Shown here piece after piece: positions 1-64,000 of a DNA stretch of 64,000 nucleotides (positions are counted from its first letter, which is position 1; the number at the start of each line of letters is the position of its first letter). The notes beneath the pieces were generated by a model. It had not been told where the DNA came from. It made no database searches and saw nothing but the letters and a program-made list of their open reading frames with translations. Made by a program: the position numbers and the translations under genes. Source of the stretch: Loxodes magnus (taxonomy: Eukaryota > Ciliophora > Karyorelictea > Loxodida > Loxodidae); the NCBI GenBank assembly GCA_946699065.1, contig CAMPDV010001540.1:37160-101159 (forward strand), given 5' to 3'.

Positions 1-613
1 ATTTTGTAATGCTTTTGTTTATAAGTTTTACATTTTTCCCCTATAAATGCAAAATACAAAATTTCTTTAGATAGCATTAGATTAATTATCTCATTTTGCT
101 TTATTTATATCTGCGCTTTTTTTAGAATTTTCGCCTTTACTTTCTTGGTTCTTTCATAAGTAACTTTTTTTATATTTTTCCAGTTATAGGAAAACCTAGT
201 TTAAGGTTTTGCAATTGAAGTTTTGTTTTTCTTTATTTGCTTATAGCATCTCAAAATTTTATTGAGCAAATCCAAAAGAATTTTCTTAAGTTTTTTGTTT
301 TCCTCGAATAAAAATACAAAATGATATAAGAACTCCCTTTAACTTATCCCTAATTCCTTTGCCTGGCTTTTTTCTGAATACTGTATGTCTAATATACTAT
401 GAAAGTTGATATGGTTTACACTAAATAGATTTGATTAGTGTTGTGTAAGTTTTGTATTTGTAAATAGTATTTTTGATTAGTGAATTTAAAGTGAAATAAG
501 TAAGTTTGACTAATGATAATGAATATATTGAATTAGTAGTTACTATAGCATTATTAAGGATTACTAAAGAATTAAAGCTTTTTTAATTAAATAGCCTTCT
601 ACTATTGATTATT

Positions 614-1372
614 ATGCTTTAGTTCTAATTTTTTAATAGATCTCTTTAATTAAAGGTTAGCCTCATTATTTATGTTTCTTAATTACATTTAACTATTACA
701 TTATTAAAGAAACTAACTTTTGCTTCTTAATTTTAATATTATACTGTTGTTAGTTACTAAAAGAGAGATATAGAAACATATGATAATCTTCTGAGTTAAT
801 TAAAATATTATAAAATAGAGCTTCCTATAAGAGTTTAAAGGAATAGATTTACTAATTTAACTAAATAGATAGCCAACATTGTTTCTTCTTTTATATCTTT
901 CCAACCTTTTTATTTTACTACCTCTATTCATTATTTCAAGCTTGATAGATCTGAAGTTTTACTTATGAAAGTTTCTGGAATTTAAATTTAAATTTCCAGT
1001 TACTGCCACAAAGAATTTGAATGGTTTGAGATGTTTTGTATGAATCTAAGTTGTAACTTGATTATATTTTGCTCTAATTAATTAGTGGATGCTAAACAAT
1101 ATAAATATAAAAGGAGTTAACTTGAGGCTTGCTATTAATAAACTCCTGTTTCTTATAAGTGCAAAGGTTAAAGATTTGAAGTTACTAAGGTTTTACTCAT
1201 TCTTAATTTTGTTCTTTATAAATAAAAATCTAAAAATTTGATATCTTAATCTTTAGCTTCAAGCAATATTTAAAATTCTGTTAATTTTTCTTTTAGATTC
1301 TTTTCCTCTTAGTGTCTAAAGAGAGCAGGCTAATTAAGCTATTTTCTATTTTCCATATTCTATACATTTTGA
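614..1372 (+). CDS. Unidentified ORF, ciliate code (252 aa)
   Basis: Reading UAA and UAG as Gln gives one frame from ATG at 614 to UGA at 1370. It holds about 252 residues with a normal amino-acid mix, including several Cys and Trp residues around residues 125-170 (CHKEFEWFEMFC) and a K/Q-rich second half. I recognise no domain. It is the first of several adjacent coding blocks on both strands, which suggests a multi-gene element rather than a host locus. UGA is expected only about once per 60 codons at this composition, so the length is suggestive but not conclusive. The opposite strand is less open. Confidence 0.35.
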
Positions 1373-1694
1373 AAGCTATAATAAAAATATCAAAACTAGC
1401 TCTAATTGTTTCTATTTGTTCATAAGGGTTCTCTCTATTTAAATATCTTTTATTCCTTTAAATCTGTTTTTTTCTAAATGGTTTTTAACTTATTAATTGA
1501 CCTCTCATTATTAAAATAACTTATGAAGTCTTCTGTTATAAGTTACTTCTTCATCAGTTTACATATTTCCTTTCTTAATCTTAAGTAAAATCCTTTTATC
1601 TTATTAATGCCTTTTATTATTTAAGATTATTAAGTTTAACAATAAACCTTATTTTTCTACTGAGTCTTTTATATTCTAAGCTATTTTCTCTAAA

Positions 1695-2606
1695 ATGCTA
1701 CTAGCTCCTCTAATAATTTTCCTTTTATTATTTCTCAAGATTTACTTCTTTGTCACCCTGATTTAATAAGCTCTGTCTACTAATAAATGCTTTCTATTAT
1801 TTATTTTTTGCTAATTTTAGCTTTAAAATTAAGATTAAGCTTCAAGAAATGCCTAAAATATATATAAAAACTAAATGAACTAGCACTCTGATTCAATTAA
1901 TTACTTAGCAAAACTAACTTAGCACTCAAATTAAGAGCTCAACTAGCGTCTCTCATAAGCCATGCTCTACTATTACCTCAGTACCCTGCATTCCATATTA
2001 TATAGCATTATCTATAATCATTTTACTTTACTACCATACTTCAAAGGCTACATTTTAGCAAAGCAGGTTTATTCTGCATTTAGTAAGTAAAAGACATTTG
2101 ACATCACTTAGACTGCTTTCTTATAAGGGTTAGTTCCTTTTTTAAAAAAGCTTATTATAGCCTAAAAGACAAGAGAGATGCTAAATTCTTATATTCTTCT
2201 AAGAAGAAAAAGCTTAGACAATATAATATAAACATAAGTCTTAATAGACAGAAATTTGAAAGGTTAAGCAAGCTTATTTATTAATGGTTAGATTAATATA
2301 TAGGCCAAAGCATTTAAAAAGAGACTAGTAACAGCATTATATAACGCTTTCATCAATATAAATAAGCATTAAGGTTGCGTAGACTATTCAAATTGCTAGA
2401 GCAATTAAAGCTAGATTAAGTAAATTGAAGGGTCAGCTTAAGCTATTATATTAGAAACAAAGCAGCTGATAATTAAGCAAATCTTTAATAATTAGCTTAA
2501 ATAATTTTAGCATAGTAATTAAATGCAAAACTAGAGCGAGGGATACAAGCTAGAGTAGCAAGCAGATTAAGAAAAAAACATCTTATATGTAAAGAAGATA
2601 ATTTGA
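1695..2606 (+). CDS. Unidentified K/Q-rich ORF, ciliate code (303 aa)
   Basis: A UGA-free frame runs from about 1525 to UGA at 2604-2606. The first good ATG is at 1695, giving 303 residues. The N-terminal part is hydrophobic (about residues 5-25, possible membrane segment or signal). The rest is polar and rich in K, Q and N, with a purine-rich sense strand typical of ciliate coding DNA (for example ILLRRKSLDN, near the middle). It converges tail to tail on the minus-strand block at 2657-4665, with almost no spacer. No known domain is recognised. It may belong to the same unknown element as its neighbours. Confidence 0.42.
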
Positions 2607-2656
2607 AAGATTGTAGGAGAAAAGGAATAAATAAATAAGAATTTTAATTTTAGCAT

Positions 2657-4665
2657 TCAATAGAAGTTTAGCTAAATAGTACCAAGAACACAAACAAGTA
2701 CTTGATTTTTATATTTAGTTTGAGTAAAAAGATACAGAATTAAATTATAAAATGAAGATATCCTTTTATAAGTTGCTAAATTCAAAAATATCTTTAAATG
2801 ATACATAAATAGTTTTAAGAATGTTGATTCATGATAAAACTTATTTATCTTTTCTTACCTTATCAAATCAACTTAATACAAAAACTTCATTCTTTTGAGA
2901 CTCCCTTTAATACATTTTAACATTTCTGTTTCTAATTTTGTATACAGTTTCCTTTTTCTAAATAGCTTCTCTTTCATCTGCTTTATAAGTAATAGTATAT
3001 TAAATAGCCTCAAATATGCCATAATTCCGTTTGGAAGCTCCTCCTTTATATATTTTTCTTGGAGGGTTTATTACCCAACAATATTTAAAGATATTAATTA
3101 ACTTAATATCAAAAAACCAGTTTAGTTTATCTGTTATAACCTTAGCATTAAAAATTTTATTTCATTTCTTAGATACAAATTAGAAAATCAATTTTTTGCT
3201 CTTAGGTAGTAATTTATAGCTTATTTAGCAAAGAATCCTAAAGACTCTTTGTATTTAATTTATTTATTATAGCCAAGCATTAACGACTCTTAATTAAACT
3301 CTATTGATATATGCCTAATTTTAGAAGTTAAGCTAATTAAACTATTATTTCAGCCATTCTATTTAACTTTTAAAATTAAACTTGTTTATTTTAAACACTA
3401 AGGATAGTAAGCTTTATCTAGTAGCTTTTTCTAATTTTAATTCCCTGCTACTTGATTTAGGATTGATAATAATTCTGCTTATTGTTTTAGAGATTTAATA
3501 ATCTTTAGTTTAATATCTTTAGTAAATTATCTCTTAAGATCTTTCAGGCCAGATTAGATATTTCTTAGTTTATGATTTTGCTTATATGTTATGTTTATTT
3601 AGTTTAAGAGATACCAATCTTAGAGAGTTCTAACTTAGTTCAGGAATAGTATTTAAATCTTTTATTTCTGCATTTTATATTTTCTACACGAGGTATAATC
3701 TCCAGCTATTGCACAGAAACACAAAGTATTCTGAGATTGCTTGTATTATTGCTAAGTTTAGCTTAGTATAATTTTGTCTTTGTTATTATATAGCTAATTA
3801 TTATTTTTGCTTATAACTTCATGCTATTCAATGTATTAAATGTATTCACTTAGAATTAAGAAAGCTTTTCTTAGTTATAAGCCTCACGTTCTTATTAATT
3901 TCTAATATTCTCTAATAGCTTTACTAGAGTAAATATTTACTCTTGAGTATTTAGTTGCAAGTCTAAGATAATAGCTGTATTGATTAGCTTAGACTTGTAG
4001 TTTGGCTTTTTCTTAGTCTATCTCTAGTCTTATACTCCTGGCTCTGAACTATCTGGGTGATACAATCTTTTGATTCCATTTTAGTAACTTTATCTTTGAG
4101 GTGAGGTTAACTTACTACAAGATCTTACTTTTATCTCACATTTAAAGAAAGCTAGTGATCTTTGACTGGCCATTTAGGTCCATTCTGTGTTATTGCTATA
4201 TCCAATTATAGTAAAGGGAATTGTCTTTTCTTCTAAACCAACTTTTTTTGAAGTGATAGGGCAATTATTATAAGTTCTTTTTTAGATTAAGTTTGAAGCG
4301 ATTTTCTGTAATAAGCCTTTAATCAATAAGCTGAATATTCCATACAATTTCTCTTTTATAGGATTGAAGCACGAACTAAGTTATATAATTATTAAACTAT
4401 TATTGGACTTACATTCTATAGATCGAAAGTTATTTCTCTAATTATGTGATAAAGGAATTTTAGGCTTAAATTACTTTGATAATAGATACTTTTTTATGTC
4501 TCTTAGTATTAAATAAAATTTAAGTTTAAAAATAATGAGCTTTTAGATGAAAGAACAAAAGCAACACTTATAAGAGTAATAAAATAGACATTTAAAGGTA
4601 TTAGATTTATACCTCAAACAGATTATATTATTAGTAGATAAAAAGCAAACTTTAACAATAATATA
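2657..4665 (-). pseudogene. Long unidentified coding block, decayed (about 670 codons)
   Basis: On the minus strand a single reading frame can be followed for about 519 codons from 4665 to 3109, and further coding sequence continues to 2657. The product is hydrophilic and purine-coded, with stretches such as GLEEKTIPFTIIGYSNNTEW and, near the end, MKEKLFRKRKLYTKLETEML. It is clearly protein-derived but not intact; there are a few breaks. No catalytic motif of RT, DDE transposase or polymerase families is recognisable by eye. The block is convergent with the ORF at 1695-2606 and divergent from the coding trace at 4985. The arrangement of tightly packed genes on both strands is reminiscent of large germline-limited elements of Tetrahymena, but that link is only a guess. 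Confidence 0.45.
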
Positions 4666-4984
4666 TCATATAACTGCAACAGCATTATCACAGTTAAAGT
4701 TTAAGTTTAAGCAATTCAGATAAGACTAATAATATTAATTAGCTAAAGAGAATTAAAGATAATAGAAGTATAGTATCTAATATATAAGTAGTAACTAGTT
4801 ATTGCTAATAAAGACAAGTTAATAGTTATTATATAATCCTTTATTAAAACTAATCTCTTTATTATCCTAAGCTTTATTATCTACTATTATCTTTATTCTT
4901 TATATCTTACTATTAAGGTTAAGCTTTTATACCTTATAGCTATTCCTATATATTTCTAGAAGAAAGCAAATAAAGTATTAAAGC

Positions 4985-5481
4985 TCTGAGTTTCTAAGAG
5001 AAGTCTAACTATATTAGTACAGTCTAGGTAGGTATTGAGATCGGAACTTTAAATGTGTCTAGAGGTTATAATAGAATATTCTATACCTTGTGATTAAGTA
5101 TTTGCAGTTAATATTTTTAAAGTGGCTTAGTCGCTACAATTTAGTAAGGTATCATAAGAATGAGGTAGCTATTACTTTTATTAAAAGCAGTTAAGTTAGT
5201 TAAGGTCTAAAGGACTCGTTATTGAGGAAATGTTGCTGAAATTAAAATTGGGAATCAATATGCAGTTTGAAGTTATTTGGACTATAGAAGAGTAAAGTAA
5301 TAAATAGCAATTCTGTAAGGAAGAAGAAATAACTAAAAAATCAGCATTTATAGACTTAAAATTTAGCTAATAGAGGAAAATTCTTCTCAGCAGGGAAAGC
5401 TAGAGATAGTCAGGAATTCTTCAACAGATTAAGTTAAAAATTCCAGAAAGTATTGATTTGATATGTGAATAATAGTGGTGA
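4985..5481 (+). pseudogene. Decayed coding trace, charged protein
   Basis: A plus-strand frame in the ciliate code gives a charged sequence (for example EEITKKSAFIDLKFS) ending at UGA near 5480, with a related trace in neighbouring frames back to about 4985. It diverges from the minus-strand block that begins near 4665, so about 300 bp could hold a shared promoter. No domain is recognised. It is likely the first part of a gene interrupted before the rRNA-like segment. Confidence 0.3.
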
Positions 5482-5729
5482 ATCGAGTGTTAAAATAATG
5501 AGTGAGAGTAGAATGATGCATAACTGAATAATAGTGTTTTGAATATATAGTTGTGATTGAAAATAATAATGGTAATTATTTAAAAAGGATTAGTGTTATT
5601 ACATTTGATTGGTTGAAATAGTAGTAATAAATTGGGTAGCACACTGCACTATAGATAATTATAAAAGGATAATTAATTTAAAATGCTAAAACATGTAAGA
5701 TGTTTATAAGATATCGTCCGTGTGGGAAT

Positions 5730-6040
5730 TTTAATACACGAGAATCATGCTGGAGAGTATGGCAGGTCATTCAAGTTTCTGTACTAACAGCTTTCGATTG
5801 TAGTGTATTGAATTACCATGGCAGTGACAGATAACAGAAAATTAGGGTTCGATTCCGGAGATGGAGCCTGATAGACGGCTACCACATCTAAGGAAGGCAG
5901 TAGGTGCACAAATTACCCAATCCTAACTGAGAGAGATAGTGACAAGAAATAACGACACCGGGCTTCGTCTCGGTGATTGGAATGATAACAACGTAAAAGC
6001 GTTAGCGAGAGCCCACTAGAGAGTAAGTCCTCCAATTTCG
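5730..6040 (+). pseudogene. 18S rRNA fragment, divergent
   Basis: About 300 bp with far higher GC than the flanks carries consecutive strings of the 5' domain of eukaryotic small-subunit rRNA in the right order: a CATTCAAGTTTCTG block near 5771, TTAGGGTTCGATTCCGGAG near 5842, GACGGCTACCACATCTAAGG near 5875, AAATTACCCAATCC near 5910 and AGTGACAAGAAATAACGA near 5938. It corresponds roughly to yeast 18S positions 300-550. It stops before the conserved GTGCCAGCAGCCGCGG block, which is absent. Several normally invariant positions are changed, so it is a fossil or a transferred piece, not a working rRNA. Ciliate micronuclei of the Tetrahymena type carry a single rDNA locus, so a stray fragment here is unusual. 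Confidence 0.8.
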
Positions 6041-6509
6041 TTCTAGAGGTCTTTAAAAATATAGTATGCGAGAATTAAGGTTTGCTTGATCGAAATCCCA
6101 TCAGAAATTAAATAAATAGCTCATATAATGATTAAGGAAAAAGCTGAAGTGAGTCTATATTTTGAAATAGAATAGTTAGCTTGTATATGAAATGTAATAA
6201 GTTGCTTATTTGGATTATTTGTTGCTAAAAGTCTAATTATGGCCTGAAATGGTTAAAGTAGCAGAAGTTGAAAAAGTGCTCATGATAAGCAGATAAAGTG
6301 ATTTGCTTGTGATAGTTAAAATTTTAAGAATAATTTTGTCAAAGATATTATCTTTCGATTGATTTGACACCTTGTACTAAATAGATCTAACAAATTATCA
6401 TCTTAAAGACTAAATTTTTGCTTCCGTGCTTAAATAGTTAATTTATTAGTAGCAGTTATATCCTGTATGTTCAATCGCTTAAAAATTTGTCTTATTTAAT
6501 TCTAAGGAG

Positions 6510-7268
6510 TAAATCTAAAATTTGTTTCCTAATTTAAGATTAATAATTGATAAATACGATTAGATAAAAGCAGCAATTAATAGATTGAACCAATTCTTAA
6601 AACCACTGAGGAAAGATTACTCTTCAAATGGCTTCAAAAAACAATTATAAAATAGGTAAAGCAGAATAGCTAAATCAAGTATAACTATTAGAACACATTT
6701 AAATGCTTATTCAAAGTCAAATAATATACTACTTACTAAGTTCAATGATATATTAGAAAATAATTTGAAGATAAAATTGCTTTTTTTGCTTAACTCCAAT
6801 ATAAATAACTAACTGTTTATAACCTCCAATATGGTTTCATTTGAGTATGTTACTAAGTTTTTTATCTACATGTATTACTCCTCTGATCTAGAATTATTAG
6901 ATAGTACCATCAAGTTACTCTAATTACTTTAAAACGCTTTTCTTTCATTACATAGACAATTTCGTATTCCTCTCTCCACTTATAATTAATAGGCTTATTC
7001 TAATTAGCAAATATTCTTATTCTTATTCATAGAGCTTTCTTAAATAAGGTAATTAGCACATAAAGTAGCTTCTCTTATAGAATCGTAATGGTATGCTTTT
7101 AGTTTAAGTAATAGTAAGACATAAAATGATTTGAAATATTAAATATCCTAAGTTTATAATAAATAGTATAAAGAATTACTAATAAACATACAATCTAATT
7201 ATCCTCTATCATACAAATTTATCTCTTTCTCTAGGTCAAAAATTATAGTTCCAAAGTATTAAACTTGA
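6510..7268 (+). CDS. Unidentified ORF, ciliate code (about 250 aa)
   Basis: A UGA-free plus frame runs from about 6510 to UGA at 7266. It encodes a plausible protein of about 250 residues (for example KSSITIRTHLNAYSKSNNIL in the first third), alternating polar and hydrophobic segments. No family is recognised. The opposite strand is also partly protein-like from 7640 to 6800, so the true sense strand of the second half is uncertain. It lies directly downstream of the 18S-like segment. Confidence 0.35.
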
Positions 7269-7640
7269 GTCTCTAATATTTGGATCTTTATCTTATAAAT
7301 TTTAGGTCTAAGAATCAGAAGTTAGATATTCTACTATTGGACTCTAATTTCTAGTTTTTAAATCCCATCAGAAACTTATAGTTGAATCTACCTCTTAAAT
7401 TCCTTTTTAAGGTTGATTAACTATTTCTAATTACTAGTCAGTATGTATTTCGATACTCAAGGGTTATGATAACTCTAGTATCACTCTCTTTCATATTCAA
7501 TTCACGTTCTAAATGAGCATTAGCAACTCTCCAATAATCTTTGAGATTTTAGATACCCTTAGTCCTGTAGAATAATCCCTACCTATCGAGATTCTTACTG
7601 TCTTAATAAAAGCACTTTGGTTAATTAAGAAGAGCTATAA
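7200..7640 (-). pseudogene. Decayed coding trace on the minus strand
   Basis: Reading the minus strand from about 7640 downward gives well-formed protein sequence (KDYWRVANAHLERELN, then VIITLEYRN and NLRGRFNYKFLMGFKNQ) interrupted a few times. The purine-rich sense and charged composition argue for real coding origin. No domain is recognised. It overlaps the end of the plus-strand ORF at 6510-7268. Confidence 0.35.
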
Positions 7641-8439
7641 GAGAAAAAAGAGTATTGGATGCTTTGAAAATGTGTCAGATAATTAGCCTTGAGATTGTGA
7701 TAGTACATTCAAAACCTCATTACTTTTTAATACCTAGTATCTAGAACAAAGGAGCAACAGAAAGGAAGAAGAAAATAATGAGGATATCAGTAACTTTGCT
7801 AGCAAATTCGATCAATTTAGCAAACATTTGGAAAATAGAACAGAAAAAGTAAGTAATTAATTGTAGGAAAAACATGAGAAATGTAATTATGGAAGAAACA
7901 TAATTATTGAATCTTGATATTATTTTCCTTCTGTAAGATTGTTATTTTTTCTAAATTAGCTAAAACTCATGATTGTGATTAGTAACTAAGCGTGTATTAC
8001 ATATAATTTAATGATGTTTAGAACATATTAATTAGAATACTATTTGATGTTCTAGACAGAAGTTCTAAATTTTAGTTTGGATAGTTTTTAGTTAATGTAC
8101 AAGTTTAGTTAATTTGAACTTATCATACTGAATATAAGATTGTTCCTGTTATACATTGCATTTAAAGATGACTAGCTATAGTACTTAGGCTATTAGTCTG
8201 ATTAAACTGATGCATATAACACAAAGCCTAAGACTTTAAAGATTTGGAACTAGTAAATAAATGATAAGAAATAGGTTGAATTTATGGTTATAATATAGAT
8301 AATCCATAGACAAGCAATATATTAAGAGTTAAAATATTATTAAAGAGAGTGCTTTATAATATTTATGACACTATCATAAAGTATTCTACTTTTTGTGAAT
8401 AACTTTAATCTTTTATGATATTCTTATTAATATTCAAGC

Positions 8440-9290
8440 TAAATTAAGAGTAAGAATAGAAAGTACAATATTTTTAGAAGAAAATCAGATATGATAGTAA
8501 AAGTATAGGGTTTATAATTATCTTAATAAGCAAGTACAACATATTTAATAAAACAAAGCTAATTCAAACAAATTTGGGAAAAGCAGACGGAAATCTAATA
8601 AAATTATAGAGGAAATTAATTAGCTAGATGAAAGTTAATAAAGCACAGAAAATTTACTTAATAAGTTTTATTCATTTAAACACTAATCTTAATTATCGTT
8701 ACATGTAAAAAGAATTCAAGGTAATAATACATTTGATCTATAGTAAAATTGATAATATAGTTAAACTTCAGAGCTAGTTGAGGAAATAGTTGTAACAAAC
8801 TGATACTTTAAAAGAATTAGAGAATTAAGAAGTAGAAAAAGTCTCAGCTTACAGCCTAAATTTAGTATATTATTAACAGTTATCAGTGAAATTAAATTAG
8901 CAGAGGTGAAAATAGCCTTTTTCACATTGCACATTTATAAATTTTATTTTACTAAATAAGAACTCTAAGTTTTAGATTCTTTAAGCAATTATCGAAGAAG
9001 ACTAAAGTTATAATACGTATAATTATTTTAAAATTGAAATGAACAATTTAATCAGAGATAATATGTCTAAAAGCCAATTATAGAGCAAATGCTAAATTTA
9101 ATGTTAATTCTCTTCTCTTCAAGATTCTCTTATTTAGTTAACTACAAAAATTTGTACCTTTTATATAATTTCTAAAAGGAAAATTAAAGATTTATTAAAG
9201 ATCTCAGTATTTCTTCTTTTATAATATCTTACCTCAATTATATAACTACTTTAAAGGTAAAACTCTTCTAAATTAAATATAATATGAACT
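8440..9290 (+). mobile_element. LINE, linker and start of the RT domain
   Basis: Plus-strand frames encode a charged linker (residue runs such as KLQSQLRKQLQQTDTLKELE at about 8760-8825) followed at about 9165-9256 by a segment resembling the first RT block of non-LTR retrotransposons: ISKRKIKDL, then FLLLQYLTSIIQLL, in the place of the usual NYRPISLLxxLxKIxEKI. The frame then ends close to the point where an inverted segment begins. With the minus-strand piece at 9300-10235 it makes one LINE RT split by an inversion. Several breaks are present. No endonuclease domain is evident upstream. Confidence 0.5.
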
Positions 9291-9299
9291 ATATAGTAG

Positions 9300-10235
9300 C
9301 TATAGTTATTATTATCATGTTATACTTAGTCAGATAAATATAGTATTTTACCTTTAAGATCACACATTTAAATGAAATGAATGACTATACTAGCCTGCTT
9401 TATTTTATAATTCATTATAATTTTATTTAGAATTTGTTATAGATCAACTAACTTTTAATTTACTTATAGTTCAAATATTCTAAATATAAGCAGCTCTATG
9501 TACACTATGTGATGAAGAGTTTAATCAGATTAATAGCAAGCCTAAAAAATGGAATGCAAATGTATAGCTTGTGAAAAATCTCTCAACGCAATGTATAAGA
9601 GGAATAATGTAATATTCTCTTTTCATTATAACTTCAAATCAACAGCACCTATGCATTAACTTAAAACTATCAAAATTAAAGCTTAGAATTAATGTAAACA
9701 ACATCATCTTGTATTATCTATAATATATGCTAAAGATAATCAACTTATATGTAGTACTTCCTTAATTTTGACTCACTATTTACTTTTATTTTTCTTTAAA
9801 AAGCATATACATTCGCACTTTTCTACATCGATAGATAATTTTACTCAACTAAAAACTTTGCAAGTTGCTTAGATTAATCAATTCATTTATTTCATCTGAA
9901 AGTAGGATTAAATTATCTGTCCAAGCTTTCGTAGTAAAAGTAAGATCATATATTTTAAACCTTACTTTTTTGATAAGCTTGAATATATCTTATAGCAAAA
10001 TCATAGAAGATAATAGTAAGAATTGATCCATATTAACTCCCTTATAAAACTTCATTATTATAGAGCAAATTTCTAGATAGGGTTTCATCTAAATAATCTA
10101 ACATCCAAATATTTATAATAAGATTCAAAGCTATTAATTAATGCTAAAGGAAGCTTATTTCTTCTTGAATGATCAAAAAGTAATCGTTTATCAATAGTGT
10201 TAAACATCTTTTCTACATCTATAAAATAACAAATT
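9300..10235 (-). mobile_element. LINE reverse transcriptase palm, inverted segment
   Basis: On the minus strand three RT blocks appear in order. Palm motif A is at 10182-10224 (FIDVEKMFNTIDKRLLF, like the usual FIDFxKAFDTVDHxLL). The next block is at 9965-10048 (QGSQYGSILTIIFYDFAI, matching GVPQGSxLSPxLFxIYI). The catalytic block is at 9870-9930 (AWTDNLILLSDEINELINL, where active enzymes have FADDLxLL). The second catalytic aspartate of the YADD-type box is Asn here, so the enzyme is dead even apart from its other breaks. Coding resemblance starts abruptly at 10235, at the border with A+T-rich DNA. Families with this block order are APE-type non-LTR elements. Confidence 0.75.
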
Positions 10236-10239
10236 AATT

Positions 10240-12840
10240 ATTTTGATTTTATAATTTTAATAAAAATTAAAAGCTACAAAAGTAAAATATTTTCAAATAA
10301 GTTTATAAAAGCGAATATAAATTAGCAAAACTAAACAATATTTTATCTCTTTTTTAATAATATAAAGATTATTAGAAAATAATTTGTCAGCTCATTTTAT
10401 TTTTTACTTTATTATTATTACTTCCTTTTACATTATTTTTTCTTTTTCTAATTTTATAAATTACATTTTTCCTATTTTACTAAATTATTCTTAAAATTCT
10501 TTTACATAATCAAGAAACTTTTACTTATTTTCTTACTTTTTGCTACTTTTCAGTATTTCTTGATTTCTCTATTATTTCTATTACTTCTATAAAATACTTT
10601 ATTTACATTTATTATTTTTAATTAAATTTTTATGTAATGTATGAATTTTTCTAAATTTTTTATTGTTTTTACGTTTTACTATCCATTTTAAAAAATTATT
10701 AGAGATATATTTCTCTATTTAAATAATATAATTTTATACCTATCTTTAGTGTATAAGCTTTAATTTAGAGTACTATAAGTTATTTAAATGAAAATTATTA
10801 CTTCAGTTGCAGTTTAATTCAAATTAAAAAAATAGCGAGATTTTAGTTTATTTGAAAGTAACTTAAATAAGATATTTATTATTAAGATGATAACAAATTA
10901 AAAGACTTTTTCTATCATGCTTAACTTTTAATGTTTATCTTTAATATTTTATTATTTTTTCAAAGAAGAGAAATATCATTCAAATAGCAATTGTAAAAAT
11001 AGAGTTATATTAAATATTTTGATTAGAGCTTTAGAGATTATATTAATTGTAACTTCATCAAATAATTTTATTTTAATTTTTTTATACAAAGCTTCAAGTA
11101 TTCGTATAATATTTGTCCTTAATATATTTTCATATAAGTAATAAAACTGTTAATTTACATCTTATTCATCAGTCCTATTTTTCTTATTGCTCATATTCTT
11201 CTTATTCTTATTCTTATTCTTATTCTACTGCTTCAATTTTATCAAGATAATTCTACCATTTAGTAATTTCTCATTTCACTTTAGTATTTAAATTTTTCTA
11301 CTTAGTAATTTTAACAATAATTTTTATTAAATAATTTTTTAATATCTTGAAGTTTTATATTAGATAATTCTAAATTTTAAAATAATATTTTATGTTATTT
11401 ACACTAAAATAAAAATTTATAAAGAATATATTAATTTATCCTTGTAATACCTTTTTTATTTTAAATTATTTTCTAAATATTTCTTAATAATTTCTAAGAA
11501 ATAAATTAAACTCTGCTTAAATTTTATTAGATTGCTTTAATCAATTATTTTTTAAATAAACTTAAAATTTTCTACTTTCTCTTATAATTAACACTTAATT
11601 ATCTAAAAAGCTTATAAGAATTTATTTTTAACAGTTTAAATAATAGTATATGGTATAATAAGCTTTAAGCATTTTTTATTTATTAAATCTATTAAATAAT
11701 TTAATATTTTAGATATGTAAATTATCTTATACTTTCTAAATAAAAATTTATAATTAAAATTAGGGTTTTATTAGCTAGTTTAAGAATTATTTTCTTATAA
11801 ACATAATTTAGAAAATTGAATAACTAAATACAAAAAATGATTATTTATTAGTGTGTAAATTATATATAAGTTGGAATTAGATAAATAATCAAAAACTTCG
11901 TATAAAATTATCATTTATTTTGTAATATTAAAATTAATTTTTTATTTCTTATTTAATATTCTCTATGATATAATTCTAAACTTTTAATTATGAAAAATTA
12001 TATTAATTAAATTATATTATATTATATTTTAAATTTTCTTATTGTAATCCATTTTTTTATTTTGCGCAAACTTATATCAAAAACCTTTTTATTTTATTCT
12101 CATGCAAAATGATTTATCTGATAGTTGTATTTCATAATTAGATCTAAATGATATTTTTAAAATAAAAATTATCGAATGGTTCTGTTGCTTGCTATAGATC
12201 AAAATATTAAATGATTTATGGCTTTTATCTTTTATTTCAATATTTTATATACGATTTAATAGCTTGAATGACTAAAATTTTCATATAGCTTCTTTTGTTT
12301 GGATAATGAAATTAAATTTAGTGAAAAATCCAAAAGTAAAGAGATTAATTAGATTCATACCAAAATAATCTAATTAAGATGTATAGAGTCTCATTAAATT
12401 TTATTAGTGATATTTAAGTTTATTTTGCTTCAAATGAGTTAACATAAGATAAGAGTTTAAATTTTATAAATGAGTAGATTTGCTTTGGACAGATGAAATG
12501 ATATTATTACTTTAACTTTAACCACTACAGTTAAAAGGATAATCTATTATTTCACACACAGAATTTTTTCATAAGTACAGCCTTTTCTAGCCAAAATTAT
12601 TGTAATAAGTTATATATGAGTATAAATTTAAAAATATATATAAAATAACTTCTTCCTTGTAATTTTTTCCTTATTCATATTATATTTATAAAATTAATTT
12701 TAGATATAAATGTCTAAATCTCTAAATTTAAGCAATAATTAGCAAAGCATGATGTTTACATTTTTTTGAGTCATTTTATTTTAATATTTTTAAAATGCAC
12801 GAAGTTTATATTTAAGATTCAGGTTCTTTTAAAATATCAC
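10240..12840. other. A+T-rich stretch without recognisable genes
   Basis: Very A+T-rich DNA with homopolymer runs and no frame carrying recognisable motifs. A short run of TTATTC units lies near 11195-11224. Nothing else is supported. Confidence 0.5.
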
Positions 12841-12844
12841 TCTT

Positions 12845-13275
12845 TTTCTAATAAATTTGATATAAATAAATATGATTATAGAGCTCGTAGCACCTCGATG
12901 ACAAACAACTCTTTCTGTATTAATATTTAATATTAAAAAAATGCTCTAAAAAGCTTGATTTCATTCTATTCGTCCAAAGAGTCACTTCATCTTCTCGAAA
13001 TGGGGAATCTTCTTATTAAAAATTATTCTAACATCTTGAGTAAAATGCTTCAGTCTTCTTTAATAAGGTCCAAAAAAAATTATTTATTAAGTCATTAATT
13101 AGAAAACCTGTCAGTCAAACTTTCATACTGCTAGAGAGAACCCTCGCGGTAAGTTAGGCATGTCTCAACTGAGCTTATCCACCTTCCGTGTGGTGGCATC
13201 TAGTGCGAGATTACTCACAATACAGCATACATTGTATGAGATTACCTACTAGTTTTTCTGACTCGGCTGACATCC
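12845..13275 (-). repeat. Structured repeat Y, copy 1 (short retroposon-like)
   Basis: Read on the minus strand, this repeat has a GC-rich head (13126-13275) full of hairpins: CCACC/GGTGG at 13179-13196, CATAC/GTATG at 13226-13238 and CTCA/TGAG near 13164-13173. Its tail reads GTGCTACGAGCTCTATAATC and runs into ATTT-type simple repeat. The same tail sequence and the same kind of simple-repeat end occur at 32790-32860. A shared 3' end plus microsatellite tail is typical of SINE or LINE 3' ends. No clear Pol III A and B boxes were found, so the class is open. Confidence 0.5.
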
Positions 13276-13289
13276 ATTTGATATAATTT

Positions 13290-15040
13290 ATAATAAAATA
13301 ATAATGATATGATCTAATGAATTTATAGCTCTTTTTTAGATTTGCTTAAATAATAAATTTTAGTAAATTATAATTTTATAAATAATATATATTCATAAAT
13401 ATAGCTTATATAGAATAATTTTAATTCTAAAAAGGATGGAATGTGTTTACAATTATTTTTATTTATCTTTCTATTTATAATAATTAAAGTTAAAACTTAA
13501 AACTTTAAAATTAATTTTTGATACTTTTTAAATAAAATTTAACTATTAAATAGAATAGTTAGAGATGGTTAATCTAATTGGATTTTAAGAATTATTAAAG
13601 TAATATTTATTTAAAAGGAATCATCTCTGTTGTAAATTTATATTTGGATAAGTACTTTTTTAGATTTCATTGCTTTATCAGTCTGATAAAATTAAAATCT
13701 TAATTACATAATAGTAAATAGTTATTATAAAAGTTGATGAGTATTAATTAACTGATAAAAGATCTGTAGTTGATAAGAATAAGTAAATAAAAATTTCTAA
13801 ATATAATGAAGAAATTAAATAATTTAATTTTATGAAATACCTTTTAAAAATAAATTCTTTGATAATTGAGATATATAAATTTATAAAAACTAGAAAAAAG
13901 TTAAAAATAGCACCAGTAAATTATTAATTTAAAAATAAAGAAAATTAAAAATAGAAATTATACTTAACAAATTAACATTTCCAATCTAAAATAGAAAAAG
14001 TTAAATTAAAAGATAATTCTATTTCCAATCAGAAATACAACTTTAGAGATACAGTAGCAAATTTATAATCAAAAATATTTGATTATATTATATTAAAATA
14101 TTAAAGATTTTTAATTATTTTATTTTAAGAGATTTACAAGAAAAGCTAATTTTTTAATTTTAATTTGGCAATAAAATATTAATATAAAAAAGAAAAAAAT
14201 AAAATATAAATTATTTAACTTTAAAATTTTAGGAAAGGCGTGAACTTTAACATTTTTATAATTAAAATATTCACTCAATATATTTTAAATATCTTTAGTA
14301 ATGATTTAGTAATATAAAAAAAGTAAGTTCAAATGTAAAAAATTTATAAATATAAAATCAATTTGAATTGTAAAGGTTTCATGAAATATTATATCTAATT
14401 TAGATATAATCAAATAGATTGAAGAAAACCCAATGTTTTAGAGAAAATTCTAATTTTTCAATTAGTTAATAGCAGAGAAATAAGTACAAGGCGAGAACAA
14501 GTGAAAAAACAGTGAATAAGTTTTAAGATAAAAGAGTAAATAGGTAAAATTATTCTTATTTCTTGCCATATAAACAAAATTTAAAATCTTTAATATTAAA
14601 ATATGATAAAATAAAGTATATTAAACAAAGAGTTATATTGAAAGAGAAAAATTTGTTCATAAAAAAGATCATTGAAAAGGTATAAAACGACTTAATCTAT
14701 ATCTTTAAATAATAAAAATATTATCAAGTAGGAGAATAAAAAAAGATTTTTAGAAAGATTATATTTAAGATAAATTATTTAGATTAATAGAAATATTTAA
14801 CAAAAATTATAATATAATATAATTGATCAATTACATTAGTTGCTTTTATTATGACTGCAAGCAATAAATTTTTAATCTGTTGAAATAATTATAAAATTTT
14901 AATAAAAAGTTCTTTAAATAAAAAATATATAAACAAATAAAATTAGAAATCTTTATAATTCACTATTTTAAAATTAGAAATTTAAAATATTACTGTTTAG
15001 TTTTTCAATTAAAAAATATGATTAAATCTAGGAAAAATTA
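13290..15040. other. A+T-rich stretch without recognisable genes
   Basis: No motif-bearing frame, RNA gene or repeat was recognised. Open frames here are short and of low complexity. Confidence 0.5.
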
Positions 15041-15057
15041 AAAAATAAATGGTTAAA

Positions 15058-15185
15058 TATCTCCGCAAGGGCTTTTTGGCAAAGCAGGAGAAAAAAAAAT
15101 AAAGAGTCGAAGTGACTCATGAAATTACTCCTCCTCACAAGTCACAAAAAAACGAACATGAATCAGTGCAATCCTAACTCATGTC
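15058..15185 (+). repeat. Array of hairpins separated by A-tracts
   Basis: Three stem-loops follow one another, spaced by runs of A: CTCC/GGAG (about 15060-15092), a perfect GAGTC-GAAGT-GACTC (about 15105-15119) and ACATGA/TCATGT (about 15157-15185). The spacing by A8-A9 tracts copies the 3' tail layout of the CCHC retroposons at 45153-45234 and 49521-49610. It is either the tail of an upstream, otherwise lost copy or the leader of the copy that follows. Confidence 0.5.
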
Positions 15186-15229
15186 CTGAAAAAAAACAAA
15201 ATATTAATAAAATCTAATCTCCTTCAAAA

Positions 15230-15870
15230 ATTATATCTTTTAGATTTCAAGAGGCGGAATTTTACAAAGAAGACTTTGAAGAATGAAACGTACCAGAAGA
15301 CGTTTAAAAACTATAGAAGCTCGTAAGAGTACTAAGATATGAAAATGCCTTAATGTGGGAAAGGTTAGAACAAATATCGTAGGAATCAGTGGATTTCTAG
15401 GATATGCAGGCTTCAATATACTATTTAAGTAAAAAATATTGAAATTGAAAGGATACAAGGTAGAATTTCCTGAAGTTACAACTGAATTTAAACCTTCAAT
15501 ACCTGAGATAGAAATTATTCTGGAGCCTACAGTGCATACATCTTTGTCTATGATATAAGAAAAAGCAGAAAGAATATGGCCCAAAACCAAGACATACGTT
15601 AAAAAAAGTTACTATTGCGAAACAACTTGAAACTTTCTGCGGTAATGCAAGGAATATAAAAATTAAAGCAAAGAAAATCAGACGAATTATTAAGAGAAAC
15701 AAAATAAAAGAAGAAGAATTATGAAGAAAAACAACAAAATTATTTTACTAATTACGAAATTTCTATAATAAAAAGCTAGCAAGAACAAAGGCATATTTAA
15801 GAGGAACCATGCCTTTAACAATTTTTTAGACAGATCCCTCTCAGTTCTCTAACAAAAAATGAGAGATAAT
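15230..15870 (+). mobile_element. CCHC retroposon copy H, decayed
   Basis: The plus strand encodes a basic N-terminal stretch (MKRTRRRLKTIEARKST), a middle region of about 95 codons (EFPEVTTEFKPSIPEIEI) and a degenerate zinc knuckle near 15605-15645 (SYYCETT, then NFLRQC; family pattern CX2CX4HX4C). The copy has a few breaks. After the coding part come two perfect hairpins, AAAGGCAT/ATGCCTTT (about 15788-15818) and CTCTCA/TGAGAG (about 15838-15865). It has about 35% GC against 15-20% in the flanks. By comparison with better copies (31403-32350, 44441-45278) it belongs to the ORF1-only non-LTR family of this window. Confidence 0.6.
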
Positions 15871-15879
15871 TTCATTAAT

Positions 15880-17205
15880 TTAATTTAAATATAGGAAAAT
15901 AAAATTCAATCATAAAATTATATTTCAAAGATTTAAAAAGCGCTATTTTATTATTATTCAATTTGAACATTAAAATAAAATAAAATTTAAGTAATAAAAA
16001 TACAAAATACAAGTAAGATATAAATTTTAGATAGATTTATAATTTTATATGTTAATTATAAAAAATTTAATAATGCAAATATTGCAAGAGTGAATTTAAA
16101 TCAATAAATTTAGCTAAATATGAAAAGAATTTAATCTAAAAATATATAAAATTTTTAATTGAATTTTATTTAAATCTTTCAGATTAATGTTTATGCTAAA
16201 ATAATTTGAATTTTTAACTAAAAATATGTAACATTTTTATGAATATATTGAGATAAAATAAAAATGAAGGAAATAAATTTAGTATAATATTAAGAAATTT
16301 AAAAAATATTAAATATCCTCAAATTTTGCTATTTATTAAGTTTTAACAGTTATAATTTAAATAATCTACTTAATTTCGAAAATTAAAAATTAAGGATACT
16401 TTAATATAAGATAATAAAAATCGATTTGATTTTAAAAGTAAAATCTAATATATTAAAGTTAAGTTATAAAAAATAGTTAAAAATAATTTTTATATTTGTT
16501 TGAACAATCTTTTTTTCTTATTGATAGAAATTATCCATAATTTAATTTTAAGAATTTACTATTAGAACAATTTTGCGTCTTTAAAATTTAAAATAAATTT
16601 ATTTTTAAATATTATTATTCTTTAAATTATACCTAAAACGAAGTAAAAAAAGATAATATTACTTAAAACAGAAAAAAACTATAGTTAAAACTTGGCACTT
16701 ATGTTTAAGATAAGATTTTAATTTCTTTTTCTTATATATAGCAAGTTAAAAATTAATCAATATTCAGACAAAGTAGAGATATTTTTTCAATTATAATAAG
16801 AATTACTATTTCTATATGATTGATCCTTTCCAATTCCCTTGTCTGCTTTCTTCGTATCAATTACTCTAAATAAAATATTGATTCCAAATTCTAACTTAAA
16901 ATAGTAATAATATTAGATTATAAACTTTTTTTTCAATCTTTAAAGTGATAATCCAAACAAAGATGTTTTTGCTATTTATAAATTAATGTTATAAAAATTA
17001 AAATTTTAATTTTTAAATAAACATAATACTTTCCTTCAATAATTAATTTTAAGAAAGTTGTATTATAAATAATATTTTGTAGTTAAAAAATACATTTTTT
17101 AATTAAAAATATAGTTGAACATTTTTATTTTAATCTTTTTTCTTTGATTGTATTAAAATTTATTTAAAATTTAAATTAGATACTTAACAAACTTTATAAA
17201 TATAT
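15880..17205. other. A+T-rich stretch without recognisable genes
   Basis: Nothing with a recognisable motif was seen on either strand. Confidence 0.5.
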
Positions 17206-17590
17206 TAAAGTGGATCCACTTATTTAGGTTCACAACGATTAATAAAAGAAACCAAATTTTATTCTAAATAAAAATCTAGTAATGTTCTAGCTTCACCTGG
17301 TCTCTTTGTTCATTCTTTCTTATTTACTCAATTTTTTAAATCAAAATTGATTACCTTTTTTCTCTAATTACTTGTGAATAATTTTGAAAGTAGGAGTTAG
17401 AAGAGGTTAGAGTATAATCCATATTTGTGTCAAATGCCTCGGTCGAGTTGAATTCTTCTAAATAAATAAAAAATTATTTCTGATCTCACTAATAGTCATC
17501 AAAGCCACATCAGATTGACAACAAGTAAATGCAGGATAACTCTACGACCTGGATTTCAGTACTTCTAATCAGATTCACGTATTTAATAGA

Positions 17591-17817
17591 GTACTTTAAT
17601 TATTGTAATGTTGATTGAGGTGAAAAAATTGATAAGTAAATGTGTTATTAAAAGTCTTGATAATATTAAAAGTGAAACTTGAAATTTTGTTTGAAGTATT
17701 TTATGGCTTGTAACGTAGCTTCCCTAAAGAATATCATTGAGTACTTTAAATCCTGTATTGTTGATTATGGTGACAAAATTGATAAGTAAATATGTAATTA
17801 AAAGTCTTGATAATTTT
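17591..17817 (+). repeat. Tandem duplication inside repeat X
   Basis: The segment 17591-17667 is repeated at 17741-17817, offset 150 bp, with a few differences. Both begin GTACTTTAA and contain ATTGATAAGTAAAT and AAAAGTCTTGATAAT. The second unit forms the start of the ORF at 17737-18024. The second X copy at 36985 lacks this part. Confidence 0.75.
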
Positions 17818-18024
17818 AGTAAGGAAATTCAGAAGTTAGTTAATAGAGAGAATCCTCAAATAAATAAAATTTATATTGTAAAGAGCACGTTCTTACTTAT
17901 CCATGATGGTATCTATTATAAAAGTGCTTGTAATGCAATTCACACTGCACCAGATTACCTACTCGATAGACAAGAGCCTAATATCCATTTAAAAAATGAA
18001 TATATTATAGACTTAAAAAAGTAA
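17737..18024 (+). CDS. Small conserved ORF of repeat X
   Basis: The frame is open from upstream of 17737 through at least 95 residues to about 18036 with UAA read as Gln. The product contains KLISKYVIKSLDNF and LLIHDGIYYKSACNAIH. The second X copy (about 37380-37500) keeps LFIFDGIYYNDTCNSI in the same relative position, with differences concentrated at third codon positions, which indicates past selection on this frame. No family is recognised. There is no good ATG at the left end: TTG at 17737 is in frame, and the first Met codon is near 17770. Confidence 0.45.
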   Translation: MSTLNPVLLIMVTKLISKYVIKSLDNFSKEIQKLVNRENPQINKIYIVKSTFLLIHDGIYYKSACNAIHTAPDYLLDRQEPNIHLKNEYIIDLKK

Positions 18025-18036
18025 ATTTTCCTATGA

Positions 18037-21000
18037 ATTTAAAACTTTTGAATAAAAACAAAGAATTTACTAATTGATAATAAGGATTTGATAACTATTT
18101 TATTTTTATTAATCTTAATTAAAAAAATCATTTTTTTAAATTTTAGATTAATAATATTTTTCGATATGCAGGTAATTTTTCTGTTATTATTAAGCTTTAA
18201 ATAAACAATCATATCTGATGATTTATTAATCTAATTTATCAAACTTTTTTTAATAATAAAATAGGTATGATTTTAACTTAATGATATATAAATAAAATAA
18301 AATCATAAATGATATAAAATTAAAAAGAATAATTATCGGAAAAATATTTCAAAAATATAAGCATTTTTACTAAAATTATTTATATATATATATATAAATT
18401 TTTGTAAATAAAAGAAACTAAATTATTTCATTAATACAACAAATGATTTTTTTATTTTATAGTTTATCTTAATAATTAAACTTTGAAGAATCAAATATTA
18501 TAAAAATTGATCAAAAATTATATTTTTTTAATTATTATCTTTATATTTAAGCTAATTTTGTAAACTCTTATTATAAATATAAAATCATTTATATATAACA
18601 TTTAATAACCAAATTGCCTGTATAATCACATTTTCTATAAATTTCTATCACAAAACAAATAGAAGGATTTTGTTGAATTTTTTATATATTTACTGAATTT
18701 AATATATTAATGACATTGTATTTCAAGCTCTTCAATTGTATAAATTTTAAAGATTTTTAACTATTTTCCAAACACTAATGCTTTTTTATTTCTTTAATTA
18801 TATAAATTTATGTCTTATTTTAATTTAATTGCTAGAAATTATATTTCTTAAATTTTTTAAAACTATTATGCTTAATATTTTGTTAGCTTTTTAAATTTAT
18901 AGAATCATAATTAAAATTTTATAATCTAAAAATATTTATCGATCTCTTATAATCCGTCTATAATTGACCTTGTGTTAAGTTTTATAAATAAAGTTATAGC
19001 TTTGAAACTATAAATCTGTTAATTTGTAAATATGATTATAAAATTAATGATATTATAGATTAGAGGTATCTTTATCATAGTTGCAATATTTAATAAAATT
19101 GCTATTTATTCGTAGATTTAGAACTATTAACTCTTATTTTTAGATAAAAGCAAAATTTAGCATTAAGTATTTTGTAAATTAAATGTAATAAGCTTTATTA
19201 CTAACTTTTTATTCTTTAGCTATTTTAGCTAATTTGTTGATCTTATGAACTTTTTAGTTAAACAAAATGGATATGCAAGTAATAAATATAGCTTAATCAT
19301 TGTGATTAATATTCCTTTATTTTGACAATTTAATTCAAAGAAAATGATTGGGTAACTAGTGGTTTAATTTTAGTTGATCTAAATTTAGAATGAATCAATT
19401 AAAATGCAATGATTATAATTTAATTTTAGTTTTAATAATTTATAAAATTATTCTATTTCATAAAAGTAAAAATACTAAAAATAACTAAATTAGCAGAACA
19501 AGATTATTATTTGTATCTCTAAACTTATTAATTGGTAATAGCTCTTACTTAGTAGTTTACTTATAATTAATTCCTTTAACTTTCCTCTAAGTTTATCTTC
19601 TAATTAGATATTTAGCTTTAGCTAAAATTCTAATATAAATATAATTTTATAAGCATGACATATATTTTAAAGTATAGCTTTCATAAAACTATTTACTTTT
19701 ATATCTAATTATCATTTTATTTGAACTCCTTTCTTTTTATCTTCATATAGTTAAGATACTTTTCTTAAATTACCTATTAACTAACTATAAGCGGCCTTAT
19801 TTTATTTAATATATATATATATTTTTTAAAGTTATAAGTATAGATAAAGCAATGTGGAACTGCTAAAGTAAACAACTGAAAATAATAAGTATATTAAATG
19901 AAGCAAAGAACATTTTAAAATAGAGTAGTTTAATATTAAATCGTATATAAGTAAAGATAAAATTTAAACACTATTAATTTAGCATTAAGCATATAGAGCT
20001 ATATTATTTCTAACTATTTACCACTTGCTAATACTTTTCATTTCAACATTTCCTTATTCATTTAATTATTACAATCATTCAAACTTATATCAAAATCAAC
20101 TCAATAGTAACCTTTAACACTAAGAATCAGAAAACCATAAATATAAAATTGCCTTTTAATTAATTATTTTACCTATTATAGCTTATTTTTTCTTAAAAGA
20201 TTCATTAAACATACAAAGAGAAGATTTAGAATAATACTCAAACAAAAACTTTAAATAAGAAGCATTATTAAAAACTAAGAATTATTTTATACTTTTTAAA
20301 CTAATCTAATTTATTTAGTACCTTTATTATAGAATAAGCAGGAAAATAAGATAAAAGAATCCAATAAAAAGTGATTAAAAACTATCTAATTAAATATATA
20401 AATCTAAAAAATTAGAGTAAATTAAGGATAAATAATATTTAATCAAAAGTCAATTATAAATAAGTCGTAAGCTAAAATGATAGAAAATCTAATATAATCC
20501 TTTTTAATTAACGCTTTTTAAGAGAAGATTCAAATATTTTTAATTTATTAATTATATAACTTAGAAAGGATTAAAAATAGAAATAAAATAATAATAAAAT
20601 TTAGAAGATTTATAAGAAACGTAAGGATATAAAATAACTTGGATAGATTACTAAAATAGAATATTAATTTTAATGAATTTATTCAATAGAAATAATAAAT
20701 TGACTGCTTTTTATAAAATAATTTAATAGCAACTTTACTCTAAAAATTATTTATGAAATAAAATTTTAACTTTTAAACGCTAAAAAGAAAAGGAGATTAT
20801 ATGATTTTAACTAATTAGAGATTGATATTGCTTAATACCATTTTGATCTATAATGAAATAACACCGAATTAAATACTAAAAAATTGGAAGAATAAAATTT
20901 TTTACTAAAGGAGGGTTATTAAATTTCTCAAATGCTTTAGTTATTTAAAATATATAAAGGGAAAATCTTATATTGATAAGTTAAATTAAGTGAAAAATAC

Positions 21001-22420
21001 CTTAGTTCAACTGATTAATAAAAACAACAAACAATTTTGTAAGTGACTTTATCTTATAAAAAAAAGAATAAATAAATATTTAAATAAATATTTATTGACT
21101 GTAAATGTTTTTTTAAATAAATCAAATCTATAAATTACTTAAATATAATTAAAAATAAATAATGATAGTATTTATTGAAAAAATAAAGAATCGTTGAAGA
21201 AAGTATCTTTATATATAAAATTCAGATTAAAACAAAAATGTATGACTTCAAAACTATTTAATGAGATTATAAAATATATTTAAAGAAATATAAAATTAAA
21301 TATTAGTAAAATAAATTCCAAAATTAATATTTATATAATAAATTTTATTAAACTTTTCTGGTTTAGAAATATAACATTTTTAATATAAATTTATTATATA
21401 TAATTATTTATTATAAAACAAACAAGCTAAAATTTATATTAATCTTCATTTAAAAAAAAATAATCATTTATAACACTGAAGTAAATAAATATTTAAATAA
21501 TGTATAAACGAAAATATCAATACAAAAATTTAAATAAAGAATGAAATTAAAAAAATTAGAATTAAAAAATAAAATGCTATAAATAATTAAATTTTACAAA
21601 TTATTTAAATTTATGAAAATTAAAAAATAAAATTCAGTTATTTATAAGACTTTTCTTGAAATTTACTTGAAAAAAAACTCTAATTAATAGATCAAACTTG
21701 AAATAAATAAATATTGTGACACGATTTTGATTATTATTTTTGTAAGTTTAGGATAATTTATTTAATTTTTTACTTATTAGACAAAACAGTTTCAATATTT
21801 TAAATTAATTTTAATTTTAATTTAGATCTAAATTAATATTTTAAACTTCTATCTAATTAATTTTTTAACGTGAATGCAAAACAACGAATGAAACACTTAT
21901 GCAATAATAATTCTAATTAAACATTAAAAAATGTATAAGCATTAAAATAATAAGCACTTAAATGTAGTAATGCCTGTAGCCTATATCTGAAGATATATAT
22001 AAATGTTTAGAAATATTAATTTTAAAAGATTATCAAATTATAAGTATAAAAGAATACTTAATCTATAATTATATTAAAACTATTTATTTATATAGCTATT
22101 TAAAATTCAAATATAAATCTTTTTATTTATAAGTAATAAGATATTAAAAGAAAAATAATTAAAGATATTTACAAAAATATTTAAAATAATTATATATTAA
22201 TTTATTAAATTTAATATTATATAAAAGTATAAAATAGATTACAATATAATCTATTTTTTAAATTAAAACTTGGAAATAAAGCTTGCTTCAACTATTATTA
22301 AATTTAATTTTTAAAAGAATAAATATAACTAGATAAAGTATATGAAATATACTTTTTAATATCTTTAATAAAAAAATATTAAATCAAGGAAATAAGTTTA
22401 AGTTTAAATCAAGTTCATTT
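18037..22420. other. A+T-rich stretch without recognisable genes
   Basis: About 4.4 kb of very A+T-rich DNA. Frames open in the ciliate code are low-complexity K/N/I/Y sequence with no motif I can name. TA microsatellites lie near 18383-18396 and 19809-19823. Confidence 0.5.
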
Positions 22421-22421
22421 T

Positions 22422-24790
22422 TCAAGTTTAGTACTTTTTTCTTTGTTTAGCTTTAAAATATTTGGATTTTTTATTTTAAAATTGCTTTTTATTATATTAA
22501 GGTATTTTTTATTCTTCTTCACTTTCATGAATTTAATAAAGTATTTCCTAATTTTCTCGTTGACTTTCAATACGTATAGTGTTTTGAAAATTGATGTTAA
22601 TTTTTTGCTATGAATTATCTTGCTTATTTAAATTATACTACTATTATTAATCAGCCTCTTATTACTATTATATTTTATCTAACTTTGCTTTTTTTGCAAG
22701 AATTATACAAGCCTACTACAGTAATTATAAGTGATATTACTAAAGCTATTATTGTAAAAAAACTACATGTAACTATGATCACTACTCCTAATGTTTATCT
22801 GTCTTTATCACTATCTTATATTTCATGGTTGTTAGCATGGAAATAGAAATTAAAGAAATAAATAAATAAAAATTAGTACCATTTTCCCCAATTATCTTTA
22901 TAGCATTCAGTAAAAAATTTAAAAAGATTTGAAATAAACTATATAAAAGAACCAAACTAAACAATGGCAAATATATAAAATGATTTAAGCTATTTATACC
23001 TCTACTAAAACAATAGCTGCAAACGAAACAAAAAGACTTCTTACTAGAAAGAAAGTTTAGTAAAATGTTTACATTTAATTATTCTATATCTTTTAGTCAA
23101 AATAAACTATATAATTTTCTTTTATTTATTCTATCTAATTCTCTATTCTTTCCTCTTTTGTTTCCTTAAATTTAGTTTTCAAAATGAAGTATTTTTTAAG
23201 CACTTAAAAGCTATGAAATATACAAGCTATTTGAATAATCTAAATATAAAAACTTATAAGTACTAAAATAGACTCTTGGCATTAATTACAATTTCCTCCT
23301 TCTTACAAAAATTTTAAGCAATTATCAATATTTTAATTGCATTTGTTACAAGTTTAATTTTTAGTAAAGTAAGTTTAATTTTAAGATAATTTGCAACATA
23401 TTCATTGCCAAGTAGAGCATAAGGCTTGTAACATTTTTTACATGCTTTTGCTGGTAAATCACATTATGCACATTTATCAAATATCTCTTCACATCTATAG
23501 CAAGTCTAATTTTGTTAGAAATAAGATTAGTTAGGACAACTTGAAGCACATTAATCTCCCAATAATAAATAAGGATCTTAGCATTTAGTGCAGATATTTC
23601 CATCAATATTGCAATTATTATAATTATCTATACTTATATTGCATTAAAGGCAAGTTTAGTTATATATAAAATAACTATTATCAGAAGGAAAATTTTCTAC
23701 ATGTTTTCCATCAAGTAAAAGATAAGGCTACTACATGATTGTCCTTCATTATCGCAATATAAACAATTTTATATATTTTAGTTACATTTTTAACAAACTT
23801 AATCTTATTCAAAATAAGTTGAATCTAGATAACTTGAAACATATTAATCTTCTAATAAAAGATAAGGATCTTAACATCTTGTACAAATATCTCCTTCTAA
23901 ATCACACTCTAAGCAATTTTTTATCTTTTAATCACATTTAGTGCAAATTTCATTTTAGCAAAATTAGTATTATTAGGACAACTATCAACGCATTAATTAT
24001 CAAGATGAAGATAAGATTATTAACATTAAATACAAATATCTCCTTATTAGGTACAGTTTTAACAGAAAGGAATAATTTAGTTACAGTAATCACATACTCC
24101 ATCGTTCTCTTTATCTTGTTAATTATCTGGAAAATTAGGCAAGCACTCATTGTCTTTCGAAATTTTTAATGAGCAAAGATATTTATCTCCTTAAAATACT
24201 CAACCATTTCAGCACTACAAGCAATTACTAGTTAGAGTGTCATAACATGTGAAGCAATAATCTCAGCATTAAATTATATAAGTTGAAGTAAAACCTTAAA
24301 ATTAATAGTTTAAGATAAGAGTAAAATAATTTACAGTTAAGTATGAACTTTAATAATATCTTGCTGAATATATTCATCCATTAAAATTATAAAATTAACT
24401 ATAGCTTCCTTAGTAAATAAGATCATTTGAAGTAAAAGTAATCCATTCAAGATAAGTTTGCTAATCACTATAGAAGATATTATTAGCTCTAGAATGAGTA
24501 AAAGCAAAAAAAGCTTGTAGTTAGTTATTAAGAGAAAATCCTAGAAAGACTCAAATATCGTAAATTAATCAGTTATAATAGTCGAATAGGAATTCTTTAT
24601 CTTTCTTAGTCTTACTTAAAATTTAGTTTATGTACTTGGTGCTTAATACATGGTAAGCTCTAGATATATTGAATTACTTTGATATAATTATAAAAAACTC
24701 CGTTCTACTAAATTTAGTCGAATTTAAGTCAAGCTGTAGCACTAAACGGAGTCTAAGCCAAAAGATTAAAATTATAACTTTGAAATTATT
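22422..24790 (-). pseudogene. Cysteine-rich type I membrane protein (furin-like repeats), broken
   Basis: Read on the minus strand in the ciliate code. An N-terminal ectodomain region lies at 24790-24260. Then come furin or growth-factor-receptor-like repeats at about 24245-23265, with units such as CDYCNQIIPFC, CTKCDQKIKNCLEC and CLYCDNEGQSC. Each unit carries CxxC pairs about 8-10 residues apart and a recurring YLLLEDQ or YLHLDNQCV element. A strongly hydrophobic helix (TLGVVIIVTCSFF, then ALVISLITIVVG, about 22790-22700) is followed by the basic stop-transfer CKKSK, and a Q- and charge-rich cytoplasmic tail ends at UGA 22422. Such proteins are a large surface family in Tetrahymena and Paramecium. 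Coding continuity is broken by several frame changes and UGA codons. These look like decay, although introns have not been excluded. It may be a germline-limited paralogue. Confidence 0.75.
24697..24752. repeat. 56-bp inverted repeat
   Basis: ACTCCGTT at 24697-24704 is mirrored by AACGGAGT at 24745-24752. A smaller palindrome, CTAAATTTAG, lies inside (24708-24717). It sits at the 5' part of the cysteine-rich gene and could be a tiny MITE-like insertion or a hairpin in its leader. Confidence 0.55.
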
Positions 24791-24799
24791 AGAAAGGAG

Positions 24800-27700
24800 C
24801 TGATTATTACTAAGAATAAAATTTAGGAGAGTTGGGATTAATAATGTCAAAGAATTTAGTTAAGCTAAAGAAATTAAGATCAGGTAGAAGCTTAGCATTA
24901 ATACTGCTAATTTCATTTTATTAAATAGACAATTGTAAAATAATTAGATATATCTATTTATTAATTTCATTTATAACTACTTATTTTATAATTATATCCC
25001 TTAAGCTACTCTTTCTCAATCGTTTAATGCTTTATAATTCTAAGATTACTTAAAATTTTATTTTATAGCAATCTTTTTAGTAAAAAGTATCATAAGTGTT
25101 TTCTTTTTTCGTTATCATTTTCTTATTTTTATTTTTATTTTTATCTTTAATTTTATTTTTCGAAAAGAGTAGAATAATATTTTTTGGGTTGCATAGAAAT
25201 CACTGAAAAAACTTTAAAATATCCACTGATTTAATTTTCAGGTATTGATTTAATTAAAAAAAATAAAGAAACAAATTATATAAAAGGTAGAAAATTCTTT
25301 ATTTGAATGCAGGTAGCATAGTATTTCTTTAATTATTTCTTAATTTATCTTTTAGATTTTAATTGTATTATCCATATGTTTTATTTCTATTTATTTTATC
25401 CTAGTCCTTGATTTGTCTTATGACTTAAAAATTTATTTTGTTTAAACCTCATATAAAGATTGGATTATTTTTTGATGGATTTATAGTTAACTTTCAAGTT
25501 AAATTATATCTGAGATATTTAAACTGAAATAATTTATTCACCATAGAAACTATTTTTGCTTGCTTTATTTTCTTCTAACAATAATAAAACTATTTTTAAA
25601 GGTAGTTAATAACCGAAAAAATGAAGCATTAAATAAGTATGAAATATACAATTTAAAGAGGAAAAGATAGTGTTTAAACACATTATGATGAAGTAGAAGA
25701 TAAATAAAATACTTTAAAGTTGGTTTTTTATATTCTTTAGACAGATATCTAATATAGCTATTAGAGATTATTATCAAGCTTTTAAATACCAAGAATAGAT
25801 TAATTATTAATAGCTAAAAAATCTTAATATTTAAAAATTTAAAAATCAAAGTTTGAAGCTATTATGATATATAAAATAAGTATTCTTTTTAATTATAATT
25901 CTAAAAGTCTGGAAACAACTTTATCTTGAGAGTAAAATTTAGATATCTTATGTGAAGTTTAGAAAGGGAGTTTATTTTTAAAGAGTATAGCGTAATTAAA
26001 AAATGAAAAGTATTAAATATCATCATAGGAAGTTTAAAAATAATTTCACATATGAAATTAATTAATCTATTGTCTTTTAATCTAACTGAATAAAGAAGAA
26101 AAATTTTAGTTTTAAAAAAGAAAATAAAAAATCTATCAATTTGTAAGAAAATTAATTTTAAGACATCTCAAAATAACTTAAATAGAGCAAACAAGTGCAA
26201 AAGTTAAATCATGCTAAATTTATTATAATTTTTTTCATCATGAAGATTTTGGTAGAAAGAACTATCTTAAATCTTCTCAACTCTGAACAATTTCAAAATT
26301 ATTAATTAATTTCAAAAGAACTCCTAAAAATAAATAGCATTAAATCTTGATTACAGCATTTTAAAGGTTTTGATTAAAAGCAAATTAAAATTAAAATCTA
26401 CATCTAAGTAATAATTTCTCATTTTATAAAGATAAATAATTATAACAATTATTTACGCAGAGATAGAAATAAAAGCAGTGTGTTGATTATAAGTTTTAAG
26501 CAAGCCTTTAATTAATAAATCATTTTTTAATATTTCAATATAGGTTTTATCATAATTTTTATGAATAAAGTAAATTAGAACTAGTTTACTACGAATAATT
26601 AAAGCTTATTAACTCAATGCATATATCTTAACATCAACTTGTAAATGCATCTATTTTTAATAATCTCATCATTAAATTCTAAAATTAAAAGAAAGCGTAA
26701 AAAATATTTTTATTCAGTCTTAATTATATGCTAAAAATACCATTTTCTTTATTGATATTTGATTTAAATATTGGAGTGCTATTATTAAAATTTATAATGC
26801 TAATATTAAATAATAGCTATTTAAGTGAGATTACTTCAATGTGACAAAAACAATTGTTATATTCTTTAGATTTATAACTTTCCTATTTAATTTAATTTGA
26901 ATAAATTCATTTATCTTTTATTATAAAAATATAAAGAATTCTGATTTTAGGTATCTTTATTATAAAATCTATTTTCTTATTAAATCTGACTTAATTATTT
27001 AAATGATACAAATTACTTTTTTTATTTTTTTTTATTTTAAGATAAAAAAATTTAAAAGACTGAATTTATCATTCTTTCAAAATATTTGATTTTAATTCTT
27101 AAAATTTTGGAAAGCTTTTATTCTCTTTAATTTCAATAAATTATTTATTTATTTTCATTCATCTATATAAATATTTAGCAACAAATTTGAGTTTAAAAAA
27201 TATTCCAACTTAAATTATTTTTTAATCCCAATTAAGAAATAAAATGTAGCCTTTCAGCTTAATATTAGGATTTTTATGATTTTACTCCTTTTCTGAGACT
27301 CTTTGGCATTCAATTTGTATTACTTCGACTTTATTTTTTTTATAATTTGTTTCGCTTATTCTTTAATCTTTGCTCATTTTAGAAATAATTACTTAAAATC
27401 TTCTTCATTCTCATATTATTAATAGATTTAATTTTGCTAAATCATTCTTAAAATAAAATTAATTGTCTGTGTTTTTTTATATACTAGCCCATGCTTTTTA
27501 ATATTATTTAAAAAGAAAAAGTAGCATAAGTTTAGATTAAACTAAGTTCTTTCTATCTAAATATTAATTTTTTTAATTATTATATTTTTGGAGCAATATA
27601 TCTATCTATCCTAGCTCTTTATAATTAAGGAATAATTTTAGTTATAAAGCATTATTATATCTTTATAAACATTTAATAAGCTTACCTTATCTAGTTTTAG

Positions 27701-28039
27701 TCTTAATATTACAGATAAGCTAATTTATTTATTTTTATCTTAAATTATACCTCCATCAATTTAGTTAATTTTCCTACCTAAACTTACAGATAAACAAAAA
27801 GAGCTATAATTATTCATTATAGTTGGTTAAGTAATTTATTAAATAAAGTTAGATAATTACTTTAGCATTAAAATGTATGCATTAGCAAGAATAAAGAAAG
27901 GAAAGCGATCGATTAAGATTGTTAGTCGATAAAGCAAATATCTAATTATATTAATAAATATGCTTCAATTAGATATTTTGAAAAGCAATGCAATCTATTT
28001 GTCTGTAGAAGATTAGAACAAGATAGCTATATTTATATT
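24800..28039. other. A+T-rich stretch without recognisable genes
   Basis: No domain, RNA gene or repeat family was recognised. The standard-code frame at 25565-25792 (minus) is low-complexity and unsupported. Confidence 0.5.
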
Positions 28040-28583
28040 TTAATTAATAAATTAATAAATTAATAAATTAATAAATTAATAAATTAATAAATTAATAAAT
28101 TAATAAATTAATAAATTAATAAATTAATAAATTAATAAATTAATAAATTAATAAATTAATAAATTAATAAATTAATAAATTAATAAATTAATAAATTAAT
28201 AAATTAATAAATTAATAAATTAATAAATTAATAAATTAATAAATTAATAAATTAATAAATTAATAAATTAATAAATTAATAAATTAATAAATTAATAAAT
28301 TAATAAATTAATAAATTAATAAATTAATAAATTAATAAATTAATAAATTAATAAATTAATAAATTAATAAATTAATAAATTAATAAATTAATAAATTAAT
28401 AAATTAATAAATTAATAAATTAATAAATTAATAAATTAATAAATTAATAAATTAATAAATTAATAAATTAATAAATTAATAAATTAATAAATTAATAAAT
28501 TAATAAATTAATAAATTAATAAATTAATAAATTAATAAATTAATAAATTAATAAATTAATAAATTAATAAATTAATAAATTAA
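28040..28583. repeat. 8-bp satellite (AAATTAAT)n, about 68 copies
   Basis: About 544 bp of the unit AAATTAAT with no substitution or length change that I could find by eye. The array begins after TATATTTT and ends at AACTTTAAAA. Perfect homogeneity implies recent expansion or strong homogenisation. Units of this kind can slip easily, so the true length may differ from the assembled length. Confidence 0.95.
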
Positions 28584-30230
28584 CTTTAAAATACATCATT
28601 CTTCATATTCTTAAAAAAGAGTATACTAGAAATTATTTTAGATATATAAAGGTATGATTGAAAGAAAATACATTTCTATAACTAATCTTCATTTATTAAT
28701 AATCTTAGTGCTTCAACTCATTGTTTCAGAGAACTTTAACTAGAATTTAACTTTAATTGCTTTTAATTAGGGAATTCATAAAAAATAGTTCTTAATTTAA
28801 ATAAAAGAGTTCTAGTTAAGTTATTTTGAAAAATATACTCCAATCAATATATCTTTAAAACAGGGTTAGTAGGTATAGTGAAAAAAAAGTTAAATTTTAT
28901 TTTTAGTTAAAAAATAGATTTTTCTCTTATTCTGTCAATTCCTTTTTTCTGAACTTTATTGGGCACTCTTTTCCAAGAAATTGTTTGCTAATTATTTATA
29001 AACTCTTAAATTCTAATTTATTTACTTTTAAATATACTCCAATTAGGTAATTTGAAAAAAAATAGAATCTATTTTATTGATGAAGTGTAAAATTTAGAAG
29101 AACTAGGTAAATTTTATAAAACTAATAGCAGTTTTAATAACTTTAAAATAAAAAATTCTAAAGATTTCTAAGTTAGTTCATACTGAATATTATTAAAGAT
29201 AAATAAAATTATAGTGGAAAGAAAAATAAATAAATGTAATTATAATTTTTGATTATTATTAACTATTTAAAAAATAGAATTTCTTTATTAATAATCTTAA
29301 AGCTTTTCTCATTATATCTTAAATTTTATTTAAAATTTAGCTTTAAAATTTTAAATAAATGCTCTAAGTAAAGAGTTCAAAAAAAAGGTTCTAATCATTT
29401 TTTTTTCTAAATCATGCTTATGAGATAAAATAGGATAAATAATGTTTATTTTTATATAAGTATTTTTTCTTGATTTTATTATATTTTGCTTGATTTAGAA
29501 ATTTTATAATACCAACATTTATGAACTCATCCAATTCTATTTTACTCAGTTAAAAATGTCAGGATATATTAAATAAATTAATTGACATTTTATAAATACT
29601 TAAGCTAATTTAATTTTCAGATAATAATTAACTTAATATTTTTTTACATTCTTTTCTGATTGTAAGAATATCAAGTTCATTATTTTTAAATCATTATGTC
29701 TCATCATTTTTCTCTTTTAAAAAGGACAGAATCGAACTACAGAAAATAGGAAATTAATGAATGAAATAAAAAAGTATATGATAAGATTTAATTTGAATTA
29801 AGTAATTAATTAGATAAATTTAGAAGTTTTACTATAAATTTATATTATATTTAATAAAATTCTAACTTCTAAAAATATCTTAATGATAGTAAAAATATAA
29901 CAGAAAAAAGTTAAAAGTAAAACCTGCTTCGTTTTTTAATTATAAGATCAGGAAAAAACAGAAATTTTTTAAAATTTCGAAAAAGAAAAACTTGAATACG
30001 ATAAGAATTTTTTATTTCGAAAAATTTATAGTTTATAAAGTAATAAAATTCAATTAGTATTAAAATTAGCAAAAAAAAATTTTTTTGAAAAGTAAGTAAT
30101 TAATTAATCTGAGAAAAATAAAAAAATAAAAGTAGTAAAGGAGAAAGTAACTAAATAAATTATTATATTTTTTAATAGAAAACTGTTAAAAAATTTTAAA
30201 TATATATTATATTTAATAAAATTATAAATA
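28584..30230. other. A+T-rich stretch without recognisable genes
   Basis: No supported gene. The right edge is where LINE endonuclease-like coding (minus strand) fades out near 30235. Confidence 0.5.
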
Positions 30231-30234
30231 ATTT

Positions 30235-31387
30235 TTCTTCTTTTATATCTTATTTTCTATTTTTGCACATTATTTCTACCATATTATGTAAGATTAAAAT
30301 CTCCTATTAGTATAAATTCTTTATCTTTTGTAACTCTAAGGATAAATATTAAATTTTAATATGATTATTCTTTAAAAGACATAAGATTTAAATCTGTTTA
30401 TATATAGTATGATGCAAATTATATGCTATTAACTTTAATAAGAAATTTATTATTTCCCCAATATCAAATTAATTTTAGTCAGAGTCCAGTTCATCTTTAG
30501 CCATTAAACTTACTTCACTATTTTTTATATTTTCAATAATATTTTTATAGTAAGTTCTGTATCCTTGAGATTATATTGGAATGAAGACTTAATGTTTAAT
30601 GTTTCATTAGTAGAAATTATATCAACTTTTTGTTGCCGAGTAATTTGTTAAATACTTAATTATTTAGCAAAATTGAATTGATACTGCATTAGCTAATTTT
30701 AATGAATTTGATTTGTTCATTCTTTATTTTTTGGTTCGAATATATAAAAATATTTTTATACATTTTAAATTTAAGTTTAAAGTAAGTTTGGAATTTATCG
30801 TATTGTATTTCTAAAGCATATTATACGAATAAAATTAACGAATATTATTCTATTTATAATTATCTATCATTTAAATTGATACTAAATTTTCATCAACATA
30901 TAACAAGATTTAATCTACAAGAAAAACTACTAATCTTTTTCTATTGTTGTGAAAAAATTCCTTTTACCATTTATTTGATCATAAGTATCGAATAAATTTT
31001 TAATTTTTAAATTATACTTTTTTAGTAATTCTTCACTATCAATATTTACAGTTAAATCTACGTTTGCTGGTTATGAAATCTTTAATTCATTTATGTTTCT
31101 TTTCAATTTTTCATGTCAATTTTAACTAATATAATTTAATTTGTAGCTTATCATTGTTGGTAATAAAATCTGATGTATCTCGATTTACTTTATTTTTAAT
31201 CATATAATTCACTTAATTAAATAGTCTAACTAGCTTAATTTTATTTTTAATATTTGAAATTTGAATGAGCCATGTCTTCTTTCTTTGTTTGTAAAGTTCA
31301 GATACACTTGCCTAAACATCAAGTTCACATTCATTTTCGCGCTCATAATCTTGTATCAATTAAGAATACGGAATATTCAAACCACTA
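30235..31387 (-). mobile_element. LINE ORF2, N-terminal region with AP-endonuclease domain
   Basis: The minus strand encodes an about 170-codon charged leader (DYERENECELDV near 31340; VDLTVNIDSEELLKKY near 31040). Apurinic-endonuclease blocks follow in order: a motif-I-like block LKLANAVSIQF at about 30700, VDIISTNETLN at 30600-30626 (usual VDIIxLNETHL) and EFILIGDFNLT at about 30290-30322 (usual VxxGDFN). The RT domain expected next is missing; coding ends at A+T-rich DNA near 30235. A CCHC retroposon is inserted at 31388-31402, immediately upstream in the sense direction. Several breaks are present. APE plus RT is the arrangement of REP-type germline LINEs described in Tetrahymena. Confidence 0.68.
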
Positions 31388-31402
31388 TGTACTTCTAGCA
31401 TT
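31388..31402. repeat. Target-site duplication, left copy (15 bp)
   Basis: TGTACTTCTAGCATT is identical to 32351-32365. The pair brackets the CCHC retroposon copy A. Confidence 0.9.
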
Positions 31403-32350
31403 ATAATAATAATAGGATAAATTAAGTTTAGAAATTATTGAGGATTTTCACCTCTTCATGCTGTACACCAGATTGCTCCGGCGTTAAAAATGAAATTTTA
31501 AAGGTCTCTCTTCCTCTCTCCTTCCACTGCTCATGTCATTTCCAATTCTATCTTTATTTCTAATCAGATTTTCTCTTGTAGATGAAACTTAATTCATTTA
31601 AGTATAATCTCTCTCTGATTTGTCTCTATTTCATTTGTTCTTTCTTCCTCTGCTGAGCTTGTATTATTCTTTATTTATTCCAATACTACGTCTTAAAATT
31701 TTGGAATTTCATGCAGCGTCTTCACAAGTGTTTTGTCGAATTGCAGTAGTAACAATTCTTCACTACTTTTTGTAGTTTAACCCTAGTCTTCATGTTGGTC
31801 TCTTCAATCATCATTGGATCTCCCCTTTGTTCATCTAGCTTCTTTTCCAATTTTTCCAGTCTGTAACTCAGATCAGATTGTTTCTGAAGCTAATTTTGGG
31901 ATTAGTTTATCTGGTCTTAGGATATGCTTCAGAAAGCGCTTAGTTCTCTTTCTTAGGACATAAGTCTGGATTCTATTCCTTCCGCTAGGCTGAGTTGTTC
32001 CATAAGCTTCTCATTATCCTTCCTCAGTTTCCTAACCTCTTCCTGGAGGTTCATTACCAATTTGATAAGCTACTCCATGCTCATCTGGCCAGAAGAATTA
32101 AATTCTGACACCTCCTGGTGAAGAGCAAACTTCATCTGTTTTCTTGGCTTTTCCTCCGATGTAGGACTTATTATATGAGTTGCTTTCTAGGATTTCTTTT
32201 GCTCTTCATATCCAGTTTGAATTTCAGGTTGTTAAGATTAAGAAGAAGGTTAAGGTTAAGAAAAAGACGACTGGCCAAGATTGGATTCAGGTTTCCTCTC
32301 CAACTTTTTGGAGGTGGTGTAGAAACCTCTTTTGAATCCTTCCATTTTTT
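31403..32350 (-). mobile_element. CCHC retroposon copy A (948 bp), best-defined insertion
   Basis: Bounded by perfect 15-bp duplications. Read on the minus strand it starts with A7 running straight into ATGG at 32345, so the start codon lies within 8 nt of the element end. The frame from 32345 stays open for 138 codons: S/Q-rich (QSSFSQPQPSSQ), then a coiled coil (NLQEEVRKLRKDNEKLMEQ). Further coiled coil (YRLEKLEKKLDEQ) and a zinc knuckle (NCYYCNSTKHL, then RRC, near 31710-31755) follow in the same phase. After the coding part comes the hairpin GAGG-TGAAAAT-CCTC (31440-31454), then CTAAACTTAATT and a TTA-type microsatellite tail. GC is about 42% against about 20% in the flanks. Duplications plus tail mark target-primed (LINE-driven) insertion. 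There are only a few interruptions. No RT is encoded. Confidence 0.85.
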
Positions 32351-32365
32351 TGTACTTCTAGCATT
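32351..32365. repeat. Target-site duplication, right copy (15 bp)
   Basis: TGTACTTCTAGCATT, identical to 31388-31402. The host sequence reads continuously across the pair if the insert is removed. Confidence 0.9.
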
Positions 32366-32788
32366 TTAAATTAATTTTATCTTAACTTTATAATTCTTAA
32401 AAGGAAAGATCAAGTTATTATTTAGTAATTTCAGTTATAGTTCCACAATCATTCTTAATTAGTTACAGTTTAAACTAGCTAGTTAAAAGCTTCTTTAATA
32501 ATAGATTAGATACTGATATTTATCATTTCTACTTTTGATTAATTTTAATTTTAAAAGTTAACTTTACAAAATTTAACCTTTTAATACACTTTTATTATGT
32601 TAATTGTATATCTAAACACTAAATATAAGTTTAAATTTGTTTGTCTATACCTATTATTCCTGTTTAATCTTCTTCTTTGAATTTTTTCTAAAGTTCCAAT
32701 GATTTTCGTAGCAATTGTTTAACTACATTAAAAAAATTAATTAATTCTATAATGAAAAATTCTAAATGATTAATTATTTCTATTATCT
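32366..32788. other. A+T-rich host sequence upstream of the insertion
   Basis: Low-complexity A+T-rich sequence between the LINE target and repeat Y copy 2. It may be LINE leader. No gene is seen. Confidence 0.4.
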
Positions 32789-33018
32789 ATATAAATAAAT
32801 AATAAATAAATTTGATTATAGAGCTCGTAGCACTCTCATTGGTGCGCAGCTCTTTAAAAAAAAAATTTCATACTGACAAGAATGTTTGTTACTGATAAAA
32901 TTATCAGATACTGATAAACCTTGTTCAATACTGATATAATTTTAGAATACTCGTAATCTTTAATACTTGCTGGAGGTCCAAGGACATGGCAGGATTATGT
33001 CTCATTGCATCACCAAAG

Positions 33019-33066
33019 CAGAGGACGACATGTGTCAATTATGGGTACTTAAATTCCCCATCTCTG
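33019..33066. ncRNA. Candidate three-way-junction RNA motif, copy a
   Basis: The closing stem CAGAG/CTCTG (33019-33023, 33062-33066) encloses GACA/TGTC (33025-33034) and GGG/CCC hairpins. A copy with compensatory or compatible changes lies about 158 bp away. No named RNA family is recognised. The strand is uncertain. Confidence 0.45.
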
Positions 33067-33176
33067 ATGAAGCTCGCAATATTATTTCTTTTTAGTTCCA
33101 GAATTGAATTAAATTAAATTTAAATTACGCCAGTCCCGAAGGTCTAAGAATCTTATGTCTCGAGGCCAAACCAAAG

Positions 33177-33226
33177 CAGAGGAAGACATAAAGTCGATTA
33201 TGGGTACTTAACTTCCCCAACCTCTG
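33177..33226. ncRNA. Candidate three-way-junction RNA motif, copy b
   Basis: The closing stem CAGAGG/CCTCTG (33177-33182, 33221-33226) encloses GAC/GTC and GGG/CCC hairpins in the same order as copy a. The sequence between the stems has changed while pairing is kept, which supports RNA structure. Confidence 0.45.
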
Positions 33227-33289
33227 ATGAAGATGACCTTGTTGTTCACCTTCGAACAACTATGGCGGTTTTAAAAATTTACATAATAA

Positions 33290-36200
33290 ATATTTACTTT
33301 TTACAGAAAAAACTTAATTATTTTAAAGAAATATGAAATTACTTGCTCATAAATATTAAGTTACAATTTCTTAATAAAGTTCTTAACAAAAGCGTATTTT
33401 CTTAACTCTCTATAAATAAATCTATTCTTAATCTATTAACGTGATGTAGTCAAGCACCTATCCATGCTTATTCTTTTAGATTGCCGTTTCTTTAGTTTTT
33501 AATAAGAAAATTTGCTAAGAATAAAGCTTTCAATTTTGTTTCTCCTTCCATATTTTTTCCTAATTTTCTAAAATTAATTAAAAATGATGAGTTGTTTAAA
33601 ATGATAAAATGTTAGTAAAATAGGATTATGAAAAAACTAAAAAGAGGACAAAGAATATTAAAACTATAAAGATAAAATGTTTACTAAATAAGAAGATAAC
33701 TTGTTTAAAGTATCCAAAAGTTTAGAGATAATTGACAATCTTGAGATTAGCTTATTAAAATATGAAATAAACTTCGAACAACATGGAAGACTTTGATTAA
33801 AATTAAATATTCTCAAAAAGGCTTAAGAAGTTTTAATTAAATATCGAAATATAGTGTTTATTTCATTAATAAGTATTTTTGAATTTTTATAATTGCCCAG
33901 TTTAGCTAAAATTGATATTTGATACTTTGATTAAAATTTAATATCAAATTATTAAATAACTCATCATCTGTTACTACTAAATATCCAAATTTATAAAAGG
34001 ATGCAGTATAATTTTGGAAGCTATCCTTATTATATATACTAGTTTAGATCATTATAAAATTACTAAAATATAGCAATATTAATGATTTAATAAAATACTA
34101 TTTTTACTGTTAATATTTTAATTAAATGTATAATATTGTAATAATTATAAGAAAAGAAGAAATAATTATAATCCGCTTTTAGAAATATACTTTAATAATG
34201 TCTTTAAATATAACATATTTTGTTTTATTATAATCGAAATTTTTCGAATTATTCAAAGAAATAGAAATTAAATAAAACTTAAGAAGTAGAAACATATATA
34301 TATGAGAAGAAATCCAAAGCTCATTTTGTAAAAAAAAATTAACTGAGAAAAAACAAAGGAAAGAACTTCATAAACTTAAGCAATAAGTCGATAACCTATT
34401 GATATGTGAAACCACCACATGATCGAATGCAATTGCTTACAACGTTTCAAATATGTAATATAATTAAATCTAGATTAAAAACTATAATAAAATTTACAAA
34501 AGTTATTTAAAATAAGCATTTATTAGTTAATTAAAGAAATATTAGTTTATCAATTATTTTAGAATCTTATTTATAAAAAGATATACTAAAATATCACTTT
34601 AAAGAAAATGAATAAAAATTCATGCAACTTTTAAAAAAAAGAGTATTACATCAATAAATTTTAAAATTTATAAAATTAATTAAAAAAGCATAAAAACAAA
34701 TTTTAGATAAATTAAGTTTTAGTAGAAATAGAAATATGTATATAGATCTTTATCATAGAAAATAAATTAAAGAATAAAATCAATATTCAATATAGGATTA
34801 AAAAAAATATACTAATAGTTTATCTTAACAATTATTTTAATTAAAATTAAATAAATGCTTTATTTATAATCTCTCATTCCTTATTTAATTTCCTTAATAA
34901 ATATTGTTTTTTTTGAAGAAATAAATACTACTTTAAAGGAATATATTAAATAAATTTTAAATATTCAGATAGAAAAAGACTAGATGATAATGTTTGAATT
35001 TTTCTTATATAATTACATTAAAAAATGTTAAATATTCATTAATTTTAAATATTATATGATAGCATCATAATCTTACAAGTAATATCTATAGAGAAAATTA
35101 ACAAAACTATTTAATTTTTAATTTTGTCTCAATGTTGTTAAATATCCTTAATATTAGTTATTAGAACCTTAGAAATACTTTAGGTAATAATTTAAATATT
35201 TGAGGATTACGATGTGTATCGTTTAAAATATTCTAGTAATATTTCTCATTAATTCTCCTATTCTACCCTTTTTTAGATTTTTTTAAATAAAACATTAAGC
35301 AAATTTAGTGATACTAAATTCATTAAAATTGCACTATAAACATATAAAAAAGTTTATTTATATTTCTTAAGTAATATTAATAATTTATATTGATAAATTA
35401 AATAAAATTATAAATTTATTTTTGCTAAATAAAATAAAATTCCATAAATTCGAAAATTTTGAGCAAAATAGACATGAAGAACTCTTAAAATGCTATAAAA
35501 ATATGAACAGATACACTTTATCAAAGCTTTTTATATCTACAAATAATCCATTATATTTTAATTTTTATAAGCAACTCCTAATAAAAATAAAATAAATTAA
35601 AACTCTTATAATTAATTTTAAATAAATTTAATGGGATCTAAGAAATTTACTATTTTAATTACACTTGTCTAAATTCAAAAATATCAATTATTTAATATTA
35701 TTATTAAAAATTCTATATTAAAAATAGTCTTGCTTTTTAATTAAATTTCCAACCCAGATATGAGTTTAGAAGATTTATTTTTTTGCGTAGTATCTTCTAA
35801 TAAATTTCTATAAAATTACCCAAATAACCATTTATAATTGTTTAGATAGGCAATTTTCATATATTTTTTGACATTTTTTTTGAAATTTAGCTAAAAATAA
35901 TTACACAATTTTTTATTTTCTATTAGATTAGAAAAATGTACTCTATTTTTCTAATTGTAAAAGAAAAAATCATTACTACTTATTCATTATTGTTAACCAG
36001 TAATTTAAAAATTTTTAAATATTAAATTTATAAGGAAATTTAATGAAAAATTATTTTTTAACTTATCTTTTTACTTTTTTCATAATTAAACTCTTTGTTA
36101 ATTATATATCTTTAAATTAGGAATAACTAAAATTTAATTTAATTTATATTATTATTTCATTATTTACTATGGTTTAATTTTTCTATTTCTTATTAGATAA

Positions 36201-36980
36201 AATATTTAAATTTAGCTTAAATCTTGTTTAGAAAAATATTTTTTAGTATAACATATGTTGTTATGCTTTTAAGAGAGAATAAGCAAGAAAAAATTAAAGG
36301 AAAATAATAGAATAAATTCCTATATATGTAATAATAAATAAATAGGTTAAATATTACAATTTTTTATCAAAATAACAAATTTTAATTTTGAATAATAGCT
36401 TAATTTCTATTAATATTTATACTTTTCAGCAATAGATCAATTACATAATTTCTTCCTTACAGTAGTTAATTTTTCATCTAGTTTCTTGATGTAAAGTATC
36501 TTTATTTTTCATTACTATTGGAAGTAAAAGGAAAATTAGTAAAAATTTGTAGATTTTCAATTTTCTAAATTTTTTTAATTTTTTAGTTGTTAATTTAAAG
36601 ATAAACTTATTATATTATCAAAATAAAGTTAAATATGTCTTGCAAAATTATCTCTTTGCTGTAAATTGCTTTAATTTTTAATTCTAAGTTGTAAGTTGTT
36701 TTTTTAAAATATAAGTTTAATACATTTCAATATAAAGAAAAAAATCTTTCTTTCTAAAAATCTAACATTTTAATCAGATTTTTTTTATAAATAAAGAGGA
36801 TTTAAAAGCAACTTAATCTCTATGAGGATTCATATTTAAAGCACTTTATTTTTAATATTTTTCTATTGATTAGAAAGGATTAAAGATTTATTCATAAGAT
36901 TATTAAACTGCTTTATTATAAGCGGTTAGTTTTAAAAATTATTAAATAATCTTTAAGTCTTATAAAGAGTAAACAAATAA
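33290..36980. other. A+T-rich stretch without recognisable genes
   Basis: About 3.7 kb with no motif-bearing frame. The short less A+T-rich patch near 34380-34450 shows no gene. Confidence 0.5.
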
Positions 36981-36984
36981 ATTA

Positions 36985-37545
36985 ACGTGGATCCACTTTT
37001 TTTAGGTTCACCATGATTAATAAAAGAAACCATTTTCTTAAAATATCTAGTAATATTCTAGCTTCACCCGGTCTCTTTGTTCATATTTTCTTCTTTTCTC
37101 TGTTTTTCAAATAAAAATTGATTGCCTTCTTTCTCAATTTCTTGTGAATGAGTCAGAAGGCAGGAGCTAGAAGCGATTAGGGAATAAGCCAATATTTGTG
37201 TTAAATAACACAGTCAAGTTAAATTCTTCTAGATATAAATTATTTCTGATCTCACTATATATTTAGGTTTTTCCAATTCCCGACCAGATTAACGAGATGT
37301 AAATCTGAGACAATATTTTAGTTTTTTTTAGTCAGATTCTCGTATCGATAGAGAGAAATATCAAATAAATAAGGGTGATCACACGAAGGGTACTTTATTA
37401 TTTATTTTTGATGGCATCTATTACAATGATACTTGTAATTCAATCTAAATTGCATAAGATTATCTATCGATTTACTAGAGCCCAACATCCATTTTAAAAA
37501 TGAATATATAATAATAGATTCAATAATTTAAAATTTAATTATAAT
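36985..37545. repeat. Repeat X, copy 2
   Basis: Starts with GTGGATCCAC, T-rich spacer and GGTTCACC, then matches 17211-17480 and the ORF end at 17880-18010. The middle, including the tandem duplication of copy 1, is missing. The conserved LFIFDGIYYNDTCNSI frame is broken here. Confidence 0.65.
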
Positions 37546-37739
37546 TATTAGCAATAATTATGAATAAATAAATATTATTTTATAAATCATAAGTTTAATT
37601 AAATTTCCAAAAGTATATTGTTCAAATTTAAAAAATTTTATTCTGATATAAGAGAAAAAATTTTATAAAAAACGAAGGCAAAGCAAATATCAAAAAAGAA
37701 CGACACCATATATTTAATAATAATAATATTAAACTAAAT

Positions 37740-38575
37740 GTAAAATAAAGATTTGAGTACTCTAAGCTTTCAATTATGTATTAGCGGATAATTTTTTTAG
37801 TGATTGTATTCCATTACCTTTTTTATAAATAGGTTGTTACCACAAAGGAATCTCTTAGTTTTTATGAGTAATTTTATTTATAAAGGCCTCCTTCAGTAAT
37901 TCAGAGCTTTAAAATTTTTCTGGTTCTTTGTTCTTCATTGTGCTTGAGTAGCCTTCATTTTTTGCAATGTCTTAGTATTTATATTTAGATTAACAGTATC
38001 AACAATTTTATTTTTGCACAACTTTCTTCTTTGGATAAATCTTTCTTTCTAACATCTCAATTCTTTTGCTTAGGTTTGAATCAATTCGTTCTTAACTTAA
38101 CTTAACTTAACTTTTCTTATTGCTGCTGCTAATGTAGATTTTCTTCTATAAATATTCTTTGAGATTATTTGAAATAGTTCTAAGACATTTAATAAAGTTA
38201 TTTCCTATTACTTAAACTGTTTTTTATCGGTTAACTTTTAAGAATTAAAAATTCATTATTTTGATCTTCTATGCAGTTCATTAATTCCTTGATTTTTTCT
38301 CTTAAATTAAAGAAAGTTTCTTGATACTTTGTAATTTATGCTTCTATTTGTTCAATTTAATTTAATTTTAGAGTAATTTGTTATATTGAGTTCCAAGATT
38401 AACTTATTCAGTAAGACCGACCATTACTTTTCTCTTTGAAGATGAGCTAGACTCTTGATTCTATCTTTGTTTTTTTAGCTCCTCATTAGTCGGTTACCTT
38501 CTTGCTTTCTTTTTAATTCTTAAAGAGACGGATATTCTATTATATTTTTTCCTTAATTAAGGTCACTTTATTAAT
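37740..38575 (-). mobile_element. CCHC retroposon copy B, decayed
   Basis: The minus strand retains the family protein in pieces: QESSSSSKRKVMVGLTEQ near 38450, then EKIKELMNCIEDQNNEFLIL near 38280. These align with SSSSSEGKVIIGTIE and EKIRELMNTIEDQNNELLII of copy C. The tail begins GTGGTAACAACC near 37850, resembles that of copy D and ends in ATT repeats at 37718-37735. Many breaks are present. A run of TAACT repeats lies at 38094-38114 inside it. Confidence 0.65.
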
Positions 38576-38594
38576 ATATAACATAACATAATTT

Positions 38595-39240
38595 ATTATT
38601 TTGGTGCCACCTTTTTTTGGTTGACCATATATTATTTTGTTCCTTAAAAAATGCTAATCTCTAACTTACTTGAATCTTAACTGTTATGAGTCTTGATAAT
38701 TTTAAGATAATTTTAATTATTTTTTTCCTATAAAGTAAATCTTCAACTTGTATAGTATATTTTAAATATATCTTATCATTATTTTTCTATTATTCTTTTT
38801 TATTTTTAGTAAATTTATAGCAGTTTTATATTTTATATCCATACCGTTTTAGTAGCAGCATACCATCACTCTCCAATGGGGAATATCTAATTTTAGTAGT
38901 TGTTTTTCTATATAAATTGTATTCTAAGCAATTATAGTTGTTACTAATTTCTTAACGATCTATTCTTTCTATGAGATTCTTCCTTAAATTTGAAAACTAA
39001 AATGGATTTAGAGCTATTTCCTATCGTAATATTGAGTTTTCATATTTTAGAATTTCCAGAATGTTTAAGATCTAAAGTTTTCTGATAAAGCTAAGTAATA
39101 GCCTTTGTTAAATTTTTATTCTCATCTAAAGAAAGTAGAGATCATTGGCTACACTTACTAAGAGCTATTAGGTTTTTTTAGAGAGGTTTGTTATTTCTTA
39201 GGTGCTATTTTATATATAATATAATTTAGATATTTGGATA
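38595..39240 (-). mobile_element. CCHC-family relative copy G, decayed
   Basis: The minus strand from about 39200 to 38700 reads as one mostly open frame (FRSQTFWKFQNMKTQYYDRK, then QKEQIVKKLVTTIIAQNTIY). It ends in paired hairpins GGTCAACC, A7 and GGTGGCACC at 38601-38627, the same hairpin, A-tract, hairpin layout as other tails. No clear zinc knuckle is seen, so membership rests on layout. Confidence 0.4.
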
Positions 39241-39249
39241 AAAATATAG

Positions 39250-39880
39250 TTATATTACGCAATAATTTTGGTCATTTTTCTTAGAAAGTAAGAATAGATG
39301 TAAAATGGCAATTTTTAAATTAAATTAAAATAATTCAGGTCTAAGATCTTGAACAAAGTTATAATATAGGTATAAACTTAAAAAATTGGATATATATAAG
39401 ATATTGATAAATACGCTAAATTTAAAAATTGGGTTAAATATTGTTTTAAGATATTAAAACATTTATATTCTAAACTATTTCAAATTGCATGTACTAAAAA
39501 GGTAAAAAGATATGAAAAAAGAATTTAAGATTTTAAAGAGACTTAAAATAAATAAAAAATATATAAATATCACAAGAATTCGCAATGCATGCTTTTACTC
39601 AAAATTATCGAAACATTATTGTTATAAAGTTAAAGTTCTTAGTAATAAAATGGTCTTACTTAAATTTTAAAAATTTTTGATATTTAAAAATGCTTTATTT
39701 AAGGATAAAATTAGTTTTTCTAATATACTTTAATCAAAAATAATAAAATAGAAATAGACTAAGAAAATAGCCAAATTAAAAGTAAAAAATACTTATTCAT
39801 TGTTTAAAGGATTACTATAAATTCAATTTATAAATGACGCTAAATTAAAGGTAAAATATCTATAGTAATAATTAATTATA
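39250..39880. other. A+T-rich spacer
   Basis: No gene or repeat recognised between two decayed retroposon copies. Confidence 0.5.
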
Positions 39881-39884
39881 GTAG

Positions 39885-40649
39885 ATCTACCATAATAAGG
39901 TTAACTTCTATTAAGTTAAATTATTTTGCTTTTGTAGAATTTCTGTTGCTTCCTTTGAAATTGCTTAAATATATCTTGTTCTTGTTTTTCTTTTTCTTTT
40001 TCTTCATCTCAATCTTCATCTTACTCTGAGTTTCAGTCCTCTTATTTCTCTTTAATTATCACGTGTTCTTTTAGTTTCTTTAAATATTTTTTTCAATCTT
40101 TTATTGATTACTACCAATACTGATTAGTATAATTCCAGTCTTAATACAATTCTTCTATTGATCTTACCTTCTCTTAAGCAATTATCTAGCTCAGTTTGGT
40201 CCATAGTCTTTTTACCTCTATTCTTTATCTTTAATGAAATATTAGCATTGCTTTACGAGGTTTCCTTTCTTCTTGCAGAACCAACATCTAATATATTTCT
40301 CCAATTAAGATATAAATTAATTTTTGGTCTATCTCAATATCCATAGGATGACTATTGATTTAGTTTTATTGGACTATCCGATTATCTCAATAAGGTACAC
40401 TGGTTGAATATCTATTCTATTTAACTTAGTTGGAAATTTACCTATTCCTCTTCCAACTTACTGCTAATTTTCTTTTTTAATTAACTATTTCTTTGTTAAA
40501 TCTTCACCCCTTCTTATAGCAAGAGCTTATTTTTCTTTTAATAACAAGTCTTAAGATTTTAAGATCTGATTTTCCAAGAGCAGTTACTATTTATCTTTAT
40601 TAGTTATAATTAAGAACGCTTATTTTTATGAAGAATAGGTTTAATCCAT
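39885..40649 (-). mobile_element. CCHC retroposon copy F
   Basis: Minus-strand copy. Its ORF (40191-40649) carries the knuckle CWFCKKKGNLVKQC. Downstream is an acidic, Q-rich remnant (EEKEKEKQEQDIFKQF near 39990). The tail holds the hairpin TTAACTT-AATAG-AAGTTAA (about 39901-39919) and the palindrome GTAGATCTAC near 39882-39891. There are a few breaks after the ORF. Confidence 0.65.
40191..40649 (-). CDS. CCHC zinc-knuckle protein of copy F (152 aa)
   Basis: ATG at 40649 and UGA at 40191 give 152 codons in the ciliate code. The frame runs through a polar N-terminal half (LLLKEKQALAIRRGEDLTKK) and ends shortly after the knuckle CWFCKKKGNLVKQC, about residues 119-132. In it Asn stands where the family has the zinc-binding His, so zinc binding is doubtful. 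In family terms this is an ORF1-like nucleic-acid chaperone of a non-LTR element. It is shorter than copy J, whose frame runs on past the knuckle. Confidence 0.55.
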
Positions 40650-41017
40650 TTTATATTATTCAAAAAAACCAAAAATATTAGCAAATTAAAATATTTTTAA
40701 GGTGCTAGTAATAATGCAATTGCAAGATTTTATAGAAACAAAAGATTGAAAAATTAATAATTTATGCTCATTAAATGAATCATAAATTTAGCATAATTAT
40801 AGTATAATCTATTATGAAGGAAGAAGATATTTAAACCTAGTTTTTAAGTTTAGTCTATTATTCTAGAAAAAAATCTAAAGCACACTTTCTCAAAAATATA
40901 AATATTTAAATATAAAATTAAATTAAATTAAATTAAATAAAATGAGTATACTGATTCTTATAAATTAATTTTGAAAACTTATTTATACAGATCTAATTTG
41001 CTATTATATTAAATAAA

Positions 41018-41854
41018 ATGACATCTAAGAAATAACATACATCTCTTAATAAATAACTAAAAAATAAATAATATCTAATTAAGATGAACAATCACCTTAT
41101 AAAATAAAGGACAATAATACCAGGAATTTTTTCATAATCAGTCATTAAAGAATATCAAGTCTACAATAAGAATTAAAAAAAAGATTAAAGATAAAAAATT
41201 AGGTCAGATATTAGAAAAAATAGACAAAAAATTAAATAATTAATTTTCCATATAGAAGAAGCAATAAATAGTTTATATTCTATATGGTATATAAACTGGA
41301 TGAAATGGCAAATAATTTAATTTAATCCCTTTAATGGTCTAATTTTAGTTTTCTTAGTTCCAATATCAAATAAAAGAACTCTAAGAAAATAAGCAAATAA
41401 TAAGAAATTATTTAAAGAATTAATGGAGAACAGGGATATATCTATGGATATTTTAATAAACGAATAATAATAAAATAAACTAAGAAAAATAATCTGCTAT
41501 ATATGTAAAAAGTAGCATCATTATAAAAGATGCTGGCGAAAACAAAATTTTATAAAAAAAGTTAAGTAAAAAAGTAAAATTAATTTTAAAATAATAATTA
41601 ATTTTACTTATTTCATTTATGTACATTTTAAATTTATGAAAGATATAAACAAAAAATTTTGGTTTTGGAAAGTCAAGTTACAAGTAAATGTTTCACTTTT
41701 AAATAGTAATTCAAATAATAAAGTATTAATATTAGATTTTTATTATACTATTATAAAAATTTAATTTAACTACCTTTAGTGCCTTTATTTACATAAAAGT
41801 ATCTTATTTAGTAGAATAGGCTAAAATTTAAAACAAGAGATAATAAATTAATGA
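41018..41854 (+). CDS. CCHC zinc-knuckle ORF of copy J, open (278 aa)
   Basis: The longest uninterrupted frame of the family: ATG at 41018, UGA at 41852, 278 residues. The N-terminal half is K/Q/N-rich. A KLFKELMENRDISMDIL segment near residues 128-145 precedes the knuckle CYICKKQHHYKRC at residues 160-172, which is one residue shorter than CX2CX4HX4C. The last 100 residues are A+T-rich and may be read-through into flank. No RT is nearby. It could be the least damaged copy, or open by chance after the knuckle. Terminal hairpins like those of copy C were not found. Confidence 0.5.
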
Positions 41855-41859
41855 AAAAT

Positions 41860-44425
41860 ATTAGAAGGAAACTGATTTTCTTAAATAATATTTTTTTAGG
41901 TTAATCTAGAATTAATTATCTCTAGCAACGAATCAAAGAACTCATGACTCAAATAAAAATTTTATCAAAGAGTCTTGCTTTCCTAGTTTAAATCTAAAAT
42001 ACCAAACAAAGGATATAAAATTTAAAAATTTAAAAAATTTAAAAAAGTTAAAAAGAATTAAATTACAAAAATAAAGTAAACAAAACATTCAAAATTAAAT
42101 GCATAATATTAATCAGATAAACTTCAATAAAAAATGTAGTAACCAAAGTAAGTATCAAAGGATTAAGATATATTATGTTAATTTAACTTCTTAACATTTT
42201 GTGAACGAACTCAAAAAATAAAATTTGAAATTTTATCTAAAGAATGTTTCGATAGACTTATAGAAAAGAATAATTAAAAATAAATAATTAAATTATATAC
42301 TGTTAAAAAACTTTAATTCTTAAATAGAATTTAGTAATAGTGCATGAAAAGTAAATAAAATATAAATAAAAATCTTGATGTTTATAAAGAAAGAGTAAAA
42401 AATAAAGATTATTATAATACAGGAAGATCTATTATTTTTATACATTTAAAAAATAAATCTGAACATAAAATTATAGAAGAACTTTATAAGAATAAATGCA
42501 AATTAAAATTAATTCAAAGTGGTAATTTATTATTTGACCATTTAAGTTTACTTAAGCATATATTTTTTGGGTAAAAATTAAAATTCCTATAGGGAATTAA
42601 GATTTATATCCAAATATTTTTGAGTTAAAATTAAAAAAAATCACTTAATAATAATTTAAAAATTAAAATTGAAAATATTTATTTTTTAAAGGTAGAAAAA
42701 TTAAAATTTTTTAAATTATAAAATTTATTAGTGGAGAAATATATTTTTTAATTTCTGTATGAATACTCAAATTTTTGTATTTACTCAAAAATATATTTAT
42801 TAACTACATATAAATCTTTTCAGTCACTAGATATCTTGAAATTTCAATCAAAAAAATAATTACAAAATTACCTTTTCTATATTTGTTTTAAATATTTCCT
42901 ATAGAAAGTATAATTTTATCCTTTATAAATTTGATTGAATTTTAATGAAATAAATTTTAAAATAATTTATGATAAAATAATATCAAGATAAATTATTTAT
43001 ATTTGTATCTTAAATAAAAATATCTTTTTACAATATTCCAAATCCTTTTTTAAACAATCTTTATAAAAACTTTATAATTATCATAAAGGCTTTTTCTTAA
43101 AATTTCATTTTTCTATATGGATTTTGCACATCTTTTGTTTAAAATATTAAAGTTGTTCATAGATTTCTAATTTACTATACTATTCCTATTTCTTTTTACA
43201 TTTCATCTTAGGGTATCACTATTAAAATTTTGAAAGCTAATGCTTTAAATAAAAATTTTTCTTTTTTGATTGAATTAACTTCAATTTAGGATACTAAAAT
43301 TAATTTAGCAAGTTTGATTTTAAGCTGAATGTTAAATAAAAAAGTCATAGAAAAGTTAAAGTAAAATTGAACAAAGGTAAAGAAATATAGAAAAGACAAG
43401 TTCGATTAGAATAATAGCAATAATTAATGCTATACTCTAGATAAACATTAAAAATGATTTTAAGTTTTATAGAAACTAAATTTAATAATCAAAAAATATT
43501 TTAAATATCTTTATCTTTTATAAAAAGGAAATAAAACTAAATAATAATATCTAAAATATTATCTTATCTATCGAAAGATCTAATATTGAAAAAATTCTTA
43601 AAATGTTAATTTAAAAAAATTTTTGATAATGATTAATTTTTATTTTTGGATCGGAAACAGCTACAGAAAAAATTATATTGAATGTCAAAACATTTATTCT
43701 TGAGCAAAATGTATAGAAATATTTTATTTAAATATTAATAGATTAAAAATATAAAAATATAAATAAGATATATTTTGGATATGATGAAACAATATCTTTT
43801 AAATAATTAAACAATTAATTATAAATAATAATTTTATATACTGAAGAAAAAAGCTAATTTATAAAAAATCATCTAATAATTTAAAATTTATTATGATAAA
43901 AAAGAATAAAGATATTATAATTAAAAATTTATAAATTTTTAATTAGTATTACTATTTCTATTATATATAGGTTCTGTAAATAATTAGAATATTTATAAAT
44001 TTTTTCCCTAATATCTGAAGGAGAATTTTTATCTTAATTTTATGAGTATCAATGGTTATATATTATTTTGAGTATTATTAACAATTATTTATAGAATTTA
44101 AGTAATCAGTTGTTTTTATTTTGAAGAAAACTTTTACTAAGATTATAGATAATCTAATTTATTTCTCAATAGGAATTTATATAATAAATCTAGAATAAGA
44201 ATAATGCTTTAAAATTTAATAAGAACTTTAAAAATAGTAAAAAAATAATTATTTTAGCTAATTAAATAATAAATTTAAGCAATTCATAAATAAAAATTGG
44301 AACATTAATATTTTAAAATCTTTAAATATTTTTCTTGATTATTGTAGGACCTATTGTAAAAGTCTTGGATTAAAGGGTGAAAAATCTTACAAAAATAGGG
44401 GAATGAATGGCTCAGAATTATAAAT
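41860..44425. other. A+T-rich stretch without recognisable genes
   Basis: No supported gene or repeat in about 2.5 kb. Confidence 0.5.
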
Positions 44426-44428
44426 CAA

Positions 44429-44440
44429 ATATTTAAAATT
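44429..44440. repeat. Target-site duplication, left copy (12 bp)
   Basis: ATATTTAAAATT, repeated at 45279-45290 around copy C. It is low in complexity, so weaker than the duplication of copy A. Confidence 0.65.
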
Positions 44441-45278
44441 AAAAAAAAAAAAAAATGGAATAATCTATTCGCCTTTCCAAAAACCAAATTAAGAACGCAA
44501 AAAGGAAAGCTGCGAAACTAATGCAGAAACAATAACAAGAAGAAGATAAATCAAGTTCCTCATCTGAAGGAAAAGTTATAATTGGAACAATAGAGACGAA
44601 TCCAGTAAAAGTACAAAAATAATCAGAAATCTAAATATAAATTGACTAAATGAAAACAATAATACAAAATTATTAGGAAACAATTTACAATCAAGGGGAA
44701 AAAATAAGAGAACTAATGAATACTATCGAAGATTAAAACAACGAGCTACTAATAATAAGACGACAATTGATTTAAAATAATTTAGTCACGGAATAGTAAC
44801 TATATGAATAATCTCAATCGAATTTTAAGCAAGAACAAAATATGATTATTGAAAAAGTTTCTACATAAACAAACATCCAAGAAAAATAGAATGACGAAAA
44901 GATTAATATAGAATTACTCCAAAGAATCGATTAACTTGAAAAAAAAGTATTTCTGAAGAGATTCAAGAAAAGACCAATCAAAAATTGCTATTATTGCAAA
45001 TCAAAGTGACACCTATTACAAAATTGCGATCAGTGGAGATAAATTTAGATGAAAGAACAACAAAGAACGTTAAGAATGCTTAGCAGACTCTGAATCACCG
45101 AAACGGGAATTTACAAGAAGAAGATATTCTTATAAAAGACAGAAGATTCTCAGTGGTTCCATCCACAAAAAAAAATGGCGTGGTATCCATCCACGCTAAA
45201 AAAATGGTAGCAAAAACCTGGTTGAAAATCCAGGGAATGCTAAACTTTAATTACTTTTAGTTTACTATATATATATAT
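44441..45278 (+). mobile_element. CCHC retroposon copy C (838 bp)
   Basis: An A-run leads directly into ATGG at 44455. The frame is open for 184 codons: a basic N-terminus (MEQSIRLSKNQIKNAKRK), an acidic and Ser-rich patch (EEDKSSSSSEG), a long coiled coil (EKIRELMNTIEDQNNELL) and a zinc knuckle starting at residue 178 (NCYYCKSK, then HLLQNC). The same phase continues for another 20 or so codons. The 3' end is a structured tail (45153-45234), then CTAAACTTTAATT and a TA microsatellite. Flanking 12-bp repeats and the simple tail indicate LINE-type insertion. It encodes no RT or nuclease. Confidence 0.82.
45153..45234 (+). repeat. Structured 3' tail of copy C: three hairpins with A-tract-TGG spacers
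   Basis: GTGG-TTCCAT-CCAC (45153-45166), A9-TGG, GCGTGG/CCACGC (45178-45196), A7-TGG, then CCTGG-TTGAAAAT-CCAGG (45217-45234). The last hairpin recurs with different stems but the same loop in copies A (31440-31454) and E (49521-49537). It is probably the RNA end recognised by the driving RT. Confidence 0.8.
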
Positions 45279-45290
45279 ATATTTAAAATT
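45279..45290. repeat. Target-site duplication, right copy (12 bp)
   Basis: ATATTTAAAATT, identical to 44429-44440, directly after the TA tail of copy C. Confidence 0.65.
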
Positions 45291-45850
45291 TTTTTTGCTA
45301 TTTTATTTTTATAATTATCTTTCATACATTTTATTTAATACCATTTTACTGGGGAAAACAATTTTGAACATTGTCTGCGAATTTTAGCATCATTAGAATA
45401 TTTCTGGGAATAGGTATAACCAGAAAAGATTTGAGAATTATTCTAAAGTAATAAATCTCAAAATAATAATTTTTATTTTGATATAGATCAACCGAAGAAT
45501 TTATACGAATGTAATCAACCCAAGAAATTAATTTGTTATAGATAAAATATATTAAACTCTTTTTATTTTGCTTAAGCTTAAATAAAATTATCAAAATATT
45601 TATAAGATTATTTTTATTTTCGTGAATTTCTTTCAAATTTTTGGCATAGAAACTATAGATATTAGTTTTTTTTATTTTTAAAAATTATATTTATTAAAAT
45701 AAAATATATTTGAATAAAAACATTTAAAATTCTTTCTAGTCTTAAAGAATATAATTTTTTTATGATTAATTTAATTAAAATTTTTTAAATAAAAATGTTT
45801 AACTATTATTCTCTTGAATTTAATCCGATCGTTTATTCAATAAAATTTTA
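45291..45850. other. A+T-rich spacer
   Basis: Contains only weak frames. The minus-strand standard-code frame at 45346-45636 has no recognisable motif. Confidence 0.45.
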
Positions 45851-45859
45851 AGTCGGTTT

Positions 45860-46740
45860 TTCTCATTTTGAACTATTTTTTATCACACTAATTAATTATT
45901 TAAGTTCAAATAAAGTTTGAGTTTCGGATTGAAGTTTGAAAATTTTTAAAGTTTGTAGGGGTCCTTTTTCTAATAGTAAACATACTTCCATCCAGTGTTT
46001 CTTGTTTTCTCCATCAGATTTTCCCATTGGTCATTGGAAAGAAAACCGTTCTCTTGCATCAGATCGGAATTCAAATTTCTCTTGCTACGAACTTTCCAAT
46101 ATAGGCATCATCTTCTTTTTTAAATATTGGATAATTTTCTAATTATTTTGGTTTTATTTCTGTTGCTTTTTCTTTTTATCAATTTGTATTGGGACCCAAC
46201 CGCTCTGTTAGGACTCTTGTAGGATTTATTGCAGTTTTCTTTCAATCTCTGGATAATTCTATCTTTCTTTACACAATTCTTTTTGTTTTATTCATGCAAA
46301 ATTCAGATGTCGTCTTCCATTGTCTAAACTCTTTCTCTGACCATTTTTTGTTCAATAATGTTTTCAAATACCAGCCGAAATGAAGTTTTTTATCTTCAAT
46401 GTGTTTTCAACTTTTTTTTATTGCAATTGATCTTGTTCCAATATTCGCACTCTAGTTATCAATATTCATATTAGGTCTTGTATCTTAAATGGGTCCGAGT
46501 TTTTTTAGCTTTCTCTACAAATCATTCTAATTTCCATCCAGTATTAAATTTCTGTGTTCCTATTTATTAAATCGGTTGATTTTTTAATTTCTTTGGCGGA
46601 ATTTCAGTGTTTCTTGCCTATCTTTATTTTCTCTTCTCAGGTAGTAGATCATAAAAGTGCCACGCTTATGGAATTTTTTATAGCCTGGCCTCTTTACTTT
46701 GGGCCTTAATCTCTTTGCGTTTCTCCTTTCTTAAGAATAA
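45860..46740 (-). pseudogene. Decayed coiled-coil coding region, probable retroposon relative K
   Basis: About 880 bp of higher GC (about 35%) read on the minus strand as a very basic, coiled-coil-like protein: RKEKRKEIKAQSKEARLQKI at the start, RVRILEQDQLQQKKVENTL in the middle and GFLSNDQWENLMEKTRNTGW near the end. More than one frame is protein-like, so several breaks are present. The composition and the basic N-terminus followed by coil recall the CCHC family, but no zinc knuckle or hairpin tail is seen. Confidence 0.5.
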
Positions 46741-46744
46741 TCAT

Positions 46745-48175
46745 CAGATAAAAGCTTCCATTTTAATTTTTATGCAATTAGCATAATAAAAATTATTTAG
46801 ATTTTTATAAACAATAATTTCATTAAATATTCAATAAATAATTGCTTTAATTTAAATTCCTTATTTCATCTCCTTTTTATGCTATTTTTTTAATTTTAAA
46901 ATTTTTTAATAATAATTAACATTCATTAAAAATATAAAAATCTTTTAAGATATCCTGAATATTTTAAATGCTAAGTAATAAATCTTAATCAAGATTTTTA
47001 AGATATTACCTTCAATTTACAATTTAATTTTCAAAAATGAAGTTTCATTAGTTTAAAAATCACATAGTTTTAAAAAAGTAATTAAATTTTTTATTTTTCT
47101 CTCAATTTATCCAGATAGAAGTTAAATATTTCTTTGATATCTTAAATTTATTTAAATATTATAATTAATTTAATTTAAATCTTGTTGTTTACTTGATTCA
47201 TTATTATAGTTTATTAATAGCACTTAAGATCAAAATTTTAGTATATTTGTTTTTTACTTTTTTTATTGAATTTTTGTGATTTATCGTTTTATATTTTTTT
47301 ACTATAGTTACTTTTTAATATATCTTTTATGTGTTCCTATTTTAAATAATATATATAATAATTTAAATTAAGCAAAAATGAAAATATATTTAGTTCTAAA
47401 AAATTGTTATAATAAGTTTATATTATAGTAGCAATAAATTTTTATTAAAGACATCGGAAAAATTATTATCATAAAAAAGAAATTATTGAATAATATTTCA
47501 ATATTTTAAAATTTTACTAAATTTCATACTTTTAAATAATATTATGTACTTCGAATGAACAGTATAATCTTGTTTGCCGAAATAATTAACTCCTTGAAAA
47601 GGAGTATTTGTATTTTTTTTAATTTTCCTAATAGATATTTTTTATTTAATTATATTATATTCATCTAGTTAATTTTGCTTATTATGCTATTTTTTATTAT
47701 TTTTTACATTTTTTTAATTATTTTTTTAATTTTTTTATATTTAACTCAAATAAATTTTCTCTGAAATAAGAAATTTGTATAAGTTCATAATTTCTTAAAT
47801 TTTAAGCAGTGGACTAATCATTTTAATAATATACTATAATTTTTTAATTTTAATTATTTATTAAAATCTTCATATTAGAAATTTAAATAACTTAGAATTT
47901 TTTAATATGCTAAAGAAAAAAATAATTATGTCACTAAATTTACAAAATTAATATTGTTAAATAATTTTAATCTTTTTTAGCTTTTATATATTATTAAACT
48001 TTTTGCAATATATCAAAGTAATTTTTCTATTTAAAATCAAAAACTTTATTAGTAATTGTCTTTTTTTAAATAACTTTAAAATTTTAATATAGTTTTTATA
48101 TTAGATTATTATGAAATTGTTTATTCTATTTCAAAAAAAGAAAGCAACTTAAGCTTAATGAAGAATAAAGAACTT
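46745..48175. other. A+T-rich stretch without recognisable genes
   Basis: Nothing supported in about 1.4 kb. Confidence 0.5.
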
Positions 48176-48179
48176 GTGA

Positions 48180-48375
48180 ATTCAAATAAAATATGAACAA
48201 CTGAATGAAGCTTCTATAAATAGAAGCAACTCATAAGAAATTTCGAAAATACTATGTGGTAGTCATACTTTTATAAAAAAGATAGTGTAATGCAACCACG
48301 AAAAAAATTGTTCGCATATAATTGACTGTTTATCCAGGGAACACTAAACTATAATTTATATTTTACTAAAATAAA
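48180..48375 (+). mobile_element. CCHC retroposon copy D, 3' end only
   Basis: A 5'-truncated copy. It has a hairpin GCTTCTAT-AA-ATAGAAGC (about 48209-48226), then GTGGTAGTCATAC...TAATGCAACCACG and ATCCAGGGAACACTAAACTATAATT, aligned with the tail of copy C (ATCCAGGGAATGCTAAACTTTAATT). The final hairpin stem is only half kept. Confidence 0.65.
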
Positions 48376-48379
48376 TAAA

Positions 48380-49425
48380 TTTATTTATTTAAAACTTTTT
48401 AAGTAATAAAAAACATTCTACTTTTGGAATATCAAAATGGTACTAAGAAATACTAATTATTATGATATAACTAATCGAATATTAAACATTATATTTTATC
48501 AAATTAAATCACTTTATAAAAGATAAGTAATTTATAATTAAATAGCTATCACAATAAGGATTATTAAGATTAATTAAAAAAAATTTATTTTTAAGGGGTG
48601 AAAAAAAAGAATGAGTAAAAAGATTTATTCGACTGTGCAGATGATAACTAGAAATTATAAAAAAAGTTATCTACTTTTTTATTTTCAAATGTAGAATTAA
48701 ATAGAAATGCAAAAGCAAATCTAACAATCATGAGCTTTATTTATTTTGCATACATCTATTATTAAATATTAATCATTTGTTCAATATTCTAAATTATTAA
48801 TATGAACATTTTTAACATAAATTTAGATATAAAAAATAATATTTTTTAATATTTCTAAATTTTTTATGAAATTTATTACTATTGATATTATTATATCTTA
48901 TAAATATTAAGTTTTCTATTTGTTAATTTTGATTTTTATTACTTTATTTCTTAACAATTTTACAATTTTTATTTTCTATTTAATAATTTTATAACAATAA
49001 AAATTTTATATTATATTTTTTAATATAATCTATTAAAGATTATTTTTTTACTTGATTCAATTTTTTACTTTATTTTTCCTTTTCTTTTTATACTAGTTTT
49101 GATACCTTTATTTCGGCAAATGTTAATTCAAAAATTACTTTTTATATTTTACATTACAATTTTTTCGTAACTATATAAATCATTTTGAGAATCTTATTCT
49201 ATTAAGTATTATATTAATTAAATTTATGTTATTATGAAGTTTGGATATAAATTACAATTAAGATATAAATTATTTTAAGCTATTTGCTTAAAAATTTTAT
49301 ATCTACTCTTTATTATAAATACTTCATTCGTAAAATTAATTATTATAGATGATAAATATATGTATTTTTTTAAATATTAATTATATTTATTGAATCATTT
49401 TAAATTAATTTTTTGTAAAGATTGA
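48380..49425. other. A+T-rich stretch without recognisable genes
   Basis: Nothing supported. Confidence 0.5.
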
Positions 49426-49429
49426 TGTA

Positions 49430-50440
49430 AGTAGGTCTGAAAAAACTTGTAAAATCGATCATGCTTTTTTTAAAGATTTGTTATTAATATCAATCTAAAA
49501 TTTAAGAAATGTATTCTTTCCTTGGATTTTCAACCAGTTCCAGTTGTCCATTTTTTATCGAGGCTGGAATTCATCGACCATTTTTTTATGTGAATGGTTA
49601 CCACTTCTCCATCTTGCTTAAGTCACTTTTTCTCAAATCTTATATTTATAAACTCTATTACTATTTAAAAAAAACTTCTAATTTAATTTTTTCAGGTTCT
49701 CTAGTCCTCTTGTCTATTACATTTTTTGAAATAAAAGTATTTTTTTATTAATTGTTAGGTAGATTTGCAATATCAACACCTCTTTATTTTCTATTTTTAA
49801 TTTTAGAAAGATTATTTAGCTGAATGAAAGGATTAGAAAGAAAGTGCGAGGAAAAGAAAAACTTTTAAATACAGGATAACATATTTAATTGAAGAAAGCA
49901 AATCCAATAATGAAAAGATATTAAAAACTCTTTTAAGTTAATCTTTACTTGAAAGAAGGAATTTCTCAAATTTTTTCAAACTTCTTGCTTCTTCAATTCT
50001 TTAAATTTCTATTTAAGTATTTAATTGATTAGTTGTGATATCAGTCTTATTTTCTTCAGTAACAGTAAGAATTTCTTCTATTGGGTTGAATTAAAATTAA
50101 GGCCTAAGTTTTTTCTGTTAAGGTTTTTTTAAGCAAGAACTTTTTTAATTACTTGCTTCTAAATTTAATTATTTTTAATTCCATCATTAATTTAATTATT
50201 TTCTATAATATTACAGACTAGCTCTTCTTTCTTTCAGATTTTTCTTTAATTTATCACTTTACCAATGAATGAATTCATTTTACTATTTGATTATTATGAT
50301 TCTGTCCTAATTACCTTGCATTATTTTTCCTTGACTTTATGATGAAGATTCTTTAGCTTTTATTTTTTCTCTTCAAGTCTTATTTATCATCCAGTCTTTA
50401 TTTTTTATGTTTTTCATACTTATTTTATCCATTTTTTTAA
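49430..50440 (-). mobile_element. CCHC retroposon copy E, decayed
   Basis: In minus orientation it starts with A-run plus ATGG at 50432 (MDKISMKNIKNKD). It continues through KAKESSSQSQGKIMQG, aligned with copy C, and a coil (TTNQLNTQIEIQRIEEARSL near 50000). The knuckle is not recognisable. The tail at 49480-49610 repeats the family layout: a hairpin beginning GTGG, A7-TGG, a TCGA/TCGA stem, A6-TGG, then CTGG-TTGAAAAT-CCAAG (49521-49537). Several breaks are present. Confidence 0.65.
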
Positions 50441-50444
50441 TTAG

Positions 50445-52230
50445 ATTAACTATAGAAAGGAACTATTTTGAACTTAAAGGATTAATAGAAATGTAATTAT
50501 GAATGTCTATTTTAAAATTATAAGACCAAATATAAAAATTTATAAATTTATATTAATTTATCATTGTTTTAAATAGGAAAAAATGCATTAAAAATATTTA
50601 GTTAAAATAAATATTAAAGCAAATGATTTGATATAAAGATTTAGATAAAACAGATATGGAGCAAGATATTTAATCAGGAAATATACTAAACTTACTTAAT
50701 ATCTATAAGAAAATATAGTAAAAGCATATTTATTATTATTATATGATATGATATAAATAGTAATATTTAACTCAATATATGGGTAATTTTTATATTTTAT
50801 CTTATTCTTGGTCTCAAAAATTTTTATATTTTTTAATAAATTACCTATAACTTGCTTTATCAATGTTTCAAAATCTATAATGACCTTTTCGTCTATTAAG
50901 AAGTTTAATGATCTTATACCATAATTTTAGCACATTTCAATTTCTATTTTAAATATCTGCAATATATTTCTATAATTTTCTATAGAGAAAAACTTCAACA
51001 AAACCTAAACACTATGTAAGCTAAGTAAAATTAAATATTTTTTAAGTTATTGGTAATAAATAGGATAAATAACCAAGATAACTTACATTTAAAATAATTT
51101 TTAATTTTCTTAACACAAGTTAAAATGAAAACTTTTTATAGGATTGAAGAAGAATATAATTTTTTTAGTAAAAAATGATGATTTTCCTGATATTCTAATT
51201 TTGAATGCAAATAGAAATTTAAAATTTCATCAAAAGAAAAGATTCATTAATTAAAATAAAATATTGTGCTAGTTAAGCAGCTTTAAATGCTTATTAAATA
51301 TCAATCTTCATTTTGCTTTTCATTTTATATAAAATTGTTAATTTTTTCTTGTATTTGAACTTCTTTAAAATTTGATTATGTTTATTTTTCTTCTTAACAT
51401 TTTTTTATTAAATTGTTCTTAGTTCGATACAATTTCAGATAGTTTTAATTATTCAATCTATTTTATTCCTATTTTATTTATATTTTTTCGTATTTATGAA
51501 GATCTACTTATATTCTAGTAATTATTTTATTTTTTATCAGTTTATACTGTGAGAATAAGATTAATCTTTTTATTTTCTTAATAAATGATTTTCTAAGTTT
51601 ACTTGAAATTTAAGGGGGCCTTTATAGTAGAAACTATCATATGTGCTTGTTGGTTTCATCACACTTACAATATTTTTTTATATTATGTATCTATCGCTTA
51701 AATAACTTCAAAAAGTAATAATTAAGTTTTAAGTTTAAAAATTATTTTTTAGTATATATGTTATTTTTGGTAAATTTTACTACTAATATATTGTTTAAAG
51801 ATTATTTTTGCATTTAGTTCCCTTTTTTTGTTTTTGTTATTGCATTATTTTATTTCCATTTTATTCTTAAAAAATTTCTTTTAAACAATTGAAAAGATAA
51901 AAATATAAGAAAATTTAAAAATAGTAAATTTAAGTTTCATTTAAAAGCTAAAATTAAAGTATTTTTAATTTAACAAAATAATTAATTTTATAGAGCAGTA
52001 TGATAATTTTAGTTGCGCTTATTAAAAAAAGAACAAAATTTTTTAAATCTATTTACTTATAATTGTTTTATAAAGCTTTACCAAAAATCTATTATGTTAA
52101 TACATTATAGGTTCAAACATTTTTATTCAAAACTTAAACTATAATTTTTTAATGCTTTTAATTATCGAAATTCCTTTCTTCAAGATAAAAATAAATTAAA
52201 ACAAAATTAATGAAATAGTCAGGAATATTT
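50445..52230. other. A+T-rich stretch with one faint coding trace
   Basis: Mostly featureless. On the minus strand around 51200-51480 a K-rich frame (LRTIQQKNVKKKNKHNQILK) may be a further eroded relative, but no knuckle is visible. Confidence 0.35.
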
Positions 52231-52234
52231 GCTA

Positions 52235-52830
52235 AAAAACCTTTTTAAGCTAGTTGTTGCTTTTCGGTGAGTTATCGATTTTCCTTCCGGTGAGTATTAA
52301 TAGTCAAAGTGAATTGGGTCGTCTAACAGTATGCTTCGCATGGAGACGTATTCTTCTGGTACGAGGTCAAATCTGTCTAAGGGTGAAGTTTTCCTCTTGT
52401 ACATCTCCTACTAGGATCACAGTAGAGGCGATTTTGCATTCTTCTTAAATTTTTTAACTTTTTTTTAAATTTCTTTATCGCTTACTGCTCCTGATAGATT
52501 TAAATTCTCCATTAGTTCCTCTATTTTTCAACAAAAGTTTTGCATTGTCTATAGAGGTGCCAAGCACTGCCACATAGGTATTATTATTTCTGAGTCTTGG
52601 CTTACTGGTATTTTGCGGGAGAAGGAGGGCTAGGTAAGGAATGCCCATTCTCTTCTAGTTTCATCATTTCAGGAGCTATTGTTTACTGTTATAGCTGTTC
52701 TTGGGCTTTGTCCGACTTCTCGAGATGCTTCACTAGCTGTCATCTAAGGTCTTTACTTCATCTCTAAGTCCCTGGACTTCCTTTTCAAAGCGGGCCTGGA
52801 GTTTCTAGCTTAGAGCCAGCCCGTTGCTAT
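52235..52830 (-). mobile_element. CCHC retroposon copy I, GC-rich and 5'-truncated
   Basis: About 45% GC in a 20% background. The minus strand encodes a coiled coil (LQARFEKEVQGLRDEVKTL at about 52740-52800, then LEKSDKAQEQLQQQ), a Pro/Ser linker (SLPSPPSPAK) and a knuckle LCGSAWHLYRQC near 52550 (first Cys missing), followed by a basic region (IKKFKKKLKNLRRM). Downstream hairpins include TCCTA-G-TAGGA (52408-52418) and ATGC-GAA-GCAT (52331-52341) inside GTCT/AGAC. There is about one frame break in the coil. Its low A+T content suggests that it is the youngest or least mutated piece. Confidence 0.68.
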
Positions 52831-52834
52831 ATAA

Positions 52835-55800
52835 TTAAATTAAAAAATTAATGATATTTTTAAAATATCATTATGATTACATCATTATTCAAATTTTTTT
52901 TAATCACTCTATATCAATTTATTTAAATTAAATATTTAAGACTAATCTTTCTAAATTATTTTCTGTTTTGCATGACTCCAATTTTATTATGAGTTTTACA
53001 TAAAAATTTAATTATCATTTATTATTTTTATAATCTTAGTTTTTCCCTATTCATTTTCCCTTAGATTATATTTTAACAGATAAAGAAATTGGATAACTTT
53101 AATTTAAAAAAATAAATAACTAAATTTCTTAAATTATTTAGTTTTTAATTTCTAATAATAAAAGACGTTATGTATTATAAGAGCTATAGTAATTAATCTA
53201 TTAGACTTAAATAAAGGCTAAAATATTCTTAATTCTATCTAATTTAAATTACTTAAATAATCATTAAATTTAGATTAAGCTACTAATATATAATGTAAAT
53301 GCATTTTATATTTAATACTTAGCTATTATAACTCTTTTCTTCTGCTACTTTAATAGTCTTTTCTAACCTAAATTTATTTGCTTACTTTTAAAGTTTAAAA
53401 CCAAATTATCTGGACTGCAAAAATTGGAAGGCCAATTAATGATTTAAATTAATTTTTAAAGAAAAAAGAAAAGTAAGTTATAATTAACACTTATATTCTA
53501 AAATAAACTTTTAGGAAGCAATACTTATGTAATAAAGAATCTCATAATCAGAAATCAAATTAAAATTAAAGGCATAAAAGAATCTAGATACAAAATTAAG
53601 AAACATAAAAAATTAAAAAATTGTGGATGATTTTCTCTTCATAAGATTTTTAGATTAATTTATCAATGCTATTAAGTTAATTTATAAATTTGTTTCTATT
53701 TGACATTTAATATCAGTAAATCTAATAGTAGAAAATTAAAAATAAATAAGATAGAAATTCTTTCCTTCAACTTCCATAAATAGAAGAGTAGAAAAAATTG
53801 ATGGGAAGAGGTATTGAAAAACTAAAATTAACTCCTATAATAGAGTGAAATTTATTTAATGAAACATATATTATTAATAAAAAGTGCTTATATTAGAATA
53901 TCATAACTACAAGTTTTATTTATTTTTATTGAAGAAATTTCAATTTTTCTTTATAAAGTTATTGAATTTTAAATATAGTTAATATTTCATCATTTTTTAT
54001 TATAATCCAATTTTTTTTCACTCTTAACTTATTTACATCTACGTTAAGAGATCCTCAACTTTATTTTTAGCAATTATAAAAATTTCAGTATTTTCACTTA
54101 TTTAAATGTTATTTTTTATAAGATACAGATTAAAAAAAATAATTAATATTTAATAGCAAACAGAACTCTCATAAATCATAAACATAATTTCTGAAAAAAT
54201 ATAGCAAAATTAAAATAGATTAAATCTTTATATAACTAATTTAAATTAATAGTTTAATTCTAGAAACTTATTATCGAAAAATTCAAAATAAAGCTTAATT
54301 AACTTCAATAATTCGATCTAAAAAGCTGAAGACGTTTATTAAGGGAGAATTCCATGACTTTTGGATTTTTTACTATTTTTAGAAATCTTATCATTCTTAC
54401 TTTTTTAATAATCTTAATGTTAAAATGCAAACCTTATTAATTTCTTTTTAAACCGATTTTCTTACTATTTTTCTTCTTCACCTTTCTCTTAAATATATTT
54501 AACAAGTCTTTAGATCAAATTCTGTGAATAAAATTACTATTTTCCGAAGTAAATTTTTAGAGATAAGGATTTTTTAATTAAAGAAGAGGATTTGAATCTT
54601 GGAAAAAGATTTCCTTAGTTATTTTAAAATAATAAATAACTTGCATCTTATTTAATTTTTTAAATGCTTATTGTTTTACTTTATTCAATTTCTCTATTCT
54701 AATCAATTTCTTTATCCCATAAATAAATTTTACCCGTTTATCCTCATATTTTTTGAGTCATTCTATCTGTTAATGATAATAAAAAGTTTCATAAAGTAAA
54801 CACTTTCTATATAATATAATTTAAACTAGCAATAATAAAATATTATCCCTCTATTAATATATTTACATAATCCTATTTAAGTTATACTAAAATATTTACA
54901 TTTTAAGTATTTACATATAAGAAAATTTAATATATGTTTATTGAATAAATATTCAAAATTTATTTAAAGCCTTTTAAAGTCTTAGACAAATAACCTAAAA
55001 ATGGATTATGAAAAAAATATAACAAACATTCTTGGAAAATAAAACTCTGAAATTTCAAATCTCAGGATTAAACAAAAATTAGGGTTTTATTATAAACTGC
55101 AGTAAAAATCCAATAGGAAAATATCTAATCAAAAAAGGAATTTAGTAAAAAATTGGAAAATCTATAAATAAGTTTTCTTATATAAAAAATAGAATAAAGA
55201 TTCAATTATTTTACTGCATGTTAACAGTTATCAATCTAGAAAAAATAAAAAATAAAAATTTTATGGAAATTGAGAAGGAATAAAAACTTAATTACACTAG
55301 TAAACAGAGAAAAATATTAAGATGCTATTCTGCAAAAGAAAAGACACCTAATAAGGTAATATTTACAGTTTAAGATTAAATAAAAATAGAATAAAAATCT
55401 TTGAATGGCTTCAAAAGAGACAGCAAAAATTTTATAAGAATAAATAAAATTGAAGTTTTTAACCTTATAAAGATAGATTCACTTAATTTATTTATTATTA
55501 TTATTTTATAAATTTAAAATATTACTAATTAAATTTAAAATAATATATATGCGTTTTTAAAGTTAATTTTAATTCTTTATATGATCTAAATAATCATTAC
55601 AAATTATTTAAATTATTATAGTCAAGTTAACTATATAAAAAGTCATAAATTCAGAAAATTTTTATTTTTACATTAAATCCTAATTCATTTTTTTATTATT
55701 GTTTCATGGTTAAATTGATTATACTCTATAGAAAAATGTTGATATTAGTAGTAAGATATTGTTTTCTCACATGCTTAATATTTATTGTAACTTTTTTATT

Positions 55801-55845
55801 TCTATATAAAAGAATATTATACTTTCTATTCTGAGTTGCTTAAGT
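52835..55845. other. A+T-rich stretch without recognisable genes
   Basis: About 3 kb with no supported gene or repeat. Confidence 0.5.
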
Positions 55846-55889
55846 AGTTCTATTTACATAATCTTTAATGCTAATGCTATTTCGGTTTT

Positions 55890-56231
55890 ATAAATTCGCG
55901 AATGGATAATTGAAAAGATGGTGGGAGCTGAGAATGATCTTCGTGACTTAACTTTCTGGTTTTATGGCTAGGAGCAAGTTCCTTTCCTGTCGCTGAGAAA
56001 GTCCCTGGTCCGAATCATTTCTGAAGGGAACGCTGTTTTGAGATTATCCGCTCTTAGTAGGGGCTTGAAGCCTGGCTGCTCATAGCGATGGAGCTCCCTA
56101 GCAGCTGTGCCTGGAGCACAACAGGATATCCCCGTTATTCCATAAAAAGAGAGCGTCGGGTCGTTCAATCGGAAAGGAGTTTCTGGTCCAAAAACTTTTT
56201 TAGTTGAAATTAATTAATAAATTCGCGAATG
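55890..56231. mobile_element. GC-rich 312-bp insert between 15-bp direct repeats
   Basis: ATAAATTCGCGAATG at 55890-55904 and 56217-56231 brackets about 312 bp of roughly 50% GC. The direct repeat contains the palindrome ATTCGCGAAT. Inside are perfect hairpins GGCTT-G-AAGCC (about 56065-56075) and TGTGC-CTGGA-GCACA (about 56105-56119). An A-box-like TGGCTAGGAGC (55965) and B-box-like GGTCCGAATCA (56006) sit at tRNA-like spacing, with a T6 run near 56195. This fits a SINE, but no tRNA was folded. It could instead be captured foreign DNA, because both strands are open. Confidence 0.55.
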
Positions 56232-56232
56232 A
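55918..56232 (+). CDS. ORF filling the GC-rich insert (104 aa, ciliate code)
   Basis: ATG at 55918 to UGA at 56230 spans the whole insert and the right direct repeat, using five in-frame UAA or UAG as Gln. The product (for example AVPGAQQDIPVIPQKESVG near residue 70) has ordinary composition and no domain that I recognise. The opposite strand is also open across the insert (GITGISCCAPGTAAREL, 56130-56080). One of the two may be an accident of high GC, and coding is not proven. Confidence 0.3.
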
Positions 56233-56234
56233 GT

Positions 56235-59215
56235 TTTAATTTAATTTGGTTAATCTTATGAAAGTTTCAAAAGCAGTTAAGTCTTATTTCTCTTGCCGTA
56301 GGCCTTGAAATGAATTAATTATTCCGCTAAAATGATAATAACTTTAAAGCTATCTCTTTTTATATCTTTAACTATTCTATTTTTTATTATACTAAATTCA
56401 AATTTAATTAATTTTAACTTCTAATTGTATTAAAATAGCAAATTTCTCTCTTTTTATTATACTTTTAATAGATATAATAAATATATTTTTAACATGCAAT
56501 TGTGTGAATTTATTTGGAAAGCAATTCCTTCAAATAAATAAAGTATTTAATATATATAAATCATAAAATATTTAAATTATTTAATATTTTTAAGTTGAAG
56601 CTACAGTGAAAAAACCAGATCAACATTTTATAGGCTTCAATTATTAGTTTAAAATATAATTTTTTTTAAAGTTTTATTAACTATCATACCAAAACTTTCA
56701 TATATAGAAATGGTTTAAAATTAAGTAAGCAAATACTTAAAATTATAAATATTTATTATAAGAAATTTATATTAATACATATTATATTTACTATTATTCA
56801 ATTAAATTATGCTAATCAAACTTTTATAAAAAAGGTTCAAAGGAATCGTTATCTAACTTGATATATTAATCTTATTAATATAAAGCAAGTCATGAAATTT
56901 CTTATCAAAGAAATTTTTTATAAAAAAAGTTTATACATAATGGATTTTTAGGATATTCAATATTAATTTAATTGGTGAGCATTTTTTTAATCCAACATAA
57001 TTAGATTTTAAATTAAATCAAAAAGTAAAAATTATTAGATTGTTAAAAATTAATACATTTCATAAAATTTTTAAGTTTACTTAATACTTAGATATTTTAG
57101 TTACTTTGATTAGTTTTAATTAATTAATTAATTTTATTTCTATTACTATTTTAATAAATCTTAGTTACTAAGTTTTTATTATTTTTTATGTTATTATTAT
57201 AAACTGAAATAAATCTATATTATTAAGTATTTTATTTAAGTAAATACAAAATTTAAAAATAGAAAAAATAAATATTAGTCTTACTATTTTATGATTAAAT
57301 GCATTTAATAAATTGCAATTATCTAAAATATAAAAATTTGCAGAAATTTATATGATAAGAATTACTACTTTCTTAGAAATTATTCAGTACAAAATATTAT
57401 AAAGTTGGTTTCATATATTCTTTTAAATGGATTTAAATAATTCAATTCGAAAGTACAATAGAGGATCTGAAAAGTTAGTAAAATAAATAAAAGATATCTT
57501 AAGTTAAGAAAATTATATAGATCTCAAGTGGTTATTCAAAAGGATATAAGATTTATTTTAAATTTTATTTTAAATAAAAGTAAAAAAGTAACTTTAAAAA
57601 TATAAAAATGTATTATAAAAATTAAATCTAACTAATAATCTTTTAAAAAGCATCATAAATTAAATTATTAAAAGTGCATTAGAAAACATACAAATTAAAT
57701 TCCTAATCTATAAAAAGCATATAAACTAAATTATATTAATTAAAAGACTTCTAGCAAAGCGAAGTTAAATTTATATCTTAATTATCATGTTTTGATATAT
57801 CTTTACTTTAAAGAACTTATAGGTAAATCATTTATATAATGATAGTGATATTAAAAAAATAGCGTATACTATATAAACTATTTAAATATCTTTATATAAA
57901 CTATAATAAAAAACTTAAGAAATACCTAAAGTAAATTTAATTCAAATTTATAAATTTAATCTAAATATATTTAAAAATAATATTATTTTAATATCTTTTT
58001 CATTTAATAAAGTAAAATGAATATTTTATTATCAAAAATAGCAATTTAGAATATAACAATAAGAATAAATAGCCATTTCTCAATTTAAATCTTAAAATAT
58101 TTTTAACTTAGAAAATAAATCAATAAAAGCCAAATATGATTTAATTTAGTTAAAATTATTAATAAATTATTTATTTTTAAATCAATAAATAGTACTTATT
58201 TTATAAATCTAAATATAAGTGTTTTTAAGATAAATTTTATTACATTATTTTTATCAAATTATATTAAGATAATTTATGATCTAATTAACTGATAAAATTT
58301 AATAAATATAGTTTTGCAAAAACTATTAAGAAATATAAAAATTTAATATTTATTTATAATTTTGTATTATAATAATTATAATACTTTCTATTAAGATAAT
58401 ATTTGCTAATCTTCATTAGAGTTAACTATTTATTTCATCTTAACTTTAAGAATAATATAATAGATAATCTAAGGACTCTACTAGCATAAGAGTTTGATTT
58501 TATAAGCTTGATTTAAATTCCTTATTAGAATTTGTAGCATATTATTATTATTTTTTAAGCAATAAATAAATTTAAAGCTTAATCTCTAAATTTATTTTAT
58601 AATAATTTTTTTTAATTAATTACATTAATTGAATCTAATTAATTTTTCTTAAGAATATAATTTTTAGAAACATTAAATAAAATTTCATAACTATTTTATA
58701 ATTTATTAAAGTATAAATAAAAAGGATAGTATTTATATATAAAGCTTAACATAAGATTAATTTTTTAATTTTAAAGTATTAAGATTAGAAATAATACATC
58801 ATTAAACGTCTTGGAACATTCATCTAAATTCTTAATTACTATATGTAATTATTTTTTCCAACAAGTATTAGTACTTAAAATAGCTTTAAATAATTGGTAA
58901 TTAATGTCTAATAAATTATTTTGGTTGTATTATTTGATAAGGTGATTGATAAGATGATATGAATAGTTATATTTAATAATAGATATTAAATTTTAGATAA
59001 TTATAAAGGATTTGAATTTTAAAGAAATGTTGTACTTTTATTATTTTAGGTTTATACTAATCTAATTAGTTTAATATTTGGAATAAATATTTCTAATAAA
59101 GTAATTAAAAGATATTAAATCTATTTATTTTAGAATAGATATAAATAATTTTCTTATTTTAATAATAATGCTTGTATGTAATAAAATCTATAATATTATA
59201 TAAAAATGTATTATT
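56235..59215. other. A+T-rich stretch without recognisable genes
   Basis: Featureless A+T-rich DNA leading into the satellite. Confidence 0.5.
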
Positions 59216-59218
59216 AAG

Positions 59219-62200
59219 TTTTAATATACTTTTAATACTTTAATATACTTTAATATACTTTAATATACTTTAATATACTTTAATATACTTTAATATACTT
59301 TAATATACTTTAATATACTTTAATATACTTTAATATACTTAATATACTTTAATATACTTTAATATACTTTAATATACTTTAATATACTTTAATATACTTT
59401 AATATACTTTAATATACTTTAATATACTTTAATATACTTTAATATACTTTAATATACTTTAATATACTTTAATATACTTTAATATACTTCAATATACTTT
59501 AATATACTTTAATATACTTTAATATACTTTAATATACTTTAATATACTTTAATATACTTTAATATACTTTAATATACTTTAATATACTTTAATATACTTT
59601 AATATACTTTAATATACTTTAATATACTTTAATATACTTTAATATACTTTAATATACTTTAATATACTTTAATATACTTTAATATACTTTAATATACTTT
59701 AATATACTTTAATATACTTTAATATACTTTAATATACTTTAATATACTTTAATATACTTTAATATACTTTAATATACTTTAATATACTTTAATATACTTT
59801 AATATACTTTAATATACTTTAATATACTTTAATATACTTTAATATACTTTAATATACTTTAATATACTTTAATATACTTTAATATACTTTAATATACTTT
59901 AATATACTTTAATATACTTTAATATACTTTAATATACTTTAATATACTTTAATATACTTTAATATACTTTAATATACTTTAATATACTTTAATATACTTT
60001 AATATACTTTAATATACTTTAATATACTTTAAATACTTTAATATACTTTAATATACTTTAATATACTTTAATATACTTTAATATACTTTAATATTTTAAA
60101 TACTTTAATACTTTAATATACTTTAATATACTTTAATATACTTTAATATACTTTAATATACTTTAATATACTTTAATATACTTTAATATACTTTAATACT
60201 TTAATATACTTTAATATACTTTAATATACTTTAATATACTTTAATATACTTTAATATACTTTAATATACTTTAATATACTTTAATATACTTTAATATACT
60301 TTAATATACTTTAATATACTTTAATATACTTTAATATACTTTAATATACTTTAATATACTTTAATATACTTTAATATACTTTAATATACTTTTATATACT
60401 TTAATAATATACTTTAATATACTTTAATATACTTTAATATACTTTAATATACTTTAATATACTTTAATATACTTTAATATACTTTAATATACTTTAATAT
60501 ACTTTAATATACTTTAATATACTTTAATATACTTTAATATACTTTAATATACTTTAATATACTTTAATATACTTTAATATACTTTAATATACTTTAATAT
60601 ACTTTAATATACTTTAATATACTTTAATATACTTTAATATACTTTAATATACTTTAATATACTTTAATATACTTTAATATACTTTAATATACTTTAATAT
60701 ACTTTAATATACTTTAATATACTTTAATATACTTTAATATACTTTAATATACTTTAATATACTTTAATATACTTTAATATACTTTAATATACTTTAATAT
60801 ACTTTAATATACTTTAATATACTTTAATATACTTTAATATACTTTTAATATACTTTTAATATACTTTAATATACTTTAATATACTTTAATATACTTTAAT
60901 ATACTTTAATATACTTTAATATACTTTAATATACTTTAATATACTTTAATATACTTTAATATACTTTAATATACTTTAATATACTTTAATATACTTTAAT
61001 ATACTTTAATATACTTTAATATACTTTAATATACTTTAATATACTTTAATATACTTTAATATACTTTAATATACTTTAATATACTTTAATATACTTTAAT
61101 ATACTTTAATATACTTAATATATATACTTTTATATACTTTAATATACTTTAATATACTTTAATATACTTTAATATACTTTAATATACTTTAATATACTTT
61201 AATATACTTTAATATACTTTAATATACTTTAATATACTTTAATATACTTTAATATACTTTAATATACTTTAATATACTTTAATATACTTTAATATACTTT
61301 AATATACTTTAATATACTTTAATATACTTTAATATACTTTAATATACTTTAATATACTTTAATATACTTTAATATACTTTAATATACTTTAATATACTTT
61401 AATATACTTTAATATACTTTAATATACTTTAATATACTTTAATATACTTTAATATACTTTAATATACTTTAATATACTTTAATATACTTTAATATACTTT
61501 AATATACTTTAATATACTTTAATATACTTTAATATACTTTAATATACTTTAATATACTTTAATATACTTTAATATACTTTAATATACTTTTTACTTTAAT
61601 ATACTTTAATATACTTTAATATACTTTAATATACTTTTAATATACTTTAATATACTTTAATATACTTTAATATACTTTAATATACTTTAATATACTTTAA
61701 TATACTTTAATATACTTTAATATACTTTAATATACTTTAATATACTTTAATATACTTTAATATACTTTAATATACTTTAATATACTTTAATATACTTTAA
61801 TATACTTTAATATACTTTAATATACTTTAATATACTTTAATATACTTTAATATACTTTAATATACTTTAATATACTTTAATATACTTTAATATACTTTAA
61901 TATACTTTAATATACTTTAATATACTTTAATATACTTTAATATACTTTAATATACTTTAATATACTTTAATATACTTTAATATACTTTAATATACTTTAA
62001 TATACTTTAATATACTTTAATATACTTTAATATACTTTAATATACTTTAATATACTTTAATATTTAATATACTTTAATATACTTTAATATACTTTAATAT
62101 ACTTTAATATACTTTAATATACTTTAATATACTTTAATATACTTTAATATATATACTTTAATATATATACTTTAATATACTTTAATATACTTTAATATAC

Positions 62201-64000
62201 TTTTAATATACTTTAATATACTTTAATATACTTTAATATACTTTAATATACTTTAATATACTTTAATATACTTTAATATACTTTAATATACTTTAATATA
62301 CTTTAATATACTTTAATATACTTTAATATACTTTAATATACTTTAATATACTTTAATATACTTTAATATACTTTAATATACTTTAATATACTTTAATATA
62401 CTTTAATATACTTTAATATACTTTAATATACTTTAATATACTTTAATATACTTTAATATACTTTAATATACTTTAATATACTTTAATATACTTTAATATA
62501 CTTTAATATACTTTAATATACTTTAATATACTTTAATATACTTTAATATACTTTAATATACTTTAATATACTTTAATATACTTTAATATACTTTAATATA
62601 CTTTAATATACTTTAATATACTTTAATATACTTTAATATACTTTAATATACTTTAATATACTTTAATATACTTTAATACTTTATATACTTTAATATACTT
62701 TAATATACTTTAATATACTTTAATATACTTTAATATACTTTAATATACTTTAATATACTTTAATACTTTAATATACTTTAATATACTTTAATATACTTTA
62801 ATATACTTTAATATACTTTAATATACTTTAATATACTTTAATATACTTTAATATACTTTAATATACTTTAATATACTTTAATATACTTTAATATACTTTA
62901 ATATACTTTAATATACTTTAATATACTTTAATATACTTTAATATACTTTAATATACTTTAATATACTTTAATATACTTTAATATACTTTAATATACTTTA
63001 ATATACTTTAATATACTTTAATATACTTTAATATACTTTAATATACTTTAATATACTTTAATATACTTTAATATACTTTAATATACTTTAATATACTTTT
63101 AATACTTTAATATACTTTAATATACTTTAATATACTTTAATATACTTTAATATACTTTAATATACTTTAATATACTTTAATATACTTTAATATACTTTAA
63201 TATACTTTAATATACTTTAATATACTTTAATATACTTTAATATACTTTAATATACTTTAATATACTTTAATATACTTTTAATACTTTAATATACTTTAAT
63301 ATACTTTACTTTAATATACTTTAATATACTTTAATATACTTTAATATACTTTAATATACTTTAATATACTTTAATATACTTTACTTTAATATACTTTAAT
63401 ATACTTTAATATACTTTAATATACTTTAATATACTTTAATATACTTTAATATACTTTAATATACTTTAATATACTTTAATATACTTTAATATACTTTAAT
63501 ATACTTTAATATACTTTAATATACTTTAATATACTTTAATATACTTTAATATACTTTAATATACTTTAATATACTTTAATATACTTTAATATACTTTAAT
63601 ATACTTTAATATACTTTAATATACTTTAATATACTTTAATATACTTTAATATACTTTAATATACTTTAATATACTTTAATATACTTTAATATACTTTAAT
63701 ATACTTTAATATACTTTAATATACTTTATATACTTTATATATACTTTAATATACTTTAATATACTTTAATATACTTTAATATACTTTAATATACTTTAAT
63801 ATACTTTAATATACTTTAATATACTTTAATATACTTTAATATACTTTAATATACTTTAATATACTTTAATATACTTTAATATACTTTAATATACTTTAAT
63901 ATACTTTAATATACTTTAATATACTTTAATATACTTTAATATACTTTAATATACTTTAATATACTTTAATATACTTTAATATACTTTAATATACTTTAAT
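59219..64000. repeat. 10-bp satellite (AATATACTTT)n, at least 4.78 kb
   Basis: Nearly uniform copies of AATATACTTT run to the window end, about 475 units. Irregularities are almost all length changes (AATACTTT, AATATATATACTTT, ACTTTTAAT). Substitutions are very rare, for example one C at 59490. The unit equals about one helical turn. The array may be centromeric or heterochromatic satellite; its true length is unknown because it is cut by the window. Confidence 0.95.

Follow-up and report, generated by a model that had tools for sequence, protein, structure and literature searches.

To our knowledge, retroposons that encode only an ORF1- or Gag-type protein have been described in few lineages (HAL1, HeT-A), and SINEs have no protein gene. 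HAL1 is non-autonomous and encodes only ORF1p (PMC5753468), and HeT-A encodes Gag and lacks pol, the RT of TART having been proposed to act for it (PMC4467039). SINEs are thought to be mobilised in trans via a 3′ end that they have in common with a partner LINE (PMC3747384). The LINE repeats rnd-1_family-27 and rnd-1_family-19 of Loxodes magnus carry EN and RT, and we met no ORF1-only family in the paper that describes them, whose main text has 0 occurrences of “ORF1” (PMC11441545). Titles and abstract openings in the open-licence PMC literature, supplements excluded, name no such family in any ciliate.

We analysed a 64-kb stretch of L. magnus DNA (the window) and describe here an element at 44441-45278 which, with its genome-wide family, we call the half-LINE. 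In our reading, to which we give a probability of roughly 85%, the half-LINE is a non-LTR retroposon that is not autonomous: its sole coding product is a gag/ORF1-like, putative RNA-binding protein, and it is copied in a cycle with the EN-RT of a LINE. Its features are:

44429-44440, no strand: left target-site duplication (TSD), ATATTTAAAATT
44441-44455, plus: 5′ A-run of 15 A, the last being that of the start codon (length 4-38 in 15 copies across the genome)
44455-45222, plus: ORF of 256 codons, gag/ORF1-like (NCBI table 27; dN/dS)
44455-44547, plus: basic N-terminal helix, residues 1-31 (ORF translation, structure model)
44551-44565, plus: Ser patch SSSSS, residues 33-37 (ORF translation)
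44602-44967, plus: one long helix, residues 50-171 (mostly pLDDT above 85; coiled coil by reading)
44986-45027, plus: knuckle CYYCKSKWHLLQNC, CX2CX4HX4C (W = TGA at 45007)
45091-45093, plus: second in-frame TGA, also decoded as Trp (the selection test still sees coding signal downstream)
45153-45166, plus: 3′ hairpin 1 (folding)
45176-45198, plus: 3′ hairpin 2 (folding)
45208-45242, plus: 3′ hairpin 3, two stacked helices (folding)
45223-45225, plus: TGA within the hairpin 3 loop, probable stop codon
45253-45265, plus: 3′-terminal motif ACTTTTAGTTTAC (kept in relatives, partly common to the LINE family LINE-B)
45266-45278, plus: (TA)n terminal repeat, 3′ end of the half-LINE
45279-45290, no strand: right TSD, ATATTTAAAATT

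The limits of the element are exact, being set by the flanking 12-bp TSD, and coincide with the interval given in the initial annotation. TSDs of 12-16 bp are found in 15/15 copies with both flanks available (mean 14.1, versus 6.5 and at most 15 in mismatched-flank controls). With variable-length TSDs and a simple-repeat 3′ end, the half-LINE is a non-LTR retroposon, a product of target-primed reverse transcription. One copy (L095; C40, from 799850) is 3′-truncated, stops at element nt 418 without the tail, and is flanked by a 17-bp TSD by eye: since it has a TSD though tail-less, the tail is not absolutely required. Its end at nt 418 may reflect priming inside the RNA. The variable A-run lies exactly between TSD and start codon and could be either a poly(A) leader or slippage as reverse transcription ends. 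A start of A-run plus ATGG tends to recur among LINE, half-LINE and SINE-like elements (L039 at oriented position 1296, and in the window 32350 minus, 44441, and 12.9, 17 and 37 kb).

The genome searched comprises 705,730,643 bases in 7,843 contigs, with table 27 used for coding. The best 40 scored of 3,184 first-look candidates all span 831-838 of the 838 nt at ~100% identity, so the half-LINE is not a chance stretch. Across the genome we count 576 exact 5′ ends (5′-end 24-mer) and 429 matches to the tail core, or 551 to a looser 33-nt pattern with six free positions. Among the matches listed, we paired 97 tails on contigs C2-C130 with 100 5′ ends; three tails beyond C130 were left out, the listed 5′ ends stopping there. 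An exact 5′ end lies upstream of 85 of the 97 tails, at 694-775 nt in 84 cases and at 1,610 nt in one, whose 845 extra nt are placed by position only. The 12 tails with no listed 5′ end comprise 11 that were read, all with the ORF upstream (from nt 439 in L070, with an internal deletion in L078), and one that is full length in a genome match. At least 85 of the 97 tails thus belong to full-length copies. All 97 are on the half-LINE ORF and none is on a same-strand RT (85 by position, 12 read or aligned). Of the 15 unpaired 5′ ends, one had its tail recovered among the tail-core matches, and for the other 14 we read the region where the tail should lie. It is present in 11, at 72-98% identity; L083 matches the half-LINE for 76 nt and then stops, L091/L096 is a relative of about 75% whose tail has diverged, and the last is the truncated L095.

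Searches of 43 half-LINE loci with five LINE proteins returned a single RT match, a Fam2-like fragment at L097 61-509 (minus) on C97. This fragment has the opposite orientation and lies outside the right TSD of the ~75% L096 element, so it is a neighbour of that element. A 24-residue LINE-B match lies in the flank of the half-LINE at L054. The initial annotation had described the copies as lacking an RT, and this holds on the half-LINE strand (for 85 of the 97 tails by position only): copies do not routinely run on into an RT, the sole one seen being the opposite-strand L097. Without an RT in the element the half-LINE is not an autonomous LINE, and must borrow its copying enzyme from another mobile element.

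Within the window a family profile finds three significant copies (44455+, 38545- and 49826-). Besides the half-LINE at 44441-45278, the following stretches, two of these copies among them, are related or alike:

37731-38545, minus: diverged, decayed relative, 34% aa identity (profile, protein comparison)
49492-49826, minus: diverged relative, C-terminal part and tail (profile)
48257-48353, plus: weak tail match, E 8e-4 (profile)
31402-32350, minus: separate element built in the same way, with an A-run, a knuckle, a hairpin tail and a 14-bp TSD

The last of these matches the half-LINE in tblastn (E 3e-11, without composition correction) and gives no match to the half-LINE family profile. The figure of about ten copies in the initial annotation, named there by letter, is not supported: a profile search of the window gives three clear homologues and one weak tail. 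That annotation had also placed the family in the germline. We take the assembly to be the L. magnus MAC assembly, described as 706 Mbp (PMC11441545), and the same paper reports no extensive DNA elimination, so restriction to the germline is not implied. Elsewhere in the window are an SSU rRNA fragment (5639-5943; Rfam microsporidia model, 79 bits) and a long AATATACTTT tandem repeat (about 59250-64000).

The ORF is under purifying selection. By the Nei-Gojobori method with table 27, against the copy at 44441-45278 and over nt 0-636 unless stated, dN/dS in the ORF frame is 0.15 for L058, 0.17 for L096, 0.13 for L042 and 0.15 for the 38.5-kb relative, versus 0.51-1.14 in the other frames of the same four pairs. 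The distant relative F50 gives 0.34 on 44 codons (other frames 1.58 and 1.13). Three partial old copies behave otherwise (ORF frame/+1 frame: L075 0.45/0.35, L077 0.48/0.48, L078 0.27/0.21): here the ORF frame has no advantage over a second frame, which counts against selection in these copies. L057, L070 and L085 had too few changes and were left out. Within the AACGC type, four copies match a fifth, L052, at 99.8-100% identity over 829-831 nt, and a second half-LINE type has 167 tail matches at ≤1 mismatch; the sub-families apparently contain young copies.

RT matches in the genome contain in-frame TAA, TAG and TGA, and in the half-LINE TGA encodes Trp even within the knuckle, which reads CYYCKSK(W)HLLQNC in translation, (W) being TGA 45007. 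We considered this TGA as a decay stop and rejected the idea, as the same TGA is present in L058, L042, L071, L075 and L077; L096 has an Arg codon in its place. The ORF continues past the knuckle into a conserved C-terminus. Beyond the second TGA at 45091 (nt 636-741), dN/dS is 0.12 for L094, 0.17 for L042, 0.19 for both L096 and L089, 0.25 for L088, 0.36 for each of L058, L090 and L092, 0.37 for the 38.5-kb relative and 0.41 for L075 and L077, and exceeds 1 in two distant relatives (L045 1.35, F50 1.26). The ORF therefore runs into what had been called the tail and probably stops at TGA 45223, which leaves 53 nt to the end of the element. This agrees with what is published for L. magnus, namely a 3′UTR that averages 53 bp and UGA as the sole stop (PMC11441545). 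This TGA is changed in 3/10 aligned sequences (L088, L089, L091).

The basic N-terminus, Ser patch and coiled coil listed in the initial annotation are all present in the ORF translation or structure model. Its CCHC knuckle stands as a CX2CX4HX4C motif, complete only with TGA 45007 as Trp, and does not stand as a Pfam domain: a Pfam search of the protein gives nothing credible, and the knuckle no zf-CCHC match. Comparison with solved structures returned only weak matches (E 0.04 or more). An AlphaFold2 model made without an alignment (mean pLDDT 70.6) has helices at 2-31 and 50-171, the remainder being low-confidence. It contains no strands, and hence the protein as modelled would have no RRM-like domain. 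Rfam gives no match at gathering score over the half-LINE, and one weak sub-threshold match on the other strand.

The folded 3′ tail is borne out by comparison with shuffles: none of 200 is as stable as the last 93 nt (z = -3.8), and 1/200 is as stable as the last 173 nt. Two of the three hairpins are wholly inside the ORF and the third partly. Across ten family sequences, 80.3% of cells pair versus 30-45% when the structure is slid, and 128/500 shuffles pair as well as the real hairpins. Covariation is not above shuffles, the one pair changed on both sides being reached by 491/500. The sequence of the hairpins is conserved, but covariation does not prove their pairing.

We considered which LINE could supply the enzyme. 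Fam1 (L039) and Fam2 (L040) each have an RT plus an ORF1 with CX2CX4HX4C, and an EN, by Pfam match in Fam2 and by eye in Fam1. Their tails are also borne by SINE-like elements in the window, two of which gave no credible Rfam match when tested alone; tail sharing therefore occurs here:

12862-13250, minus: SINE-like, no clear ORF, outer limits approximate; Fam1 tail at 12862-12900
32795-33200, minus: SINE-like, no clear ORF, outer limits approximate; Fam1 tail at 32795-32861
17152-18010, minus: SINE-like, no clear ORF, outer limits approximate; Fam2 tail at 17152-17308
36970-37520, minus: SINE-like, no clear ORF, outer limits approximate; Fam2 tail at 36970-37079

The half-LINE tail is neither that of Fam1 nor that of Fam2. 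The initial annotation had looked to a LINE with an identical tail to name the driver, and the five LINE 3′ ends that were read all lack it. Since we found no LINE bearing this tail, mobilisation of the half-LINE in trans is something we infer. The LINE relatives L047-L049 have up to 6.9 kb in common, including an inverted segment that matches the RT region of L050, and L047-L050 appear to be composite or rearranged repeats.

The best candidate driver, not proven, appears to be LINE-B (in L051), which has an APE-type EN and an RT in one frame and whose 3′ end consists of a hairpin, TTTTAGTTTA and (AATTTA)n, while half-LINE 3′ ends have TTTWAGTTTA ahead of the terminal repeat. The LINE-B end fits the half-LINE terminal profile with a shuffle P of 0.0017 (0.0018 and 0.0066 for two sub-profiles), versus 0.04, 0.32, 0.68 and 0.35 for four other LINE families, the motif having been picked post hoc, after being seen, with five families tested. 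Both families are young and similar in number (404 exact LINE-B 3′ ends genome-wide, 551 half-LINE tails), and a 13-bp TSD was seen by eye in the single LINE-B copy that was read on both sides. Two of 100 listed LINE-B ends are <1 kb from one of 99 listed half-LINE tails, where 0.12 are expected, but such adjacency may reflect target preference, as the half-LINE in L052 lies directly downstream of a Fam1-type tail. At C147:437700-438800 a half-LINE copy stops 48 nt ahead of a match to the LINE-B 3′-end pattern. Against LINE-B also stands that the hairpins upstream of the motif differ. We would put this refinement of our reading, that LINE-B drives the family, at slightly short of even odds. 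A uniform 5′ end had suggested that LINE-B lacks an ORF1; we rejected this, as 9/9 other copies extend upstream with one common sequence, and L051 is therefore 5′-truncated. No zf-CCHC (PF00098) was found beside known LINE-B copies among the best 150 of 4,473 candidates.

The driver may instead be another LINE, outside those read, that bears the full hairpin tail, a genuine if not the likelier possibility: long tails are shared here, by Fam1 and Fam2 with SINE-like elements, and Fam1, Fam2 and LINE-B share no long tail with the half-LINE. An equally young driver should, however, have a near-identical tail, and 97/97 checked tails are on the half-LINE ORF. It is unlikely, though conceivable, that the gag-like protein and the EN-RT are two components of one split retrotransposon, carried like a multipartite genome on separate, similarly abundant elements with a common 3′-terminal recognition motif, each kept coding by selection.

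That Fam1 drives the half-LINE is quite improbable. Fam1 too opens with an A-run followed by ATGG, and a 65-nt stretch at its 5′ end matches the start of the 32.3-kb element at 78% identity, but its tail is different and 11 copies show no average TSD signal (mean match 7.4 versus 6.75 in controls; longest 11 nt, also reached by controls), against 15/15 in the half-LINE. The half-LINE knuckle matches Fam1 ORF1 weakly (36% over 39 aa, E 0.017), and the half-LINE protein gives no credible match to Fam2 ORF1. The ATG of the Fam1 A-run/ATGG start is in a different frame from its CCHC ORF1, and a hairpin with seemingly compensatory changes, by eye only, is common to the 5′ ends of these two elements, Fam1 and that at 32.3 kb. 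Least credible of all, half-LINEs could be retrocopies (processed pseudogenes) of a host gene, as short untranslated ends and a single ORF would allow, but they fall into several sub-families, each multi-copy, whose ends and TSDs are alike, number in the hundreds, diverge down to 34% aa identity while the ORF stays under selection, and end in (TA)n or (TTA)n rather than poly(A).

We therefore return to a retroposon copied by the EN-RT of a LINE. In the cycle we propose, half-LINE RNA would be translated, and the protein would multimerise through its coiled coil and bind RNA, preferably its own, via the basic helix and knuckle. The folded 3′ end with the terminal TTTTAGTTTA and (TA)n may then be recognised by the EN-RT of a LINE, which would nick AT-rich DNA and copy the RNA by target-primed reverse transcription, insertion leaving the 12-16 bp TSDs observed. 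As selection keeps the ORF, the protein presumably helps the RNA that encodes it. The family offers a natural experiment on whether the action of an ORF1-like protein on its own RNA suffices to win a foreign RT: it is young, with several hundred mostly full-length copies in a karyorelict ciliate and diverged sub-families that keep the ORF, and it also has TGA = Trp codons inside a zinc-knuckle motif.

How, then, does the half-LINE compare with known systems? The L. magnus LINEs rnd-1_family-27 and -19 have EN and RT, whereas it is an ORF1-only element. It resembles SINEs in its proposed trans mobilisation and differs from them in that its ORF is under selection; nor does it show the small-RNA-derived head and lack of an ORF that define a SINE, the ORF being selected and Rfam giving no match at gathering score. 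What had been noted from the letters of the locus is partly confirmed, and its interpretation as a HAL1-like family partly supported. The functional likeness holds (an ORF1/gag-only element with TSDs and an ORF under selection), and a genealogical one would be at most putative, no LINE with a clearly homologous ORF1 and tail having been found: HAL1 is a derivative of L1, whereas a parent LINE of the half-LINE was not found. L1 ORF1p has an RRM, whereas the model of the half-LINE protein has no strand-bearing domain. HeT-A Gag has a zinc knuckle, and the element is specific to telomeres, with an oligo(A) end. The half-LINE likewise has a gag-like ORF with a knuckle motif, under selection though unscored by Pfam, and no pol, but it has TSDs and a (TA)n end. 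HeT-A and HAL1 are functional analogues of the half-LINE.
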